Origin: Eubacteriales bacterium
Lineage (GTDB): Bacteria > Bacillota > Clostridia > Lachnospirales > Lachnospiraceae
Assembly (NCBI GenBank): GCA_030524175.1
Contig: JAUNHC010000011.1
Location: forward strand, 1 to 64,000
DNA length: 64,000 nt
Reading direction: 5' to 3'
In this document: positions 1 to 64,000 of the stretch, in pieces
Layout of the letters: every line of letters begins with the position of its first letter
Position numbering within the stretch: position 1 is the first letter of the stretch
Position numbers and translations under genes: made by a program
Notes under the pieces: model-generated
What the model was told of the DNA's origin: nothing
Databases searched by the model: none
What the model saw: only the letters and a program-made list of their open reading frames with translations

Positions 1-52
1 GAGCACTTGACTTTTAATCAAGTTGTCCGGGGTTCGAATCCCCGATGCTTCA
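1..52 (+). tRNA. tRNA-Lys: tRNA-Lys(UUU), 3' part only
   Basis: The window opens inside a tRNA. An anticodon stem CTTGA/TCAAG holds the loop CTTTTAA with anticodon TTT at 13-15. It is followed by a T-arm (28-44, loop TTCGAAT), the 3' acceptor strand ATGCTTC (45-51) and discriminator A52. CCA is not encoded. The 5' acceptor, D-arm and start lie outside the window. Confidence 0.93.
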
Positions 53-66
53 TTATTATTAAGTTG

Positions 67-97
67 GAAATTCTCATAAGCGAGGATTTCTTTTTTT
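67..97 (+). terminator. Rho-independent terminator of tRNA-Lys
   Basis: A 9-bp stem (67-75 with 82-90, one G-U pair) and a 6-nt loop are followed directly by seven T residues, 15 nt after the tRNA. Confidence 0.75.
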
Positions 98-100
98 ATA

Positions 101-294
101 TACTACGAAAGTATTCCATTTTGTTCTGACCAGAACGTTATGACTTTCCTAGTATATAAAAACCCTCCGGGGGATGCACACAATGTGCAGAGGAAGGCTG
201 CTTCGCAGCTGCACATTGGCGCACAAAGTGTACAAGTCTCTCATGAGTGAGGGATTCAGGAAGTTGAAGTGGACTTGTCCACTTTGTTATGTGT
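101..294 (+). repeat. Degenerate intergenic repeat, copy A
   Basis: This non-coding stretch shares an ordered set of words with 405-599: GAAAGTATTCCA, then TATAAAAACCC, a small hairpin with a TTC loop (GCTGC-TTC-GCAGC here), TGCACATTGG, CACAAGTCTCT-like and CACTTTGTTAT. Between the copies the TTC-loop hairpin changes on both strands of its stem, which suggests an RNA structure. No ORF was found in it. Confidence 0.6.
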
Positions 295-402
295 AAAAAC
301 TTCGGGAATGTACATAATGCGAAAAGAAAGCTGCCTTAAAGCCATATTAGCAGTCTTACATCAGCGGATAAAGTCTACTCTATAATTGGGTAGGCTTTTT
401 TG
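295..402 (+). repeat. Partial third copy of the intergenic repeat, ending in a terminator-like hairpin
   Basis: The segment starts with TAAAAACTTCGGG and AAGAAAGCTGCCTTAAAG, recognisably like the middle of copy A but more decayed. It ends at 371-402 with AAGTCTACTC pairing to GGGTAGGCTT (two wobbles), then TTTTTT. The hairpin-plus-T-run sits in the same relative position as the tRNA-Lys terminator before copy A, so the repeat unit may include a terminator. Confidence 0.45.
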
Positions 403-404
403 TA

Positions 405-599
405 TTATTAAGAAAGTATTCCAGTCTATTCTAACAGGAAGTTCAATAATTTCCTATGATATAAAAACCCAATGGGTGATGTATATAAGGTGTATAGGAG
501 GATGCTTCGCATCTGCATCTTGGTGCAAAAGGTTCACAAGTCTCTTATAAGTGAGGAATTGAGGTAGCTAAGGATAATTGTACACTTTGTTATTATTAT
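405..599 (+). repeat. Degenerate intergenic repeat, copy C
   Basis: This is the second full-length copy, about 304 bp downstream of copy A. It carries GAAAGTATTCCA, TATAAAAACCC, GATGC-TTC-GCATC, CTGCATCTTGG, CACAAGTCTCT and CACTTTGTTAT in the same order. It diverges from copy A by many substitutions but has little length change. No gene is visible in it. Confidence 0.6.
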
Positions 600-680
600 A
601 GGTTTCTTTAATATTTTTTATAAAATCACACATTGAAATTAATTATATTGATAATTATATTAATTATTTTAAGTTTAATA

Positions 681-709
681 TTGACAATATTTATTTTAAG
701 GTTTATATT
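681..709 (+). promoter_or_regulatory. Sigma-A promoter for the DUF2089 operon
   Basis: A perfect -35 TTGACA (681-686), a 17-bp spacer and -10 TATATT (704-709) lie in an A/T-rich region. The predicted start near 716 gives a leader of about 20 nt that contains the ribosome-binding site AAGAAGG. Confidence 0.8.
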
Positions 710-735
710 GTATTTATAAGAAAGAAGGTGATACG

Positions 736-1107
736 ATGTACCAGGTTATCAGCCGCTGTCCTGTGTGCGGCGGGAAGCTTAAAGTGGTTAAACTCCAGTG
801 TGAGAACTGTGACACAGCTATTGAGAATAATTTTTATCTCAGTAAATTTGATTATCTTTCACCAGAGGATCTGTTTTTTGCAGAAACATTTTTAAAGTGC
901 CGGGGTAATATTAAGGAAGTGGAAAAAGAGCTGAAAATTTCTTATCCCACCGTGCGTTCCCGTTTGGATGATATCATCCTGAAGCTTGGGGGAAAAGGGA
1001 AGAATCATTCACCGTCTGCCCCACGTAAAAAAGAAATTCTGGATGCTTTAGAGAACGGAGAGATAACTCCTGAAGAGGCAATGGAACAAATGAAGGATAA
1101 TGATTGA
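736..1107 (+). CDS. DUF2089 family zinc-ribbon/HTH protein
   Basis: This 123-residue soluble protein starts at ATG 736 behind AAGAAGGTGAT. The N-terminal CPVCGGK and CENCD pairs (residues 8-11 and 22-25) form a zinc-ribbon-like four-cysteine site. A helix-turn-helix-like stretch with SYPTVRSRLDDII follows, which is the DUF2089 pattern. The last 25 residues (EILDALENGEITPEEAMEQM) resemble a SHOCT-type short helical hairpin that recurs at the N-terminus of the next gene. It is first in a three-gene run. The family is generally taken to be transcriptional, and the exact target is unknown. Confidence 0.85.
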   Translation: MYQVISRCPVCGGKLKVVKLQCENCDTAIENNFYLSKFDYLSPEDLFFAETFLKCRGNIKEVEKELKISYPTVRSRLDDIILKLGGKGKNHSPSAPRKKEILDALENGEITPEEAMEQMKDND

Positions 1108-1203
1108 TAACAGTTAAGGCTGGACCAGTGCACTGACCAGATTGCTGTAATGATTGAAATATAAGCCCGGACTTTGATGGGAATTTCAGAAAAGAGGATA
1201 ATT

Positions 1204-1626
1204 ATGGATGAGAAAATGAGAATTTTAAAGATGTTGGAAGATGGTAAGGTTACTGCTGAACAGGCAATGGGACTGCTTAATGCAATGGGAGAGAATGCAT
1301 CTGAGGAAAGTGCCGGCAGTGAGAATGCAGGAGGAACATGGATGGATGTTGTCACAAAATCTGATACCTCCTATGAGAATAAAATGCTGCGTATTGTTGT
1401 AGACAGTCCTACAGGTGATAAGGTAAATGTTCAGCTTCCGGTAAAAATTATACGTCAGGTTCTTAAAGTAACAGGCAAACTTCCGATTCAGGGAGAGGGG
1501 ATGCAGAATATAGATTTGGAATCCCTCACTGCTTCTGTTCTGGAATGTCTGGATAATGAGACACTGGGTAATATTGTAGATGTAAATGCAGCGGACGGTA
1601 CCACGGTTAGAGTATTTATTGGCTGA
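1204..1626 (+). CDS. SHOCT-like domain protein, function unknown
   Basis: The protein has 140 residues. ATG 1204 is preferred over an upstream in-frame ATG at 1174 because AGAGGA lies just in front of it. Residues 1-30 (MRILKMLEDGKVTAEQAMGLL) form a SHOCT-like helical hairpin, matching the C-terminal tail of the DUF2089 protein upstream. Residues 60-140 form a second domain rich in alternating hydrophobics (LRIVVDSPTGDKVNVQLPVK, ending VNAADGTTVRVFI). This is similar in layout to YvlB/LiaX-type proteins, but no membrane segment is present. It is probably co-transcribed with its neighbours. Confidence 0.75.
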   Translation: MDEKMRILKMLEDGKVTAEQAMGLLNAMGENASEESAGSENAGGTWMDVVTKSDTSYENKMLRIVVDSPTGDKVNVQLPVKIIRQVLKVTGKLPIQGEGMQNIDLESLTASVLECLDNETLGNIVDVNAADGTTVRVFIG

Positions 1627-1643
1627 TACAAGGAGGGAGTTTC

Positions 1644-1907
1644 ATGCGCATCATTGTACGTGCAAAGGGTGTTAATTTATGGATTCCAGTTCCTTTATGC
1701 CTGGCATCAGCGGCGGTGAGTCTAATGCCTGAATCAGCTTTTTTGGAAATGAGAAAATCGGTTGCCCCGCCTTATGATGAGTTGATCACAAAAGAATTTT
1801 TAAGGGAGATTGTCCGGGAATGCAGATTTGTGCTGAAACAGTATAAAGGACTTGAAATGATACATGTGGAAGCGCATGACGGTACTTATGTATCTGTTAC
1901 AATATGA
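1644..1907 (+). CDS. Small protein related to the C-terminal domain of the upstream gene
   Basis: This 87-residue protein follows AGGAGGGAG and lies 17 bp after the previous stop. Its start (MRIIVRAKGVNLWIPVPLCL) and end (IHVEAHDGTYVSVTI) parallel the second domain of the 1204-1626 product (LRIVVDS...VNVQLP and VDVNAADGTTVRVFI). It therefore looks like a stand-alone paralogue of that domain. There is no signal peptide. The biochemical function is unknown, and a role as partner of the two upstream proteins is inferred from operon position. Confidence 0.65.
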   Translation: MRIIVRAKGVNLWIPVPLCLASAAVSLMPESAFLEMRKSVAPPYDELITKEFLREIVRECRFVLKQYKGLEMIHVEAHDGTYVSVTI

Positions 1908-2006
1908 TGGTTTGTCAGTTATGCTGGCAGAATATAACCGAGCAGCTCAGATAAAGAGGATGCCGTACAAGTCAAAGGAATGGCTTGTAAGGCATCTTTT
2001 TTCATG

Positions 2007-2035
2007 TTGACATTCTCAGGTTTACCATATAGAAT
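2007..2035 (+). promoter_or_regulatory. Promoter of the TetR gene
   Basis: TTGACA (2007-2012), a 17-bp spacer and TAGAAT (2030-2035) are followed by an alternative TATAAT at 2035-2040 whose 22-bp spacing is too long. The predicted start is about 30 nt before the ATG. Confidence 0.65.
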
Positions 2036-2072
2036 ATAATGAAAGCGTTCACTTGCATAAAAGGAGGAAGGT

Positions 2073-2651
2073 ATGGATGAAACCAGGCAGAGAATTATAG
2101 ATGCCGCCATGGCATTAGTCCGGGATAAGGGGTATGCTGCCACTACAACGAAAGATATCGCTCATATGGCAGGAGTAAATGAATGTACTTTGTTTCGTAA
2201 GTTTGAGAGCAAAAAGGACATTATTTTAAATGGAATGGAGCAGGAGAAGTGGCGGCCGGAGGTTACGCAGGAGATTTTTGAACATGTGAAATGGGATTTG
2301 GAACCAGATCTCATATTGTTTATGAAGAATTATATGGATAGGATCACACCGGATTTCGTAAACCTTTCAATCGGTCTCAGGGCACCTCAGCTATATGGGG
2401 ATACGGCGCCACTTATTATGAAAATACCCAAGGCTTTTATCTCTACTCTTGTGGAGTATTTCAAGAGTATGGAGGATAAAGGTAAAATCCCGCATATGGA
2501 TTTTGAAAGTCTGGCAGTGACTATTTTTTCAACAACCTTTGGGTTTACTTTTCTAAAGGCTTCTTTTGCATCTAACCTGACTGATATAGGGCAGGAGAGC
2601 TTTATAGAAGAGAGCGTAAGAACATTTGTAAAGGGAATACCGCAAATATAA
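2073..2651 (+). CDS. TetR/AcrR family transcriptional regulator
   Basis: This 192-residue protein starts at ATG 2073 behind AAAGGAGGAAGG. Residues 5-50 form the TetR DNA-binding domain: RIIDAAMALVRDKGYAATTT, then KDIAHMAGVNECTLFRKFESK with the recognition helix. The C-terminal 140 residues are the variable ligand/dimer domain. It lies 70 bp upstream of ilvB on the same strand with no terminator between them, so read-through into ilvBN is possible. The ligand cannot be predicted. TetR proteins next to ilvBN are not a standard regulatory pairing. Confidence 0.9.
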   Translation: MDETRQRIIDAAMALVRDKGYAATTTKDIAHMAGVNECTLFRKFESKKDIILNGMEQEKWRPEVTQEIFEHVKWDLEPDLILFMKNYMDRITPDFVNLSIGLRAPQLYGDTAPLIMKIPKAFISTLVEYFKSMEDKGKIPHMDFESLAVTIFSTTFGFTFLKASFASNLTDIGQESFIEESVRTFVKGIPQI

Positions 2652-2721
2652 AGAGACAGACGCTGGTTCTGTTTCACAATGGATGCCGCAGTAGAGTGCG
2701 GAAAGGGAGGAAATCGAGAAT

Positions 2722-4458
2722 ATGCAGATAACAGGTGCTGAATTATTTGTTAAAGCATTAAAGGAAGAGAAGGTAGATACTCTGTTTGCCTATCCGGGCG
2801 GACAGGCGATTGACTTGTTTAATGCTTTGTATGGGGAGAAGGATATTGATGTTATTCTGCCCCGCCATGAGCAGGCTCTGGTACACGCTGCTGACGGATA
2901 CGCCCGTTCTACAGGGAAAGTGGGTGTATGTCTTGTTACAAGCGGCCCAGGCGCCACCAATCTTGTTACAGGGATTGCCACAGCTAATTACGACAGTGTA
3001 CCTTTAGTTTGTTTTACAGGTCAGGTTGCCACAAGCCTTATTGGAAATGATGCATTCCAGGAGGTTGATATTGTAGGTATTACCAGGAGTATCTGTAAAT
3101 ATGCCGTGACGGTACGTAAGAGAGAAGATCTGGGCACTATAATTAAGAAAGCTTTTTATATTGCCAGGACCGGAAAACCCGGAGTGGTTGTAGTGGATCT
3201 GCCTAAGGATATCCAGCAGAAGCCGGGCAGTGACATTTATCCTGAACAGATAGATATCCGTGGTTATAAACCAAACACATCAGTTCATATCGGGCAGATT
3301 AAAAAGGCGGTTGATTTGCTGAATAAGGCTAAAAAGCCAGTATTTCTTATCGGTGGAGGAGTGAATATCTCCCATGCTGCAGAAGAGATGACAAAACTTG
3401 CTGAGCTCACCGGGATTCCTGTTATTACTACAATAATGGGGAAGGGGGCTGTTCCGACCACTCATGAACTTTATGTGGGCAATATTGGAATACACGGCAG
3501 TTTTGCTGCTAATTCTGCCATCAGTAATTGTGATGTGCTGTTTTCAATCGGAACGCGTTTTAATGACCGTATAACAGGAAAAATTGAGGAATTTGCTAAA
3601 AATGCGACTATTATACATATTGATATAGATTCTGCATCCATATCAAGAAATATAGCTGTGGATATTCCTATTGTTGCAGACGCCAAGAATGCCATAGAGG
3701 CACTTCTTAAGAAAGCATCACCTTTAAAGATTGATGAATGGCGCGCTCAGATCCAAGAGTGGAAGAATAAATATCCGATCAGCATGTCAGGAGAGGGAAT
3801 GACTCCTCAGAAGATTGTAGGAGCTGTGAATCGTGTCTTTGACAATGCTGTTATCACCACAGATGTGGGACAGAACCAGTTATGGGCAACACAGTATCTT
3901 GATTTAGACAATAAGAAACAGATGCTTACTTCAGGAGGCCTTGGAACTATGGGATACGGATTCCCGGCTGCTATCGGGGCTAAGCTTGGAAATCCTGATA
4001 AGGATGTAGTAGTGATCTCCGGAGACGGAGGTATGCAGATGAATATCCAGGAGATGGCAACGGCTGTTGTCTATGAACTTCCAATGACAATCTGTATACT
4101 GAACAATGGTTTTCTGGGGAATGTACGTCAATGGCAGGAAATGTTCTTTGACAGAAGGTATTCCTGCACCTGTCTGAGATACCGCAGAAGCTGTGATTCT
4201 GCCTGCAGCACTCCGGGCGAGGAATGCCCGGTGTACACACCTGATTTCATAAAGCTGGCAGAAAGCTACGGGGCGAAAGGTATCCGCGTAACAAAGGAAG
4301 ATGAAATAGAGGCTGCTTTGCTTGAGGCTAAAAACAGTAAGAAAGTTCCTGTTGTCATTGAGTTTATAATCGAACGTGAAGCAAATGTTATGCCTATGGT
4401 ACCTCCGGGAAATGCCCTTAGTGATATGGTTTTGGAAAGTGGGGAAAATGAAGCATGA
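2722..4458 (+). CDS. ilvB: Acetolactate synthase large subunit
   Basis: This 578-residue ThDP enzyme condenses two pyruvates, or pyruvate with 2-oxobutyrate, in the first common step of branched-chain amino acid synthesis. The N-terminal PYR domain carries the conserved catalytic Glu region (YPGGQAIDLFNAL, LPRHEQALVHAADGYAR). A middle FAD/DHAP-like domain is followed by a PP domain with the ThDP/Mg motif GDGGMQMNIQEM and NN. Between RQWQEMFF and YTPDFIKLAESYG there is an extra segment with five cysteines (482, 484, 491, 495, 502) that is absent from textbook AHAS. The gene overlaps ilvN by 4 bp (ATGA), which implies translational coupling. Confidence 0.95.
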   Translation: MQITGAELFVKALKEEKVDTLFAYPGGQAIDLFNALYGEKDIDVILPRHEQALVHAADGYARSTGKVGVCLVTSGPGATNLVTGIATANYDSVPLVCFTGQVATSLIGNDAFQEVDIVGITRSICKYAVTVRKREDLGTIIKKAFYIARTGKPGVVVVDLPKDIQQKPGSDIYPEQIDIRGYKPNTSVHIGQIKKAVDLLNKAKKPVFLIGGGVNISHAAEEMTKLAELTGIPVITTIMGKGAVPTTHELYVGNIGIHGSFAANSAISNCDVLFSIGTRFNDRITGKIEEFAKNATIIHIDIDSASISRNIAVDIPIVADAKNAIEALLKKASPLKIDEWRAQIQEWKNKYPISMSGEGMTPQKIVGAVNRVFDNAVITTDVGQNQLWATQYLDLDNKKQMLTSGGLGTMGYGFPAAIGAKLGNPDKDVVVISGDGGMQMNIQEMATAVVYELPMTICILNNGFLGNVRQWQEMFFDRRYSCTCLRYRRSCDSACSTPGEECPVYTPDFIKLAESYGAKGIRVTKEDEIEAALLEAKNSKKVPVVIEFIIEREANVMPMVPPGNALSDMVLESGENEA

Positions 4459-4943
4459 AAAAAAGATGGATTTGTTTATTAGTAGAAAATGATATAGGGG
4501 CGTTGGCGCGCATTGCGGGACTGTTTTCCGGGAAATCTTATAACCTTGACAGTCTCACAGCAGGACCGACTGAGGATGAAACAGTGTCCCGCATGACCAT
4601 CAGCCTTACCAGTGATGATAAAACTTTCGAACAGGTGAAGAAACAGCTCAACAGAAGTGTGGAAGTTATTAAAGTTATTGATTATACAGACATACCCATA
4701 CACAGCAAGGAGCTTATGTATATTAAAATCAGCAGTTGTTCAAACAAGGATATGACAGAAGTTTTCCGCATTGCTCAGGTATACGACATGCAGGTGATCG
4801 ATTATAATCCTGCATGTGCTCTTCTTCAATGTGTACAGACAGAAAAGAGAAATGATGATCTCATAAAGCTCCTTCAGAAATGCTTTGTCAACAGGATTGA
4901 GGTAGTGCGGGGAGGCAGTGTGGCTATCGAGGCTATCAATTAA
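4455..4943 (+). CDS. ilvN: Acetolactate synthase small (regulatory) subunit
   Basis: This 162-residue protein starts inside the ilvB stop (ATGA). The N-terminal ACT domain is visible as WICLLVENDIGALARIAGLF with SYNLDSLTAGPTED, which is the valine-binding regulatory fold. A C-terminal ACT-like domain follows (ELMYIKISSC, VYDMQVIDY). It activates IlvB and gives it feedback inhibition. The name ilvH would be equally acceptable. The length is typical for the family. Confidence 0.94.
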   Translation: MKKRWICLLVENDIGALARIAGLFSGKSYNLDSLTAGPTEDETVSRMTISLTSDDKTFEQVKKQLNRSVEVIKVIDYTDIPIHSKELMYIKISSCSNKDMTEVFRIAQVYDMQVIDYNPACALLQCVQTEKRNDDLIKLLQKCFVNRIEVVRGGSVAIEAIN

Positions 4944-5006
4944 AGTGTCCGCCTATACAGACCGGGGGTCTTGCCGAAAGCAATTTTCAAACATGCTCTA
5001 GAACCG

Positions 5007-5038
5007 TATCCTACACATTGTAGGAAATGTGTGGGATA
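5007..5038. other. Hairpin downstream of ilvN
   Basis: TATCCTACACATT pairs with AATGTGTGGGATA (13 bp, one wobble) over a 6-nt loop. No T-run follows, so it is a stable mRNA 3' hairpin or a weak transcription stop rather than a classical terminator. It lies in the 205-bp gap before the methyltransferase cluster. Confidence 0.5.
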
Positions 5039-5148
5039 AAGTCCATAGTATAGTGCATTTTTACTGACAAATAAATTTGATACAATACATACAGTAGGAA
5101 GCAGCTTTGGGCTGCGGAAATAACTAAGAGCGTCAGGAGGCGGTAGCA

Positions 5149-5964
5149 ATGATAATTATTGGGGAAAAAATTAACGGCTCTATACCTTCTGTGGCAGAAG
5201 CCATAGCCAACAGAGATGCGGAATTTATTAAAGACAGAGCCAGAAAGCAGGCGGAAGCCAATGCTACGTTCATTGATTGTTGTGCCTCTGTCCCGGAGGA
5301 TCAGGAATTGGAAACCTTGAAGTGGATGATCGACTGCATCCAGGAGGTTACAGACCTGCCTATATCTGTGGACAGTCCAAGTGCAGACATCCTTGTAGAG
5401 GCATATAAGTTCTGCAAGAGACCAGGACTTTTCAATTCTGTTTCCGGTGAAGGGGATAAGATTGATAAGATCTTTCCGATCATGGCACAGGAGGAGAATA
5501 AGGGATGGCAGGTGATTGCCCTGTTAAGTGATGATACAGGCATTCCTAAATGTGCAGCGGACAGACTTCGCGTGTTTGACAACATTATGGCAAAGGCGAA
5601 GGAATACGGAATTGCACCTTCCAGAATACATATTGACCCGTTGGTGGAAATGCTCTGTACCTCAGAGGACGGCATTGCCACAAACATTGAGGTTATCAGT
5701 ACAGTGAGAAAGCAGTATCCTGATATTCATATCACGGCTGCTATCAGCAATATTTCCTTTAACCTTCCGGTTAGGAAGCTGATCAATTTAGGGTTTACGG
5801 TTTTGGCAATGAATGCAGGACTTGACAGCGGTATACTTGATCCGACCAACAGGGATATGCTTGGTTTGATCTATGCGACAGAGGCTCTTATGGGGGAAGA
5901 CGATTACTGTATGGAATACATCGGTGCGTACAGAGAAGGCCTTATCGGACCGGTCAAGAAATAA
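5149..5964 (+). CDS. Methyltetrahydrofolate:corrinoid protein methyltransferase
   Basis: This 271-residue protein starts at ATG 5149 behind CAGGAGGCGG. It is a TIM-barrel pterin-binding domain protein of the AcsE/MtvA/MtrH type. The hallmarks visible are IIGEKINGSIPSV at the N-terminus, DRARKQAEANATFIDC, ISVDSPSADIL, FNSVSGEGDK and HIDPLVEMLC. It is predicted to move a methyl group between a corrinoid protein and tetrahydrofolate. In this setting it is component MT II, linking demethylation to the folate branch of the Wood-Ljungdahl pathway. It is followed 87 bp later by a corrinoid protein, its natural partner. Confidence 0.9.
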   Translation: MIIIGEKINGSIPSVAEAIANRDAEFIKDRARKQAEANATFIDCCASVPEDQELETLKWMIDCIQEVTDLPISVDSPSADILVEAYKFCKRPGLFNSVSGEGDKIDKIFPIMAQEENKGWQVIALLSDDTGIPKCAADRLRVFDNIMAKAKEYGIAPSRIHIDPLVEMLCTSEDGIATNIEVISTVRKQYPDIHITAAISNISFNLPVRKLINLGFTVLAMNAGLDSGILDPTNRDMLGLIYATEALMGEDDYCMEYIGAYREGLIGPVKK

Positions 5965-6051
5965 TAGTCATTTGATTGTCAATTACAGAAGAAATTAAAG
6001 GCTGAGGCCTTAATTAAATACAATAAAACATATTATGGGAGGTAATGTAGC

Positions 6052-6684
6052 ATGAGCAAGATAGAAGAGGTTTCCGGATTAGTCATTAAAGGAAAAGCAA
6101 AATTGATCGCAGCAGCAGTACAGGAAGCATTGGATGAAGGGAATGAGGCAACAGCAGTTCTCGATGCTATGATCGAGGCTATGGGTGTAGTTGGAGAAAG
6201 ATTTAAAAATAATGAAATTTTCGTTCCTGAGATGTTGATCGCAGCAAGAGCTATGAAAAAAGGTGTTGAAGTTTTGAAACCACATCTTTCCGGCGGCAGC
6301 GCAGGTGTTGCAGGTAAAATGATCATCGGAACCGTTGCAGGCGACCTGCACGACATCGGCAAAAATCTGGTAGCGATGATGATTGAAAGTGCCGGATTTG
6401 AAGTAATTGATTTAGGTGTTGATGTACCGGCAGATAAATTCGTTGAAGCTGTAAGAGAGAATCCGGATGTAAAGGTTGTAGGGCTTTCCGCACTTTTGAC
6501 AACTACTATGCCTGCAATGAAGGAAACTGTAAAAATACTGAACGAGCAGGATTTCCGCGGAAATATTAAGATCATGGTTGGCGGAGCTCCTATCTCACCG
6601 GAATTTGCAGAGGAGATCGGTGCAGATGCTTATACAGCAGACGCTGCATCTGCAGCACAGAAAGCAAAAGAACTGGCTGCTTAA
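6052..6684 (+). CDS. Methyltransferase corrinoid protein (B12-binding), first copy
   Basis: This 210-residue protein starts at ATG 6052 behind GGGAGGTAATG. Residues 1-85 form the four-helix cap domain (B12-binding 2). Residues 90-210 form the Rossmann-like B12-binding domain with the cobalt-ligand motif DLHDIGKNLV (DxHxxG) and the lower-loop MVGGAPISPEFAEEIGADAY. It carries the methyl group on its cobamide between the substrate methyltransferase and the MeTHF methyltransferase. It is paralogous to the protein at 9798. A terminator follows the gene, so it may be expressed above its downstream neighbours. Confidence 0.94.
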   Translation: MSKIEEVSGLVIKGKAKLIAAAVQEALDEGNEATAVLDAMIEAMGVVGERFKNNEIFVPEMLIAARAMKKGVEVLKPHLSGGSAGVAGKMIIGTVAGDLHDIGKNLVAMMIESAGFEVIDLGVDVPADKFVEAVRENPDVKVVGLSALLTTTMPAMKETVKILNEQDFRGNIKIMVGGAPISPEFAEEIGADAYTADAASAAQKAKELAA

Positions 6685-6720
6685 TAAATAAGGTTTGTCT
6701 TTGTACAACTAAAATAACAA

Positions 6721-6766
6721 AGTCCGCAGACGCTGTACTGAATCCCAACAGCCTCTGTGGGCTTTT
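6721..6766 (+). terminator. Terminator after the first corrinoid gene
   Basis: A 16-nt arm AGTCCGCAGACGCTGT pairs with ACAGCCTCTGTGGGCT (two wobbles, one mismatch) and is followed by TTTT. The mid-cluster position suggests partial termination. Confidence 0.65.
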
Positions 6767-6767
6767 G

Positions 6768-6962
6768 TAATTATACCTGATGTGGTATAATGAGAACACT
6801 TAGCGAGCCCGAGCCAAAGGCGACAGGCGAGGTTAGTGAGACATATACCTGGACACTTAATGAAGCGAAGCTGAATTTAGCGACCATGGTATAATCAAGC
6901 CGTAGTTAAGCGGTTAACACCCGCTGGCATATTTTTTATTTTCTATAACAGGAGGAAAATCC
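6768..6962 (+). promoter_or_regulatory. Non-coding leader with two GGTATAAT elements
   Basis: This 195-bp stretch has no gene. It holds two copies of GGTATAAT (-10-like TATAAT at 6786-6791 and 6890-6895) and several TTAGCGA-like words with hairpin potential. TTGTAA lies 15 bp before the first -10, and the second has no clear -35. It probably contains the promoter for the Cys-rich protein and reactivator genes. No cobalamin-riboswitch core was recognised. Confidence 0.4.
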
Positions 6963-7298
6963 ATGATTATTGAGGGAAATCTGAAGCAGAAGGAAGCAAT
7001 GGAAGCATTTCACAGAGGTGACAGAAAAGAAGGCTTGCGTCTTCAGGAGGAATTTGCCGCACAGTTCCGCGAGGAATATAAGGACAAGGACCACTGTCCC
7101 TGCAAAAAAGCATGCCGTTACCATGGAAATTGTAAGGAATGTGTTGCTATACACAGAGCACATCAGGAGCATGTGCCAAACTGTATGCGCCCATTGCTGA
7201 ACAGAAAGCTTAAAAGTCTTTCAGAACTTACAGAACATACTCTGTCATATGAGATTGAGCCTCCTAAGGAAGTGTTAAGAAAAGAACAGACAGATTAA
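6963..7298 (+). CDS. Small cysteine-rich accessory protein of the methyltransferase cluster
   Basis: This 111-residue soluble protein starts behind AGGAGGAAAAT. The N-terminus is helical and charged (KQKEAMEAFHRGDRKEGLRL). The core has a compact Cys/His set, HCPCKKACRYHGNCKEC, then H and HVPNCM. It looks like a metal or Fe-S site (six Cys and several His within about 40 residues). Similar short proteins are sometimes annotated, without basis, as LPS biosynthesis proteins. Its place between the corrinoid protein and the reactivator suggests an accessory role in methyl transfer. The function is unknown. Confidence 0.7.
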   Translation: MIIEGNLKQKEAMEAFHRGDRKEGLRLQEEFAAQFREEYKDKDHCPCKKACRYHGNCKECVAIHRAHQEHVPNCMRPLLNRKLKSLSELTEHTLSYEIEPPKEVLRKEQTD

Positions 7299-7361
7299 AG
7301 GACATACATAATAAAGCCCTGGAAAGAGCTGTTATGATATATTGGGGAAAGAGGAATTATT

Positions 7362-9212
7362 TTGAATACATATAAAGTTGAGTTTGTTCGGGAAAATTTA
7401 ACTATTCTGGCGGAAGAGGGCATTACCATTCTCCAGGCTCAGCGTATGGCACAGTTATCCCCGGATGCCCCCTGCGGCGGAAGTGGGAAATGTGGAAAAT
7501 GCCTGGTGAAGGTGCGGGAAGATGTGGAAAAGGTTCCTGAAATGAAAGGTAAATCTCCTGCGGAAGAAACTGCGGATACAGGAGATGAGGAATTACAGGA
7601 GGGTATTTCCTGGAGGACTGTGAAAGCATGTCAGACAGAAGTTCACAGTGATTTGAAGGTGTTAACCCTTTCCAGGGAAAATTCCCATAAAATACTGGTA
7701 AAAGGGACGAAGAGGCAAGTGGAACTGAAGCCGTCACTTAAGGTGATGGACATCACCATACCCCGCTGCAGCATGGGGGAGAGCACTTCAGACTGGGAAC
7801 GGCTCTGCGGAGCTGTACGGGAGACATATCAGGACCAGGAGAGGAAGTCTGTGAAGTTCAGGCCTTCTATTTCTCTTCTGCCCAAGATTGCCTCACTTGT
7901 GAAGAAGGAAGAGGGACGGGCACAGGTAATAGTAAGAGGCCGCCATATCCTGGATGTACGTAAAAGAGAGGGACGCCCGGTTCTTATGGCTGCCTTTGAT
8001 ATAGGTACAACCTCAGTAGCGGGTTATCTGCTGGATGCTGTTACCGGGCAGCAGCTCTGCGCTGTCAGTGCACTGAATCCTCAGACTGAGTATGGAGCTG
8101 ATGTGATCATGAGGGCAAATTATGCACTGGAGCGGGGTGTCCAGGAACTGAGCATGTCGGTCCGTGTTCTCATTAAAAATATGCTTCAGGATCTTTGCAG
8201 AAAGGCTGACAAAGACACAGAAGATATTTACCAGGTAAGTGTAGTGGGAAATACATGTATGCATCATTTGTTCCTGGGAATATCTCCGGAATCTTTAGTC
8301 CTTGCACCTTATAATCCGGCCATCAGCCAGACAGTGGTGCTTCCGGCAGCTGAGTTCCGTCTGGGTGTAAATCCAAGGGCTGAGTTGGCGGCTCTGCCTG
8401 TTATTGCAGGGTTTGTAGGGGCTGATACTGTGGGATGTATGCTGGCTGTCAATATGGAGCAGGAAGAAAAGATGACTCTGATGATCGACATCGGAACCAA
8501 TGGTGAAATTGTTCTGGGGAACAAATACAGAAGTATAGCCTGTTCAACTGCAGCAGGTCCGGCCTTTGAAGGCGCGAAGATCGCCTGCGGCATGCGCGGG
8601 GCAGAGGGAGCGGTTGAACATGTTTCTATGGAAGGCGGCAGGATTAAGTGTGATGTGATCGGAGGCGGAAGGGCAGCAGGCATCTGCGGTTCCGGACTTA
8701 TTGATCTGATCGCCAGACTATTAGAGGCAGAAATTATTGATGACAGCGGAAAACTTATGGAAAGTCCTGCAACCAGGGAGGTTGAGGGTAAACCTGCTTA
8801 TTTCCTGTATGATGAGAATGAGAGCAGGGACGGCAAACCTGTATATTTAAGCCAGAAGGATATCAGGGAGGTTCAGCTTGCCAAGGGTGCTATAGCTGCA
8901 GGTATCTACCTTCTTGCAGAGAAAATGGGAATCACGGTGGAAGATATTGAACAGGTATATATTGCCGGTGCTTTCGGCAATTATATGGACCCTGGAAGCG
9001 CCTGCAGAATCGGGCTGATACCTCCGGGTTTAAGGAACCGTATTGTGCCTGTAGGCAACGCGGCAGGTGAAGGTGCAAAACTGGCACTGCTCAATGAGGA
9101 TGAGTTTGAACGTGCAGAACGTATGGCGGCAAATACTGAATTTTTGGAACTGGCGTCAATGCCGGAGTTCCAGGATCAGTTTGTAGATGAGTTAACATTT
9201 CCGGAGGTATAG
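7362..9212 (+). CDS. Corrinoid reductive activator (RACo-type, ASKHA ATPase with 2Fe-2S domain)
   Basis: The protein has 616 residues and starts at TTG 7362, six bases after GAGGAA. No ATG fits as well. The N-terminal ferredoxin-like domain has the plant-type 2Fe-2S ligands PCGGSGKCGKC and a later ACQTE. A linker and middle domain follow. From about residue 205 an actin-like ASKHA ATPase domain runs (AAFDIGTTSVAGYLLD, MIDIGTNGEIVLG, YIAGAFGNYMDPGSA). Such proteins use ATP to reduce inactive Co(II) corrinoid to Co(I). The location among corrinoid proteins fits. The gene ends 3 bp before the next start. Confidence 0.92.
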   Translation: MNTYKVEFVRENLTILAEEGITILQAQRMAQLSPDAPCGGSGKCGKCLVKVREDVEKVPEMKGKSPAEETADTGDEELQEGISWRTVKACQTEVHSDLKVLTLSRENSHKILVKGTKRQVELKPSLKVMDITIPRCSMGESTSDWERLCGAVRETYQDQERKSVKFRPSISLLPKIASLVKKEEGRAQVIVRGRHILDVRKREGRPVLMAAFDIGTTSVAGYLLDAVTGQQLCAVSALNPQTEYGADVIMRANYALERGVQELSMSVRVLIKNMLQDLCRKADKDTEDIYQVSVVGNTCMHHLFLGISPESLVLAPYNPAISQTVVLPAAEFRLGVNPRAELAALPVIAGFVGADTVGCMLAVNMEQEEKMTLMIDIGTNGEIVLGNKYRSIACSTAAGPAFEGAKIACGMRGAEGAVEHVSMEGGRIKCDVIGGGRAAGICGSGLIDLIARLLEAEIIDDSGKLMESPATREVEGKPAYFLYDENESRDGKPVYLSQKDIREVQLAKGAIAAGIYLLAEKMGITVEDIEQVYIAGAFGNYMDPGSACRIGLIPPGLRNRIVPVGNAAGEGAKLALLNEDEFERAERMAANTEFLELASMPEFQDQFVDELTFPEV

Positions 9213-9215
9213 GAT

Positions 9216-9752
9216 ATGAATGAAAAAGATTTAGAATTAATAGGAAAAGAAATAGGATTTTCTAAAGTGGCACCTCTGGATGTGAAAACAATTCAGCTTC
9301 TGCCGGATGTACGAAAAATGTGTGAAAGTAATAACTGCCGTATGTACGGCAAAAATTGGAGCTGTCCTCCTGCCTGCGGTTCCCTGGAGGAGTGTGAAGA
9401 GCGCCTTGTTGGCTATACCCGCGGTATCCTGGTCCAGACTATAGGTGAACTGGAAGATGAGTTTGACGGCGAAGGGATGATGGAGACAGAGGCGAGACAT
9501 AAGGAATACTTTGTGAAGATGCACGATGCATTAAAAAAGGAGTTTCCCCACTTATTATCCATAGGTTCCGGATGCTGTACAAGATGCAAAAAATGCAGCT
9601 ATCCTGATTCACCTTGTAATTTTCCTGATAAACAGTTTTCCTCCATGGAAGCATATGGAATGCTGGTGACACAAATCTGTCAGGATAATAATATTTCTTA
9701 TTATTATGGGCCGGGAACAATTGCATATACCAGTTGTTTTTTGTTTGAATAA
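9216..9752 (+). CDS. DUF2284 metal-binding protein
   Basis: This 178-residue protein is translated 3 bp after the reactivator, with GGAGGTATAGG as its RBS. It has two cysteine clusters: CESNNCRMYGKNWSCPPACG near residue 35 and GCCTRCKKCSYPDSPC near residue 120. This is the DUF2284 layout, presumed to hold Fe-S or another metal. The tight coupling to the reactivator suggests electron supply or corrinoid maintenance. That is inference, because the family has no established reaction. Confidence 0.85.
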   Translation: MNEKDLELIGKEIGFSKVAPLDVKTIQLLPDVRKMCESNNCRMYGKNWSCPPACGSLEECEERLVGYTRGILVQTIGELEDEFDGEGMMETEARHKEYFVKMHDALKKEFPHLLSIGSGCCTRCKKCSYPDSPCNFPDKQFSSMEAYGMLVTQICQDNNISYYYGPGTIAYTSCFLFE

Positions 9753-9797
9753 TCGTTATACTAGAAGGTAGGATTCTCAGACAGAGGAGATTACAGT

Positions 9798-10433
9798 GTG
9801 ACGATGATACAGAAGATCAGGACAGCAATCGAAAACGGCCGGCCGAAGGAAACAGAGAAGTTGATCATGGAAGCTTTAAGCCAGGGCGTGAAGCCTTCTG
9901 CAATGCTTGAGGAAGCTATGATCCCGGCAATGCGAAGTGCAGGGGAGTATTATAAGAATAACGATGGGGATATTCCGCGCATTTTGGCAGCAGCCCGCAG
10001 TATGAGAAAAGGTCTTGATATTCTTGAACCATATATGGAGACAGAAGGCGTCAAGCCTCTGGCTACAATTGTTCTGGGTACGGTGAAGGGAGATCTTCAC
10101 GATGTAGGGAAGAATCTTGTGGCTATCATGTTCCGCAGCGCCGGCTTTAAAGTAATAGATCTGGGTGTTGATGTATCAGAGAAAGAATTCCTGAAAGCTG
10201 TCAGGCGCAATCCTGATGTTTCTATGGTATGTATTTCGTCACTTTTGACTACTGCTATGCCTGAGATGCGCCATGTAGTGAAATCTTTCCGGGAATCAAA
10301 GGATATGGCGCATATTAAAATTATGGTGGGCGGAGGTTCCATTGACCAGGAATTTGCAGATCAGATCGGTGCGGACGCTTACACGGAGACGGCTGTAGAT
10401 GCTGCAGAAAAGGCTAAGACATTTTTGGTTTAA
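9798..10433 (+). CDS. Methyltransferase corrinoid protein, second copy
   Basis: The protein has 211 residues. The start is GTG 9798 with GAGGAGA 8 bp upstream; ATG 9804 would be too far from it. Domain order is as in the 6052 protein: helical cap, then a B12 domain with the DLHDVGKNLV cobalt-ligand motif and MVGGGSIDQEFADQIGADAY. It is clearly paralogous to the first copy but diverged throughout, so it probably serves a different substrate methyltransferase. The PucR-type regulator follows 21 bp later, and the UroD-type methyltransferase lies beyond it. Confidence 0.93.
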   Translation: MTMIQKIRTAIENGRPKETEKLIMEALSQGVKPSAMLEEAMIPAMRSAGEYYKNNDGDIPRILAAARSMRKGLDILEPYMETEGVKPLATIVLGTVKGDLHDVGKNLVAIMFRSAGFKVIDLGVDVSEKEFLKAVRRNPDVSMVCISSLLTTAMPEMRHVVKSFRESKDMAHIKIMVGGGSIDQEFADQIGADAYTETAVDAAEKAKTFLV

Positions 10434-10454
10434 TGACAGAACGGGGTAGTACAT

Positions 10455-11987
10455 ATGAGACTGACAGCAGAACTGGTATTAGAGAAGCTGAAAGAAAAAA
10501 TAAAGGTTTCCGCATTTGGAAATCTATCAGGGCGTCCTTCCTTTGGACGTCCTCTTTTATATGAAAAGGATAAAGCGATCCGCAGGGGGCATTTCTATGC
10601 TGCCCAGTCAGATAAGGTGGATGAAGCTGTTTTTTACGGAGAGGATATCTGTTTCATACTGCTGAACGGAAGTGAGGGAGCCAGGAAATTAGATGAACTT
10701 CCATATATTTCCGTTGAGACGGAGGAATCATTGTCCTGGGTATTAAACGAGATACAGGAAATTTTCGATGACTTGGAAGAGTGGAAGGAAAAGCTGGAAA
10801 ACATCCGCAATGAAAATGGTTCTCTGGAAGAACTGCTTCAGGTTTCATATCCTGTTTTCGGGAACCCCCTTGTAGTTATGGGGACTGATTTTACTATGAA
10901 GGCACAGGCAGGACAGAAGGATATGCCTGAGGAGTCAAAAATTTTTGAACCGGGAATGGTGAACATGGAGTATGTGAATGCTCTGACTCAGGATGCCACT
11001 TACCAGGAGATGCAGAAAGCAAGAGAGGTATTCTTATTTCCAGAATATATTACAGGGTACCGTTCCTTTAACTTAAACCTTTGGGAAAAGGAAGAATGCA
11101 GGTTCCGGCTGATCGAGATTGAGTTTCAGAAGAAATTGACAGAGGGAGACAGCTGTCTTATGGAATATCTGGGACCTTATGTGAAACATTGTGTTTATGG
11201 ACAGCAGGCTGTCTTCCAGGGTGATAATAATACACTCCGGAGGATATTCAACACAATCCTGGCAGACAGAACAGCTGACTATATGGAGATCAGCCAGCAG
11301 TTAAATGCATTTGGCTGGGAACCTGAAGCGAAATATATGTGTATGGTTTTTCAGATAACTTATCTGGATCAGAGGAACCTTACGGCAAAGGCCATCTGCA
11401 GTTATCTGGAGAAAAATTATCCGGGAACATGCAGCTTTCCTTATGGTGAGGAGATTGTCACTTTTTTTAATCTGGATGTTGTGGGAGATGATGTTTATGA
11501 GCTGGAGGGGAGGCTTAAGTATTTTATCAGAGAGAGCTTTCTGAAGGCAGGCTACAGCTGGGTAATGACAGGCCATGGAAATCTCCGGCGTCAGTATGTG
11601 CAGGCATGTATTGCCCTTGATGTAGGCAGCAGAGTAAATCCATATCTCTGGATCCATCATTTTAATGAAGTGGCCTTTTCCTACATTCTGGAGCAGTCAG
11701 CAAGACGCCTTCCGGGTTATATGCTCTGTCATGAAAAACTTCTTGAACTTCAGAGGATCGATGAGCATCAGAACACAGAATATATGAAGACATTGAAAGT
11801 TTATCTCGATGAACATCTGAATGCAATGCAGTCTGCCAAGAAGCTTTACATTCACAGAAGTACATTTCTTTATCGGCTGGATAAGATTAAAGCCGTATTG
11901 GAATCAAATCTGGAGGACCCTGAGGAAATATTGTATCTCAGTTTTTCCTTCCGTCTTCTGGATAAGGAAAAAAGAAAAAAAGAATAG
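10455..11987 (+). CDS. PucR/CdaR-type transcriptional regulator
   Basis: This 510-residue cytosolic protein starts at ATG 10455 with a weak RBS (ACGGGG). The first 440 residues have no domain I can name, with a GGDEF-like/CdaR middle typical of this group. The last 65 residues end in the PucR-type HTH (LKVYLDEHLNAMQSAKKLYI, then HRSTFLYRLDKIK). It follows the second corrinoid gene closely and precedes the UroD-type methyltransferase, so substrate-dependent activation of the methyl-transfer genes is the simplest role. There is no sensor kinase motif or membrane segment. Confidence 0.82.
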   Translation: MRLTAELVLEKLKEKIKVSAFGNLSGRPSFGRPLLYEKDKAIRRGHFYAAQSDKVDEAVFYGEDICFILLNGSEGARKLDELPYISVETEESLSWVLNEIQEIFDDLEEWKEKLENIRNENGSLEELLQVSYPVFGNPLVVMGTDFTMKAQAGQKDMPEESKIFEPGMVNMEYVNALTQDATYQEMQKAREVFLFPEYITGYRSFNLNLWEKEECRFRLIEIEFQKKLTEGDSCLMEYLGPYVKHCVYGQQAVFQGDNNTLRRIFNTILADRTADYMEISQQLNAFGWEPEAKYMCMVFQITYLDQRNLTAKAICSYLEKNYPGTCSFPYGEEIVTFFNLDVVGDDVYELEGRLKYFIRESFLKAGYSWVMTGHGNLRRQYVQACIALDVGSRVNPYLWIHHFNEVAFSYILEQSARRLPGYMLCHEKLLELQRIDEHQNTEYMKTLKVYLDEHLNAMQSAKKLYIHRSTFLYRLDKIKAVLESNLEDPEEILYLSFSFRLLDKEKRKKE

Positions 11988-12133
11988 GTACAGGCATACT
12001 ACAAAGTGTAGCATGAAAAGAGAAAAAGTCAGCCAAAGCTTGGATTTACGGGGAAAATTATGTCTGATAGAATAGTGGTATCAAATAAGCCCGGGGGTTT
12101 TTAAGGGCGTTAATCAAAGAGGAGGTATTGCTT

Positions 12134-13126
12134 ATGCTAACGAGAAGACAAAATTTAATTGAGACGATCCGTGGGGGAAATCCAGATAGATATGTGAATC
12201 AGTATGAGGCATTTGCCATGGTGGTAGCCAATCCCTTTATGGCAGATAACCCCAAGCCAGATTATGGAAAAGGTCCTGTGAAGAATGCATGGGGTGTGAC
12301 AAATGTATGGCCCGAGGGGACTCCCGGTGCCTTCCCCATTCACGATGAGGAGCATATTGTTTGTAAAGATATCACACACTGGAGAGATTATGTACATGCA
12401 CCCCGCCTTGATTATTCAGATGCAGAGTGGGAGCCTTTCATCAAAGAAGCTGAGAAAATTGACAGAAATGAATATTTCGTGACTCAGTTTGTGGCACCTG
12501 GGATTTTTGAGCAGTGTCATCATCTTCAGGAGATACAGAACTGCCTTATTAATTTCTATGAGGAGCCGGAGTGTACCCAGGAGCTTATTGAATACCTGAC
12601 AGAGTGGGAGCTTAAATACGCAGAAAAAATATGCAAATATATTAAGCCGGATGCTATTTTCCATCACGATGACTGGGGAAGCCAGACATCTACCTTTATT
12701 TCACCGGATATGTTTGAGGAATTTATTTTCCCTGCTTATAAGAAGATTTACGGTTATTACAAAGAACACGGCGTAGAACTCATTGTACATCATGGTGACT
12801 GTTATGCAGCAACTCTTGTACCATTTATGATTGAAATGGGTGTTGATATCTGGCAGGGAGTTATGACATCCAATAAGATTGATGAGCTGATCGCAAAATA
12901 CGGTGGCCAGATTACTTTCATGGGCGGTATTGACAGTGCATCTGTTGACAGGCCGGACTGGACACCCGAGCTGATCGCAGCGGAAGTGCGGAAGGCCTGC
13001 AATGCTTATGGAACGAAATTTTATATTCCCAATACAACTCAGGGACTTGGCATCAGCACCTTCCCTGGTGTATATGAGAAGGTTTCAGAAGAAATAGAGA
13101 AGATGAGTAAGGAAATGTTCAAATAA
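12134..13126 (+). CDS. Uroporphyrinogen-decarboxylase-fold corrinoid methyltransferase (MT I)
   Basis: The protein has 330 residues. ATG 12134 is chosen because AGAGGAGGT lies 7 bp upstream; the in-frame TTG 12128 would overlap the RBS. The UroD-like TIM barrel is shown by LTRRQNLIETIRGGNPDRY, the DDWGSQTSTFISPDMFEEF segment, LIVHHGDCYAATLVPFMIEM and TFMGGID. HHGDC is the likely zinc-ligand area of the MtaA/MtvB-like branch. The predicted reaction transfers a methyl group from a methoxylated or N-methyl substrate to a corrinoid protein. The substrate is unknown. True haem-pathway UroD is unlikely given the neighbours. Confidence 0.88.
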   Translation: MLTRRQNLIETIRGGNPDRYVNQYEAFAMVVANPFMADNPKPDYGKGPVKNAWGVTNVWPEGTPGAFPIHDEEHIVCKDITHWRDYVHAPRLDYSDAEWEPFIKEAEKIDRNEYFVTQFVAPGIFEQCHHLQEIQNCLINFYEEPECTQELIEYLTEWELKYAEKICKYIKPDAIFHHDDWGSQTSTFISPDMFEEFIFPAYKKIYGYYKEHGVELIVHHGDCYAATLVPFMIEMGVDIWQGVMTSNKIDELIAKYGGQITFMGGIDSASVDRPDWTPELIAAEVRKACNAYGTKFYIPNTTQGLGISTFPGVYEKVSEEIEKMSKEMFK

Positions 13127-13186
13127 CAAGGGGAACTATACAGGAGAAATACGGAATTTTTTCCGGAGGATAAGCAGAAATAAGGA

Positions 13187-13218
13187 GATACCGGCTCATA
13201 TTGGGCTGGTATCTTTTT
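13187..13218 (+). terminator. Terminator of the methyltransferase cluster
   Basis: An 11-bp stem GATACCGGCTC/GGGCTGGTATC (two wobbles) and a 5-nt loop are followed by TTTTT. Confidence 0.8.
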
Positions 13219-13399
13219 GTATACTAAAAGTTCTCCACTTTGTTCATATGGCAATTTGTAAAAATATATATTTTAAAAATTTTTTCTGTTTTTTGTTCTA
13301 TATGGCATGGAAGGTGTCATAGATTACTATTACCTGTGTAGCCGTGGGAATTGCGCAGCCCCGACTCTGGACAGGCGTGGTAGAAAAAGGAGGGCCTAT

Positions 13400-13786
13400 A
13401 TGAAAAATATAAAAAAATATTTCAACATGATAATCACTGCAGTTATTTGCTTTGCCATGAGCTTAGTACCGGGCAAAAAGGCAAATGCCAGAGTGTTCCG
13501 CTTACTTGCAGATGGACAGGCTGTATCCCGTAATACCAAAAGAAAAGCGTCAGACAGAAGAACAGAAAATGTCTTTGTGATGAACCATAGCAATGGATCA
13601 GTATTCAGCAGCAATGGAACGGGATTTAAAAGAAGCAACAGTCCACACTATTACTTGAAGAAAGTGTTCTTCTGGCTCCAGGGTCCGGGTGATATGAGCG
13701 GGAGGGGAAAGCTCAGAGTTGCGAAGCCCGCATGCCCCTCCCGGACCCTCCCCTGTTGGGCACGCGGTTGGGTGCCCACAGGGTGA
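13400..13786 (+). CDS. Possible small secreted protein, unknown
   Basis: This ORF would give 128 residues from ATG 13400, which follows AAAAAGGAGGG. An N-terminal MKNIKKYF basic stretch, a hydrophobic core (MIITAVICFAMSLV) and KANA suggest a Sec signal peptide. The mature part is basic and low in recognisable structure. The last 35 codons run through two GC-rich hairpins (13699-13743 and 13753-13781) that look like a non-coding element, so the true C-terminus may be an insertion artefact. It may not be a gene. Confidence 0.35.
   Translation: MKNIKKYFNMIITAVICFAMSLVPGKKANARVFRLLADGQAVSRNTKRKASDRRTENVFVMNHSNGSVFSSNGTGFKRSNSPHYYLKKVFFWLQGPGDMSGRGKLRVAKPACPSRTLPCWARGWVPTG
13699..13781. repeat. 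GC-rich double hairpin, possible extragenic repeat
   Basis: The first stem is CGGGAGGGG (13699-13707) with CCCCTCCCG (13735-13743). The second is CTGTTGGGCAC (13753-13763) with GTGCCCACAG (13772-13781). The composition is much more GC-rich than the flanks. No T-run follows. It resembles a REP-type structured extragenic element. Confidence 0.4.
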
Positions 13787-13914
13787 GGGGTTGGGAATTG
13801 AAGAGAGATTCAATTAAATTGTTTGTCGTGATGTTCACGGGAATGGAATGTGAACAGCTTGGGTTTGTTTGAATAGGTTCCGCTTGGATGCGGTTGAGAT
13901 ATGTTTATAGTGGG

Positions 13915-15102
13915 TCAGCGGAAATTTACTGTGATGGAACAGATTTCGCTGTCTGTGCCTACACGCATGTTGGGTCCCCAGATGCCTACACCGGAGGTTA
14001 CAATATTGTGCATGCTTCCTTTTTTAAGGTAACCGCATGGATTCTCCCAGAATAAATGGATGGTAAGGTTTCCGGGAAACATCTGGCCGTTATGGGTGTG
14101 GCCGCAGAGATCTAAATCTGCTCCTGCCGCCGCTGTCTCCTGAAGTTCCTTGGGTTGATGGTCGATGAAAATAATAGGCTTGCTCTGGTCCAGCCCTTTG
14201 GTGAGCTGGGCCGGGGTTTGACGGCCATTTTCCATTTTTTTGGACAGGGAGTAGTCTTTGCGCCCTACAATATAAAATTTATCATCGATCAGTACGGATT
14301 CATCATTGAGCAGGTGAATATCCGCATCTCTTAATAATTCCTCCATACGGGGATCGTTGTAGTCTTCTTTTGAAGCACCAAAGGTAAATCCGGCTAAAAT
14401 TGGTTCATTTAGATCGTGGTTGCCCCAGCATGCATAGACACCGTATTTTGCCTGAATAGATTTCAGGCTGTTTTTGACGTCCTCAGGAAACTGGATGGCA
14501 TCATATTCATTGTCGAAAATATCACCGGCGATACAAACGATATCCGGTTTTTCTTCATTGATCCTTTCTACAAGCTGAGCTGCATGGTGCCGGCCGATAC
14601 TATAGCCAAAATGCGTATCAGCTATCAACACAATTTTCAGGGAATCCATCCCTTCCACCTTCTTGTCCACATTGACCTGGTAAGGTGTGGTTTTCAGGTC
14701 CCATGCATGGAAAATACCGTAAACGCTGAGTAAAATGATCATTACAGTACAAATTCCGCCTGTGATAACAAAAGTAGAACGGTAATGGACCCATGAAAGA
14801 TTAAAAATATATTTCAGGATAAGGCGTCCTAAATCCACGATCAAAATCACCAGGATAATATACAAAAATGTTCCCAGAAAATAATTCCCGATATTTTTCA
14901 ATACTCTGTGAAGCATAGGCGGTTTCTTAATAAGAAATCCTGTAAGCAATGTAGTTGCAAGAAAAATGTATATTCCAATAAATGCGGCACGGAAAACAAA
15001 GGACTGAAAAATATGGTGACAGGCTCCCATCCACCGTATCATCCACCGCACTACATAAAAATTGATTAAAATATAAACAGGGGCAAGCAGTAAAGCAATC
15101 AT
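13915..15102 (-). CDS. Membrane-anchored metallophosphoesterase (YkuE/YaeI type)
   Basis: The protein has 395 residues from ATG 15102, which has GGAG 8 bp upstream. The in-frame ATG 15120 would have a leader of only a few bases after the promoter's predicted start. The first 140 residues carry about four membrane helices. The calcineurin-like catalytic domain then shows ADTHFG, GDIFDNE, GNHD, IDHQP and CGHTHNGQ, all the dinuclear-metal motifs. It is an integral membrane phosphohydrolase; YkuE-like enzymes act on lipid-linked or envelope phosphate esters. It diverges from spoIID. Confidence 0.9.
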   Translation of the reverse strand: MIALLLAPVYILINFYVVRWMIRWMGACHHIFQSFVFRAAFIGIYIFLATTLLTGFLIKKPPMLHRVLKNIGNYFLGTFLYIILVILIVDLGRLILKYIFNLSWVHYRSTFVITGGICTVMIILLSVYGIFHAWDLKTTPYQVNVDKKVEGMDSLKIVLIADTHFGYSIGRHHAAQLVERINEEKPDIVCIAGDIFDNEYDAIQFPEDVKNSLKSIQAKYGVYACWGNHDLNEPILAGFTFGASKEDYNDPRMEELLRDADIHLLNDESVLIDDKFYIVGRKDYSLSKKMENGRQTPAQLTKGLDQSKPIIFIDHQPKELQETAAAGADLDLCGHTHNGQMFPGNLTIHLFWENPCGYLKKGSMHNIVTSGVGIWGPNMRVGTDSEICSITVNFR

Positions 15103-15132
15103 AAAGTAGTCTCCATTCATTTTATTTTTCCC

Positions 15133-15161
15133 ATTATACCCCTATTAATAAAATTCTGCAA
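15133..15161 (-). promoter_or_regulatory. Promoter of the metallophosphoesterase gene
   Basis: On the minus strand TTGCAG (15161-15156), a 17-bp spacer and a perfect TATAAT (15138-15133) place the transcript start near 15126. Confidence 0.6.
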
Positions 15162-15202
15162 TTCTCCATATACTAACATAAAGACATTTCCAGGACATCT
15201 CT

Positions 15203-16042
15203 ATGAAAAATCGTTTATATACCTGGATAACAGGAATCCCGGTAATACTTCTCATTCCCTACCTTTTCACAATTATCTTTAACGGACTTGACACAGCGCT
15301 GGTTAACCGCTCACCTGATGTGGAAACCTGCCTGCCGGCAGTCATATCGCTGCAGATTTCGCCGGATTATGAATTAGAAACTATAAAAAGTCAGGCTGTG
15401 ATCGCACGTACAAACTTATACCGCAGAATTGATAATAATGAAACATTGTTTAATATCTTAAGAGATATGAGGGATACTCTGCAGCGTACATATGAAATTG
15501 ATTTTTTTCCCTCAGGAGTGTATGAGAAAGCAGCAGAAGATACAAAAGGCCAGGTTCTTATCTGGCAGGGGGAGCTGAAGCTTATCCCTTATCACCAGAT
15601 CAGCGGGGGCACTACAAGGGATGGGGAGGAAGTTTTCCATGATAAGGAGTATGCATATTTGAAATCAGTAGACAGCAGCGGGGATAAGAAATCTCCGGAA
15701 TATCTGAACAGCAGTTACATAGCAGCCCAGCAGATGCCAAAGGAGCTTACTATTGAGACAAGAGATAAGGCAGGATATATCATGGAGCTGTCGGCAGACG
15801 GAAATCCATTGGAGGGGGAAGCCTTCCGACAGGGAATGGGATTATCCTCAGCAAATTTTACAGTTCAAAAAATCGGTGATAAATTCCGCTTTTTATGTAA
15901 GGGAAAGGGACATGGTCTGGGATTTTCCCAGTATGGAGGAAATGAACTGGCAAAGGCAGGAAGTACCAGCCAGGAGATTCTTGAGACATATTTCCCCGGG
16001 ATGGAACTGCAAGATATAAACTCTATTTTTACAAAAAAGTGA
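15203..16042 (+). CDS. spoIID: SpoIID-family lytic transglycosylase homologue with altered catalytic residue
   Basis: The protein has 279 residues. A single N-terminal anchor (WITGIPVILLIPYLFTIIF) is followed by the SpoIID/LytB domain, with YELETIKSQAVIARTNLYRR, SGGTTRDGEEVF and the closing GHGLGFSQYGGNELAKAG. In SpoIID the transglycosylase Glu sits in a motif like ASEMP; here that position is SLQIS, giving Gln51 (codon CAG, 15353-15355). Family role: degrading septal peptidoglycan in engulfment. The next gene is the spoIIQ-like partner, supporting the sporulation assignment. Confidence 0.88.
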   Translation: MKNRLYTWITGIPVILLIPYLFTIIFNGLDTALVNRSPDVETCLPAVISLQISPDYELETIKSQAVIARTNLYRRIDNNETLFNILRDMRDTLQRTYEIDFFPSGVYEKAAEDTKGQVLIWQGELKLIPYHQISGGTTRDGEEVFHDKEYAYLKSVDSSGDKKSPEYLNSSYIAAQQMPKELTIETRDKAGYIMELSADGNPLEGEAFRQGMGLSSANFTVQKIGDKFRFLCKGKGHGLGFSQYGGNELAKAGSTSQEILETYFPGMELQDINSIFTKK

Positions 16043-16108
16043 ATAGACTCCCATATTCTGGACACCCTATAGTTACAGAAACAGATTACAAGTAGAGGTG
16101 AAAGGAAT

Positions 16109-16882
16109 ATGATGAAAAACAAAACAACGAAAGTCATCGTAAACGGTGTGGTTCTCGCTGCTCTGGCGGCACTTGGAGTTACTGTCTATCAGTTAGGTAC
16201 TGCTCCTGTAAAGGAAGACAATACTCAGGATGAAATCCGTATGGAAAGCGTTCAGCAAGAGGCAGCACCTAAAACAGAAGAAGAACCTATGGTAGATGTA
16301 GGTACAAATCATGTAGAGGCTAATCTGGACAATGAGGCTTCCGACGGTACAGATGTGGATTTAACAGCGAATGCCGGCACTCAGACAGAAGAGGAAGCTA
16401 ATGCAGCTGTGGATCCGGAAGAAGTGGCAGATGCATCTGCATCGGTCTTAACGGGTCCGGAAATTAATTTTTCAGAAGATACATCCATGGAATGGCCTGT
16501 AAACGGAAATATCCTTCTTGATTACAGTATGGACCAGACCACGTATTTCCCTACATTGGACCAGTATAAATTAAACCCGGCAATTGCTGTTCAGGCAGTT
16601 GAAGGAGCACCGGTAATGGCAGCAGTCAACGGCACTGTTTTTTCTATTGAGGAGAATGCACAGACAGGAACTACAGTGACAATGGAGCTGGGTAACGGAT
16701 ACCAGGCTGTTTACGGACAGCTGAAAGATTTATCAGTAGCTGAAGGTGATACAGTAAAAGAAGGTACTATTATCGGATATATCAGCGCACCTACGAAATA
16801 TTACAGTTTAGAAGGCAGCAATCTTTATTTTGCTATGAAAAAAGACGGCGAGCCTATTGATCCTATTGCATATCTGCCATGA
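16109..16882 (+). CDS. spoIIQ: SpoIIQ-like forespore membrane protein with degenerate LytM/M23 domain
   Basis: The protein has 257 residues. It has a short cytoplasmic tip, one membrane helix (VIVNGVVLAALAALGVTVY), an acidic linker (residues 30-120) and a C-terminal M23-like domain beginning at MEWPVNGNILLDYS. The zinc site is lost: the usual HxxxD segment reads NPAIAV (Asn156), and the usual HLHF reads NLYF (Asn238, Tyr240). It should therefore be structural, like the channel partner of SpoIIIAH, rather than a peptidase. ATG 16109 and the adjacent ATG 16112 are both possible starts after AGAGGTGAAAGG. Confidence 0.87.
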   Translation: MMKNKTTKVIVNGVVLAALAALGVTVYQLGTAPVKEDNTQDEIRMESVQQEAAPKTEEEPMVDVGTNHVEANLDNEASDGTDVDLTANAGTQTEEEANAAVDPEEVADASASVLTGPEINFSEDTSMEWPVNGNILLDYSMDQTTYFPTLDQYKLNPAIAVQAVEGAPVMAAVNGTVFSIEENAQTGTTVTMELGNGYQAVYGQLKDLSVAEGDTVKEGTIIGYISAPTKYYSLEGSNLYFAMKKDGEPIDPIAYLP

Positions 16883-16925
16883 TATGAATATAGAGGGAGA
16901 TTGTACCTATGCAATACTTCCCGGA

Positions 16926-16970
16926 AAAAGGCTGTCAAAAAGTTGAAAAACTTTTTGGCGGCCTTTTTTA
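16926..16970 (+). terminator. Strong terminator after spoIIQ
   Basis: AAAGGCTGTCAAAAAGTT pairs along its whole length with AACTTTTTGGCGGCCTTT (two wobbles), with a GAAA loop and a T-rich tail. Confidence 0.9.
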
Positions 16971-16991
16971 TCTCTTTTTTATCCCTTCGAA

Positions 16992-17020
16992 TTGAAAGCT
17001 TCGACATAATTGTGTATAAT
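16992..17020 (+). promoter_or_regulatory. Promoter of the LacI-family gene
   Basis: TTGAAA (16992-16997), a 17-bp spacer and TATAAT (17015-17020). The start is about 48 nt before the ATG. Confidence 0.75.
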
Positions 17021-17074
17021 AATCCGGTACGCATGTTATCATTCACGGTTTACAGAAGCTTAAGGAGTGACCAT

Positions 17075-18058
17075 ATGAATATCAATGAAATTGCTAAGCT
17101 TGCAGGTGTATCCAGGGCAACTGTGTCAAGATATCTGAATAACGGGTATGTAAGTGAGGAGAAGAAAGCCAGAATATACCAGGTTATCCAGGAGACCGGA
17201 TATCAGCCGTCTGCTCAGGCACAGATGCTGCGCACTAAGAAGACAAGGCTGGTCGGCGTGATTTTGCCAAAAATAAATTCGGATACCATCAGCCGGGAGG
17301 TGGCCGGCATCAGTGATATTCTGACAAAAAGAGGTTACCAGCTGATTCTGGCAAACACGAATAACGATATTGAAGAAGAATTAAAATATCTGTCTTTATT
17401 TAAGGATAATCAGGTTGACGGTGTGGTGTTCATTGCCACAATTTTCACAAAAAAACATAAGCAGATGCTAAAAGAATACAAGGTTCCCATTGTAATCCTG
17501 GGACAGCATTTAGAGGGTTACCCGTGCATCTACCAGGATGATTACCAGGCCGCTGTTGCAGTCACAGAAAAGCTCGCTGAAAAAGGCGAAAATTTCGCTT
17601 ATATCGGCGTGACAGAGAAGGATGAAGCAGTGGGAAACCAAAGGCGCAAAGGTTTTGAGGCGGTTCTGCATAAGAATAAACTGACAGTTCCGCCTGAGAG
17701 AATAAAGCAGGGGGATTTCACCATGGATTCAGGGTATGAAATGGCGAAAGAACTGTTTGACCGGGAATCTTCTATTGATTCGCTTCTTTGTGCCACTGAC
17801 ACAATGGCTGTGGGGGCTATGACTTATTTGAAGGAGATGGGGATTAAGATACCCCAGGATGTACAGGTAGCCGGAATCGGGGACGGTTCCCTGGGTAAAA
17901 TTGTGGAGCCCAAGCTTACGACAGTACATTTTTTCTATAAGACAAGCGGAATGGAAGCTGCATCAATGCTTGCCGATCTCATAGAGAGCGAAGGCGGGAT
18001 ACGTAAGGAAATTAAAATGGGATGTGAGATTGTTCTCAGGGATTCCCACCGTTCTTAG
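17075..18058 (+). CDS. LacI-family repressor, probably of the sucrose operon
   Basis: The protein has 327 residues from ATG 17075 behind TAAGGAGTG. A long in-frame upstream extension runs through the terminator and promoter and is rejected. The LacI HTH is residues 1-50 (NINEIAKLAGVSRATVSRYL, hinge region), then a periplasmic-binding-like sensor domain (LVGVILPKINSDTISREVAG, FAYIGVTEKDEAVGNQRRKG, CATDTMAVGAM). It lies 1.36 kb upstream of a sucrose PTS operon on the same strand, so a ScrR/SacR-type role is likely. The only DNA between them is the repeat array and palindrome. Confidence 0.9.
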   Translation: MNINEIAKLAGVSRATVSRYLNNGYVSEEKKARIYQVIQETGYQPSAQAQMLRTKKTRLVGVILPKINSDTISREVAGISDILTKRGYQLILANTNNDIEEELKYLSLFKDNQVDGVVFIATIFTKKHKQMLKEYKVPIVILGQHLEGYPCIYQDDYQAAVAVTEKLAEKGENFAYIGVTEKDEAVGNQRRKGFEAVLHKNKLTVPPERIKQGDFTMDSGYEMAKELFDRESSIDSLLCATDTMAVGAMTYLKEMGIKIPQDVQVAGIGDGSLGKIVEPKLTTVHFFYKTSGMEAASMLADLIESEGGIRKEIKMGCEIVLRDSHRS

Positions 18059-18082
18059 AAAAACTTAAAATATGAAGAAGTA

Positions 18083-18120
18083 AGAAGGCCTCTGTATTGT
18101 GCAGGGCCTTCTATTATTTT
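18083..18120 (+). terminator. Terminator of the LacI-family gene
   Basis: AGAAGGCC (18083-18090) pairs with GGCCTTCT (18105-18112), with an inner CTG/CAG pairing. A T-rich ATTATTTT tail follows. Confidence 0.75.
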
Positions 18121-18300
18121 GGATTATTATATTGCTTCATTGTTTGCTTGTTTATTATCTCAGATGTTTGGATATTGCACTTGGAATTGTTTTAAGAAGA
18201 CATCTTTCACCCGATTCGGGATGTCCGAAAACTAATTTCGTCCGGTCATTGTTCTTCACTATTTTAATTTTTAGTTCTCAGGCAGTTTCCTTCGGAAATT

Positions 18301-18848
18301 ACCTATAAGATCGGGATGAGAGGGGAAGTTATAGGTAGATGAAGCTGCTATCAGAAGAAAATGAGCTGGAAATGCCAGAGAAATACCTATAAGATTCAGA
18401 TATATGGAAAATTTATAGGTAAATTAAGCGGTTATCTAGAGAAAATACACGGGGAATGCCTGTGAAGTACCCATAAAATTAGGATATGCGGGAAATTTAT
18501 AGGTAAATGAAGGCGCTGACAGGAGGAAATGCACCGTGAGTGGGCGAGAAATACCCATAAAATTTGGATATACGGGAAATTTATAGGTAAATCAAGCAGC
18601 AGTCAGGAGGAAATGCACCGGGAATGTGCGAGAAATACCCATAAAATTTAGATATACGGGAAATTTATAGGTAAATCAAGCTGCTATCAAGAGAGAATGA
18701 GCTGGAAATGTGAGATAAGTACCCATAAGATTCGGATATGCGGGAAATTTATAGGTAAATCCAGTTGCTATCAGGAGGAAATGCACTGAGAATGTGCGAG
18801 AAATACCCATAAGATTTGGATGAGAAAGGAATTTATAGGTAAATGAAA
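18301..18848 (+). repeat. Seven-copy tandem array with exact 84-bp period
   Basis: Copies begin (ACCYATAA) at 18301, 18385, 18469, 18553, 18637, 18721 and 18805. Every interval is exactly 84 bp, although the copies differ by many substitutions. Each holds an inverted pair ACC(C/T)ATAA ... TTATAGGT about 35 bp across, and most hold CAGGAGGAAATG. The plus-strand phase starting at ACC is the only open one. It encodes a 28-residue unit with core THKIxIYGKFIGK, but five of the seven copies, and part of another, contain stops. The longest intact run is 18529-18651 (40 codons). The 180 bp before the array (18121-18300) hold no convincing gene. Confidence 0.9.
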
Positions 18849-18974
18849 TAAGTCCTGATGTCGATTCTTTTAGACTTGGATATCATATCCTGCAGGTATG
18901 CGCGTTTGCTGCGCAGACTGGGCGGAAATATGCCGGATATAGATATCCAGCTCTTCGCCCCAGGCAGATTACAA

Positions 18975-19140
18975 CTAGTGCACTGACACATTCATGTTTA
19001 GCCTAACAGCACTGCATATTTTGACATCCGCCGCGTTGTCGTCAGTCAGCGTAGCCACCGCTACGCTTCCTTCCTCCGCCTTGCGGACTGACAAAATATG
19101 CAGCACTGTTAGGCTAAACATGAATGTGTCAGCACACTAG
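18975..19140. repeat. 166-bp near-perfect palindrome, MITE-like
   Basis: Left arm 18975-19023 and right arm 19092-19140 are 49 nt each and complementary with few mismatches, both ending in CTAG. The centre has its own perfect hairpin AGCGTAG/CTACGCT and a second pair of GTCAGTC-like words. There is no ORF. It resembles a miniature inverted-repeat element or structured extragenic repeat inserted between the repeat array and the sucrose promoter. Confidence 0.8.
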
Positions 19141-19280
19141 CTGGAAGCGTAACAGCCCAGCGGCATTGAACTGTTACGCTCCTAACAATACGCAGTACCA
19201 AAACAGGATTGGAATAAATTCCCTTCCATTTCGTCTATTATACACAATTTATGGGAATAATATTTGGTAGAAGTTCCGTA

Positions 19281-19309
19281 TTTACAAATGAATATGTGAG
19301 GCATATAAT
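19281..19309 (+). promoter_or_regulatory. Promoter of the sucrose PTS operon
   Basis: TTTACA (19281-19286), a 17-bp spacer and TATAAT (19304-19309). It gives a leader of about 105 nt before the IIBCA start. Confidence 0.75.
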
Positions 19310-19321
19310 GAAAACGAGATA

Positions 19322-19335
19322 TGAGAACGATTTCA
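19322..19335. promoter_or_regulatory. LacI-type operator just downstream of the sucrose promoter
   Basis: TGAGAACGATTTCA is an imperfect palindrome around a central CG, the usual LacI-family geometry. It sits 13 bp after the -10, where a bound repressor would block initiation. A further AACGATAACG-like word lies near 19392. The likely repressor is the product of 17075-18058. Confidence 0.5.
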
Positions 19336-19421
19336 TATAAATAAACAAGTAAACAACAAGATATCTTAAAATATCAAGAGATTAAACGTGGGAACGATAA
19401 CGTAAAGAGAGGGAGGAAGTT

Positions 19422-21326
19422 ATGGATTACAAAAAGACGGCACAGGAAATTTACGACAATATCGGAAAAAGAGAAAATATTATTTCAGCTGCACATTGTG
19501 CCACAAGGCTGCGTCTTGTCATTGCCGACAATGACAAAGCAGACAAAGAAACAGTAGAAAATATAGACGGGGTTAAGGGTGTTTTCTTTGCACAGGGGCA
19601 GATGCAGATAATCCTGGGAACAGGAGTGGTAAATAAAGTCTACGATGAATTCATTAAAATCGCAGGAATTTCAGAGAGCAGTAAGGAAGAGGTGAAGCAG
19701 GCGGCAGCTTCCAGGGCGAATCCTCTTCAGCGGCTGATAAAGACTCTGGGTGACATCTTTGTACCCATCATTCCGGCAATTGTGGCCAGCGGTTTCCTGA
19801 TGGGGATTATGGAAGCCCTGAATTTCATGGTGAACAACGGTTATGTGAATATTGATACCAGCGGTTCTATTTATACATTTGCCCAGCTGTTCAGCAACAC
19901 TGCATATACCTTTCTTCCTATTCTCATCGCTTACAGCGGCGCAAAGGTATTCGGCGCAAATCCTTATCTGGGTGCGGTGATCGGTATGATCATGATCCAT
20001 CCCAATCTGCAGAATGCATGGACTGTGGCAACGGAAGGAGTCCAGGCAACACAGAAGGTATGGTTCGGATTATATTCAGTGGATATGGTCGGTTATCAGG
20101 GCCATGTGATCCCAGTTATCATAGCTGTATGGGTTCTGGCACAGATTGAGAAGCGTCTGCACAAGATTGTGCCAGCAATGTTTGACCTTTTTGTCACACC
20201 TCTTGTAAGTGTATTTGTAACTGGGTATCTTACCTTATCCATTATCGGACCAATCTTTGTGACTCTTGAAAACGGACTGCTTGACGGGGTACAGTGGCTG
20301 ATCGCCCTGCCTCTTGGTATCGGAAGTTTTATTATGGGCGGTTTCTATGCACCCACTGTGGTTGCCGGAGTACACCATATGTATACGATCATTGATCTAG
20401 GACAGATTGCAAAATTCGGAGTAACCTTCTGGCTGCCCCTTGCATCAGCGGCAAATGTGGCACAGGGCGGTGCAGCTCTTGCCGTGGCATTGAAGACTAA
20501 GGATAAGAAGATTAAATCCATGGCAGTTCCTTCTGCACTGAGTGCATGTATGGGAATCACGGAACCAGCAATATTCGGGGTGAATCTCCGTTTTGGTAAA
20601 CCTTTTATCATGGCTTGTATCGGCGGTGCCTGCGGAGCACTTTTTGCCTCCATCACCGGACTTGGAGCAACAGGAACAGGAGTAACAGGTATCTTTGGAA
20701 TCCTGCTTTGCTTAAACAAACCCATGACGTATATTATTATGTTTGCAATTTCCCTGGGAGTAGCCTTTGTTCTCACCTGGATGTTCGGATATAAAGATGC
20801 AGAACCAATCCCTGTGAAATCCACAAAAGAAAAAGATATTTCTGAACCAGGCAAGCTGGCAGAGGAGGAGACTTATCTCCTGTTATCTCCCCTGGAAGGG
20901 ACTGCGATCCCTCTTTCCCAGGTAAAGGATGAAACATTTGCGTCAGAGGTTCTGGGTAAAGGAATGGCTGTAATCCCTGACAGCGGTAAAGTGACTGCAC
21001 CTTGTGATGCCACTGTAGAGACAGTTTTTGATACCAGGCATGCTGTGGGTCTTACTGCAGACAGCGGTGCGGAGATACTGATCCATATAGGGGTCAACAC
21101 TGTTGAATTAGGAGGGAAATATTACACCGCCCACGTTAAGGACGGAGATCATGTAAAAGCCGGACAGCTTCTCATATCCTTTGATATGGAGAAAATAAAA
21201 GAAGCAGGCTATGATGTGACAACTCCTATGATCGTCACGAACTCCGATGATTATAGAGCTGTAAATCTGCTGAAGGCGGGAACTGTAACCCATAATACAG
21301 AAGTATTGGAGATGATCAAAGAATGA
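19422..21326 (+). CDS. PTS sucrose-type transporter, fused IIB-IIC-IIA
   Basis: This 634-residue membrane permease takes up and phosphorylates a beta-glucoside-family disaccharide, most likely sucrose given the GH32 partner. Residues 1-85 form IIB, with the phospho-Cys in AAHCATRLRLV. Residues 105-465 form IIC, with many membrane helices (IIPAIVASGFLMGIMEALNF, FWLPLASAANVAQGGAALAV, MGITEPAIFGVNLRF). Residues 480-634 form IIA, with phospho-His in EILIHIGVNTVELGG. The start at ATG 19422 follows GAGGGAGGAAG. Its stop overlaps the hydrolase start by 4 bp (ATGA). Confidence 0.94.
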   Translation: MDYKKTAQEIYDNIGKRENIISAAHCATRLRLVIADNDKADKETVENIDGVKGVFFAQGQMQIILGTGVVNKVYDEFIKIAGISESSKEEVKQAAASRANPLQRLIKTLGDIFVPIIPAIVASGFLMGIMEALNFMVNNGYVNIDTSGSIYTFAQLFSNTAYTFLPILIAYSGAKVFGANPYLGAVIGMIMIHPNLQNAWTVATEGVQATQKVWFGLYSVDMVGYQGHVIPVIIAVWVLAQIEKRLHKIVPAMFDLFVTPLVSVFVTGYLTLSIIGPIFVTLENGLLDGVQWLIALPLGIGSFIMGGFYAPTVVAGVHHMYTIIDLGQIAKFGVTFWLPLASAANVAQGGAALAVALKTKDKKIKSMAVPSALSACMGITEPAIFGVNLRFGKPFIMACIGGACGALFASITGLGATGTGVTGIFGILLCLNKPMTYIIMFAISLGVAFVLTWMFGYKDAEPIPVKSTKEKDISEPGKLAEEETYLLLSPLEGTAIPLSQVKDETFASEVLGKGMAVIPDSGKVTAPCDATVETVFDTRHAVGLTADSGAEILIHIGVNTVELGGKYYTAHVKDGDHVKAGQLLISFDMEKIKEAGYDVTTPMIVTNSDDYRAVNLLKAGTVTHNTEVLEMIKE

Positions 21327-22768
21327 GTGCATTGTCGAAGGTTCTTACAGAAGAGATAAGAAAAATCGAAGATACACGTTTAGTGGAAGATTCTATAAGT
21401 AAGTACAGGCTGACCCATCATTTAATGCCTCCTGTGGGCTGGCTGAACGATCCCAATGGTTTGTGCTGGTTTAAGGGAAGATACCACGTGTTTTTCCAGT
21501 ATGCGCCTTTTGAGGTGGAAGGCGGACTGAAATGCTGGGGCCATTATTCCAGTGAGGATCTGGTGAATTGGAGATACGAGGGAGCGCCTCTGCTCCCTGA
21601 TTCACCCCAGGACTGCCATGGCGTTTATTCAGGTTCCGCCCTGGTGGAGAATGATAAGCTTCATCTGTTCTACACAGGCAATGTGAAGCTGGACGGTGAT
21701 TATGATTATATTAATAATGGAAGAGAGACAAGCACACTCCATGTGGAGAGCGAGGATGGTATCCACTTCAGCAATAAGGAGGTAGTCATCCCTTTTTCCA
21801 AGTATCCGGAGGAATATACCTGCCATATCCGTGATCCCAAGGTGTGGAAGGACGGAGAGGTTTACAGGATGGTCCTGGGCGGAAGGAAAAAAGATGACAC
21901 GGGTGCTGTTCTTTTTTACCAGTCAAAGGATTTCAAGGACTGGAGCTTTGAAAAGGAAATCACAACAGAAACCCCTTTTGGATATATGTGGGAATGTCCT
22001 GACTATTTTCAGCTTGGCGGGAAAGGCATATTGTCAGTTTCACCCCAAGGAGTGCAGAGGGAAGAGTACCGGTACCAGAATATATACCAGTCAGGATATT
22101 TCCTAATGGAAAATAATGATAAATATCTGGATAGCAGAGATTTCCGTGAATGGGATATGGGTTTTGATTTTTATGCCCCTCAGACATTTACTGACGGAAA
22201 GGGACGCAGGATTCTTATTGGATGGATGGGAATGCCGGATGCAGAGGAGGAGTATATCAACCTTACAGTGAAGGAGGGATGGCAGCACTGCCTTACCCTT
22301 CCCAGGGAACTGACCATGAATGACGGAAAGATATATCAGTACCCTGTGGAAGAACTGTCATCTTTAAGAAAAGGATGCTGTGAGATTGACAGGAGGAAAT
22401 CACAGATTGATCTCCGGGGACCTTTTGATCTGGAACTGAAAATAGAAGGAGAAACAGCAGAAATACATCTGGGAAGGGATTTATCTCTTTCATATAGGAA
22501 TGGATGTGCCGTACTTACACTGTCAGAAGATGCAGGTGCAGGACGAAGGACACGGAAGGCGAGACTGGATCAGCTGAAGGAAGTGAGAATAGTGTCCGAC
22601 ATATCTGCTGTGGAAATTTACTTAAACAGAGGTGAGACGGTTTTCTCTACGAGATATTATCCGGGTGAGGACAGGAGGCTTTTGCGTGTAGAGGCAGAAG
22701 ATTTCCGGGGAAAGGTCTTTTCATTGGACAGTATGACCTTTGGTTACTGTTCGCTCCGTGCCCGGTAA
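21323..22768 (+). CDS. scrB: Sucrose-6-phosphate hydrolase (GH32)
   Basis: This 481-residue cytosolic hydrolase splits sucrose-6-phosphate into glucose-6-phosphate and fructose. GH32 signatures are all present: the nucleophile in WLNDPNG (near residue 41), the stabiliser in IRDPKVW and the acid/base in WECPDYF. A smaller beta-sandwich domain forms the last 150 residues. No signal peptide is present, in line with PTS uptake. The alternative symbol is sacA. Translation is coupled to the PTS gene. Confidence 0.95.
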   Translation: MSALSKVLTEEIRKIEDTRLVEDSISKYRLTHHLMPPVGWLNDPNGLCWFKGRYHVFFQYAPFEVEGGLKCWGHYSSEDLVNWRYEGAPLLPDSPQDCHGVYSGSALVENDKLHLFYTGNVKLDGDYDYINNGRETSTLHVESEDGIHFSNKEVVIPFSKYPEEYTCHIRDPKVWKDGEVYRMVLGGRKKDDTGAVLFYQSKDFKDWSFEKEITTETPFGYMWECPDYFQLGGKGILSVSPQGVQREEYRYQNIYQSGYFLMENNDKYLDSRDFREWDMGFDFYAPQTFTDGKGRRILIGWMGMPDAEEEYINLTVKEGWQHCLTLPRELTMNDGKIYQYPVEELSSLRKGCCEIDRRKSQIDLRGPFDLELKIEGETAEIHLGRDLSLSYRNGCAVLTLSEDAGAGRRTRKARLDQLKEVRIVSDISAVEIYLNRGETVFSTRYYPGEDRRLLRVEAEDFRGKVFSLDSMTFGYCSLRAR

Positions 22769-22875
22769 CACGCTTACCGGTGAAAAGTCACGACCTTTGT
22801 CTTCTTTATTCATTAAGCTTTATTCATTAAATAAAAATCATGATTCACAAATAAGGAAATTCTACGTATAATAAA

Positions 22876-22926
22876 AGCAGGTGGGAAAGCAAAATCCGCA
22901 ATCGGTATTCTCCTACCTGCTTTTTT
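22876..22926 (+). terminator. Terminator of the sucrose operon
   Basis: AGCAGGTGGGA pairs with TCCTACCTGCT (11 bp, one wobble) over a long loop, then TTTTT. It lies about 110 bp after scrB. The rest of 22769-23127 holds no gene. Confidence 0.75.
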
Positions 22927-23127
22927 CTTTGCCGGAGGTATCTCCGGCAAGACAATAGTTTCGGCGTTGACGGACTATTTGTTTGGGTGACGTACTGTGT
23001 TTGACCGATTGCTTTTTATAGAGATAAGGATGGCCGCTGTAGCTCATACGCCGGCGGCAGTCCTTTACATAGATGGGAACGGCCGGGCAGGATACCGGCC
23101 GTATTCCGGGTAATGAAGGAGCAGAAG

Positions 23128-23370
23128 ATGAATTATACCTACATGGTCCGCTGTGCGGACGGAACTCTCTATACAGGCTGGACAAACTGTCTCAGTAAAA
23201 GGATAAAGGCTCATAACGAAGGAAAAAACGGCGCAAAGTATACAAAGACAAAACGTCCTGTGGCACTTGTATATTATGAAGGTTTTGCCACAAAACAGGA
23301 GGCTATGAGCCGGGAATATGAGATCAAACAGCTCACCCGTGAGAAAAAACTGGAATTATTGAAGTTTTAG
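23128..23370 (+). CDS. GIY-YIG nuclease superfamily protein (YhbQ-like)
   Basis: The protein has 80 residues. ATG 23128 is preferred to ATG 23113 because AAGGAG sits 6 bp before it. A single GIY-YIG fold is shown by YTYMVRCADGTLYTGWTNCL, then LSKRIKAHNEGKNGAKYTK, RPVALVYYE and SREYEIKQL, with Arg and Glu in catalytic-like places. It is a UPF0213-type stand-alone domain, proposed to act on branched or damaged DNA. It is monocistronic, with its terminator shared with the convergent gene. Confidence 0.88.
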   Translation: MNYTYMVRCADGTLYTGWTNCLSKRIKAHNEGKNGAKYTKTKRPVALVYYEGFATKQEAMSREYEIKQLTREKKLELLKF

Positions 23371-23400
23371 GCAGAGTGAAATAAAGAAATGGGATAGATA

Positions 23401-23482
23401 AAAACTCCCAAAGACTGGAAATATGTGTAACCATTCACGCAGGTGTCAACGGTTACACATATGCACAGCCTTTGGGAGTTTT
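23401..23482. terminator. Bidirectional terminator with nested hairpins
   Basis: The outer stem AAAACTCCCAAAG (23401-23413) pairs with CTTTGGGAGTTTT (23470-23482). The inner stem ATATGTGTAACC (23421-23432) pairs with GGTTACACATAT (23451-23462). The A/T ends make it work on both strands, between convergent genes. Confidence 0.85.
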
Positions 23483-23483
23483 A

Positions 23484-24146
23484 TTATACAGGAAGTGTGG
23501 ATATAAAGAAATACATGAGTATAAAATGGCAGGCGCTGCCCAACATAATAAATACATGGAAAATTTCGTGTGAGCCAAAGTTTTTATGTTTAGAATCAAA
23601 AATGGGGAGCTTCAGTCCGTAAATGATTCCGCCGATGGTATAAATAATTCCTCCGGCAAGGAGCCAGCCGAATCCTACTCTTGGAAGAGAACGGAAAATA
23701 GGGACAAAAGCCAGTACACAGAGCCAGCCCATTCCGATATATAACACGGAGGAGACCCATTTAGGACATGTGATCCATAATCCCTTCAATATGATACCAA
23801 GGATTGCCACGGCCCATACAGCAGCACAGAGGATATAGCCTGTACGTCCATGGAGAGCAATAAGGCAAATAGGAGTATAGCTTCCTGCTATCATGATAAA
23901 GATCATCATGTGGTCCATTTTCCGAAGGCGCCTGTTAACTGTTTCTGTAGAGTTTATGGAGTGGTAGATGGTGCTTGCGGCATACAAAAGTATCATTGTG
24001 AGTATAAATACACTGAGAGCAAATATGTGCAATGTGTCAGCTCCTCTGGCAGTCCTCATCAGTAAGGGGACTGCACCCACAACGGCAAGTATCAGAGCAA
24101 TACCATGAGTGATGGCGCTTCCCGGGTCCTTTAATTTGAGATTCAT
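23484..24146 (-). CDS. Hemolysin III / TrhA-family membrane protein
   Basis: The protein has 220 residues and starts behind AAGGAGGCGATT. Seven membrane helices are predicted. The PAQR/hemolysin III motifs are ITHGIALILAVVGAVPL, YAASTIYHSINS, KMDHMMIFIMIAGSYTP, GGIIYTIGGIIYGLK and the C-terminal HEIFHVFIMLGSACHF metal-binding histidines. In bacteria these proteins affect membrane fluidity. Actual haemolysis is not implied. A palindrome lies in its upstream region. Confidence 0.93.
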   Translation of the reverse strand: MNLKLKDPGSAITHGIALILAVVGAVPLLMRTARGADTLHIFALSVFILTMILLYAASTIYHSINSTETVNRRLRKMDHMMIFIMIAGSYTPICLIALHGRTGYILCAAVWAVAILGIILKGLWITCPKWVSSVLYIGMGWLCVLAFVPIFRSLPRVGFGWLLAGGIIYTIGGIIYGLKLPIFDSKHKNFGSHEIFHVFIMLGSACHFILMYFFISTLPV

Positions 24147-24189
24147 TTGAATCGCCTCCTTAAAAATAAAACATTAAAAACGTTGCAAT

Positions 24190-24206
24190 GTAGTTTTGAA
24201 AACTAC
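24190..24206. promoter_or_regulatory. Palindromic operator candidate upstream of the hemolysin III gene
   Basis: GTAGTTTTGAAAACTAC is a perfect 8-bp inverted repeat around one base, 45 bp before the minus-strand ATG. The form recalls lipid-gene operators such as those of FabT, which would fit a membrane-fluidity gene. The regulator is unknown. Confidence 0.45.
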
Positions 24207-24379
24207 GTAAAAAGTATATGATTACTATACCATAAATATTCAGAAATGCAAGAGGATTTTAAAAATTAATAATTTTCCTGGTTAGCTAATGCGTGTATAT
24301 TTCTCCATTTTTTACAGACAATAACAACACGAGCATAGAATATAAGATTCGAGAAAATACAGAAACGGAGGAAAGACAC

Positions 24380-24928
24380 TTGAAAGCGACAGGAATAGTA
24401 AGAAGAATTGATGATCTGGGAAGGGTGGTCATTCCCAAGGAAATCCGCAGAACTTTACGAATCAAAGAAGGGACACCTCTTGAGATATTTACAGACAGAG
24501 AGGGTGAGATCATCCTGAAAAAATATTCCCCTATCGGAGAGCTGAGTATTTTTGCAAAGGAATATGCAGAAGCACTTTCACAGACAACAGGCATGGTATC
24601 CTGTATTACAGACCATGACCAGGTGGTGGCTGCAGCAGGCCTTGGAAGCAAAGAGTATGCCGGAAAAGAAATCAGCAAGGAACTGGAAGAAGCCATATCC
24701 GCCCGTGAGGCAAAATGCCTGTCCGGGAATGATAAGGGCAAAATACCCATTGTGGAGGAACAGAAGGAGACACTGTATTCTCAGGTAATACAGCCTATCA
24801 TATGTGCAGGTGATGCCATTGGTTCCGTTGTCCTCATGGGAAAGAGCGAGAAGGATGTTATGGGTGACGCAGAACGTATGCTCATACAGACTGCCGCCGG
24901 GTTTCTGGGCAGGCAGATGGAACAATAA
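24380..24928 (+). CDS. spoVT: Stage V sporulation protein T, AbrB-type regulator
   Basis: The protein has 182 residues from TTG 24380, preceded by GGAGGAAAG. The longer ATG-started frame has no RBS and extends beyond the family N-terminus. The swapped-hairpin AbrB domain is KATGIVRRIDDLGRVVIPKE then IRRTLRIKEGTPLEIF, followed by a GAF-like domain (MVSCITDHDQVVAAAG, PIICAGDAIGSVVLM). The length matches B. subtilis SpoVT (178). It controls late forespore genes. It adds to spoIID and spoIIQ as evidence for a sporulating lineage. Confidence 0.93.
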   Translation: MKATGIVRRIDDLGRVVIPKEIRRTLRIKEGTPLEIFTDREGEIILKKYSPIGELSIFAKEYAEALSQTTGMVSCITDHDQVVAAAGLGSKEYAGKEISKELEEAISAREAKCLSGNDKGKIPIVEEQKETLYSQVIQPIICAGDAIGSVVLMGKSEKDVMGDAERMLIQTAAGFLGRQMEQ

Positions 24929-24948
24929 GGCACCTATAGAGGAAAGCA

Positions 24949-25506
24949 TCACAGGATTTCCGCTTTACTTTCCCGCAAAGAGTGATATTCTTCCAATGTC
25001 ATGCCGGTCAGAGCCAGATATGCTGCCAATGGCTTTGTCACATACCGGATGTGCCAGGGTTCATAGGGCACCTGTGTAATATGCTCCTTATTTTTCGGAT
25101 AGCGGAGGATAAAGCCGTAGAGGGAAACATTTCTTGTAAGCCAGATTCCTTCAGGGGTGGAAGCAAAATCCTCTGTCAGTTCCATACGTATTTCCGGGCA
25201 GGAAACATCCAGGGCCAGTCCGCTTTGGTGTTCACTGGTGCCCGGAGCGGCCACATAAGGGCTTCCTGTATATAATTCTTTTTGGCGGAGATAAGAGCGG
25301 TAGCCTGAAACTCCATAGATGTTCAGCCCTTCCTGTCTGCTTCTGTTTATCAGAGCCGCAGCGGCACGGGCAGCCTTTGCCTCCAGCAGCCGTTTAGGAT
25401 CACCAGGCTGGGCGTCAAAGGGTATTCCAATGTCTATGAGATGTTCCGGGACAAAATCTTCGGGAAGCGGATGCTCCCTGTTAATCAGACGTGTATAAAG
25501 TTTCAT
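24949..25506 (-). CDS. M15B D-Ala-D-Ala carboxypeptidase (VanY/DacB-like)
   Basis: The protein has 185 residues from ATG 25506; an in-frame TTG at 25515 overlaps the spacer after GGGGG and is less likely. Zinc-site and substrate motifs are present: VSGYRSYLRQKELY, GTSEHQSGLALDV (metal His and Asp) and YEPWHIRYV (Glu and His). No signal peptide is visible, which is unusual for an enzyme acting on cell-wall peptides. A long hairpin containing the RBS separates it from pncB upstream. Confidence 0.9.
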   Translation of the reverse strand: MKLYTRLINREHPLPEDFVPEHLIDIGIPFDAQPGDPKRLLEAKAARAAAALINRSRQEGLNIYGVSGYRSYLRQKELYTGSPYVAAPGTSEHQSGLALDVSCPEIRMELTEDFASTPEGIWLTRNVSLYGFILRYPKNKEHITQVPYEPWHIRYVTKPLAAYLALTGMTLEEYHSLRESKAEIL

Positions 25507-25513
25507 AATAGAC

Positions 25514-25557
25514 AAACCCCCTTTCCTTTCTATGTTTATGAAAGGTAAAGGGGGTTT
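25514..25557 (-). terminator. Hairpin between pncB and the carboxypeptidase
   Basis: AAACCCCCTTT (25514-25524) pairs perfectly with AAAGGGGGTTT (25547-25557), and the pairing extends through CCTTTC/GAAAGG. On the minus strand it follows the pncB stop but has no T-run, and its downstream arm contains the GGGGG used as the carboxypeptidase RBS. It may therefore attenuate translation as well as, or instead of, stopping transcription. Confidence 0.6.
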
Positions 25558-25563
25558 ATGACT

Positions 25564-27027
25564 TTATCCTAAAGATTTTTCGCTCAATTCTTCAAGAAGC
25601 GCTTTTTTCATATCATATAATTCCTGGGAGAGGTCTACATATACCTTTTGGGGATTTACGAAACGCCGTGATTCATCCCATAGTGTATTCTGTTCTTTCC
25701 GGCAGTATTCACGCAATTCCATAACAGATGGAGACTCATAAACACGTTTTCCGTTTTTGATAACCTGTACAAGAAGTTCCCGCAGCTCATAGGTGCCGCC
25801 CAAAACTTTAGTCTTTTTCCAGGTGTCAATGGGGTCAAAAATGATCATATTCTCATCCGGGTCAAGGTGTTCACTTGTAAGGCAGATTAAGTCAGCCTTG
25901 ATTTTACCTGTGGATTTACTGTAGATACGGTAAACAGTCTTGTCCCCGGGATTAGTAACCTTTTCTGTATTTTCGGAAAGTTTGATTTTCGGAATAAATT
26001 CTCCGGTTGCAGAATCTTTTACAGCAGCCAGCTTGTATACGCCTCCGAAAGCCGGATTATCGTTGGCTGTGATCAGCCGTGTGCCCACACCCCAGGAATT
26101 GATTTTGGCATCCTGGGCTTTGAGGCTTTCTATAAGGTATTCATCCAGATCACTGGAAGCAGAGATGGTGGCATCATCAAATCCGGCAGCAGCCAGCATC
26201 TTATAAGCTTCCTTGGACAGGTAAGCCAGGTCGCCGCTGTCAATGCGGATGCCGTATTTCTTAAGGGTGATGCCCTCCTCGCGCATTTCTTCAAATACAC
26301 GGATAGAATTGGGAACCCCGGATTTCAGCACATCATAAGTGTCAACAAGAAGAGTACAGGACTGAGGATACAGTTTCGCATAGGTTTTAAAAGCAGTGTA
26401 TTCATCCGGAAAACTCATGATCCAGGAATGAGCATGGGTGCCAAGGACAGGAACGTCAAACATCTGCCCTGTGAGTACATTGGAAGTACCGCAGCAGCCT
26501 CCGATAACAGCGGCACGGGCGCCGAAAATACCGGCATCCGGTCCCTGTGCACGGCGCAGGCCGAATTCCATCACACCGTCCCCTTTAGCTGCGTGGCATA
26601 CCCTTGCGGCTTTTGTGGCAATAAGGCTTTGATGGTTCACGATATTTAAAATAGCAGTCTCTACAAGCTGCGCCTCCATGATAGGGGCGATAACCTTTAC
26701 CAATGGTTCCCGGGGAAAAACAACAGTACCTTCCGGGATAGCATAAATATCACCGGTAAAGTGGAAATTGCTCAGGTATTCCAGGAAATCCTCATCAAAA
26801 ATATGAATACTTCTGAGATAGTCAATATCATCTTTTGTAAAGCGGAGATTCTCAATATACTCAATCATCTGCTCAAGGCCTGCAGTGATGGCAAAGCCGC
26901 CGCCGCAAGGATTTGTTCGGTAAAACATGTCGAAAATGACAGTCTGGTCAGTTGGATTCTTGAAGTAACCCTGCATCATGGTCAATTCATAGAGATCGGT
27001 GAGCAGAGTCAGATTATTTGCTCTCAT
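25564..27027 (-). CDS. pncB: Nicotinate phosphoribosyltransferase
   Basis: The protein has 487 residues from ATG 27027 (AAGGAG upstream); the longer frame starting at 27117 lacks an RBS and family homology. It makes nicotinate mononucleotide in NAD salvage. Signatures: NLTLLTDLYELTMMQGYF, VFDMFYRTNPCGGGFAI-like start, EFGLRRAQGPDAGIFGARAA, GTHAHSWIMSF (the phosphorylated-His loop) and RIDSGDLAYLSKEAYKML. The order is type III NAPRTase. It is probably monocistronic with the carboxypeptidase downstream. Confidence 0.94.
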   Translation of the reverse strand: MRANNLTLLTDLYELTMMQGYFKNPTDQTVIFDMFYRTNPCGGGFAITAGLEQMIEYIENLRFTKDDIDYLRSIHIFDEDFLEYLSNFHFTGDIYAIPEGTVVFPREPLVKVIAPIMEAQLVETAILNIVNHQSLIATKAARVCHAAKGDGVMEFGLRRAQGPDAGIFGARAAVIGGCCGTSNVLTGQMFDVPVLGTHAHSWIMSFPDEYTAFKTYAKLYPQSCTLLVDTYDVLKSGVPNSIRVFEEMREEGITLKKYGIRIDSGDLAYLSKEAYKMLAAAGFDDATISASSDLDEYLIESLKAQDAKINSWGVGTRLITANDNPAFGGVYKLAAVKDSATGEFIPKIKLSENTEKVTNPGDKTVYRIYSKSTGKIKADLICLTSEHLDPDENMIIFDPIDTWKKTKVLGGTYELRELLVQVIKNGKRVYESPSVMELREYCRKEQNTLWDESRRFVNPQKVYVDLSQELYDMKKALLEELSEKSLG

Positions 27028-27199
27028 GTATTTTCTCCTTGGATTATTAAATGATGTTGAGACCAAAAGGTATATTGCCCTTTGATATCTGCGGATTTCC
27101 CCGCTCTCTGGCATCATTAAATGATTAGTAGTGTAAAAGTATTATCGTGCGTAACTGTCCAGCAGGTGATCTCCGGGAAAAGGAGTAGACGGACCGCTG

Positions 27200-27982
27200 T
27201 CACGCAGTGAAAACATTAATGTTATGTTCCTTATAGTAATCTAAATAATTCTGTTCCACAGATGCATTTACGATTACGTTATGGATTGCATCAAGGCCGC
27301 ATAAATGAGTAAAGGTTCTCTTGTTGAATTTAGCATTGTTGGCAAGCAGATAAACCTGGCGGGAATTAGTGATCAAATGGTTGTAAAGCGGTAACTGAGC
27401 CCGATTGATTATGGAATACCCGTAATTAAAATCCACACCGTCCACAGTGAAAAATACTTTGTCAAAATATAATTTCTCTAATGTATGGACCGTGTATTCG
27501 TCCAGTGTTTCTATATGGCTTGTTCCTACATGGATGTTGCCCCCTAAAACAAGGACAGAAATCCGCGGATTGGAGGCCAGCTCCACAACTGCTGTAATAT
27601 TGGTGGTGACAACTGTGATGTCCTTTTTTTGGCTGGCATTAATATACTTGCACAAAAGATTACAGGTTATACCGGCACCGATGAATATTATGTCATTTGA
27701 GTCTATAAATTGAGAGGCTTTTTTTGCTATAGAATCCTTATCTATAATGGAAGAGTCCGAATCTGCAGGAACAGTCAGAGAGCTCTCCGCAGGAACAGCG
27801 GATGGAGCACTTTGTGCACCACCGTGGGTTTTTATGATAAGGCCTTGCTGGCTGAGTACGTGTAAGTCTCTTCGCAGCGTGGCCAGTGAAGCACCGGTCA
27901 GTTCGCTGAGCTGTTTGGTACTGGCAATTTTATTTGAATTCAAATAATTTATGATAAACTTTTGTCTTTCGAGAGCTAGCAT
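27200..27982 (-). CDS. DeoR-family transcriptional regulator
   Basis: The protein has 260 residues from ATG 27982 (GGAGGAAATCTTA before it). The HTH is KIASTKQLSELTGASLATLR followed by RDLHVLSQQGLIIKTHGGAQ. The sensor domain is DeoRC (IFIGAGITCNLLCKYI, VTTNITAVVELASNP, FFTVDGVDFNYGY). It is the last gene on the minus strand after deoC and divergent from the sugar ABC operon. The TGATTG boxes in the shared promoter region are its likely operators, and a sugar phosphate the likely effector. Confidence 0.9.
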   Translation of the reverse strand: MLALERQKFIINYLNSNKIASTKQLSELTGASLATLRRDLHVLSQQGLIIKTHGGAQSAPSAVPAESSLTVPADSDSSIIDKDSIAKKASQFIDSNDIIFIGAGITCNLLCKYINASQKKDITVVTTNITAVVELASNPRISVLVLGGNIHVGTSHIETLDEYTVHTLEKLYFDKVFFTVDGVDFNYGYSIINRAQLPLYNHLITNSRQVYLLANNAKFNKRTFTHLCGLDAIHNVIVNASVEQNYLDYYKEHNINVFTA

Positions 27983-28191
27983 TAAGATTTCCTCCAATAA
28001 TAATATAATCTCTCGGAAACTTTTGGCCTTGTCAGGCTTCTGGATTCAGTGATTTGGTATGCTCGCTAGGACAATATAGTTTTAAGGGTTGCGAGAGATT
28101 AACTGCATATTTAACTGTAATTATAATATAAAAAAATCAGTGTTTCAACATTCTTTCAAATTATTTCAAATTTAACAAACATAAAGTGTAG

Positions 28192-28227
28192 AAAAGACAA
28201 ACTGCCATGAGGAGTTTCCATGGCAGT
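28192..28227 (-). terminator. Terminator of deoC
   Basis: On the minus strand ACTGCCATG and CATGGCAGT form a 9-bp stem with a short loop, followed by TTTGTCTTTT. It separates deoC from deoR, implying that deoR has its own promoter in 27983-28190. Confidence 0.75.
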
Positions 28228-28234
28228 CTTGATT

Positions 28235-28885
28235 TCATTGGGCTTTTTCGATTTTCACTAACCGGCTGGTTCCCAGGCGGGAGGCTCCAAGTTTGATGAA
28301 ATTTTCACCGTCATCGAAGGAAGAAATACCCCCGGCGGCTTTTATTTTTACATCAGGTCCCACATTTTCGGCGAAAAGCTTTACATCTTCAAAGGTTGCA
28401 CCGGAAGTTGAAAAGCCTGTGGAGGTTTTAATATAGTCCGCGCCAGATTCAGTGACAAGTCTGCACATGGTGATTTTTTCTTCCTCTGTCAACAGGCAGG
28501 TTTCTATAATTACTTTTAAAATATGGCTGCCGCAGGCTTCTTTTATTGCTTTGATTTCCTTTAGGACAAAATCATAATCCTTATCTTTTAAAGCTCCGAT
28601 ATTAATGACCATATCAATTTCGTCCGCGCCGTTTTCCAGAGCATTTTTTGTCTCGAACACTTTTGTTTCCAGGGTGCTGTAGCCGTTGGGGAAACCGATA
28701 ACAGTACATACACACATGGAATCACCTACATATTCCCGGGCCTTCTTCACGTAGGAGGGTGGGATGCAGACTGAGGCGGTTTGATACTTTAAGGCATCAT
28801 CGCAGATGGCTTTTATCTCGCTCCAGGCAGCTGTCTGAGCAAGAAGGGTATGGTCGACTTTTGATAAAATTTCAGTATGAGTCAT
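28235..28885 (-). CDS. deoC: Deoxyribose-phosphate aldolase
   Basis: The protein has 216 residues with RBS AAAGGAAG. It is a class I aldolase cleaving 2-deoxyribose-5-phosphate to glyceraldehyde-3-phosphate and acetaldehyde. The Schiff-base lysine is K153 in [17 protein letters not shown]. The other conserved parts are [29 protein letters not shown] and [10 protein letters not shown]. It diverges from the ABC/dehydrogenase/transketolase operon. This suggests a shared substrate that ends in an aldol cleavage, rather than nucleoside salvage, since no pdp or deoD is nearby. Confidence 0.94.
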
Positions 28886-28973
28886 AGTTTCTTCCTTTCT
28901 TTTATATGGAGTCAGGGTTTCGTTTGTTCTTAATTAGATTATATAGGATACGGTGTGATGTGTCAATACAATG

Positions 28974-28999
28974 TGATTGAAAATGATTGAAAATGAATG
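28974..28999. promoter_or_regulatory. Three TGATTG boxes at 10-bp spacing, deoC side
   Basis: TGATTG at 28974 and 28984 and TGAATG at 28994 form direct repeats with exactly one helical turn between them, about 90 bp before deoC. Together with the inverse boxes near 29138 they look like DeoR-family operator arrays. Confidence 0.6.
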
Positions 29000-29067
29000 A
29001 TTTATTGAAAGGTAGCGGAAAAATAGATGAGAACTGTAAAATAGTTTGACAAAAACAAGAAAAACAC

Positions 29068-29096
29068 TTGAAAAGTAGTATGGAATATGATAGTAT
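29068..29096 (+). promoter_or_regulatory. Promoter of the sugar ABC/xylulokinase operon
   Basis: TTGAAA (29068-29073), a 17-bp spacer and TAGTAT (29091-29096). The start is about 110 nt before the binding-protein ATG. Confidence 0.6.
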
Positions 29097-29113
29097 AAAA
29101 ATCACAAAGGAAA

Positions 29114-29171
29114 AGAAAACGTCAAAAATGATACAAACAATCAAAAACAATCACAAAATCAGACGTTTTCT
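29114..29171 (+). promoter_or_regulatory. Operator boxes enclosed by a perfect 10-bp inverted repeat
   Basis: CAATCA at 29138 and 29148 (10 bp apart) is the reverse complement of the TGATTG boxes on the deoC side. They are enclosed by AGAAAACGTC (29114-29123) and GACGTTTTCT (29162-29171). The arms could form a leader hairpin in the transcript or serve as a second, CG-centred operator. Confidence 0.55.
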
Positions 29172-29213
29172 GCTCCAAAACTACGAGTAATTAAAAATAA
29201 GGAGGAAAAATTT

Positions 29214-30293
29214 ATGCAGAAACAAACCAAAAAGAGGATAATGGCAGTTGCAGCAGCAGGCGCTTTGACATTATCCATGTTACCCGTAAATGTTTACGCA
29301 GAAGAAGCAAAAGAGAGTTTTTCTGTCGGCTTTGCCCTGAGAACAGCAAACGGTTCTTATTATGCGGCGATCGGTGACATTGTAAAAGCGAAATGTGAAG
29401 AGCTGGGCTGGGAATGTACTGTTTTGGATGCAAACAATGACACAACAAAAGAGCTTGAAAACATGGAAACACTTGTTGCCTCTGATGTAGATATGATTTT
29501 CCTGGACTGCGTAGACCCAAGTGCGGCAACTGCAAGCCAGCAGGTAGCTGCGGATGCGGAAATTCCTATTATCAACCTGGACTCAGGCGTGGATGATATG
29601 AGTATGCAGGTTACTACTGTTTACTCAGACAATGAGCAGAACGGTGTGGCAGTGGGGAAATATTATGCAGAAAGCCTGGAAGATGACTATGAGATAAGCG
29701 CAATCCTCCTGAGCGGAAATACAGGCTCCATCGCAGGTACTCAGAGACGTGACGGAATGCTTGCAGGTATTATCATGCAGCGTACAGGATGTACAGAGGA
29801 AGAAGCCTGGAAAGCCGCAGAAGAGATGGAAGCATCCCTTGTAAGCTCCGGCAAGGCATCCAATGAAGATGCTAAATTCACCATTACCGGACAAGGCTGG
29901 GGCAACTGGACGATTGATGAAGGTCTTGTGGCAGCAGAAGATCTGATCACGGCAAATCCTGATGTAAACCTTGTATTAGGCGAGAATGACCCAATGCTCA
30001 TCGGTGCTCTTACAGCTCTTGACAATGCAGGGATCACCTATGGCAAAGATGGCACTGTTAAACTTATCAGTGCAGCAGACGGAAGTAAAGACGGTTATGA
30101 TGCTATCAAAGAAGGTAAGATTTTGGCAATCGGCGAGAACAGCCCTGTTAAAATCGGCGAGCTTGGAATGGAAATCGCCCAGGATATCTTAGTGAACGGA
30201 ACAGACCCCAGTACATATGAAGATATTACTATGACAGAAGCAGTTGCTGTAACTGAAAAGAATGTTGACGAACATTATGAGTACGGATTCTGA
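29214..30293 (+). CDS. Sugar ABC transporter substrate-binding protein (RbsB-like)
   Basis: The protein has 359 residues with RBS GGAGGAAAA. A Sec signal peptide ends near VNVYA-EE; no lipobox cysteine is present, which is unusual for a Gram-positive binding protein. The periplasmic-binding type 1 fold is shown by SFSVGFALRTANGSYYAAIG, MIFLDCVDPSAAT, IPIINLDSGVDD, LSGNTGSIAGTQRRDG and VLGENDPMLIGALTAL. It delivers a pentose, polyol or similar sugar to the 30370/31870 transporter. A stem-loop follows the gene and may keep its mRNA segment abundant. Confidence 0.92.
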   Translation: MQKQTKKRIMAVAAAGALTLSMLPVNVYAEEAKESFSVGFALRTANGSYYAAIGDIVKAKCEELGWECTVLDANNDTTKELENMETLVASDVDMIFLDCVDPSAATASQQVAADAEIPIINLDSGVDDMSMQVTTVYSDNEQNGVAVGKYYAESLEDDYEISAILLSGNTGSIAGTQRRDGMLAGIIMQRTGCTEEEAWKAAEEMEASLVSSGKASNEDAKFTITGQGWGNWTIDEGLVAAEDLITANPDVNLVLGENDPMLIGALTALDNAGITYGKDGTVKLISAADGSKDGYDAIKEGKILAIGENSPVKIGELGMEIAQDILVNGTDPSTYEDITMTEAVAVTEKNVDEHYEYGF

Positions 30294-30328
30294 TAACGGG
30301 ATAATTGTGTGATACATAAAATGTGTGG

Positions 30329-30350
30329 TGGGGCTGTTTCGGCAGCCCCA
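30329..30350 (+). other. Intercistronic stem-loop after the binding-protein gene
   Basis: TGGGGCTG and CAGCCCCA pair perfectly over TTTCGG. No T-run follows. Such hairpins commonly protect the upstream binding-protein message. Confidence 0.65.
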
Positions 30351-30369
30351 TCTGTATAGGGGTGAAGAT

Positions 30370-31866
30370 ATGGAAAATGCACAGTATCGCTTGGAAATGA
30401 AAAATATCAGCAAACAATTCGGGGGCATACGTGCGCTGGATGATGTTTGTGTTCAGGTAAGACCCGGGGAGATCCATGCACTTATCGGAGAAAACGGTGC
30501 AGGGAAATCCACTTTGATAAAAGTTCTGTCCGGCGCTTATACACGTGACACAGGAACCATTTGTATTGATGGCAGCCAGGTAAATATTACCTCTCCTTTA
30601 GATGCAAAGAATCTTGGGATTGCAGTGATCTATCAGGAATTTATGCTGGCGCCGGATTTGACTGTTGCAGAAAATATTTATATTGATAAGCTTGCAGGAA
30701 AAGGGAAACTTATCAACTGGAAAAAGCTGAAACAGGATGCAAAAGAGAGACTTGAGGAACTTGGATTTGGAAATATATCCACCACGGAAAAAGTGGGAAG
30801 ATTAAGTGTTGCCCATCAGCAGATCGTGGAAATCTGTAAATGTCTTACCCGTAATGCGAAGATTTTAATCCTGGATGAGCCTACGGCTGTATTGACAGTG
30901 ACAGAGATTGACAAACTCTTTTCCCTTATCCGTTTGTTAAAAGAAAAAGGGGTAAGTATTATTTTTGTCTCTCATCACATGAATGAAATCTTTGAATTAT
31001 GTGATTCCTATACGGTTTTAAAGGATGGAAAATACGTAAATAACGGAATGGTCAAGGATGTGACAACCAATGATCTGATACATATGATGATCGGAAGGGA
31101 ACTGACACAAATGTTCCCTAAGAGAAATGCACAGATAGGAGAAGTTGTCTTAAAGGCAGAAAACTTGAAAGCGGAAAACAAGGTAGACAATGTCAGCTTT
31201 GAAGTACGGAACGGGGAAGTTCTGGGATTCAGCGGTCTTGTGGGTTCAGGGCGAACGGAAACCATGCGGGTGATCTTCGGAGCAGATAAAAAAACATCAG
31301 GAAAGATAACATTTATGGGAGAAGAGATTCAGCCCAGGGAGCCGAGAGATGCGGTGCAGAAGGGATTAGGTTACCTTTCGGAAAACCGTAAAAGCCTCGG
31401 ACTCCTTGTGAACCAGAGTATCAGGATGAACACGACATTGGCTTCTTTAAATAAAGTAACGAAAAAGGGATTTCTTAGACATAAATATGAAAAAGAGTAT
31501 GTAAAAAATCTTTTATCGCAGATGTCAACAAAATATGGAAACATGGATGATGATGTCAACAGCCTGAGCGGCGGAAACCAGCAGAAGATCAGCTTTGCCA
31601 AGTGGATATCAGCGGAGTGTAAGTGCATTGTTTTTGATGAACCTACCCGCGGTGTGGATGTGGGGGCAAAAGTGGAAATTTATGAGCTTATCAACCGTCT
31701 GGCAGAGCAGGGAGTTGCGGTGATCATAATTTCTTCTGAGATGACGGAGATCATAGGCATGTGCGACCGCACAGTGGTTATGGTCCGGGGAAGAGTGACA
31801 GGAGAAATCGGGAAGGAATACCTGAATGAAGACACGATCATTAAATTTGCGATGAAGGAGGATTAG
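30370..31866 (+). CDS. Sugar ABC transporter ATP-binding protein (RbsA-like)
   Basis: The protein has 498 residues. ATG 30370 follows AGGGGTGAAG; 15 upstream in-frame codons run through the stem-loop and are rejected. There are two tandem ABC ATPase domains. The first has Walker A GENGAGKST, Walker B ILILDEPTAVLT and a degenerate signature (GRLSVAHQQ). The second has the usual degenerate Walker A (GLVGSGRTE), LSGGNQQK and CIVFDEPTRGVDVG. This is the CUT2 sugar transporter architecture. The stop is followed 4 bp later by the permease. Confidence 0.95.
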   Translation: MENAQYRLEMKNISKQFGGIRALDDVCVQVRPGEIHALIGENGAGKSTLIKVLSGAYTRDTGTICIDGSQVNITSPLDAKNLGIAVIYQEFMLAPDLTVAENIYIDKLAGKGKLINWKKLKQDAKERLEELGFGNISTTEKVGRLSVAHQQIVEICKCLTRNAKILILDEPTAVLTVTEIDKLFSLIRLLKEKGVSIIFVSHHMNEIFELCDSYTVLKDGKYVNNGMVKDVTTNDLIHMMIGRELTQMFPKRNAQIGEVVLKAENLKAENKVDNVSFEVRNGEVLGFSGLVGSGRTETMRVIFGADKKTSGKITFMGEEIQPREPRDAVQKGLGYLSENRKSLGLLVNQSIRMNTTLASLNKVTKKGFLRHKYEKEYVKNLLSQMSTKYGNMDDDVNSLSGGNQQKISFAKWISAECKCIVFDEPTRGVDVGAKVEIYELINRLAEQGVAVIIISSEMTEIIGMCDRTVVMVRGRVTGEIGKEYLNEDTIIKFAMKED

Positions 31867-31869
31867 GCA

Positions 31870-32814
31870 ATGAAAAAGAATAGTAAGGCGGGTAAATTTT
31901 TATTAGACAATAATACCTATATTATATTTTTGGCGCTGTTTATCATATGCTGTCTGCTTTCGGATAAATTTTTTTCATATCTTAACCTGAGGAACATTCT
32001 TCTGCAGCAGGCCGGACCGATCTTGGTAGCAGTGGGTATGCTGATGGTAATTTTGACAGGAGGCATTGATCTTTCTGTTGGTTCGGTTATGGCAGTGGGG
32101 TCTTCTCTGGCGGCGGTATTGATGTCCAGCATGAATATTCCGTGGGGATTAGCTATTCTTATAGCACTGGCAGCAGGCGTTGTGCTGGGAGCTTTTACAG
32201 GATTTTTGGTGGCATATCTGAATTTTCAGGGATTTGTGGCGTCGCTGGCGGTTATGACCATTGCCCGCGGCATTGCTTATACTATTACAAATGCTACCCC
32301 GGTAAATTTAAAGAGCGGTACCTTGAACACATTGACTTCAAAGCAATTTGGCTATCCCATTATTATTATAACGATTTTAACTCTTGTGGTTTTTGTGATT
32401 TTAGAAAAATACACAGCTTACGGACGTATCGTTATTGCGGTGGGAAGCAACAGTGAGGCAGTGAAGCTTTCCGGTATCCGGGTAAAAAGATATCTGCTTT
32501 CGGTTTATGTGATAAGTGGATTCCTTGCCACACTGGCAGGTATTTTTATCGCGGCCCGTTCCAATGTAGGCAACTCTACTATCGGTGAGGGACAGGAGCT
32601 GGACGCGATTGCGGCATGTGTGATCGGCGGGGCCAGCCTGGCAGGAGGAAAAGGTTCCGTTGCTAAGACAGTGATCGGTGCATTAACTCTGGCATTGATC
32701 GGAAATATTATGAATCTTCTGGCAGTACCCGCTTATCCACAGAGGATCATAAAGGGATTTATTATCATTGTTGCAGTTCTGCTTCAGGTAGTAACAGACA
32801 GGGATAAACAGTAG
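31870..32814 (+). CDS. Sugar ABC transporter permease (RbsC-like)
   Basis: The protein has 314 residues with RBS AAGGAGGATT. About eight to ten membrane helices and the CUT2 permease motifs are visible: ILVAVGMLMVILTGGIDLSV, GSVMAVGSSLAAVLM, AVGSNSEAVKLSGIRV (the cytoplasmic coupling loop) and IGGASLAGGKGSV. It forms a homodimeric channel working with the upstream ATPase. Confidence 0.94.
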   Translation: MKKNSKAGKFLLDNNTYIIFLALFIICCLLSDKFFSYLNLRNILLQQAGPILVAVGMLMVILTGGIDLSVGSVMAVGSSLAAVLMSSMNIPWGLAILIALAAGVVLGAFTGFLVAYLNFQGFVASLAVMTIARGIAYTITNATPVNLKSGTLNTLTSKQFGYPIIIITILTLVVFVILEKYTAYGRIVIAVGSNSEAVKLSGIRVKRYLLSVYVISGFLATLAGIFIAARSNVGNSTIGEGQELDAIAACVIGGASLAGGKGSVAKTVIGALTLALIGNIMNLLAVPAYPQRIIKGFIIIVAVLLQVVTDRDKQ

Positions 32815-32831
32815 CAGAGAGGAGAAGGTCT

Positions 32832-33854
32832 ATGAAAGCTGCAAGATTTTATGAAAAAGGAAAACTGGTGGTTGAGGATGTTCCGGTGAGGGAGCCAAAA
32901 GAAAACGAGGTTGTTGTCAGGATAAAGTATTGTGGGATATGCGGAACAGATGTACATATTTTTGACGGAGAAAAGGGTTCTGCTGAGGTGGACCCGCCGG
33001 TTATTCTGGGACATGAGTTTTCAGGAGACATTGTGAAGCTTGGGGTTTCTGTAAAAAGATTCAAGGAAGGAGACAGAGTCAGTGTGGACCCTAATTCCTA
33101 CTGCGGAAAATGTTATTTCTGCGCTAACGGCAAAAAGCATTTATGCACATCCATGACAGGGCTTGGAACTGCACTGGACGGGGCTTTTGCAGAATATATC
33201 ACGGTCCCGGAAGAAAATGTCTATCTGATCGCAGACAATATATCCTATGAAGAAGCCGCAATGACGGAACCCATATCCTGTTGTCTCCATGGTTTTGACA
33301 TGACCGGAGTTCAGTCCGGAGATACCGTTATGGTGGTGGGAACGGGAAATATAGGACTGATCATGGTACAGCTTGCCAAACATGCAGGGGCAGCGGCTGT
33401 GATCGCAGTGGAACCCAATGAAAAGAGAAGAGAAAAGGCAAAACTTTTGGGCGCGGATATAGGCGTGGATCCCATGTGTGATGATCTAGAGGAAATATTA
33501 AGACAGCATAAGATTAAGAATATTGATAAGGCCATTGACTGTGCAGGCCGTACTTCTACAGCAGAATATTCCGTAAAGTATGCAGGAAAAGGCGCTGTGA
33601 TCATGCTGTTTGGCCTTACAGGGCCCGATGATGTTATGGGACTTAAGCCGTTTGAGGTGTTTAAGAAAGAACTGACCATCAAAGGTTCTTTTGTAAATCC
33701 GGACACCTTTGAAAGAGCCGGCAGACTTTTAAGCTCAGGGGTTATCAAAGTAGATGAGATCATCACGGATATAGCGGAGCTTGATGATATCCAGAAAGTA
33801 TTTGATACCAGACTTTATGCAAAGGACGGAAAAGTTCTTATAAAATGTTTTTAG
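32832..33854 (+). CDS. Zinc-dependent medium-chain dehydrogenase (sorbitol/xylitol dehydrogenase-like)
   Basis: The protein has 340 residues with RBS AGAGGAGAAGG. The catalytic zinc site is CGICGTDVHIF plus GHEFSGDIV. The structural zinc cysteines are YCGKCYFCANGKKHLC. The NAD-binding Rossmann motif is VVGTGNIGLIMVQLAKH, with an acidic residue in AVEPNEKRR. It is likely to oxidise a sugar alcohol to a ketose for the xylulokinase/transketolase downstream. The exact polyol cannot be read from sequence. Confidence 0.92.
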   Translation: MKAARFYEKGKLVVEDVPVREPKENEVVVRIKYCGICGTDVHIFDGEKGSAEVDPPVILGHEFSGDIVKLGVSVKRFKEGDRVSVDPNSYCGKCYFCANGKKHLCTSMTGLGTALDGAFAEYITVPEENVYLIADNISYEEAAMTEPISCCLHGFDMTGVQSGDTVMVVGTGNIGLIMVQLAKHAGAAAVIAVEPNEKRREKAKLLGADIGVDPMCDDLEEILRQHKIKNIDKAIDCAGRTSTAEYSVKYAGKGAVIMLFGLTGPDDVMGLKPFEVFKKELTIKGSFVNPDTFERAGRLLSSGVIKVDEIITDIAELDDIQKVFDTRLYAKDGKVLIKCF

Positions 33855-33868
33855 TGGAGGTGTGACGT

Positions 33869-35011
33869 ATGTCTGATCATTCTAAGTTTTCAAGAGGCTG
33901 GTGCTCTCCGGAACGTTATGTACAGGGGCCAGGTGAATTTGATCATTTAAAATTCTATACGGATAAATTCGGCACAAGGGTGGCTGCGTTTATCGACAGT
34001 TTTTTATATTCCTCTTATACAGAGAGAATAAATAAAATCTATGATGACGGAAAACATCAGGTGGAGACACTGATTTTTGATACAGAAGTGACGGAAGATA
34101 CCATTGATGAGAAAACCCAGGAACTCCTTGGAGATAAACCGGATGTCATAGTGGGGATCGGCGGAGGAAAGACGATTGATGTTGCAAAAGCAGTAGGCAC
34201 TAAGCTTGAATTACCCTTTATCATTGTGCCCACCATTGCAGCTACAGATGCCCCAACCAGCTCACTTTCAGTAATATATAGAAAAGACGGCTCCCATGCA
34301 GGTGAATTTTTTTATGACCACAGCCCCAGGCTTTTAGTGGTTGACAGTAAAATTATTGCAGAGGCACCGTCACGCTTTCTGGTATCAGGGATGGGAGATG
34401 CCCTTGCAACACTTATTGAGGCGGATTCAACCAGAAAATCCAACACGCCCAACCTCGTTTATCATAAAGACGGAGGATTCCGCCAGACACTGGCCGGACA
34501 GGCGATCGCAAGAGCCTGTTATGAATCCTTGATGAAATATGGGGTACAGGCAAAAATAGCCTGTGATAATAATGTGGTGACAGATGCTCTGGAAAATATA
34601 ATAGAAACAAATATATTGTTAAGCGGCCTGGGCTTTGAAAATAATGCCACATCTGCAGCACATTCCATAAACGACGGTCTGACTGCGATGGCAGACAGTT
34701 CCAAGACTATGCACGGAGAAAAAGTGGCATTCGGCTGTATTGTCCAGCTGATGGCAGAGTGTGCGGATAAGGAATATCTGGAGGAGGTGCTTTCTTTCTG
34801 CATGAGTGTAGGACTTCCTGTTTGTCTGGAAGACGTTTTTGTGGAAAATACAGATGAAAATATAAGGACGGTCGCGCAGGCATCCATGCACAGCAATTGG
34901 TGCAACATGCCCTTCGAGGTTAATGAGGATCTGGTATTTGCATCCATTAAGACAGCAGATGCTTATGGAAAAGAATTTAAAGAAAAATGGATTAAGAAGA
35001 AAGAGGTGTGA
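33869..35011 (+). CDS. gldA: Iron-type glycerol dehydrogenase family protein
   Basis: The protein has 380 residues with RBS GTGGAGGTG. It is a group III (GldA-like) NAD-dependent alcohol dehydrogenase, shown by VIVGIGGGKTIDVAKAVG, PFIIVPTIAATDAPTSSLSV, GMGDALATLIEAD, SAAHSINDGL and MHGEKVAFG (metal-binding Asp/His/His). The N-terminus (FSRGWCSPERYVQGPGEF) matches glycerol dehydrogenases. Within this operon it may act on a short polyol or hydroxyketone. Glycerol specificity is not proven. Confidence 0.92.
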   Translation: MSDHSKFSRGWCSPERYVQGPGEFDHLKFYTDKFGTRVAAFIDSFLYSSYTERINKIYDDGKHQVETLIFDTEVTEDTIDEKTQELLGDKPDVIVGIGGGKTIDVAKAVGTKLELPFIIVPTIAATDAPTSSLSVIYRKDGSHAGEFFYDHSPRLLVVDSKIIAEAPSRFLVSGMGDALATLIEADSTRKSNTPNLVYHKDGGFRQTLAGQAIARACYESLMKYGVQAKIACDNNVVTDALENIIETNILLSGLGFENNATSAAHSINDGLTAMADSSKTMHGEKVAFGCIVQLMAECADKEYLEEVLSFCMSVGLPVCLEDVFVENTDENIRTVAQASMHSNWCNMPFEVNEDLVFASIKTADAYGKEFKEKWIKKKEV

Positions 35012-35015
35012 TGTT

Positions 35016-35870
35016 ATGAAATTTGACAGAAAAGAAGTAAGCGCCCTTTCTGCTGCCATAAGAAAAAATATACTCAGAGCCATAGCGTCCAAAGGGACAG
35101 GACATGTGGGAGGTTCTCTTTCCATTGCAGATACGCTGGCAGTGCTGTACGGCGGCGTGATGAACATAAATCCCGCTGATCCTCAAAAAGCGGACAGGGA
35201 TTATATTGTTTTATCCAAGGGACACTGCGGACCGGCAATGTATGCAGCCCTGGCTGCAAAAGGATATTTCGATGAATCAATATTGGATACCCTGAACCAG
35301 AACAATACCATTCTTCCGAGCCATACGGACAGAACAAAAACACCGGGGGTGGATATGACCACAGGATCTCTGGGGCAAGGGGCATCCCTGGCGGCGGGAG
35401 CTGCATTTGCAGATAAGCTTGACGGCGCTTCAAATTACACATATCTGATTCTCGGAGACGGTGAACTGGATGAAGGACAGGTTTGGGAATCTGCACTCTT
35501 TGCAGCCCATAATCATCTGTCAAACTTAATTACTTTTGTGGATGTGAACGGTAAACAGCTGGACGGCACAACAGATGAAGTGTGCGCCCTGGGAGATATC
35601 GGGAAAAAATTTGCTGCCTTTGGATATCATGTTATCCAGGTTGAAAACGGCAACGATGTTTCTCAGATATACGAGGCAGTCCAGAATGCAAAAGAAGAAC
35701 AAAATGTACCCACCGCCATTATCCTCCACACTGTAAAAGGCGCGGGAGTGAAAAAATATGCAGAGATGGATAATTGTCATTCAACCACAGTGGATAAGGC
35801 TGATTTAAAAGAGTTTTACAGGGAACTGGATGAATGTAAGGAAGGAACAGGAGGTGTGTCCCATGACTGA
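35016..35870 (+). CDS. Transketolase, N-terminal (ThDP-binding) subunit
   Basis: The protein has 284 residues from ATG 35016; the longer in-frame start lies inside gldA. Split transketolase: this half has ASKGTGHVGGSLSIADTLAV, LSKGHCGPAMYAAL, MTTGSLGQGASLAAGAA and the ThDP/Mg motif GDGELDEGQVWE with FVDVN. It overlaps the C-terminal subunit gene by 8 bp. Together they transfer two-carbon units between xylulose-5-phosphate and aldoses, consuming the product of xylulokinase. Confidence 0.94.
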   Translation: MKFDRKEVSALSAAIRKNILRAIASKGTGHVGGSLSIADTLAVLYGGVMNINPADPQKADRDYIVLSKGHCGPAMYAALAAKGYFDESILDTLNQNNTILPSHTDRTKTPGVDMTTGSLGQGASLAAGAAFADKLDGASNYTYLILGDGELDEGQVWESALFAAHNHLSNLITFVDVNGKQLDGTTDEVCALGDIGKKFAAFGYHVIQVENGNDVSQIYEAVQNAKEEQNVPTAIILHTVKGAGVKKYAEMDNCHSTTVDKADLKEFYRELDECKEGTGGVSHD

Positions 35871-36792
35871 ATTAAGAACAGTTTTTGCGGAAACATTAGC
35901 AGAGCTGATGGAGAATAACAGGGATGTTGTTTATCTGGAAGCAGATTTGGCCGGAGCCCTTGGGACAACCTCTCTATTTAAAACATTTCCAAACCAGGCA
36001 TTTGATGTAGGGATTATGGAAGCCAATATGGTTGGGGTGGGAGCGGGAATGTCCGTAAAGGGAAAGATTCCGTTTATGCACAGCTTTGGAACCTTTGCAT
36101 CAAGGAGATGTGCAGACCAGACATTTCTCTCCGGCTGTTATAATCATGCAAATATAAAAATCATCGGTTCAGACCCGGGAGTTTCAGCAGAGGCTAACGG
36201 AGGAACCCATATGCCCTTTGAAGATATGGGGATATACAGGACGTTCCCTGATATGACAGTCCTGGATGTGGCGGAGCCGCATCTTCTCAAGGCAGTACTT
36301 GGGATGATGGCCCGGGAGTACGGCGTTATGTATCTTCGTTTTCCGAGAAAGGGAAATACAGAATATTATGATGATACACAAGAATTTACCATTGGAAAAG
36401 GTGTCACAGTCAAAGAAGGTACTGATGTAACTGTGATAGCATCCGGTATTGAGGTGGAGGAAGCACTCGCTGCGGCCAAAGAGTTAGGGGAAGAAGGGGT
36501 AAGTGTCCGGGTAGTGGATATGTTTACAGTAAAACCCCTTGATGAAGAACTTGTTCTTAAATGTGCAAAAGAAACAGGAGGAATTGTCACTGCGGAGAAC
36601 CACAACAAAGTGGGAGGACTTGGCTCTGCAGTTGCGGAAGTTCTGGCCGAAAATTCACCGATTCCCTTTAAACGCGTGGGAATCCCGGATTGTTTCGGGG
36701 AAGTGGGAGATAAGGAGTTTTTAAGCAAGAAGTTTGGTATTTCAAAAGATAATATTCAAGAAGCTGCGAGAGATGTTCTGAAGAGGAAATAG
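35863..36792 (+). CDS. Transketolase, C-terminal (pyrimidine-binding) subunit
   Basis: The protein has 309 residues from ATG 35863 (GAGGTGTG upstream). The pyrimidine domain has VVYLEADLAGALG and FDVGIMEANMVGVGAGMSVKG (catalytic Glu), then the transketolase C-terminal domain (VTVIASGIEVEEALAAAKEL, TAENHNKVGGLGSAVAEVLA). It is the obligate partner of the preceding gene. It could also be described as DXS-like in fold, but the split pair is typical transketolase. Confidence 0.94.
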   Translation: MTELRTVFAETLAELMENNRDVVYLEADLAGALGTTSLFKTFPNQAFDVGIMEANMVGVGAGMSVKGKIPFMHSFGTFASRRCADQTFLSGCYNHANIKIIGSDPGVSAEANGGTHMPFEDMGIYRTFPDMTVLDVAEPHLLKAVLGMMAREYGVMYLRFPRKGNTEYYDDTQEFTIGKGVTVKEGTDVTVIASGIEVEEALAAAKELGEEGVSVRVVDMFTVKPLDEELVLKCAKETGGIVTAENHNKVGGLGSAVAEVLAENSPIPFKRVGIPDCFGEVGDKEFLSKKFGISKDNIQEAARDVLKRK

Positions 36793-36800
36793 GTGATAGT

Positions 36801-38288
36801 ATGGGATATTTGTTGGGAATTGACCTGGGCACTTCCAGCGTTAAGGCTCTTATCACAGATGCAAAAGGGACAGCAAAAGGGCTGGGGCAGGTAGGCTACG
36901 AAATATTGACGCCTCAGATGGGTTATGCAGAACAAGATCCCCATGTGTGGTGGAGCAGTACGATACAGGCGGTGAGAGAAGCATTACACGTTTCAGGTAT
37001 TTCCGGGAATGAGATTGACGGAATTGGTTTCTCCGGACAGATGCACGGTATGGTGGCGTTGGATAAGGATAAGAAGCCTGTAGGTATGGCAGTGATTCAC
37101 CTTGACCAAAGGTCACTGAGAGAAAAAAAGCAGATTTTTGATGTGGCGGAAGGACTTTTGTCCCTGGAACTTCTCAATCAGCCCAGCGCAGGAATGATGA
37201 TTTGTTCACTTCTGTGGATGAAGCATGAGAAACCCAAAATGTATGACCGTGTGGAGGCAGTGATGTCTCCCAAAGATTATATACGATATAAAATCACGGG
37301 GATCGTGGGCACTGACTACAGTGACGCCAGCGCCACACTTGCTTTTTCTGTGAAAAACAGGTGTTGGTGCAAAGAATTGATCCGGCGCCTGGAACTGAAG
37401 GAGGATATCTGGCCCCCTGTTTATGAATCCTGCCAGGAAGCAGGAACCGTAAGCAGAGAAGCCGCCCGGGAACTTGGAATTTCTCCGGGAACGAAGGTGG
37501 TTGCCGGAGGAGGGGACTGTGCAGCCCAGTTGATCGGAAACGCTGTGATAGATGAAGGGATTGTATCCTGCAATATCGGAACAGCGTCCCAGCTTGCCGT
37601 TGTCACGGGAAGCCCGGCCTTTGACAAGGAAATGAGGTGTCAGCTATGGTGCCATTCCATACCGGGGCTGTGGATTTTTCAAGGCGGTGCACTGAATGGG
37701 GGAAATACCTTAAGCTGGCTGAAAAATAAAGTGCTGAGGGATGAAAGGCCTTTTGCTGAATTAGACAGAGAGGCTCTGGACGTGGCGGCAGGAAGTGAGG
37801 GACTTATTTTTCTTCCTTATATTGCCGGGGAAAGGACACCTTATAACAATCCAAAGGCCAGAGGTGTATTTTTCGGGTTGGGATTAAAACATGGACAGGC
37901 ACATATGGTACGTGCTGCCATGGAAGGCGTAATGTATAATCTCAGACTATGTAAAAATATTTTCGATGAAATGGGAATATCCAGGAAGAAGCTTATCTCC
38001 TCAGGCGGTGCGGCTAAGGGCAGATGCTGGAAGCAGATCCAGGCAGATATGATTGACATGCCGGTTTATACAACCTTGGTACAGGAAGAAGCTTGTATGG
38101 GAGCTGCAATCATGGCTTCTGTAGGGATCGGAAATTATCCTGATGTATATTCAGCCTGTAAAGAGACGGTTGCACTTAGTACGGAAGTGACTGAGCCGGT
38201 TGAGGAAAATGTCAGAAGGTATGAGGAACAGCAGGAGATTTTTTGTGAATTGTATAAGGGAGTTGAAAGGTTCTTTTCAAGGTTGTAG
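36801..38288 (+). CDS. xylB: Xylulokinase (FGGY family)
   Basis: The protein has 495 residues with a modest RBS (AAATAGGTGAT). The ATP phosphate-binding motif YLLGIDLGTSSVKALI, the substrate motif GIGFSGQMHGMVALD, the HLDQRS loop, MSPKDYIRYKITG and AGGGDCAAQLIGNAV are those of XylB. GLIFLPYIAGERTPY is the FGGY signature region. It phosphorylates D-xylulose and feeds the transketolase. It is the last gene of the operon. No clear terminator is seen before the palindromic element. Confidence 0.92.
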   Translation: MGYLLGIDLGTSSVKALITDAKGTAKGLGQVGYEILTPQMGYAEQDPHVWWSSTIQAVREALHVSGISGNEIDGIGFSGQMHGMVALDKDKKPVGMAVIHLDQRSLREKKQIFDVAEGLLSLELLNQPSAGMMICSLLWMKHEKPKMYDRVEAVMSPKDYIRYKITGIVGTDYSDASATLAFSVKNRCWCKELIRRLELKEDIWPPVYESCQEAGTVSREAARELGISPGTKVVAGGGDCAAQLIGNAVIDEGIVSCNIGTASQLAVVTGSPAFDKEMRCQLWCHSIPGLWIFQGGALNGGNTLSWLKNKVLRDERPFAELDREALDVAAGSEGLIFLPYIAGERTPYNNPKARGVFFGLGLKHGQAHMVRAAMEGVMYNLRLCKNIFDEMGISRKKLISSGGAAKGRCWKQIQADMIDMPVYTTLVQEEACMGAAIMASVGIGNYPDVYSACKETVALSTEVTEPVEENVRRYEEQQEIFCELYKGVERFFSRL

Positions 38289-38299
38289 GTGTGATTGGG

Positions 38300-38594
38300 A
38301 CGCTTACCCGGAAGGCTGCGGCTGGGGCTGGCTGGGAAAGAAAGGACAGTGGTACGTTCGTTTTGCATGGGAGCACTAAGCGGCTGAGGTGTCCTGCTTT
38401 GTCGGCTCGGTCGCCAACTCACAAAATTCTCTGATGAGAATTTTCCTCAAACAGGGCTCCCTTGATTTTGTGCGTGTAGCACAAAATCACCTCGGCACAG
38501 GCCGCCTCACCCGCTAAGTGCTCCCAAATGCTCACTCAATGCACCGCTGTCCTTTCTCTCCCGGCCAGCCCCAGCCGCAGCCTTCCGCGTAAGC
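38300..38594. repeat. 295-bp imperfect palindrome, MITE-like
   Basis: Left arm 38300-38352 and right arm 38543-38594 pair over 51 nt with about four mismatches (both contain the GGAAGGCTGCGGCTGGGG word or its complement). The pairing continues more loosely inward through GGGAGCACTTAGCGG-like words. Two short hairpins, AAAATTCTC/GAGAATTTT and GATTTTGTG/CACAAAATC, sit in the centre. There is no ORF. It is distinct in sequence from the palindrome at 18975. Confidence 0.75.
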
Positions 38595-38645
38595 TGGCGT
38601 TTGAAGACGATACTAAAAAATTGTGAAAAAAATTAAAAAAAGGGC

Positions 38646-38674
38646 TTGCATTTTTTTTAAGACTATTATATAAT
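38646..38674 (+). promoter_or_regulatory. Promoter of tRNA-Gln
   Basis: TTGCAT (38646-38651), a 17-bp spacer and TATAAT (38669-38674), about 45 bp before the mature tRNA. Confidence 0.75.
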
Positions 38675-38718
38675 ACCACTTGTCGCAAGCGATTATTGTT
38701 ATAAGCAAGCGAAAATAT

Positions 38719-38790
38719 AGGGCTATCGCCAAACGGTAAGGCAACGGACTCTGACTCCGTCATTTCAAGGTTCGAATCCTTGTAGCCCTG
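38719..38790 (+). tRNA. tRNA-Gln: tRNA-Gln(CUG)
   Basis: The acceptor AGGGCTA (38719-38725) pairs with TAGCCCT (38783-38789), with discriminator G38790. The anticodon stem ACGGA/TCCGT holds the loop CTCTGAC, so the anticodon is CTG. The T-arm CAAGG-TTCGAAT-CCTTG is canonical. CCA is not encoded. Its 3' half is duplicated at 39360. Confidence 0.95.
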
Positions 38791-38803
38791 CTTAAGAGCA
38801 TCT
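38746..38803 (+). repeat. Attachment-like direct repeat, tRNA copy
   Basis: This is the 3' part of tRNA-Gln plus the following bases and matches 39360-39417 with only a few substitutions. A 33-bp core (38762-38794) is identical to 39376-39408. Confidence 0.8.
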
Positions 38804-38822
38804 CAAAAGAGATGCTCTTTTT
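38794..38822 (+). terminator. Terminator of tRNA-Gln
   Basis: AAGAGCATCTC pairs with GAGATGCTCTT over an AAAA loop and runs into TTT. Confidence 0.85.
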
Positions 38823-38958
38823 GCATTGAAAAGTCAATTCTATTTTGGCGTGGAATGCCAAAAAGAATGACGTAAAGGTTGTTATATGATATAATAAAAA
38901 TTAACAGATATACGTAGGGATAGTGCGATGAATGAATTTTTGGCTGAGAGGTGATGAT

Positions 38959-39261
38959 ATGGTTAAAAAGATTTATACACCTGAACAGATAAAAGATATT
39001 TTATATCCGGTATTTCGGGCTCATAATGTGCGTAAGGCAGTTTTGTTTGGGTCTTATGTGAAAGGTACGGCAAAAGAGCATAGTGATGTAGATATCCTGG
39101 TAGACAGCGGATTGCGTGGTTTGGCTTTTTATGGTTTATTAGAGGATGTTGTAACTTCTTTGAACAAGGAAGTTGATTTATTAGTTACAGCGGAAATAAT
39201 TCCACAATCACCGGTAGATGAAGAAATAAAGAAAAGCGGGGTTGTTATTTATGGAAAGTAA
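38959..39261 (+). CDS. MNT-type nucleotidyltransferase (toxin-antitoxin component)
   Basis: The protein has 100 residues from ATG 38959, with GAGAGGTGATG before it. The minimal nucleotidyltransferase motif is VLFGSYVKGTAKEHSDVDILVD (residues about 29-50), with the GS and the DxD metal ligands, then DLLV. In MNT/HepT modules this antidote AMPylates HepT. Its HepT partner downstream is broken. It sits between the two tRNA-Gln repeats and so is probably cargo of a lost integrated element. Confidence 0.88.
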   Translation: MVKKIYTPEQIKDILYPVFRAHNVRKAVLFGSYVKGTAKEHSDVDILVDSGLRGLAFYGLLEDVVTSLNKEVDLLVTAEIIPQSPVDEEIKKSGVVIYGK

Positions 39262-39354
39262 GGGTATGCTGGTGTTGAAATGAAAATTGTTTGGGAGACT
39301 ATTTCAGAGGATTTACCCAAATTAAAAGAAGAATTGGAAAACTATATCTGCTGA
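39251..39354 (+). pseudogene. HepT remnant, internally deleted
   Basis: ATG 39251 overlaps the MNT stop, as intact HepT genes often do, but ends after ten codons at 39281-39283. A second frame from ATG 39280 reads KIVWETISEDLPKLKEELEN, the typical HepT C-terminus, stopping at 39354. The central helices with the RNase motif RxxxxxY are missing, so the toxin should be inactive. Confidence 0.7.
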
Positions 39355-39359
39355 TTTAA

Positions 39360-39417
39360 GGACTCTGATTCCATTATTTCAAGGTTCGAATCCTTGTAGC
39401 CCTGCTTATGAGCATCT
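39360..39417 (+). repeat. Duplicate of the tRNA-Gln 3' end (att-like repeat)
   Basis: It begins at the anticodon stem (GGACTCTGA), lacks the 5' half of a tRNA and has substitutions in the anticodon stem, so it is not a functional tRNA. It is 614 bp from the tRNA copy, as expected for the outer end of an element integrated in the tRNA 3' end. Confidence 0.8.
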
Positions 39418-39443
39418 TCTTTAATTAGGAAGGTGCTTTTTTT
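39411..39443 (+). terminator. Terminator belonging to the duplicated tRNA end
   Basis: AGCATCTTC pairs with GAAGGTGCT (one wobble) and is followed by a T-run. It is a diverged copy of the tRNA-Gln terminator. The remaining 39444-39798 contain only a 37-codon ORF (39631-39744) without a convincing RBS, and nothing else I recognise. Confidence 0.6.
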
Positions 39444-39798
39444 GTGCTTGGAAGAAATGTCATTATTATTTATCGTACCTGTAAATAAATATGAGGCATA
39501 AAAGGATACGGTTCACTGTTAATATCTCCAAGCGTGTTACTGGGCGCGGAGTGAACAGAAATCATAAAGGTACAGCAGAATATGGAAATCAAAGAAGAGG
39601 ATTGTATAAGTGTAAAAAATAGGCCATAATATGATTGGAATTTTATCAGAAGGCAAAATTGTCTATGAAGATTACAAAAATAGAAAAACTAAGAAATTCT
39701 TAAGATATTACCCCTTTCATCTTAATGAATCCTTGGTATTCTGACATTAATGAAAAGCGCCTGATATCCAGTGCGTTTGATATGGGGAGGTGAGAGTT

Positions 39799-40494
39799 AT
39801 GACGAATATTCTGGTTTGTGATGACGACAAGGATATCGTAGAGGCGATTGATATTTATCTGGAGCAGGAAGGGTATCAGGTACTGAAAGCATATGACGGT
39901 GAACAGGCAATAAAAATACTGCGGAACAGTCCGGTGGATCTTCTTATTATTGATGTGATGATGCCAAAGCTTGACGGTATACGTGCTACTTTGAAAATAA
40001 GGGAAGAGAATCCGCTGCCTATCATCATTTTATCTGCCAAGTCTGAGGACGCAGATAAAATACTGGGGCTGAATGTAGGGGCAGATGACTATGTTACCAA
40101 GCCGTTTAATCCATTGGAGCTTGTGGCAAGGGTAAAATCCCAGCTCCGCAGATACACACAGCTGGGTGCTGTCAGCCCGAAGGGAAATGCACATGTTTAT
40201 GAAACAGGAGGACTCAGCTTAAACGATGATCTGAAGGAAGTGCGAGTGGACGGAGAGCCTGTAAAGCTGACGCCAATAGAGTACAATATACTGTTGCTGC
40301 TGATAAAAAATCAGGGAAGAGTATTTTCCATCAATCAGATTTATGAGAGCATTTGGAATGAGGATGCCATTGCAGCAGACAATACAGTGGCAGTACATAT
40401 CCGCCATATCCGGGAAAAAATTGAAATTAATCCCAGAGAGCCCCGTTATCTGAAGGTAGTGTGGGGACTTGGGTACAAGCTTGAAAAATTGTAA
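39799..40494 (+). CDS. OmpR/VanR-family response regulator
   Basis: The protein has 231 residues from ATG 39799 (GGGGAGG 8 bp upstream; the in-frame GTG 39790 overlaps that RBS). The receiver domain has the acidic pair CDDDKD, phospho-acceptor D52 in LLIIDVMMPKLDG, and K in LNVGADDYVTKPFN. The C-terminal winged helix (LTPIEYNILLLLIKNQGRVF, HIRHIREKIE, VWGLGYKLE) binds DNA. It pairs with the histidine kinase 48 bp downstream. No target operon is obvious. Confidence 0.94.
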   Translation: MTNILVCDDDKDIVEAIDIYLEQEGYQVLKAYDGEQAIKILRNSPVDLLIIDVMMPKLDGIRATLKIREENPLPIIILSAKSEDADKILGLNVGADDYVTKPFNPLELVARVKSQLRRYTQLGAVSPKGNAHVYETGGLSLNDDLKEVRVDGEPVKLTPIEYNILLLLIKNQGRVFSINQIYESIWNEDAIAADNTVAVHIRHIREKIEINPREPRYLKVVWGLGYKLEKL

Positions 40495-40542
40495 CAGTGA
40501 GGTCGTGAAGAGGTTAGGTGAAGGCCTGGAAAGGGGTATGAA

Positions 40543-43206
40543 ATGAATAGGAAGTGGTACAGGAGTAATTTTGTAAAAAGTGTATGGATCGTGCTGGAGC
40601 ATGTGGCTGCGGCTTTGGCAGCTCTGTGTGCGGCAGTTATCATTGGTCTGTATCAGGACGGAGTGACTCTGGAAGACCGGGGAAACAGTTATGTGGAGTC
40701 AAAGCAGTTTGAAAAAGATATTTACAGCTATTCAGAGTCTATTTTGAACCAGCTGAAAAAGAAAATTTTGTTTACAGGGCAGCAGGGAGAATCAGCCAAA
40801 GTTATAGATCTACAGGAAATAGTGGAAAAAGCATCGTTTTCCTATGATTCTTCCACAAGCGAGGCGTACTATTCATTGGGCAGCTTTACATATGAAAATA
40901 TATCCGGTCTGGCTTATACCGCGGAGGATTTAAAAAAATGGGCAGCGGATTCCTGGGAATACAGCGATTTTGATAAGGATTCAAATGTCCTGATATGTGA
41001 GAATCCAGCTGGAACCACTATGTATTGTTATTACAATGATTTTGTCAGAATGCTGGAGGATGGGGAATTAATTCTGGTAACGGATGATAAGTACATGTCT
41101 CAGACAGGGGAGGATAAAGAGACTGTAGTAAAGCAGTTTCTGGAATTGCTGGAGTACGGAAATCTTGCGGAAGGCGGAATTACAGACTGGGGGATTAAGT
41201 CTGTGGAAGATTCCCATGGTAATGTGCAATATCTGGATATTTGGAATTATACGGGCGGCACCATAGCGGAAAGATATACTCCTGTGGGAGAATCCAGTAT
41301 ATTGGATGTTGTGAACAAAAATCCCATGTGGAAAGGAAGGCTTGAAGAGGCATACAATGCATTAAATATAGCTCTTGAGATGGTATCTGATTCTATTGAG
41401 GCAGAGATGGTGCTGGGATACTACGAGGAAGACGAAACAAACCTTACCTATCTTTATGCAGATGAGGATAATCAAAGAATCTATTCTAATAAAGAATCTT
41501 ATGAAAATTATGAATACCTGGATTCATCTTTGAAGGTTATGATGTCAGAGGGCGCTTATATAATCATCCGCCCTCAATTATCTGATTGTGAAACTAATTT
41601 TAAAAGCCTTGACTCGTGGAACACTACGGGACAGAGACATAATACAAGAATGCAGAATTGGAATCAGATGGTGAGTGGTTTAAGCTCTGGAAAAAATTTC
41701 GTTTTTGCTGTACAGATCGATACCAGGTTTCCTGCGGCTGACGGTATATCAGAAAGTTCATATTATTATGACAGGTATGCCAAATGGATTGTACCGGCTG
41801 TGATGGGAGAGATAACTTCAATACTGATTCTCCTGGCCGGCTTTATATGGCTGACCATAGCAGCGGGTAGGAAACCGGAAGATGAAGAAATCCATCTTTG
41901 TGCATTTGACCGTTGGTTTACAGAGGTTGCTGCTGTGATGATCCTGGGGGCATGGGGCATTGGTCTTAAGGTGATGTTTACAGGATTTGGAGGTGCCTGG
42001 CTGGACAGTCCGCCTAAGGTATGCATATTTGTGATCGTAGTATCTGTTTTTACAGCAGCCATGTTTTTTACCGGTTATTTAAGCCTGGTCAGAAGAATAA
42101 AGGCCAGAAGCTTATGGAAGGATAGTTTGCTCAGATGGATACTGCGTATACTGAAAAAAGTTGTAAGAAAGGCAGGAAGAGTCCTGGAACTATATTCCCG
42201 GAATACAAGCAGTAAAGTGATCATAACAGTTGCGGTTGCGGGATTTTTGTTTCTGCAGATGGTAGTTAACGGACTCCTGTTCACCAGAACTTCGATTTTT
42301 CTCATCATACTTTTTCTTATGGATGCAGCTGTACTTCTCTGTTTCTTATGGAAGGCAGACGGCCAGGATAAGATAATGGAAGGATTGAAACGGATCAGCG
42401 GCGGAGAGTTACAGTACAAGATTCCTCTGGAGCGCCTTCGGGGGCAGCAGCGGATTATGGCTGAGTATATAAATAATATTGGGGCAGGCCTGGATGCGGC
42501 AGTGGAGAACAGCCTGAAAAATGAGAGAATGAAGACAGAATTGATCACAAATGTATCTCATGATATCAAGACGCCCCTTACCTCTATTATCAATTATGTA
42601 GGCCTGCTGAAACGGGAAAACTTCACTGATCCTAAAATATGCGGATATTTGGATGTACTTGAGGAAAAGGCTCTGAGACTTAAGGTTCTCACCGAGGATG
42701 TGGTGGAAGCGTCGAAGGCAAGTACGGGTAATATTTCCCTGGAAATGTCAGAGCTGGATTTTGTTGAAATGCTGCACCAGGTAATCGGAGAGTTTGAGGA
42801 GAAATTCGGGGAAAAGAATTTAACCATGATGGTACATTTCACAGACGAACCATCTACGATCTATGCAGACGGGCAGCGCATGTGGAGAGTGCTTGAAAAT
42901 ATTTTCAATAATGTGGTGAAATACGCCATGGAAGGTACCCGTGTGTATGCGGAAGTGAAAAAGGGCGGCAATAAGGTAATCTTTTCACTGAAAAACATAT
43001 CTGCCCAGCCCCTGAATATCTCGGCGGATGAGCTGACGGAACGTTTCATCCGGGGCGATGTGGCAAGAAATACAGAAGGCAGCGGGCTTGGCCTGTCTAT
43101 TGCCAAAAGCCTCACTGAACTCCAGGGCGGAGAATTTAATGTATATCTGGATGGGGATTTGTTTAAAGTTATCATTACATTTGCAGCAAAACAGGATACA
43201 AAGTAA
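40543..43206 (+). CDS. Large multi-pass sensor histidine kinase
   Basis: The protein has 887 residues. TM1 lies near residues 15-38. A roughly 370-residue extracytoplasmic region with no named domain comes next, then about five more membrane helices between residues 415 and 605. A HAMP-like segment leads to the HisKA H-box NVSHDIKTPLTSII (H673), the N-box LENIFNNVVKYA and the G-box GSGLGLSIAKSL. The catalytic half resembles VanS/PhoR-type kinases that partner VanR-like regulators. The large outer region suggests direct sensing of an envelope or extracellular signal. Confidence 0.92.
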   Translation: MNRKWYRSNFVKSVWIVLEHVAAALAALCAAVIIGLYQDGVTLEDRGNSYVESKQFEKDIYSYSESILNQLKKKILFTGQQGESAKVIDLQEIVEKASFSYDSSTSEAYYSLGSFTYENISGLAYTAEDLKKWAADSWEYSDFDKDSNVLICENPAGTTMYCYYNDFVRMLEDGELILVTDDKYMSQTGEDKETVVKQFLELLEYGNLAEGGITDWGIKSVEDSHGNVQYLDIWNYTGGTIAERYTPVGESSILDVVNKNPMWKGRLEEAYNALNIALEMVSDSIEAEMVLGYYEEDETNLTYLYADEDNQRIYSNKESYENYEYLDSSLKVMMSEGAYIIIRPQLSDCETNFKSLDSWNTTGQRHNTRMQNWNQMVSGLSSGKNFVFAVQIDTRFPAADGISESSYYYDRYAKWIVPAVMGEITSILILLAGFIWLTIAAGRKPEDEEIHLCAFDRWFTEVAAVMILGAWGIGLKVMFTGFGGAWLDSPPKVCIFVIVVSVFTAAMFFTGYLSLVRRIKARSLWKDSLLRWILRILKKVVRKAGRVLELYSRNTSSKVIITVAVAGFLFLQMVVNGLLFTRTSIFLIILFLMDAAVLLCFLWKADGQDKIMEGLKRISGGELQYKIPLERLRGQQRIMAEYINNIGAGLDAAVENSLKNERMKTELITNVSHDIKTPLTSIINYVGLLKRENFTDPKICGYLDVLEEKALRLKVLTEDVVEASKASTGNISLEMSELDFVEMLHQVIGEFEEKFGEKNLTMMVHFTDEPSTIYADGQRMWRVLENIFNNVVKYAMEGTRVYAEVKKGGNKVIFSLKNISAQPLNISADELTERFIRGDVARNTEGSGLGLSIAKSLTELQGGEFNVYLDGDLFKVIITFAAKQDTK

Positions 43207-43231
43207 TATGGCAGATTTATGATTTATAAGG

Positions 43232-43265
43232 GAGCATCTTCTTAGGACAGAGAAGATGCTCTTTT
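43232..43265 (+). terminator. Terminator of the two-component operon
   Basis: GAGCATCTTCT pairs with AGAAGATGCTC, then TTTT. Confidence 0.85.
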
Positions 43266-43443
43266 CCGATCACAGGAATGGAATCATACTCCGCGTAAAT
43301 GAGGAGTGTACTGGGCAGAATTAATGTTGTATAATGAGAGCAGATTTAAAGGTATACCAATATGCGCAAAACAGTGAGCAATAAGGCGGAACGCCGAAGG
43401 CATACTATGATGCCAAAAGATATTGGGCAATAAGGAGGAAACT

Positions 43444-44148
43444 ATGAGTTACAGTTTTAATGGGCGTGTGAGGTACAGCGAGACAGGAGAGAACGGGTGT
43501 CTTACATTGCCGGGGATCCTGAATTATTTTCAGGATTGCTGTACCTTTCATTCAGAATCTATCGGACAGGGAATGGAAGTTTTGAAAAAGAGAGGGAAGG
43601 GCTGGGTTCTGTCAGCCTGGCAGGTGGTGGTGGACCGTTATCCAAGGCTTGGGGAGGATATTTGCACGACCACATGGCCCTATGATTTCCGGGGATTCCT
43701 GGGTTATCGCAACTTTACCATGGATACAGCACAAGGGGAACGGCTGGCGTATGCCAATACCCTGTGGACTCATATGAATGCTGCTGCAGGTTTTCCTGAA
43801 AAGCTGCAGCCGGAGGATACGGCTGGGTATGAGATCAATGAGAAGCTGGATATGATATATGCACCCAGAAAAATCAGTATTCCCAAAGACAGGACGGCGA
43901 GAGAAGGTTTTCTTGTCCAGAAACATCATCTGGATACCAACCATCATGTAAACAACTGCCAGTATGTGTCAATGGCAGCGGATTATCTGCCTTCCGGTTT
44001 TAAAATCCACCAGATGCGCGCAGAGTATAAGCAGCAGGCAAAGTTTAATGACATGATTTGTCCGGAGGTCAGCGTGGAGGATGGCAAGATCACGGTTCTG
44101 CTTAATGATGAGGGCGGAAAGGTGATAACAATCGTAGAGTTTAATTAA
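43444..44148 (+). CDS. Acyl-ACP thioesterase (FatA/FAT family)
   Basis: The protein has 234 residues from ATG 43444 behind AAGGAGGAAAC. It has a double hot-dog fold: the N-terminal half GCLTLPGILNYFQDCCTFHS with AWQVVVDRYPRLGEDI and WPYDFRGFLGYRNF; the C-terminal half carries the catalytic motif DTNHHVNNCQYV. It releases free fatty acids from acyl-ACP. It stands between a two-component system and an oxidoreductase with no evident pathway partner. Confidence 0.93.
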   Translation: MSYSFNGRVRYSETGENGCLTLPGILNYFQDCCTFHSESIGQGMEVLKKRGKGWVLSAWQVVVDRYPRLGEDICTTTWPYDFRGFLGYRNFTMDTAQGERLAYANTLWTHMNAAAGFPEKLQPEDTAGYEINEKLDMIYAPRKISIPKDRTAREGFLVQKHHLDTNHHVNNCQYVSMAADYLPSGFKIHQMRAEYKQQAKFNDMICPEVSVEDGKITVLLNDEGGKVITIVEFN

Positions 44149-44208
44149 GCATGAAAGGTAACTGTTCAGAACCATGAAAGTACAATTAAAGAAGGAGAGG
44201 TATTTCAG

Positions 44209-45180
44209 ATGATTAAAATGGGAATCCTGGGAGCCGGGACAATTGCCGGAAAAATGGCGGATACCATAGCAGGAATGGACAATGTGGAGGCATACGCTGT
44301 GGCTGCCCGTGATTCGAAGAGAGCTGAAGAGTTTGCTTCAAAGCATGGGTTTGCGAAAGCTTATGGATCTTATGAGGAGATGGCGGCTGATGATGAGGTG
44401 GACTTGGTTTATATTGCAACGCCTCATTCACACCATTATAAACATGCCAGACTGAGCCTGGAGGCGGGCAGGAATGTGCTTTGTGAGAAGGCATTCACAG
44501 TAAATGCCCGGCAGGCCAGAGAATTGATTTCACTGGCCAGAGAAAAGAAGCTTTTGATAACAGAAGCTATCTGGCCCAGATATATGCCTTCCAGAAAGAT
44601 GATAGATGATATTGTGGAAAGCGGAGTCATCGGGGATATTACATCTCTTACGGCCAACCTGTGTTATGAAGTGGGAAATTCAAAACGTATGTGGGATCCT
44701 GCATTAGCCGGAGGAGCGTTGCTTGACCTCAGCGTGTATACCATAAACTTTGCTCGTATGGTCCTGGGAGAAAATGTTACTGAAATTTCCTCGTCAGCAG
44801 TTTTCAAAGATGGTGTGGATATGAGTGACAGTATCACCATGATCTTTGACGGCGGAAAAATGGCTGTGCTTCATACGAACGGCTGTGCCCAGTCAGACAG
44901 AATGGGACTCATATGCGGAACGAAGGGTTATATTCAGGTTATTAATATGAATAACCCTGAAATGATCAAAGTTTTTGACCGTGATTATAAAGAGATTGCT
45001 TCTTATGAGCCGCCTGCTCAGATAACTGGATATGAGTATGAAGTGGAAGCATGTATCCATGCTATTGAAAACAACTTGCCGGAATGTCCTGAGATGCCCC
45101 ATGAGGAGACGATCAAAGTCATGGAGATCATGGACAGCATCCGCGAAGCCTGGGGATATGAAATTCCTGATATGGAATAG
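44209..45180 (+). CDS. Gfo/Idh/MocA-family oxidoreductase
   Basis: The protein has 323 residues with RBS GAAGGAGAGG. The NAD(P)-binding Rossmann start is KMGILGAGTIAGKMADTIAG. Family marks are VDLVYIATPHSHHYKHARL, GRNVLCEKAFTVNARQA (EKxxT-type) and TEAIWPRYMPSRKMID. The C-terminal part is a substrate beta-sheet domain. It is likely a sugar or trans-dihydrodiol-type dehydrogenase; the substrate is not predictable. A LacI regulator follows. Confidence 0.92.
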   Translation: MIKMGILGAGTIAGKMADTIAGMDNVEAYAVAARDSKRAEEFASKHGFAKAYGSYEEMAADDEVDLVYIATPHSHHYKHARLSLEAGRNVLCEKAFTVNARQARELISLAREKKLLITEAIWPRYMPSRKMIDDIVESGVIGDITSLTANLCYEVGNSKRMWDPALAGGALLDLSVYTINFARMVLGENVTEISSSAVFKDGVDMSDSITMIFDGGKMAVLHTNGCAQSDRMGLICGTKGYIQVINMNNPEMIKVFDRDYKEIASYEPPAQITGYEYEVEACIHAIENNLPECPEMPHEETIKVMEIMDSIREAWGYEIPDME

Positions 45181-45306
45181 GAACAAGGAAGAGAGCAAAA
45201 TCGCAGGAAATCACAATTTTGCCGGATAATGTGTATCGGGTACTGTATACGGTAGCAGAATCTGGGTAAAATTGCTGATTTTTGTCCTTTTTGTACTAAA
45301 AGGTGC

Positions 45307-45335
45307 TTGTGAACCATTCCAGAATCCCTTATAAT
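45307..45335 (+). promoter_or_regulatory. Promoter of the second LacI-family gene
   Basis: TTGTGA (45307-45312), a 17-bp spacer and TATAAT (45330-45335). The leader contains a hairpin, GAACATCCTG/CAGGGTGTTC at 45372-45395, without a T-run. Confidence 0.65.
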
Positions 45336-45417
45336 TTAAGTAAGCGCATAAGTCATATGTGTAATGAATAGGAACATCCTGTTTTCAGGGTGTTCTTATA
45401 TAAATAAGGGTGAAGAT

Positions 45418-46497
45418 ATGAGTGGAATTAAAGATGTTGCAAAAAGAGCAGGCGTATCAATTTCAACAGTGTCAAATGTACTGAATAAATCAAAATACGT
45501 AAGTCCTGAACTGGTAAGACGGGTGGAGGATGCTGTCAAAGAGCTGTCCTATGAGGTCAACCCTATTGCCCGCAGTATGAAAAGCAATAAATCAGGAACT
45601 ATCGGTGTTATTACGGAAGATATGTGCGGGGTGTTCTATCCCTACGTGGTAAAAGGGATTAATTCAGTTGCCATGGAGAAGGGATACCAGATTATCATCT
45701 GTGATACCCAGGGAACATATGGGGACAGAGGTGCTGTAAAAAGAGAGCAGGAACTGTTCCGCAGACTTTTTGCTAACAGAGTTGACGGTATCCTTTTTGT
45801 GTCCACCATTCCCAATGAGTCTCAGGAGAAATATTTCGCCCATATAAAGAAGCTGGGCAATCAGTATAAAAAAATACCTATCGTCAGTCTGGAGCGGGAT
45901 TTTACAAGTGTAGGAATCGACTCAGTGTATTTTGACGGCCTTGACAATGCCAAAAGGGCGGTTCAGCATCTCATTGACTGCGGGTGCAGAAAAATAGGCC
46001 ATATCACAGGGCCAACTGTGATGGAAATCGCCCAGGAGCGTATCCATGGCTACAGAAGCTGTATGGAAGAGAATCACCTGCCTGTTGATGAGAACATGAT
46101 CGTGAACGGTGATTATACACACCAGAGCGGCTATATGGCAATGCGTAAGCTGCTCTACGATGTGCCTGATCTGGACGGTGTTTTCTGCGGAAATGACCAG
46201 ATGGCGGTAGGTGCCCTGAAGGTCCTTAAGGAATGCGGTAAACGTGTACCTGAGGATATTAAGCTGATGGGGTATGATGATGTATTCATTTCCAGTGTAG
46301 TAGAACCATCAATATCTACAATACATATCCAGAAGAAACATGCAGGTATCGAAGCTGCCAAAATGCTTTTTGAACGCATTGAAAGTGCAGATGATGACCA
46401 GCAGAAGCCCAAAGGAATTAAAATGGACGGGCGTCTAGTAGTGCGGAAATCCACGGTGGCAACAGCACCGGAGGATTGGATACTTTCTGATTGGTGA
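45418..46497 (+). CDS. LacI-family transcriptional regulator
   Basis: The protein has 359 residues from ATG 45418 (AAGGGTGAAG before it); the longer frame begins within the leader hairpin. The HTH is GIKDVAKRAGVSISTVSNVL, followed by a hinge and a PBP-like sensor (GTIGVITEDMCGVFYPYVVK, VDGILFVSTIPN, VFCGNDQMAVGALKVL, MGYDDVFISSVVEPSISTI). Its target cannot be assigned. It is adjacent to an oxidoreductase gene on one side and a convergent amidohydrolase operon on the other. Confidence 0.9.
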   Translation: MSGIKDVAKRAGVSISTVSNVLNKSKYVSPELVRRVEDAVKELSYEVNPIARSMKSNKSGTIGVITEDMCGVFYPYVVKGINSVAMEKGYQIIICDTQGTYGDRGAVKREQELFRRLFANRVDGILFVSTIPNESQEKYFAHIKKLGNQYKKIPIVSLERDFTSVGIDSVYFDGLDNAKRAVQHLIDCGCRKIGHITGPTVMEIAQERIHGYRSCMEENHLPVDENMIVNGDYTHQSGYMAMRKLLYDVPDLDGVFCGNDQMAVGALKVLKECGKRVPEDIKLMGYDDVFISSVVEPSISTIHIQKKHAGIEAAKMLFERIESADDDQQKPKGIKMDGRLVVRKSTVATAPEDWILSDW

Positions 46498-46522
46498 TAT
46501 CAAGATTGTCTTAAATATAATT

Positions 46523-46554
46523 TCAGTGCCTGAGGTTTCAGGCACTGATTTTTT
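46523..46554 (+). terminator. Terminator of the LacI-family gene
   Basis: TCAGTGCCTGA and TCAGGCACTGA form a perfect 11-bp stem over GGTT, followed by TTTTTT. Confidence 0.92.
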
Positions 46555-46641
46555 AAAATTTCTCAAAGTTAAAACTTTTTTACATACCGGATAATTTCCG
46601 TATTGTTTAATCCTACGCCGCTGTATAGAAGATATATGAAA

Positions 46642-47130
46642 TTAAATAATCCCCTGCATAGACAGAATGAGCTGTGCAACCAGAGCGGAACCCAGATATG
46701 TACCTATCATAACGAAAATAGCTACTATAATACCCTTCAGCCCGATTTTTTTAAATTCGATCCAGTCTTTTCCTATTGATACTCCTGCATAAGCCAGAAC
46801 CGGAGCGGCGCAGGACAGCAGACCAAGCTTGCCCACCTGTTCGGCTACAAACGGTCCGGTAATCGTATTATAAGGCATTGCCAGGAGGATACCGATAAGG
46901 GTTATCCAGATAACAGTAGGGATTTTTGGGATTACCAGCCCAAGTATACATCCCGCATATCCGATAGCTGCCAGGATCAGCAGGCCTGGAATACCGTCCA
47001 GAACAGAGACGAAGGTATCCGGGTTTCCATCTGTGATCGTATTGATACAGTTGCCGAACATGGTAATACATGCGGAAATAAGGATGATCAACAGATATTC
47101 AACTGCTGTGTCTTTCGTGATTTTCTGCAT
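46642..47130 (-). CDS. Small integral membrane protein paired with DUF3100
   Basis: The protein has 162 residues with RBS AAAGGAGGTAAAG. About five membrane helices are seen (EYLLIILISACITMFGNC, IPGLLILAAIGYAGCILGLV, IPTVIWITLIGILLAMPYN, LLSCAAPVLAYAGVSIG, GLKGIIVAIFVMIGTYLGSA). It begins 5 bp after the DUF3100 gene, so the two are probably subunits of one transporter. The family is not one I can name. Confidence 0.75.
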   Translation of the reverse strand: MQKITKDTAVEYLLIILISACITMFGNCINTITDGNPDTFVSVLDGIPGLLILAAIGYAGCILGLVIPKIPTVIWITLIGILLAMPYNTITGPFVAEQVGKLGLLSCAAPVLAYAGVSIGKDWIEFKKIGLKGIIVAIFVMIGTYLGSALVAQLILSMQGII

Positions 47131-47135
47131 TTACT

Positions 47136-47951
47136 TTACCTCCTTTTTTTCTTGCTTTTCCGTCCGAGAACAGGGGAGAGTTTTCTGTAAAGGAAATTAC
47201 ACATAGGCAATCCAATGAGAACTGTCATAAGAACACCGTCAGCGTTGGACATTACGTTGCTGGTGCCAGCATAGGCAATGATCTGTTCTGCCATTTCAGG
47301 AAAAGCCTCTGTCAGTGAAGCCGAAGCGGCTGCCATCATACTGCCGCTGCCTACGCCGCTTGCCATAGCCAGTGAATAGGGATGCAGAACGCCTATGCCT
47401 CCGAGAAAGCTTGCCATCAGACCCATGAATATAGTTCCGATCAGGGTTCCTGTGATGTAAGTGATCATAACACCCCGTCCTTCCGGGGAGTCAAGGCCGT
47501 ATTTTGAGGCGATAAGCCCTACGTTGGGCTCACGGGCAATAGAGTGTGTCAATCCTACAGCTTCTCTTTGGAAGCCCAGGATCAGCGCAAGAGGCAGAGC
47601 CAGGATGATGGTGCCAAGGTTTCCGAATTCTTGGAGGATCAAGGCCGGGCCGGCTGCAATTACCTGGGGAAGCTGGGTGCCGCTGGTCACGGCAACTTTA
47701 GCCAGGAAAACAGAAATCCCCACAACAACAAATTTACCTGCAAGCTGGGACTGCTCATTTTTTATAAATTTTATGGGTTTGAGCAGGTAAAGGATCAGGG
47801 ATATTACCATGGCAATGAGCATGGGAAGTATTAATAAATTGCCAATGGGTGTTTTGATGGTGATGGTGTTGATCGCTTCTACGATCAGAATGACTACCAG
47901 CAGTGACAGATGTAAAGGCCAGTTTTTCAGTATCGCTTTCGTTTTTTCCAT
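47136..47951 (-). CDS. DUF3100 membrane protein
   Basis: The protein has 271 residues with RBS AGAAAGGAG. About eight membrane helices. The conserved-looking parts are REAVGLTHSIAREPNVGLIA, the glycine/methionine/serine-rich ASGVGSGSMMAAASASL, and SNADGVLMTVLIGLPM. These features fit a transporter for an organic anion. It lies 22 bp after the M20 amidohydrolase gene in the same operon, so it may import the amide that the hydrolase cleaves. This is inference. Confidence 0.8.
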   Translation of the reverse strand: MEKTKAILKNWPLHLSLLVVILIVEAINTITIKTPIGNLLILPMLIAMVISLILYLLKPIKFIKNEQSQLAGKFVVVGISVFLAKVAVTSGTQLPQVIAAGPALILQEFGNLGTIILALPLALILGFQREAVGLTHSIAREPNVGLIASKYGLDSPEGRGVMITYITGTLIGTIFMGLMASFLGGIGVLHPYSLAMASGVGSGSMMAAASASLTEAFPEMAEQIIAYAGTSNVMSNADGVLMTVLIGLPMCNFLYRKLSPVLGRKSKKKRR

Positions 47952-47973
47952 AAGAACTCCTTTCTCTTTTTCT

Positions 47974-49173
47974 TCAGGTCTTGTTTTTTATCGCTTGAAA
48001 TACGGACATGGCGTAGGTTCCTGCCCCTATTGCAATACAGTTTTCATCGGCTTTGAAATGAGGGCTGTGCCAAGGATAGATACAGTCTTTCTCTTCATTC
48101 CTCACACCAAGCCAGTAAAAGAAGCCAGGCACATCGCTCCCGGCAGTATAGATGGAAAAATCTTCTCCTCCTGTTGAGGGCGGCGGGTTTACAGGTGTTG
48201 CACCAATGCTGCAGACAGAATCATAAGCAGCGGAATATAATTTTTCGTTGTTTTTTGTCACCGGAAGTTCGTACAGGTATGTGAATTCCCCGATACATCC
48301 GTATGCTTCAGAGATACTCTTAGTTATCTGAGTCAGCTTTTGTTCGATCAAATGCTGGATATCAGGATTAAAGGTCCGTACGGTTCCGTACATGGTAACA
48401 TCCTCCGGTGTCACATTGTTGGTGGTGCCTTCTCCTGCTCTTATATTGCAGATAGAGATCACAGCAGCGTCAAGAGGGCTGATATTGCGGCTGACAATGG
48501 TCTGCGCAGCCTGGATGACAGCGGCAGCAGCTACGATCGGGTCAGCATTCCGCTGGGGGATACCGCCGTGTCCGCCCTTACCTTTGATGTGGAAAGTGAT
48601 CCGGTCAACAGAGGCCATAATAGGTCCGTTTACCACTGCAACTGTTCCCTGGGGGATTTCGGGTGAATTGTGTATTCCCCAGATGGAATCTACTTTTGGA
48701 TTTTCCAGACAGTTTAAAGACATTAGTTTTTTTGCACCAAGATTGATCTCTTCCGCAGGCTGAAATATAAATTTTACGCTTCCTTTAATTTCGTCCCTTA
48801 ATAAGGACAGGATATGACAGGCTCCCAGAAGGGAAGCCGTATGGATATCGTGTCCGCAGGCATGCATAAGACCATCCTTCCTGGAAGGATAGGGACAGGA
48901 GGATTCTTCTTTTAGAGGGAGTGCATCAATGTCCGCCCGTAATGCAATGCAAGGCCCCTCTCCGGCTCCTTTGAGAAGCCCGATAACACCCGTTTCCAGT
49001 CCGATATCCAGAATTTCAATTCCGAAGCTCTGAAGCTTATCCTTGATATAAGCTGTGGTATTGTATTCGCAGAAAGCTGTCTCAGGGTTTTCGTGAAGAT
49101 GATGAAGCGTTTCAATAAATTCCGGGTTCATTTCTGACATAAAGGTTTTGATTTTTGTTGCGATTTTTTCCAT
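47974..49173 (-). CDS. M20 family metallo-amidohydrolase
   Basis: The protein has 399 residues behind TAGGGGGTAAAAG. Dinuclear-metal amidohydrolase features: LHENPETAFCEYNTTAYI at the start, ALRADIDALPL, HACGHDIHTASLLGACH and FIFQPAEEINLGAKKL. The dimerisation/lid domain follows (KGKGGHGGIPQRNADPI), with GGEDFSIY near the C-terminus. It hydrolyses an N-acyl amino acid, hippurate-like or aminobenzoyl-glutamate-like amide. It is first gene of a three-gene minus-strand operon with two membrane proteins. Confidence 0.93.
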   Translation of the reverse strand: MEKIATKIKTFMSEMNPEFIETLHHLHENPETAFCEYNTTAYIKDKLQSFGIEILDIGLETGVIGLLKGAGEGPCIALRADIDALPLKEESSCPYPSRKDGLMHACGHDIHTASLLGACHILSLLRDEIKGSVKFIFQPAEEINLGAKKLMSLNCLENPKVDSIWGIHNSPEIPQGTVAVVNGPIMASVDRITFHIKGKGGHGGIPQRNADPIVAAAAVIQAAQTIVSRNISPLDAAVISICNIRAGEGTTNNVTPEDVTMYGTVRTFNPDIQHLIEQKLTQITKSISEAYGCIGEFTYLYELPVTKNNEKLYSAAYDSVCSIGATPVNPPPSTGGEDFSIYTAGSDVPGFFYWLGVRNEEKDCIYPWHSPHFKADENCIAIGAGTYAMSVFQAIKNKT

Positions 49174-49493
49174 TCTTTTACCCCCTATGAAAATAAATTT
49201 TTGAATGGTAGACAGGTGAATAATATCATTATCTCATACTAAGAATAAAATGAATATACTGTATTTTGACATATTCTTTGCTTTTTTTGACTTATTTTAT
49301 TAATTTCATGATTATAACGTACACTATTGGTTGGAATATATGATAAAAGTGGATATAATATTTGAATTATTAGAAAAATATAGAAAACAAAGTATTAGAA
49401 AATTCAACAGAGGAAACTGTGATATTCTCCTTTGCAATGGATGACGGAAAGATAGTTACGAAAATTTTGCTGTAGATTATAAATTGACAAATA

Positions 49494-49522
49494 AGTCCTC
49501 TTGCTCTAAAGTGATGTTATAT
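49494..49522 (+). promoter_or_regulatory. Likely promoter of the surface-protein gene
   Basis: TTGACA (49494-49499), a 17-bp spacer and a weak TTATAT (49517-49522). The rest of the 49174-49621 gap is A/T-rich, holds the divergent promoter of the amidohydrolase operon, and has no gene. Confidence 0.5.
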
Positions 49523-49621
49523 GCAATATTTTTACACACGCACGTGGTATTTATGGACGAAATATAAATCCACAGATTAAATATCATTTCCTAAATCAGG
49601 CAATGATGAGAGGAGGAGGCA

Positions 49622-52600
49622 ATGAAAAGGAAAATTGTACAAAGAGCCGGGGCGGCAGCTTTAAGCGTGGTCCTTCTGGCTGCACAGCCGGGAGCAGCAA
49701 TGGCCGCAGAATTTTCTGAGGGCAATGTGCTGCAGGTGCAGGAGGACATTTTTAACAGTGGAGAAGAGGCTGATTTTTCAGATGAAGGGAAGACGGAATC
49801 CCTGCCTGAATTTCAGGCAGAAGAAGTAGTACAGTCCGGCATTGAACAATGGTCAGATGATACTGAATCACATATGGAAATCATCCCCATTCCTGTCACA
49901 CAGGAATACTTTCCGGACAGCGGTTTTCGAGATTGGATATTGGAAAACATTGACCGGGACAAGGATGATATCTTATCAAAAGAGGAAATCCTGAATACAG
50001 AAGATATTAATGTGTCAGAGTTGGGAATTGATGATTTAGAGGGAATCGAGGTGTTTAAAAAGCTTAAAACTCTGGATTGCTCCGGAAATATGCTTCGTTT
50101 CTTGGATCTCATGGAAAATTCCCGGCTGGAATCCTTGGACTGCTCTGGGAATGAGCTGAGGAAACTGGAGTTGTACAACAAATCTTCTTTGAAGAAACTG
50201 AACGTTTCAGGGAATACATTGCAGCAGTTATGGCTGGATAATCTGCCAATGCTGGAGGAACTGGATGTTTCCTATACTGATTTGGACAAATTGGATTTAA
50301 GCTTTTGTCCTGAGCTTAAAATTTTAAACTGTGACAATGCAAGCCTATGGTCGTTGGAATTAGGTGGCAATCCTAAGCTTGAAAGTTTATCCTGTTCCCA
50401 TAATACTGTCATGGACCTGGATTTGAGCGGACTTACCCAGCTTAAGACTCTCAACTGCTCAGAATCTTCACTTCAGAGCCTGAACATTTCTTCCTGTAAA
50501 AATCTGCAGGAGTTGTATTGTCAGGGTAATATTCTGGAAGAGTTATCACTGGACGGAATGACTTCTCTCAAAGTGTTAAACTGTTCCGGCAACAGACTGC
50601 TGTATGTGGATGTGCAGGACAGTCCTCTCACCAGTTTTTCCTGTAGTGGGAACGAATACTGGACAGGTAAAGAAAAGATTGATTTAAAGTTGATTCCGGG
50701 TCTTGAACCGGACAGCATAGGGCGTCTGGAAAATGGTACATTAAACGAAGATTTAGTTCTTGAAGCAGTGGATCCTGAACTTCCGGTGGTTATTACTTAT
50801 CATTATACAAGTAAGGGCGTGAGTGCGGATGAGACAAATTATATTTATCCGGGCTATCCTGGAGAAAGGGATTTTGCAAGTCCTGAGATATATTCTGAGG
50901 CTGTCAAGGAGGCAGGAGCCAATGACATAGGCAGGATTCCGGTGTCCTCTTTGGCAGGAGTCACATCACTGACGGTAAATGACAGAGAAATTACAGATAT
51001 GTCTGATTTAAAGTATTTTCCAAAGCTGGTATATCTGGAATGCTCAGGAAATCCCATAAGCACTCTTGACCTGACAGGTAATCCGGAGCTGAGAACATTG
51101 ATCTGCACGAATACAGATCTGCAAACTCTGGATTTAACAGGTAATCCCGGTTTGACTTATGCGGAGTTATACGGCAATAAGCTTAGTTCTTTGAATATTT
51201 CAGGGCTTGAACAACTGAATTATCTTGATTACCGGTTTAACGACATAAAAAAGCTGGTTTCGGGAGGTAATAAAAATCTGGAATTCAAGTATTCTGCTCC
51301 TCAGAATAATTATACTGTAAAAGTAGGGACAACAAATCTTCTGCCCTATTCAAAACTTGGGAATTTCCAGGATCACATGTCAGAAGGGGAAAAGATCACA
51401 GCTCTTAAAGGCATGGAATACAGTGCAGACAAGAAAGCCTTTGTGATCAAGCCGTTTACCAGCGGATCTGCTACAGCATCATTTTCCATTATGAATACTT
51501 GGAACGGAAAGATTTTGGGAACATGTACCATTAAGGCGGTTGCAGAAGCGGACAAGCAGCCTTCCCCGGCCAAGCCTAAGCTTACAAAGATTACCAGCGG
51601 GGAGAACGTAGTCCTGACTTGGAATAAGGTAAGTAATATCACAGGTTACCGTGTTTTGCGAAAAGAGAAAGATGTGAAGAATGCAAAGTGGAAATCCGTT
51701 GGTAAGGTGAACTCCACAAAGAATACCTTTACAGATAAGAAAGGATTTCTGAATAAAAATTATCTCTATACAGTCCAGTCATATTGTGTTTATAAAGGTA
51801 AAACCTATTACAGTAAATATGATACGGATGGTTTGGCAGGAAAAGCGGTTTTGAAAGCACCGGTACTGAAAAAAATAAAAAGCGGCCCATCTCTGGAAGT
51901 AAGCTTTAATGCAGTGAAAGGAGCTGACGGTTACCGGGTTTACCGTAAAAAGAAGGGGCAGGCCAAGTGGAGTCTGCTGAGTGATATGGACAAGAGCAGT
52001 CTTATTTATGTGGATGAGACTGCGGTTCCGGGGACATTGTACTCCTATCTTGTTCGCTCTTACCGTAAGATCGGGGATAAGAAGTCACTGGGACGTTACA
52101 GTACCACAGGCTATGTGAACAAAGCCTCTATACCTCAGGCGGAGTTTATCAGCATCACCAAGCATGGAGAAGTTATCACCCTGCAGTGGAAAAGAGTGGA
52201 CATGGCTTCTGGGTATCAAGTGTACCGGAGCGATGAAGCAGATGGTAAATATGAAGAAATGACTGAGCTTGTAGGAGAGGGTATGCTTACCTATACAGAT
52301 GAAGAGATTTTTACTTCAGGCATCCCTTATTATAAAGTCAGGGCTTACAAAGATATAAACGGTAAGAAATATTTTGGAGCTTTTTCAAAACCTCAGACGA
52401 TCACCAAGATTGATGATAATACAAATGCATATGATTTTTCGGAATTCCATATGGCTTATGAATTGGGATATGCGTCAGAGGAAGGGTTTGACAGGACCAC
52501 TGAGGATGCAGGGGACTTCGTAATGTCAACGGCATATCTTGCCAGAGGAAGCGGTCCGGTCCCGGAATGGAAGGTACCGTACGACGATCCATACCCTGCG

Positions 52601-53836
52601 GTCTATAACCCTGACATGAAGGCGGAATACATACTGGAGGAGGCTTTGTATCTTCCGGAACGAAAAGATTCGCTTGACAATGAAGCTATAAAACAGGCGG
52701 TTATGGACTATGGCGGTGTGGCTTCTCAGTATTTCTCAGATCCGGACCTGTATAGTGAAGATGGAAGCAGTTATTATTTTCCAAGAGGAGGAGCAAACCC
52801 GGATGACACACCTGTAGGCAGCGGGGGTGAAGGGCATGCTATCACAATTGTGGGCTGGGATGATTCCTATCCCAAAGAATTATTTAATATCCAGCCCGAG
52901 GGAGACGGTGCATTCCTCTGCAAAAACAGCTGGGGAACGGAAAATGGAATTGACGGATATTTCTACATTTCCTACTATGATGCAGTATTGGCCAGAAATC
53001 AATTCAGCGCGGTATTTACTGGCATAAAGCCAAAGAAAGACATGGGAAAAGCTTATCAGTATGATCCGCTGGGGCCAACTGCAACTTACGGTTATGAGGA
53101 TGAACTTTATCAGGCAAATGTGTTTCCAAAAGAGGGAAAAGTGCTGGCACAGGCAGAGAGTCTCCAGAAGGTTTCCTTTTATACCTATGATGCAGGATAC
53201 TCTTATGATATTTATGTGGTAGAGAATTATAAAGGAAAATCTTCCTTTTACGATTTAGGAGTTCCTGTGGTTCAGGGAAGCTTTGATCATGCCGGATATC
53301 ACACTGTCACATTGGAAACGCCCGTACTGATTGAGGCGGGAAGCCGGTTCGCAGTTGTGATAAGATTTACAGGGAAAAGCGGCGCCTACGGGTATTTTGA
53401 AGCACCCATTTCCGGATATTCCGGCAAGGCATCAGCCGGAAGGGGAGAGAGCTTTGTCAGTCATCACGGGGAGGGCTGGAATGATATCACAGAGTATCTG
53501 GATGGGACCAATGCCTGTATTAAAGCCTTTACAGACGGGGAACAGATTGAAGATGCAGAAGAGGAACCTCCCCTTGGAGAGGGCGGACAGACATATTCTG
53601 TTCAGGAGGTAATGGAAAAAGGTTTCCGGATCAATCCTGAGTATCTTGAAAATGACTTTTCCTTCACTTCCCCTGTTACTATCGGAGACTCCGGGCAAGT
53701 GTACAGAAGTTTTCCGGAGAGCTTTGACCTGCGCCTGCTTGACCGGGTGTCACCTGTGAAAAACCAGGAATCCAGGGATTTATGCTGGACCTTTGCCACC
53801 TATGGTTCATTGGAAAGCTGTATGCTGAGAAACTGA
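49622..53836 (+). CDS. Secreted LRR-Fn3-papain-like peptidase with apparently permuted catalytic domain
   Basis: The protein has 1404 residues with RBS GAGAGGAGG. The order is: signal peptide (cut near AMA-AE, residue 28); EF-hand-like loop DRDKDDILSKEE near 115; cysteine-containing LRRs (LDCSGN type, about 125-355); a second LRR block (about 430-560); three Fn3-like domains (about 645-930). The C1 peptidase part follows without its Cys: DFSEFHMAYE, GHAITIVGWDD (His1072), CKNSWGTENG (Asn1102). A lectin-like domain (about 1135-1315) comes next. Last come FDLR, PVKNQ and LCWTFA with Cys1388, only 16 residues from the C-terminus. In normal family members that last block precedes the His/Asn block. 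No sortase motif is seen. Confidence 0.88.
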   Translation: MKRKIVQRAGAAALSVVLLAAQPGAAMAAEFSEGNVLQVQEDIFNSGEEADFSDEGKTESLPEFQAEEVVQSGIEQWSDDTESHMEIIPIPVTQEYFPDSGFRDWILENIDRDKDDILSKEEILNTEDINVSELGIDDLEGIEVFKKLKTLDCSGNMLRFLDLMENSRLESLDCSGNELRKLELYNKSSLKKLNVSGNTLQQLWLDNLPMLEELDVSYTDLDKLDLSFCPELKILNCDNASLWSLELGGNPKLESLSCSHNTVMDLDLSGLTQLKTLNCSESSLQSLNISSCKNLQELYCQGNILEELSLDGMTSLKVLNCSGNRLLYVDVQDSPLTSFSCSGNEYWTGKEKIDLKLIPGLEPDSIGRLENGTLNEDLVLEAVDPELPVVITYHYTSKGVSADETNYIYPGYPGERDFASPEIYSEAVKEAGANDIGRIPVSSLAGVTSLTVNDREITDMSDLKYFPKLVYLECSGNPISTLDLTGNPELRTLICTNTDLQTLDLTGNPGLTYAELYGNKLSSLNISGLEQLNYLDYRFNDIKKLVSGGNKNLEFKYSAPQNNYTVKVGTTNLLPYSKLGNFQDHMSEGEKITALKGMEYSADKKAFVIKPFTSGSATASFSIMNTWNGKILGTCTIKAVAEADKQPSPAKPKLTKITSGENVVLTWNKVSNITGYRVLRKEKDVKNAKWKSVGKVNSTKNTFTDKKGFLNKNYLYTVQSYCVYKGKTYYSKYDTDGLAGKAVLKAPVLKKIKSGPSLEVSFNAVKGADGYRVYRKKKGQAKWSLLSDMDKSSLIYVDETAVPGTLYSYLVRSYRKIGDKKSLGRYSTTGYVNKASIPQAEFISITKHGEVITLQWKRVDMASGYQVYRSDEADGKYEEMTELVGEGMLTYTDEEIFTSGIPYYKVRAYKDINGKKYFGAFSKPQTITKIDDNTNAYDFSEFHMAYELGYASEEGFDRTTEDAGDFVMSTAYLARGSGPVPEWKVPYDDPYPAVYNPDMKAEYILEEALYLPERKDSLDNEAIKQAVMDYGGVASQYFSDPDLYSEDGSSYYFPRGGANPDDTPVGSGGEGHAITIVGWDDSYPKELFNIQPEGDGAFLCKNSWGTENGIDGYFYISYYDAVLARNQFSAVFTGIKPKKDMGKAYQYDPLGPTATYGYEDELYQANVFPKEGKVLAQAESLQKVSFYTYDAGYSYDIYVVENYKGKSSFYDLGVPVVQGSFDHAGYHTVTLETPVLIEAGSRFAVVIRFTGKSGAYGYFEAPISGYSGKASAGRGESFVSHHGEGWNDITEYLDGTNACIKAFTDGEQIEDAEEEPPLGEGGQTYSVQEVMEKGFRINPEYLENDFSFTSPVTIGDSGQVYRSFPESFDLRLLDRVSPVKNQESRDLCWTFATYGSLESCMLRN

Positions 53837-53867
53837 GACAATATATGGAGTATTGTAAGAAACAACA

Positions 53868-53913
53868 AGGCTGCGGTACCGGCGTCTATGGTGAACCTGC
53901 GGCATCGCAGCCT
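53868..53913. terminator. Hairpin between convergent genes
   Basis: AGGCTGCG (53868-53875) pairs with CGCAGCCT (53906-53913) over a long, partly self-complementary loop. There is no strong T-run on the plus strand. It may serve both the surface-protein gene and the convergent kinase gene. Confidence 0.45.
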
Positions 53914-53925
53914 CGAAACAAAAGT

Positions 53926-55665
53926 TTACTGAAGGGATGAGATCAAGGGTAAAGAAAACTCTGCAACCGTACCCTGTGAGGGAATGGATGTAACTGTCAG
54001 GCTTGCATCATGACCGTAAAAGAGAAGAAGACGTTCGCGTGTATTGGATAATCCAATGGAGTGAGATAGTTTTCTGTTTGTATCTTTATTGTCATAGATG
54101 CCCTCAAGCTGTTCCCGGGTCATTCCTGAACCGTTATCTGAGAGTGTGCACACAAGCATACTCTCTCTTTTTTTTATGTTAATGGTAATCTGCGGGTATT
54201 CAAGGTTGTTTTTAAAGCCGTGAAGAATAGAATTTTCAACAACAGGCTGAAAAAGCATTTTCAGGATCAGACAATCATACAGGCTGCTGTCTGCAACCTC
54301 CACTGCCAGGGAAATTTTCTGGGGAATATGAAGCTGCATTACCTGGAGATATTCCTTGATATATTCAAGTTCCTCGCGGATCGTAAAATTATCTCCTCCT
54401 GATTTTAAAGTTTTTTCCAACAAGCGGCCAAAGGAGCTTATTGTATTGGCAACAGGCTGGTCGTGGTTGATCAATGCCATCCATTTGATATTGTTTAATG
54501 TGTTAAACATGAGATGAGGATTTATTTGGGATTGCAGCACCATGTACCGGAACTTTTCTTTTTCATTTTCCTGCTGTAAAAGCTTTTGCTGTTGTGTCTG
54601 TGTGCGCCGGAAAAGTACAGACAGCTTTTCGGTCATATGGTTAAAGCTGGTACCTAGATCAGTAAGTTCGTCATCGGCATCAGAATGGAAGCGGGAAGTA
54701 AAATCTCCGTTTTCCACGTTTACCATTAATTCTTTCAGCCTTCGCACCGGCTTTAAAAAGGAGTGGAGGATCAACATGATCGCAGCCATAAAGCATATGG
54801 TGAGTACAATATCCGATATGATAAAATATGTGATATAGGATGACTCTCTGTATAAATCAGTTCTCCGTATTAAGGAATTAAAAGTCCATTTATTATAAAG
54901 CTCATAAGATAAGGTATAATAATCCTCTTTGTCCTTGAGGTAGGAGGAATAGGGTGTACCAATGAGTGCCTTATCTTTGGCTGAAATAATAGTCCCGTCC
55001 TGGCTGCAGAGAAGATTTGTGCTGTCAGTGTACAATGTGGAATTTTGAAGGATACGGAAAAGTTTGTCTTCCTCCACGATTAGTATCGCCTGTCCCAGAT
55101 ATTGTTTTTTGTAATTCCGGATTGTTTTTCCGATACACAGAACCATATTATCCGAGTCTTTTCCCAAAGTTTTCATAGAGGTTGAAAAATATGTATAATT
55201 TAAATTATTCCGGTCAATTTCATCGAGAAACAGTTTCGTGGAAGGGGACGTCCAGATGTTTTTGTCCTGGATAAAATAGGTACTGTAAGCAGTCTGATTC
55301 TTATCCAGGATCAGAAAATCCACGGTACAATAAAAAACATATTTCTGAAATTGGGCCGTAATATTGTCAATATTTATTTTTGCGTGTATTTCCTTATTAA
55401 ATGTATCTTTAGGAGATTCCAGTGCATCATACAGGGTGGAGTCTGTGGACAAAAGATTCAGAGTGACCCCCATTTCCCTTAACAGCGTTTTTAAAGTGTT
55501 GTCAACATTGAGCACAGCATTTTCAAATGCAAAATCAGTATTTTTAAGAATATGGTTTTTCATGTGAAGCTGTAATCCAAGGTTTATGGCCATAACAGGA
55601 ACAATCACAAAGAACAGCATACTTACTGCAATTTTTATTTGCAGTCTGCCGAATAATCTCTTCAT
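53926..55665 (-). CDS. YesM-like sensor histidine kinase
   Basis: The protein has 579 residues from ATG 55665, which overlaps the upstream stop as TGATG (GTG 55668 is possible). It has an N-terminal membrane helix, an extracytoplasmic Cache-like sensor (about 35-280), a second helix near 285-305 and a HAMP segment (PVRRLKELMVNVENGDFTSR). The His_kinase domain NPHLMFNTLNNIKWMALI follows, with HATPase (PVVENSILHGFKNN, SDNGSGMTREQLEG). This is the LytS/YesM kinase class, usually controlling carbohydrate uptake. It probably phosphorylates the regulator encoded just upstream. Confidence 0.93.
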   Translation of the reverse strand: MKRLFGRLQIKIAVSMLFFVIVPVMAINLGLQLHMKNHILKNTDFAFENAVLNVDNTLKTLLREMGVTLNLLSTDSTLYDALESPKDTFNKEIHAKINIDNITAQFQKYVFYCTVDFLILDKNQTAYSTYFIQDKNIWTSPSTKLFLDEIDRNNLNYTYFSTSMKTLGKDSDNMVLCIGKTIRNYKKQYLGQAILIVEEDKLFRILQNSTLYTDSTNLLCSQDGTIISAKDKALIGTPYSSYLKDKEDYYTLSYELYNKWTFNSLIRRTDLYRESSYITYFIISDIVLTICFMAAIMLILHSFLKPVRRLKELMVNVENGDFTSRFHSDADDELTDLGTSFNHMTEKLSVLFRRTQTQQQKLLQQENEKEKFRYMVLQSQINPHLMFNTLNNIKWMALINHDQPVANTISSFGRLLEKTLKSGGDNFTIREELEYIKEYLQVMQLHIPQKISLAVEVADSSLYDCLILKMLFQPVVENSILHGFKNNLEYPQITINIKKRESMLVCTLSDNGSGMTREQLEGIYDNKDTNRKLSHSIGLSNTRERLLLFYGHDASLTVTSIPSQGTVAEFSLPLISSLQ

Positions 55666-57191
55666 CACACCAGCCCTTTCTTAAATTGGACCGGAGAAAG
55701 TCCTGTTGCTTTTTTGAACACCTTGCTGAAATATCCTGTATCGTGAAAACCTGTTTTTTCCGCAATTTCAGAAACGGTATATCTGTTTTCCGAGGTGAGC
55801 AGTTCTTTGGCTTTTTCAATGCGGAACTCAATTAAATAATCACTGAAGGTTTTGCCGGTTTCTTTTTTTAACAGGTAGCTGAGATGATTTTTACTTATAC
55901 AGATATGCTCTGCCACATCAGGCAGGGAGATGTCATCATTGTAATGCTGTTCAATATATTTTAATGCATCTTTAATATCATTTCTCATATTTCTCAGTCC
56001 TTTTTCCTGTAAAAGTGAAATATAATTGTCCGCAAAATTATGGAGATAATTCTTTAATTCATGGATAGAATACATATTTGCGATATTTTGGTAAAAATAA
56101 AGGTATTCTTCATCCATATGGGCAAGGGAAAGATTTCTTTCTTTTAAATAATTATTCAGGGCATTTATGAGATCAATGGAATCTAATTTTATATTCCTGG
56201 GGTCCGGCTTGTACTCAGCAGCCCAGGTCATAAAGTCATTTAACTGTTGAATAAGCATGCCGAAATCCTGGTGCTTTAATAAATCCCTTGTTTTGGGCAA
56301 AAAAGAATAGCCTTTATCCTTGTTTTTATATAAGGCGTCAAGAAGTGAGTAGACGCCGATGTACCGGCCGCTGTCATAAAAAAGTGTGTCCAGTGATTTC
56401 TGGGATTCCCGAACAGGTTTGGAGAGAACTCTTTGGGCTGGGGAAAATGCACTTATTCCCACATATAGGGGAGAGTTTATAAATGTGCATAAATACAGGT
56501 GGAGTCCTTGGATTATGTGGATAATGTTTTGCTCGGTTTCCTCCGGCAGTGATCCGGGATCATCTGAAAAGGCAATAATGGCTGGGATATTGTCTCCAAG
56601 AAGACAGGGGATCAGGTTTATACAGGAAAAATCCTTGTTTTGCAGCCATTGAGCGGAAAGCTTAAGAATAAGGCCGCTGTTTTTCTTATTTGGGGAGCAG
56701 CCGTAAAACGAAACTAAAAAATAACCTTGTCCGGCAGGTACGATCTGTGCAGGAGACTGCTGTACATCAATGGTTATATAATCTGAATGCTCTTTTTCAG
56801 GCATGGATTTATCGTCTAATATTTTCTTTACCACATCTTTTATTACATTACAGATTTCCTCCGGGGTGGAAGAGAGTTTCAAAATATAGTCCCGGACGCC
56901 CTTTTTAAAGGCTTCCCGTACATAATTATAGTCTTCATGGCAGCTCAGGATAATAATATTTGTTTTGACCTTTAAATCTTCCAGCTTCTGGATCAACTCC
57001 ATACCGGTCATCACCGGCATAAGCAAATCAAGAAGAATAATATCCGGTGTTTCTTTCAGTATGATATCCAATGCTTCCTGGCCGTTGGAGGCTTCTCCTG
57101 CCAATTCCAGATTCATCTGTTTCCAGTCAATACAGCCGATCAGCCCTGCCCTTACAATAAATTCATCATCCACTACTAATACTTTTAACAT
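55665..57191 (-). CDS. YesN-like AraC-type response regulator
   Basis: The protein has 508 residues with RBS AAGGAG. The receiver domain is MLKVLVVDDEFIVRAGLIGC, with phospho-acceptor D55 in DIILLDLLMPVMTG. A long, helical middle region follows. The C-terminal AraC DNA-binding domain has two HTHs (ISLPDVAEHICISKNHLSYL and YTVSEIAEKTGFHDTGYFSK, then VFKKATGLSPVQFK). It should activate the divergent ABC-transporter operon beginning at 57455. The 263-bp gap between them is A/T-rich and contains several TTTAC(A/T) words. Confidence 0.93.
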   Translation of the reverse strand: MLKVLVVDDEFIVRAGLIGCIDWKQMNLELAGEASNGQEALDIILKETPDIILLDLLMPVMTGMELIQKLEDLKVKTNIIILSCHEDYNYVREAFKKGVRDYILKLSSTPEEICNVIKDVVKKILDDKSMPEKEHSDYITIDVQQSPAQIVPAGQGYFLVSFYGCSPNKKNSGLILKLSAQWLQNKDFSCINLIPCLLGDNIPAIIAFSDDPGSLPEETEQNIIHIIQGLHLYLCTFINSPLYVGISAFSPAQRVLSKPVRESQKSLDTLFYDSGRYIGVYSLLDALYKNKDKGYSFLPKTRDLLKHQDFGMLIQQLNDFMTWAAEYKPDPRNIKLDSIDLINALNNYLKERNLSLAHMDEEYLYFYQNIANMYSIHELKNYLHNFADNYISLLQEKGLRNMRNDIKDALKYIEQHYNDDISLPDVAEHICISKNHLSYLLKKETGKTFSDYLIEFRIEKAKELLTSENRYTVSEIAEKTGFHDTGYFSKVFKKATGLSPVQFKKGLV

Positions 57192-57454
57192 AAGTGCTCC
57201 TTATAACAATAGGACGGGTCCTTAGAAAAATGTTTTACTATAGTAATTATGCGATATATTTAGAGGATTTGCAAACCTTGGATAAAATTTACATATCATT
57301 TTACTATTATTCGGATAATTTTTCAGGTTTTTGGAATAAAGCGTATTATTTTACATTATTTACATTCCTACCTACATTGTTATCAAGTGAGAGATATGGG
57401 AGAATACAGGTACAAAGAAAACAAGAAGAAAGTTAAAACAAGGGGGTAAAGTAA

Positions 57455-58705
57455 ATGAACAAAAGAATGAAGAAGCTGATCAGTTTAACATTAAGTGCTT
57501 GTATGGTTTTTCCTGTATTTTCTGCTGCCACAGTACAGGCAGAGCCGGAGAAGACAGTGCGTGTATGGTACTGGGAGGACAATGACGGTTCTTATGCAGA
57601 TGCCTATTCCACCTGGAGTGAGAAATACCCGGATGTAAACCTGGAACTGGAAGCAATACCTTGGAACAGCTATCATGATATGCTTATCGCGGCAGCAGCG
57701 TCAGGAGATTTGCCGGATGTTTATAAAATCCAGCCCACCTGGATTCCGGAGCTGAAGAGTCTGGGAGCTGTGACGGAACTGGACAGCTATATTGATGCCT
57801 GGGAAGGAAAGGACAGTATTCCCGATAGTATGTGGGAGTCAGCGAAAGCCGGGCAGGATGCAGCCTATGCATGGCCCCACAGCCTTGTAGTGTTGTATCT
57901 CTACTGCAGAAAATCTTATTTCCAGGAAGCCGGGATTGAATATCCTAAGACTATGGACGAATTTTATAAGGCATGCGAAGCACTGACAAAGGATAAGGAC
58001 GGCGACGGAGCTATCGATGTATACGGTTTCAGTATGCGAGGGGCTAGGGGAGGCCACTTTATGTGGGCCGGTCTTACATTAAATAACGGTGTGGATTTTT
58101 TTGATGAAGATGGCAATGTGGCACTAAATACACCTAAAATGACAGAAGCCAATCAGAAATATCTTGACGTTTATCTCAATGGATGGGCTCCGAAAACAGC
58201 CCCCACAGACGGCTATACAGAAATTGTGCAGAATTTCGAAAGCGGTGTGACAGCTATGTTGGTGCATCACCTGAATTCAGCCCAGGAAATCATAGATGTG
58301 CTGGGGGAGGATGTTGATGTAGTTCCCCTTCCGGAAGGAAGTGCAGGGCGGTATCTGCCAAGTGAACCCTGCCATTGGGCCGTGTCAGCCAACAGCGAGA
58401 ACACAGAAGAGGCTGTGGACTTTTTGAAATATGCATCTGAGGCAGATACACATAAAGCACTTTGTAAAAATGCAGGCCTTGTTCCGTTCATAACACCTGT
58501 GACAGAGGACGAAGAATTTACAAGCAATAAATTCTGCGCTGCTTCCATGGAATATCTTGATGATGTGCAGATTTTCCCTGTCTGCAATACATGGGGGGAC
58601 TGGTCGGAGACAGTGTGGCCGCAGACAATGCAGAGGGCTATGCTGGGAGAGATTGACAGCAGTGAGATGATCCGGATTCTGTCTGACAACCTTGCGGAGG
58701 AATGA
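57455..58705 (+). CDS. Sugar ABC transporter substrate-binding protein (CUT1)
   Basis: The protein has 416 residues with RBS AAGGGGGTAAAG. The signal sequence contains both a lipobox-like LSAC (Cys16) and a later signal peptidase I site (VQA-EPE), so its anchoring is ambiguous. Family 1 solute-binding features: VRVWYWEDNDGSYADAYSTW, AAASGDLPDVYKIQPTW, GFSMRGARGGHFMWAG. It is the first gene after the YesMN promoter region. The operon continues with two permeases, and sugar-acid catabolic genes suggest a uronate- or aldarate-containing substrate. The ATPase is not encoded here, so a shared MsmK-type ATPase is presumed. Confidence 0.92.
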   Translation: MNKRMKKLISLTLSACMVFPVFSAATVQAEPEKTVRVWYWEDNDGSYADAYSTWSEKYPDVNLELEAIPWNSYHDMLIAAAASGDLPDVYKIQPTWIPELKSLGAVTELDSYIDAWEGKDSIPDSMWESAKAGQDAAYAWPHSLVVLYLYCRKSYFQEAGIEYPKTMDEFYKACEALTKDKDGDGAIDVYGFSMRGARGGHFMWAGLTLNNGVDFFDEDGNVALNTPKMTEANQKYLDVYLNGWAPKTAPTDGYTEIVQNFESGVTAMLVHHLNSAQEIIDVLGEDVDVVPLPEGSAGRYLPSEPCHWAVSANSENTEEAVDFLKYASEADTHKALCKNAGLVPFITPVTEDEEFTSNKFCAASMEYLDDVQIFPVCNTWGDWSETVWPQTMQRAMLGEIDSSEMIRILSDNLAEE

Positions 58706-58727
58706 GAAGTTTAATATAAGCAGAAAG

Positions 58728-58762
58728 GTACTGCCGGGCCGGGAATATCGGCCCGGCGGTAC
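58728..58762 (+). other. Very stable intercistronic hairpin
   Basis: A 14-bp, GC-rich stem (GTACTGCCGGGCCG with CGGCCCGGCGGTAC, one wobble) sits over a 7-nt loop, followed by TGTTT. It probably stabilises the binding-protein message or partly terminates. Confidence 0.75.
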
Positions 58763-58789
58763 TGTTTCAGAAGAAGGAGGAAGATATTC

Positions 58790-59686
58790 ATGCAGAAAAA
58801 GAAGAAGGTCCAATACCAGCCGTTTATTCTTCTGGCGCCGGCTCTGATCATTGTTCTTCTCATAATCGGATATCCGGTAGTGAGGGCCGTTGGACTTAGC
58901 TTATTTAAATATGACATGACAAACCTGCAGAATGTAAAGTTTGTGGGATTACAGAATTATATTAATATTTTTACTAAGGATGACGCTTTCTGGCCTGCCT
59001 TGAAAAATACGGTTCTGTGGGTTGGGGTTACAGTTGTTTTACAGCTTCTGCTGTCCCTGCTGCTGGCAAATATTTTGAATAAATCATTCAGAGGAAGAGG
59101 TATTGTACGTTCTATTGTACTGATTCCCTGGGTTACGCCTTGTGTGCTTATTTCACTTATGTGGGCGTGGATTTTTAACGGCAACTATGGGGTTATGAAT
59201 GAAATTTTGAAAAAGTTTCATTTGATTTCGGAGAACGTGGCCTGGATCGCACAGCCGGATACAGCCCTTTGGGTGCAGATACTTGCTATGATATGGCAGG
59301 GGATTCCCTTTTTTACGATCATGGTCCTGGCAGCTATGCAGTCTGTCCCGAAAGAGTTATACGAATCTGCCAGCGTTGACGGCGCTTCCTCGATCAAACA
59401 GTATATGTATATTACCCTGCCGGGGATTGCATCAACCATAGTGTCCACAGTAATGATCAGGCTCATATGGGTATTTAACAATGTTGATATAGTATATACC
59501 ATGACCGGAGGCGGTCCGGGATATAGTTCACTGACCTTGTCGGTTTATACTTACCTCCAGGCTCAGAAGTCTATGAAGTTTGGTTATGGAAGTGCAGTTG
59601 CAATCATAGGGGCAGTTTTAATGTCTGTTGTCATTTTTATTTATCTGCGGATCACGAGAGAGCAAGGAGGCATGATTGATAAATGA
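58790..59686 (+). CDS. Sugar ABC transporter permease (UgpA/LacF type)
   Basis: The protein has 298 residues with RBS GAAGGAGGAAG. It has six membrane helices. The MalF-like coupling motif is ELYESASVDGASSIKQYMYITLPG (EAA loop, about residue 185), and FVGLQNYINIF and GVTVVLQLLLSLLLANIL are typical. It forms a heterodimeric channel with the next gene, which overlaps by 4 bp. Confidence 0.95.
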   Translation: MQKKKKVQYQPFILLAPALIIVLLIIGYPVVRAVGLSLFKYDMTNLQNVKFVGLQNYINIFTKDDAFWPALKNTVLWVGVTVVLQLLLSLLLANILNKSFRGRGIVRSIVLIPWVTPCVLISLMWAWIFNGNYGVMNEILKKFHLISENVAWIAQPDTALWVQILAMIWQGIPFFTIMVLAAMQSVPKELYESASVDGASSIKQYMYITLPGIASTIVSTVMIRLIWVFNNVDIVYTMTGGGPGYSSLTLSVYTYLQAQKSMKFGYGSAVAIIGAVLMSVVIFIYLRITREQGGMIDK

Positions 59687-60507
59687 AAGAGAAAAAAGGA
59701 GTTTGGTCGTTTTACATACCTATGGTATTTTTTTTGATCACAGTGCTGTTTCCCTTTGTCTGGACGTTTCTTACTTCTCTGAAAAAGAAAAATGAAATGT
59801 TTGCGGCTGATTTCCGGTTTCTGCCTGTGGCGCCTACTTTGGACAGCTACAGAGAACTATTTGCAAAGACTGATTTTTTCAGTAATATGTGGAACAGCCT
59901 TGTTGTTTCTTTTGCAACGGTTTTGATCGCCGGAATCGTATCGTTTATGGCAGGCTATGCACTTTCCAGGTACAGGTTCAGGATGCGGAACGCCCTGATG
60001 TATTTTTTCCTGCTTCTGTATTTGGTTCCCAGTACCCTGCTGTTGATTCCCCTTTACACTATATTTAATAAAATGGGAATACTGCACACACAGTTTTGTC
60101 TCATTGTTGCCTATAGTACATATTCCATTCCTTATTCTGTGTGGCTGACAACAGGATTTATTAATCAGGTACCGTTTGAATTGGAAGAGGCTGCGGCCTT
60201 AGACGGGTGTAATCTTGTACAGAGAATGTACCGGGTAGTCCTTCCCCTTCTCAGACCGGCTCTGGTGGCATCCTGCAGTTTTATCTTTATCACTTCGTGG
60301 AACGAGTATACATATGCAAACATGTTTACCAACAAGGCCTCCCGTACAGTGACAGTGGCGTTGTCCAACTTTATGTCACAGTACAATATCCGTTGGGATC
60401 TGATCACAGCGGGAGGTATTGTAGTAGTGATCCCTGTTGTTATCATGTTTGTATTTGTGCAGAAGGATTTGATCGCAGGACTGACAGCGGGCGGCGTCAA
60501 AGGGTAA
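59683..60507 (+). CDS. Sugar ABC transporter permease (UgpE/LacG type)
   Basis: The protein has 274 residues from an ATG overlapping the previous stop (ATGA). It has six membrane helices. The EAA loop is VPFELEEAAALDGCNLVQRM, then YRVVLPLLRPALVASCSFIF. The N-terminal WTFLTSLKKKNEMF and the C-terminal KDLIAGLTAGGVKG are MalG-like. It is the partner of the preceding permease. Confidence 0.95.
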   Translation: MKEKKGVWSFYIPMVFFLITVLFPFVWTFLTSLKKKNEMFAADFRFLPVAPTLDSYRELFAKTDFFSNMWNSLVVSFATVLIAGIVSFMAGYALSRYRFRMRNALMYFFLLLYLVPSTLLLIPLYTIFNKMGILHTQFCLIVAYSTYSIPYSVWLTTGFINQVPFELEEAAALDGCNLVQRMYRVVLPLLRPALVASCSFIFITSWNEYTYANMFTNKASRTVTVALSNFMSQYNIRWDLITAGGIVVVIPVVIMFVFVQKDLIAGLTAGGVKG

Positions 60508-60578
60508 GTGCGTCCAGAAAGAGCGGGGGCCGTCTGCCCATCATGTACTAAGAATATATTGAAGAAAGAAGGCTTTAT

Positions 60579-60929
60579 ATGGAAAATCTGAAAAAAGTCT
60601 GTTATATGGTCACAAAAGAAGATAATGTGGCCACAGCTATGGCGGATATAGAGGAAGATACAGTGAAGATTACAGGTGATATACCATCGGAAGGATTTGA
60701 AGTCCAGATCATACAGAAAATTCCCTTTGGACATAAGGCGGCTGTCAGAGATATCAAGGCAGGGGAGCCTATTGTTAAATATGGAGCGCCCATTGGTATT
60801 GCCACAGAAAATATCAGGGCCGGAGCGCATGTCCATATGCATAATATGAAGAGCGCATATGATTTCCGCTCTGCGCTGCTGGATCCGGAAACAGCCCATG
60901 CAAAGGATATTGAGTATAAGGTATATTGA
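60579..60929 (+). CDS. UxaA-type dehydratase, SAF-domain subunit
   Basis: The protein has 116 residues with RBS GAAGAAAGAAGG. The SAF (beta-clip) domain fits altronate/galactarate dehydratase N-termini: DNVATAMADIEEDTVKITG, KIPFGHKAAVRDIKAGEPIV, KYGAPIGIATENIRAGAHVH. In E. coli UxaA this domain is fused to the catalytic part; here it is a separate gene 22 bp before it. The two proteins presumably form one enzyme. Confidence 0.9.
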   Translation: MENLKKVCYMVTKEDNVATAMADIEEDTVKITGDIPSEGFEVQIIQKIPFGHKAAVRDIKAGEPIVKYGAPIGIATENIRAGAHVHMHNMKSAYDFRSALLDPETAHAKDIEYKVY

Positions 60930-60951
60930 ATCTGAGGGGAGGTATATTTAA

Positions 60952-62187
60952 GTGAAAGAGGAAATTTTTTGCCGGGGATATCTGAGGAAAGACGGGACGA
61001 AGGGTATCCGTAACAAGGTATTAGTCATATTTACAGTAGAATGCAGCAAACATGTATGCAGAAAAATAGCGGAGCATTTTCAGGCTTTGGGAGAGGATGT
61101 GGAGGCGGTGGGTTCTCATTCCTGTCTTCATAATCAGGTGAACATCAGGAGACTTTTGAAATATTGTACCCACCCTAATGTAGGCGGCGTTCTTGCTGTA
61201 GGCCATGGGTGTGAGTATACATACCCGGATTTGCTGGCGGAATATGCGGAGAAGTCCGGGCGTGAGGCCGCCTGGTTTTACCAGCAGGAGGCAGGGGGCA
61301 CCCAAAAGAGTATTTCCAAAGGCATTGAAATCGTGCAGAGGATGCTGGACGAATTAAAGAGCGTGCCCAGGGTGCCCATGTATTTATCCGAATTAGTGAT
61401 CGGCGGGGAATGCGGTGGATCAGATTTTACATCAGGGCTGGCGGGTAATGCGTTGGTGGGAAGTGTATTTGATTATGTCATAGACCATGGAGGAACTGCT
61501 ATTTTTGAAGAGTTAAGCGAGGGTATCGGTTTAAAGGAATATCTGATGAACCGGGGAGCCGGCAATAAGGTACGAAAAGATATAGAAAATGCATATGACA
61601 AAACGGTAGATTTTTGTTCGGCATATGGGCAGTTTTCTATCGCTCCGGGAAACATGGACGGCGGTCTTACCACCATTGAAGAAAAAAGTATGGGTGCTAC
61701 AGTAAAAAGCGGAAGAAGGCAAATTATGAGTGTCCTTAAAATCGCCCAGTCGCCGCCTTGCAAGGGGCTTCATTTATTGGATGTGATACCGGATGAGAAG
61801 CTGGAACCCGCACATTTCATAGCAGCGGACCCGTCAGATATGCTGGATTTGATAGCGTCAGGGTGTCATGTGGTATTTCTGGTTACAGGAAGGGGACATG
61901 TGGTAGGTACTCCGGTAAGTCCTGTGATCAAGGTAACAGGTAATCCAAGAACATATGAAAAAATGTCTGATGACATAGATTTCTGTGCTGCGCCTCTTCT
62001 TACCGGGGAAGAAGGAATGGAACATATTACAGAGAGAATGATAAGGCTCTTAAAAGATATCTGCGGCGGCAAGGCAAGCAACGCTGAACGTATGGGACAC
62101 AGGGAGGGTATTTTATACTTTAATTACCAGAATCCTAAAGAGGTTCTGCCCTGCTGGAATTTCACTCAAAGGAGGATGGAAAAGTGA
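60952..62187 (+). CDS. UxaA-type sugar-acid dehydratase, catalytic subunit
   Basis: The protein has 411 residues. GTG 60952 follows AGGGGAGGTAT, and no ATG lies nearby. It corresponds to the UxaA/GarD C-terminal domain: GYLRKDGTKGIRNKVLVIFT, the metal-binding Cys/His pattern VGSHSCLHN and VGHGCEY, ELVIGGECGGSDFTSGLAGN, and MDGGLTTIEEKSMGATVKSG. It dehydrates an aldonate or aldarate to a 2-keto-3-deoxy acid, which the downstream aldolase can cleave. Its stop overlaps that gene. Confidence 0.92.
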   Translation: MKEEIFCRGYLRKDGTKGIRNKVLVIFTVECSKHVCRKIAEHFQALGEDVEAVGSHSCLHNQVNIRRLLKYCTHPNVGGVLAVGHGCEYTYPDLLAEYAEKSGREAAWFYQQEAGGTQKSISKGIEIVQRMLDELKSVPRVPMYLSELVIGGECGGSDFTSGLAGNALVGSVFDYVIDHGGTAIFEELSEGIGLKEYLMNRGAGNKVRKDIENAYDKTVDFCSAYGQFSIAPGNMDGGLTTIEEKSMGATVKSGRRQIMSVLKIAQSPPCKGLHLLDVIPDEKLEPAHFIAADPSDMLDLIASGCHVVFLVTGRGHVVGTPVSPVIKVTGNPRTYEKMSDDIDFCAAPLLTGEEGMEHITERMIRLLKDICGGKASNAERMGHREGILYFNYQNPKEVLPCWNFTQRRMEK

Positions 62188-63074
62188 TGAAAGAGATAAG
62201 AGGGATCATTCCTCCATTGGTGACACCTTTGACAGAAGAGGGGGAAATCGATGTGCCGGCTGTTCACAGGCTGACAGAGCATTGTATACAAGGCGGTGTA
62301 GACGGTATATTTGTATTAGGTTCCTGCGGAGAGGGCACAGTGTTAAACAGAAAAGACAGGAAAACAGTAGTAAAAGCTTCCCTTGAGGCGGTTAACGGGA
62401 GAGTACCTTTGCTTGTGGGGGTGCTGGAAACTTCGGCTGACAGAGTAGTTGAAGAAATCAAAGAATATGAAAAATACGGAGCAGAATATTTTGTTGTTGC
62501 AGCGCCTTATTACCTCCAGGTGACAGGGCAGGAGGAACTGCTTGCACACTATGGTTTTATAGCAGAAAATATTCAAGGGAAGGTGATCGTATATAATATT
62601 CCTCCCTATACACATTCAGATATTCTGCCGGAAACAATGAAAAAGCTTCTTGAAATACCCGGGGTAGCAGGGGTGAAAGACAGTACCGGGGACTGGGCGC
62701 TGTTCCAAAAGGCGTTGTTCAGCGGAATAAAAGGCAGTCTGCTCAGCGGCAATGAAGATCTGTGCGGACCGGCAATGCTTTTTGGCGCTGACGGCTGTGT
62801 GCCGTGCCTTGCCAATATTTATCCTGCTTTTTACAGAGACATGTTCCGGTATGCACAGGAAAAAAACGTGGAGAAAGTTCAGCAGTATCAAAAACAGATT
62901 TTGGAAGTCAAAGAAGTATTTCGGTTTGGTAAAAGCTGGATAGGGGTGGTGAAATATTTGTGCTCCCGAAAAGGTCTGATACTTCCCCGTACAGCAGGTG
63001 TGATTCCGGAACTGACGGAAGAAGAAAAAGGAAAAATCGATACATATTTAAGAAACCGTGAGGCAATGTACTGA
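62187..63074 (+). CDS. DapA-family 2-keto-3-deoxy acid aldolase
   Basis: The protein has 295 residues from ATG 62187, which forms TGATG with the preceding stop; GTG 62184 is an alternative. Class I aldolase, with Schiff-base Lys164 in GVAGVKDSTGDW and Tyr136 in VIVYNIPPY. The N-terminus reads RGIIPPLVTPLTEEGEIDVP and LGSCGEG replaces the DapA GTTGE. The position after a sugar-acid dehydratase argues for cleaving a 2-keto-3-deoxy sugar acid rather than for lysine biosynthesis. Confidence 0.9.
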   Translation: MKEIRGIIPPLVTPLTEEGEIDVPAVHRLTEHCIQGGVDGIFVLGSCGEGTVLNRKDRKTVVKASLEAVNGRVPLLVGVLETSADRVVEEIKEYEKYGAEYFVVAAPYYLQVTGQEELLAHYGFIAENIQGKVIVYNIPPYTHSDILPETMKKLLEIPGVAGVKDSTGDWALFQKALFSGIKGSLLSGNEDLCGPAMLFGADGCVPCLANIYPAFYRDMFRYAQEKNVEKVQQYQKQILEVKEVFRFGKSWIGVVKYLCSRKGLILPRTAGVIPELTEEEKGKIDTYLRNREAMY

Positions 63075-63178
63075 AAATGCGGGCTGGGGAATTGGCGTTC
63101 AAGCGTTAATGCCCCGGCCTGTTAGTATGAAAATAATAAATATACAATTGTGATTTCCGTGTAAATAACCTGAATTGT

Positions 63179-63428
63179 AAAAACGTTTCTTTCTTGTAAA
63201 ATAGATGCTTTTTAGGATGTATTTGTGAAATATGACCAAAATGTAAATGTGAAAACCCTCAAATATGAACAAAAAATAAATATATCTGAAAAATGAATTG
63301 ACAAAAACGTTTTTCTCATTTATCATGTAATCAACTTCAATAAAGAAATACAAAAAAACAGAACTATTTTATAAAAAACGCCCAAAAAAAGGACTACTAT
63401 TTTTTTTACATGATAGAAAAACGTTTTT
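63179..63428. promoter_or_regulatory. Three palindromic AAAAACGTTT operators
   Basis: CG-centred palindromes lie at 63179-63188, 63303-63314 and 63417-63428, with centres 124 and 114 bp apart. A half-like AAAAAACGCCC is at 63373. The middle one falls in the spacer of the promoter at 63298-63326. The pattern fits a LacI-family repressor, possibly with DNA looping. A separate hairpin (63082-63119) follows the aldolase gene. Confidence 0.65.
63298..63326 (+). promoter_or_regulatory. Promoter of the last gene
   Basis: A perfect TTGACA (63298-63303), a 17-bp spacer and TATCAT (63321-63326). Operator 2 overlaps the spacer, so repression by occlusion is likely. Confidence 0.75.
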
Positions 63429-63460
63429 TTATAAGATGATGATAACGAGGAGGTTTTTGT

Positions 63461-64000
63461 ATGGCAGATAAGAAAGCACTTGCAGAGCAGGCCCTGGAGC
63501 AAGGCGGCGGAATATTACGGCTGGCACCGGTTTGGGTACCCCGGTCATTCTGCAGACCTGGTAAACGAATCAAGCTTCATCCTGATGACTATTTTGTACT
63601 GGGACAGAGGGGCGGAATTGATGAGAGATGGTTCTCTTCCACCACATGGGCGGAAAATGGTCCGGGAACTCCTGAGGATGAAGGTTTAAGTTATATTGTT
63701 GTTGACGAAGAAGGAAAGGACAGGGTTCTTCTTAGAGATGCAGTGGAGCTTCTGGGGGCAGAGATCATCGGTGAAACGCTTTGGAACAAATACCACAGAT
63801 GGGCAATGTTCTCCAAATTCTTTGACAATGCAGGCCCTCTTCCCCATCATATCCACCACAGAGAGCAGCACGCCAAACGGGTGGGCGCTGACGGAAAACC
63901 GGAGATGTATTTCTTCCCGTCCCAGATGAATAATCACGGCGGTGAATTCCCATTCACCTTCTTCGGATTCAACCCGGAGACAACCAAGGAAGAAGTGCTG
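63461..64000 (+). CDS. Cupin/mannose-6-phosphate-isomerase-like protein, truncated by the window end
   Basis: 180 codons stay open from ATG 63461 (AACGAGGAGG upstream) to the window edge. The sequence has APVWVPRSFCRPGKRIKLHP near the start and a histidine-rich segment, GPLPHHIHHREQHAKRVGAD, later. This is the type of metal-binding motif (HxH...E) used by cupin sugar isomerases. It resembles class I mannose-6-phosphate isomerase relatives without being a textbook ManA. It is controlled by the operator triplet upstream. The C-terminal part is missing. Confidence 0.7.
   Translation, partial: MADKKALAEQALEQGGGILRLAPVWVPRSFCRPGKRIKLHPDDYFVLGQRGGIDERWFSSTTWAENGPGTPEDEGLSYIVVDEEGKDRVLLRDAVELLGAEIIGETLWNKYHRWAMFSKFFDNAGPLPHHIHHREQHAKRVGADGKPEMYFFPSQMNNHGGEFPFTFFGFNPETTKEEVL

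Follow-up and report, generated by a model that had tools for sequence, protein, structure and literature searches.

The permuted peptidase gene and its parts

The window, a 64,000-nucleotide stretch of contig JAUNHC010000011.1 from a Eubacteriales bacterium of the Lachnospiraceae, carries the gene of a large multi-domain peptidase, P0001, which is very probably a circularly permuted relative of the papain-type C1A enzymes (Table 1). Translation and location of the codons confirmed the open reading frame, its length and the motif order read in the initial annotation; the positions of catalytic residues are those of the stop-to-stop ORF numbering minus 4. From the N-terminus, the protein runs through leucine-rich repeats (LRRs), further repeats, the DFSE motif, His1072, Asn1102, a lectin-like domain, a linker and the FDLR/Gln1382/Cys1388 block, after which the stop codon follows.

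Table 1. Features of P0001 in the window
Feature	Residues	Positions	Strand	Basis or remark
Whole gene P0001, multi-domain, probable circularly permuted C1A peptidase	1404 aa	49622..53836	+	ORF and translation
N-terminus, signal-peptide-like	1-29	49622..49708	+	By eye
Leucine-rich repeats	~97-345	49910..50656	+	Pfam LRR_4, LRR_EndoS
Repeats labelled Fn3 in the initial annotation	~650-930	51569..52411	+	Own-genome protein matches over 634-927
C1A core from DFSE, without Cys block, containing His and Asn		52433..53053	+	
Catalytic His1072 codon	1072	52835..52837	+	
Catalytic Asn1102 codon	1102	52925..52927	+	
Lectin-like domain PF18560	1145-1304	53054..53533	+	Pfam, 135.8 bits
Linker, lectin-like domain to Cys block	59 residues	53534..53710	+	Place expected for a pro-segment
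Permuted Cys block: FDLR, Gln1382, Cys1388, catalytic helix		53711..53833	+	Cys-block profile, alignment, modelled helix
Oxyanion-hole Gln1382 codon	1382	53765..53767	+	
Nucleophile Cys1388 codon	1388	53783..53785	+	
Stop codon		53834..53836	+	

P0001 matches the Pfam profile of the C1A family (PF00112, Peptidase_C1) with 44.7 bits (cut-off 20.7) and possesses all four catalytic residues, Gln, Cys, His and Asn. The C1A order of these residues is Gln-Cys-His-Asn. That of P0001 is His-Asn-Gln-Cys, and the protein is therefore described here as a permuted C1A offshoot and not as an ordinary member of the family. The profile match is split over two stretches, the best of which aligns residues 1064-1118 with profile positions 160-204; because Pfam divides the domain in this way, further permuted cases may be easily overlooked. 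A PF18560 lectin-like domain lies behind the His/Asn core, the arrangement that marks Cwp84-like peptidases. Profile searching found one core and one Cys block in P0001 and no second Cys block, and a search of the own genome returned P0001 as the single full match.

In the N-terminal half, the LRRs named in the initial annotation were borne out by Pfam, and an additional LRR-like stretch lies at approximately residues 440-540. NCBIfam gave nothing above cut-off for P0001, the internalin matches in the LRR region being far below it. The Fn3 label of the following repeats was not upheld, since the Pfam scan detected no Fn3 family there at E <= 1; a sub-cut-off match to GH85_C was found at residues 758-798. 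A scan for promoters and terminators yielded signals at chance level only. Elsewhere in the window, about six units of 84 bp (79% matches) are repeated in tandem between ORFs at 18295-18844; by eye, the units carry an inverted pair, imperfect and of the form TACCCATAAAATT ... AATTTATAGGTA.

Occurrence of the permuted order in other genomes

The permuted order was sought in related genomes and is present in 10 of them, sampled from genus to class, which gives 11 genomes with the own genome included; four of the 11 carry it on single contigs. With the own genome counted in each case, the order was found in 4/64 genomes of the genus draw, 5/397 of the family draw, 2/392 of the order draw, 3/331 of the class draw and 1/338 of the phylum draw; these counts are not additive and weaker permuted genes can be missed, because the draws overlap, their thresholds are unequal (E of 1e-18 in the genus and order draws, 1e-36 in the family draw and 1e-34 in the class and phylum draws) and scoring in the large draws was limited to 6-8 candidates per genome. 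The genus relatives are G001, G044 and G051, and the draws at family, order and class level contributed G260, G105, G276, G176, G727, G914 and G841. In the five permuted relatives that were aligned with the window protein, identity to it is 30-49%. The permuted proteins come from two or more orders within the class.

An error of assembly or a recent rearrangement at the P0001 locus could in principle produce such an order, the more so as the own genome is split over 119 contigs. This explanation was rejected and is given a negligible chance, since relatives on single contigs have the permuted order: G001, whose genome is one 3.74 Mb contig, shares it at 49% identity over query residues 2-473, and nine more genomes show it as well, every one of the relatives in one stop-free frame. 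Two of the findings that the initial annotation named as refuting its reading did not materialise: no second Cys block was found, and relatives share the permuted order where a recent rearrangement would have left it confined to this locus. The swap appears to be old and working, and not an error, because distant relatives show it too and have retained the catalytic residues.

Order was also scored by profile in all ORFs of at least 250 aa in the window and the collected loci, with a core threshold of E < 1e-8 over 150 profile positions and, for the 40-column Cys-block profile, of E < 0.05. All 120 ORF entries with a core match contain one core and one Cys block each, 27 in the permuted and 93 in the usual order. 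The 27 permuted entries come from overlapping loci and represent 11 genes, so that deduplication left 11 permuted and 92 usual-order rows, the latter including a paralogue from the own genome. Six permuted proteins, one of them the window protein, served to build both profiles, and the Cys-block scores of these six are therefore partly given by construction. The five permuted proteins outside profile building also match the Cys block downstream of their own core (independent E-values of 1e-14 in G276, 8e-15 in G176, 2e-21 in G727, 3e-22 in G914 and 3e-21 in G841). The Cys-block matches in the permuted proteins are not a product of chance. In G276 and G176 the core profile reaches the second half only, owing to insertions, and the first motif and the His were read directly.

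Several candidates were set aside. A tandem neighbour that might supply the missing piece was rejected, as no second core was found in the surrounding 6-18 kb stretches of the 10 relatives. G742, a borderline match (query 2-215), proved to have the usual order, as did 11 other candidate loci, 10 by profile and L054, with too short a core match, separately. Two scans of viral contigs found nothing permuted and four distant papain-type proteins of the usual order; in these IMG/VR contigs (L146-L149), the GWDD and NSWG motifs stand behind the Gln-Cys block.

Conservation of the catalytic residues

Gln, Cys and His are each retained in 11/11 permuted rows and Asn in 10/11, G105 having Asp. The corresponding counts in the usual-order rows are 92/92 for Gln, 91/92 for Cys, 92/92 for His and 91/92 for Asn. 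The Cys block was the most identical region in all six pairs of permuted proteins that were compared (64-92%; core plus lectin-like domain reach 51-85%, the linker 36-57% and the N-terminal parts 39-64%). Its dN/dS ratio was computable in 3/6 pairs, at 0.085, 0.097 and 0.176, on approximately 40 codons with synonymous sites near saturation; in the pair G914/G841, the Cys-block value of 0.097 exceeds that of the core (0.051).

These data bear on whether the relocated block still works. It might be vestigial and the protein a pseudo-enzyme that merely binds, as could be argued from the loss of the GSCGS context in P0001, the Asp in place of Asn in G105 and the low confidence of the structure models described below. 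This is improbable when set against the retention of Cys, Gln and His in all 11 proteins, which represent two or more orders, and against the top identity of the Cys block in every pair. The permuted peptidase is thus presumed to be catalytically active.

Position of the Cys block, linker and partner domains

The initial annotation placed the Cys block at the extreme C-terminus. This holds for the window protein and G001 (2/11); the other nine proteins continue for 164-375 residues beyond it, and only these two members thus have their nucleophile close to the end of the chain. For the same reason, namely that 9/11 have domains after the Cys block, the accompanying suggestion that the order may keep the enzyme inactive until secretion is complete is not general in so far as it relies on the last residues.

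Between core and Cys block, the permuted proteins have a linker of 59-120 residues, and the two longest values also cover the final part of the lectin-like domain. With a propeptide profile built from five usual-order proteins chosen by the analyst, the linker of G727 gave a match (independent E-value 9.3e-6, 11 proteins searched), and neither the window protein nor the other nine permuted proteins did. G727 represents one case in which the pro-segment appears to have travelled together with the Cys block.

Partner domains vary among the permuted proteins, as judged from scans of six of the ten relatives. LRRs occur in the window protein and G001, Ig-like domains and choline-binding-type repeats in G105, and BspA-type LRRs with Big_2 in G727, and the tail of G914 has a sub-cut-off match to a sorting signal. 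The permuted proteins are probably exported to the cell surface, with which their partner domains are consistent. In G044 (L056, 6943-11694), a 5'-nucleotidase, a Listeria-Bacteroides repeat and a PPC domain precede the permuted peptidase, and the hydrophobic and basic C-terminal tail looks like a sorting signal. By eye, G260 and G051 start like G044, G051 seemingly without the second nucleotidase half, and the ORF of G727 (L142) ends in a dockerin-like stretch, GDASLNWNIEVNDASLVLQK, behind the domain that follows the Cys block.

Origin of the permutation

Mixture-model trees were calculated from 50 rows, namely the 11 permuted proteins and 39 of the 92 usual-order proteins, which the analyst chose so as to drop near-copies. 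The 11 permuted proteins fall on one branch both without the Cys block (91/97) and with it (83/95), and the branch is starred in neither tree. When the complete set of 103 rows was placed in a quick tree, two changes were required, G105, G276 and G176 being separated from the other eight, and the long branches of this tree meet at G105. The permutation may therefore have arisen more than once, through a different history that ended in the same architecture, and more than one change is indeed required in 19% of bootstrap trees with the Cys block and in 10% without it. This reading is rather unlikely, as the more careful trees give one branch in both versions and the quick tree carried a long-branch warning at G105. 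A single origin is favoured, though not proven, by these trees.

The ancestral order would have been that of Cwp84, with pro-segment, Cys block, core and lectin-like domain in succession. From there, the Cys block and the pro-segment preceding it would have been relocated from before the core to behind the lectin-like domain, probably because the gene was duplicated in tandem, after which the copies fused and their outer parts were lost. A pro-segment that moves with the Cys block, as suggested by G727, is what such a course of events would predict. The duplication route is a plausible one, its pro-segment signature being visible in one relative only.

Structure models and proposed mechanism

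The permutation junction maps to a short loop of usual-order relatives, and the cut lies next to the site at which two-chain cathepsin B is split. Together with the recurrence of the order in 10 further genomes, the position of the junction supports the circular permutation proposed in the initial annotation. Of two AlphaFold models, the second was better, with a Cys-block pLDDT of 46-58 (44-56 in the first). The helix of the block corresponds to residues 451-469 of this model (pLDDT 46-48), which aligns with Cwp84 as far as Cwp84 residue 497. Permuted papain-fold chains were not among the 50 matches listed for the second model, which has no bearing either way.

In the permuted chain, the peptidase would begin at DFSE and proceed through the core and the lectin-like domain, and the chain would return via the former pro-segment. 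The Cys helix would then dock in cis beside the His and Asn, with the former pro-segment as a tether, and docking of the Cys block onto its own core is the most likely mechanism. The block might instead act in trans by docking into the core of another molecule, in a domain-swapped dimer or a surface lattice; a linker of 59-120 residues is long enough for swapping, and the models leave the block unfixed on its own core. This is improbable, although slightly less so than a vestigial block, because no sequence sign of dimers was noticed and because the propeptide and the lectin-like domain of Cwp84 adjoin within one molecule, according to PMC4089489, so that closure in cis needs no swap. The linker may also control the activity of the permuted enzyme. 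Taken together, it is highly likely that P0001 descends, through a circular permutation of long standing, from a Cwp84-like C1A-plus-lectin peptidase, and that it would be exported, fold in cis and be active.

Comparison with known systems

The two chains of cathepsin B arise by proteolysis of a chain of the usual order, and not from gene order. The break between its 47-residue light chain and its heavy chain, which starts at about residue 50, lies near the cut in P0001 (1huc, 1csb). Gene-encoded permutation is described for the NlpC/P60 (YaeF/YiiX, LRAT), PPPDE and LupA proteins, in which, according to passages of PMC3142127 and PMC10318531, the catalytic helix stands behind other elements, as in P0001. 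As in the YiiX/LRAT type, Cys follows His in the sequence of P0001. These families are different from C1A: NlpC/P60 enzymes have Tyr at the place of papain Gln19 (PMC3142127), where the permuted C1A proteins have Gln in 11/11, and a PF18560-type lectin-like partner, present in P0001, goes unmentioned for permuted NlpC/P60, PPPDE and LupA in those passages of the two papers. PMC10318531 also states that cluster I, which holds the C1 peptidases, keeps all core elements and that permutation occurs in other clusters. The string 'permut' does not occur in a papain-family survey (PMC10380794), and no permuted C1A peptidase was found among the matches listed in the open-licence literature searched.

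A bolder claim, advanced tentatively and with doubt, is that P0001 belongs to the first circularly permuted lineage within C1A proper and that its activation has changed as well, the pro-segment serving as a tether whose cutting frees the Cys piece. If this is true, a cut in the tether would free a Cys-bearing piece of about 40 residues, held non-covalently, which would be longer and possibly wall-anchored in the relatives, and the enzyme would be a natural split protease that could be switched when its nucleophile is lost, exchanged or docked again. The permuted lineage itself offers a template from nature for designing split or permuted enzymes of the papain type, and it makes testable how a secreted protease whose pro-segment no longer leads the chain is silenced and switched on.

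The closest known system is Cwp84 of Clostridioides difficile (4ci7, 4d59), which joins a C1A peptidase to a lectin-like domain as does P0001. Its order is propeptide, Cys block, core and lectin-like domain, whereas that of P0001 is core, lectin-like domain, linker and Cys block. Genomes of the family often carry a usual-order C1A-lectin enzyme in frames of approximately 560-610 aa, and two usual-order loci (L060, L061) have, by eye, a copper-amine-oxidase-N type look before the Cys block. In the own genome, a paralogue on another contig (L005, G000:C17) possesses a C1A core and lectin-like region with 33% identity to query residues 1022-1296; its Cys block stands before the core, and it lies on a different branch of the quick tree from P0001. 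The permuted C1A lineage can be compared directly with sufficiently near relatives of the usual order, including one encoded in the same genome.
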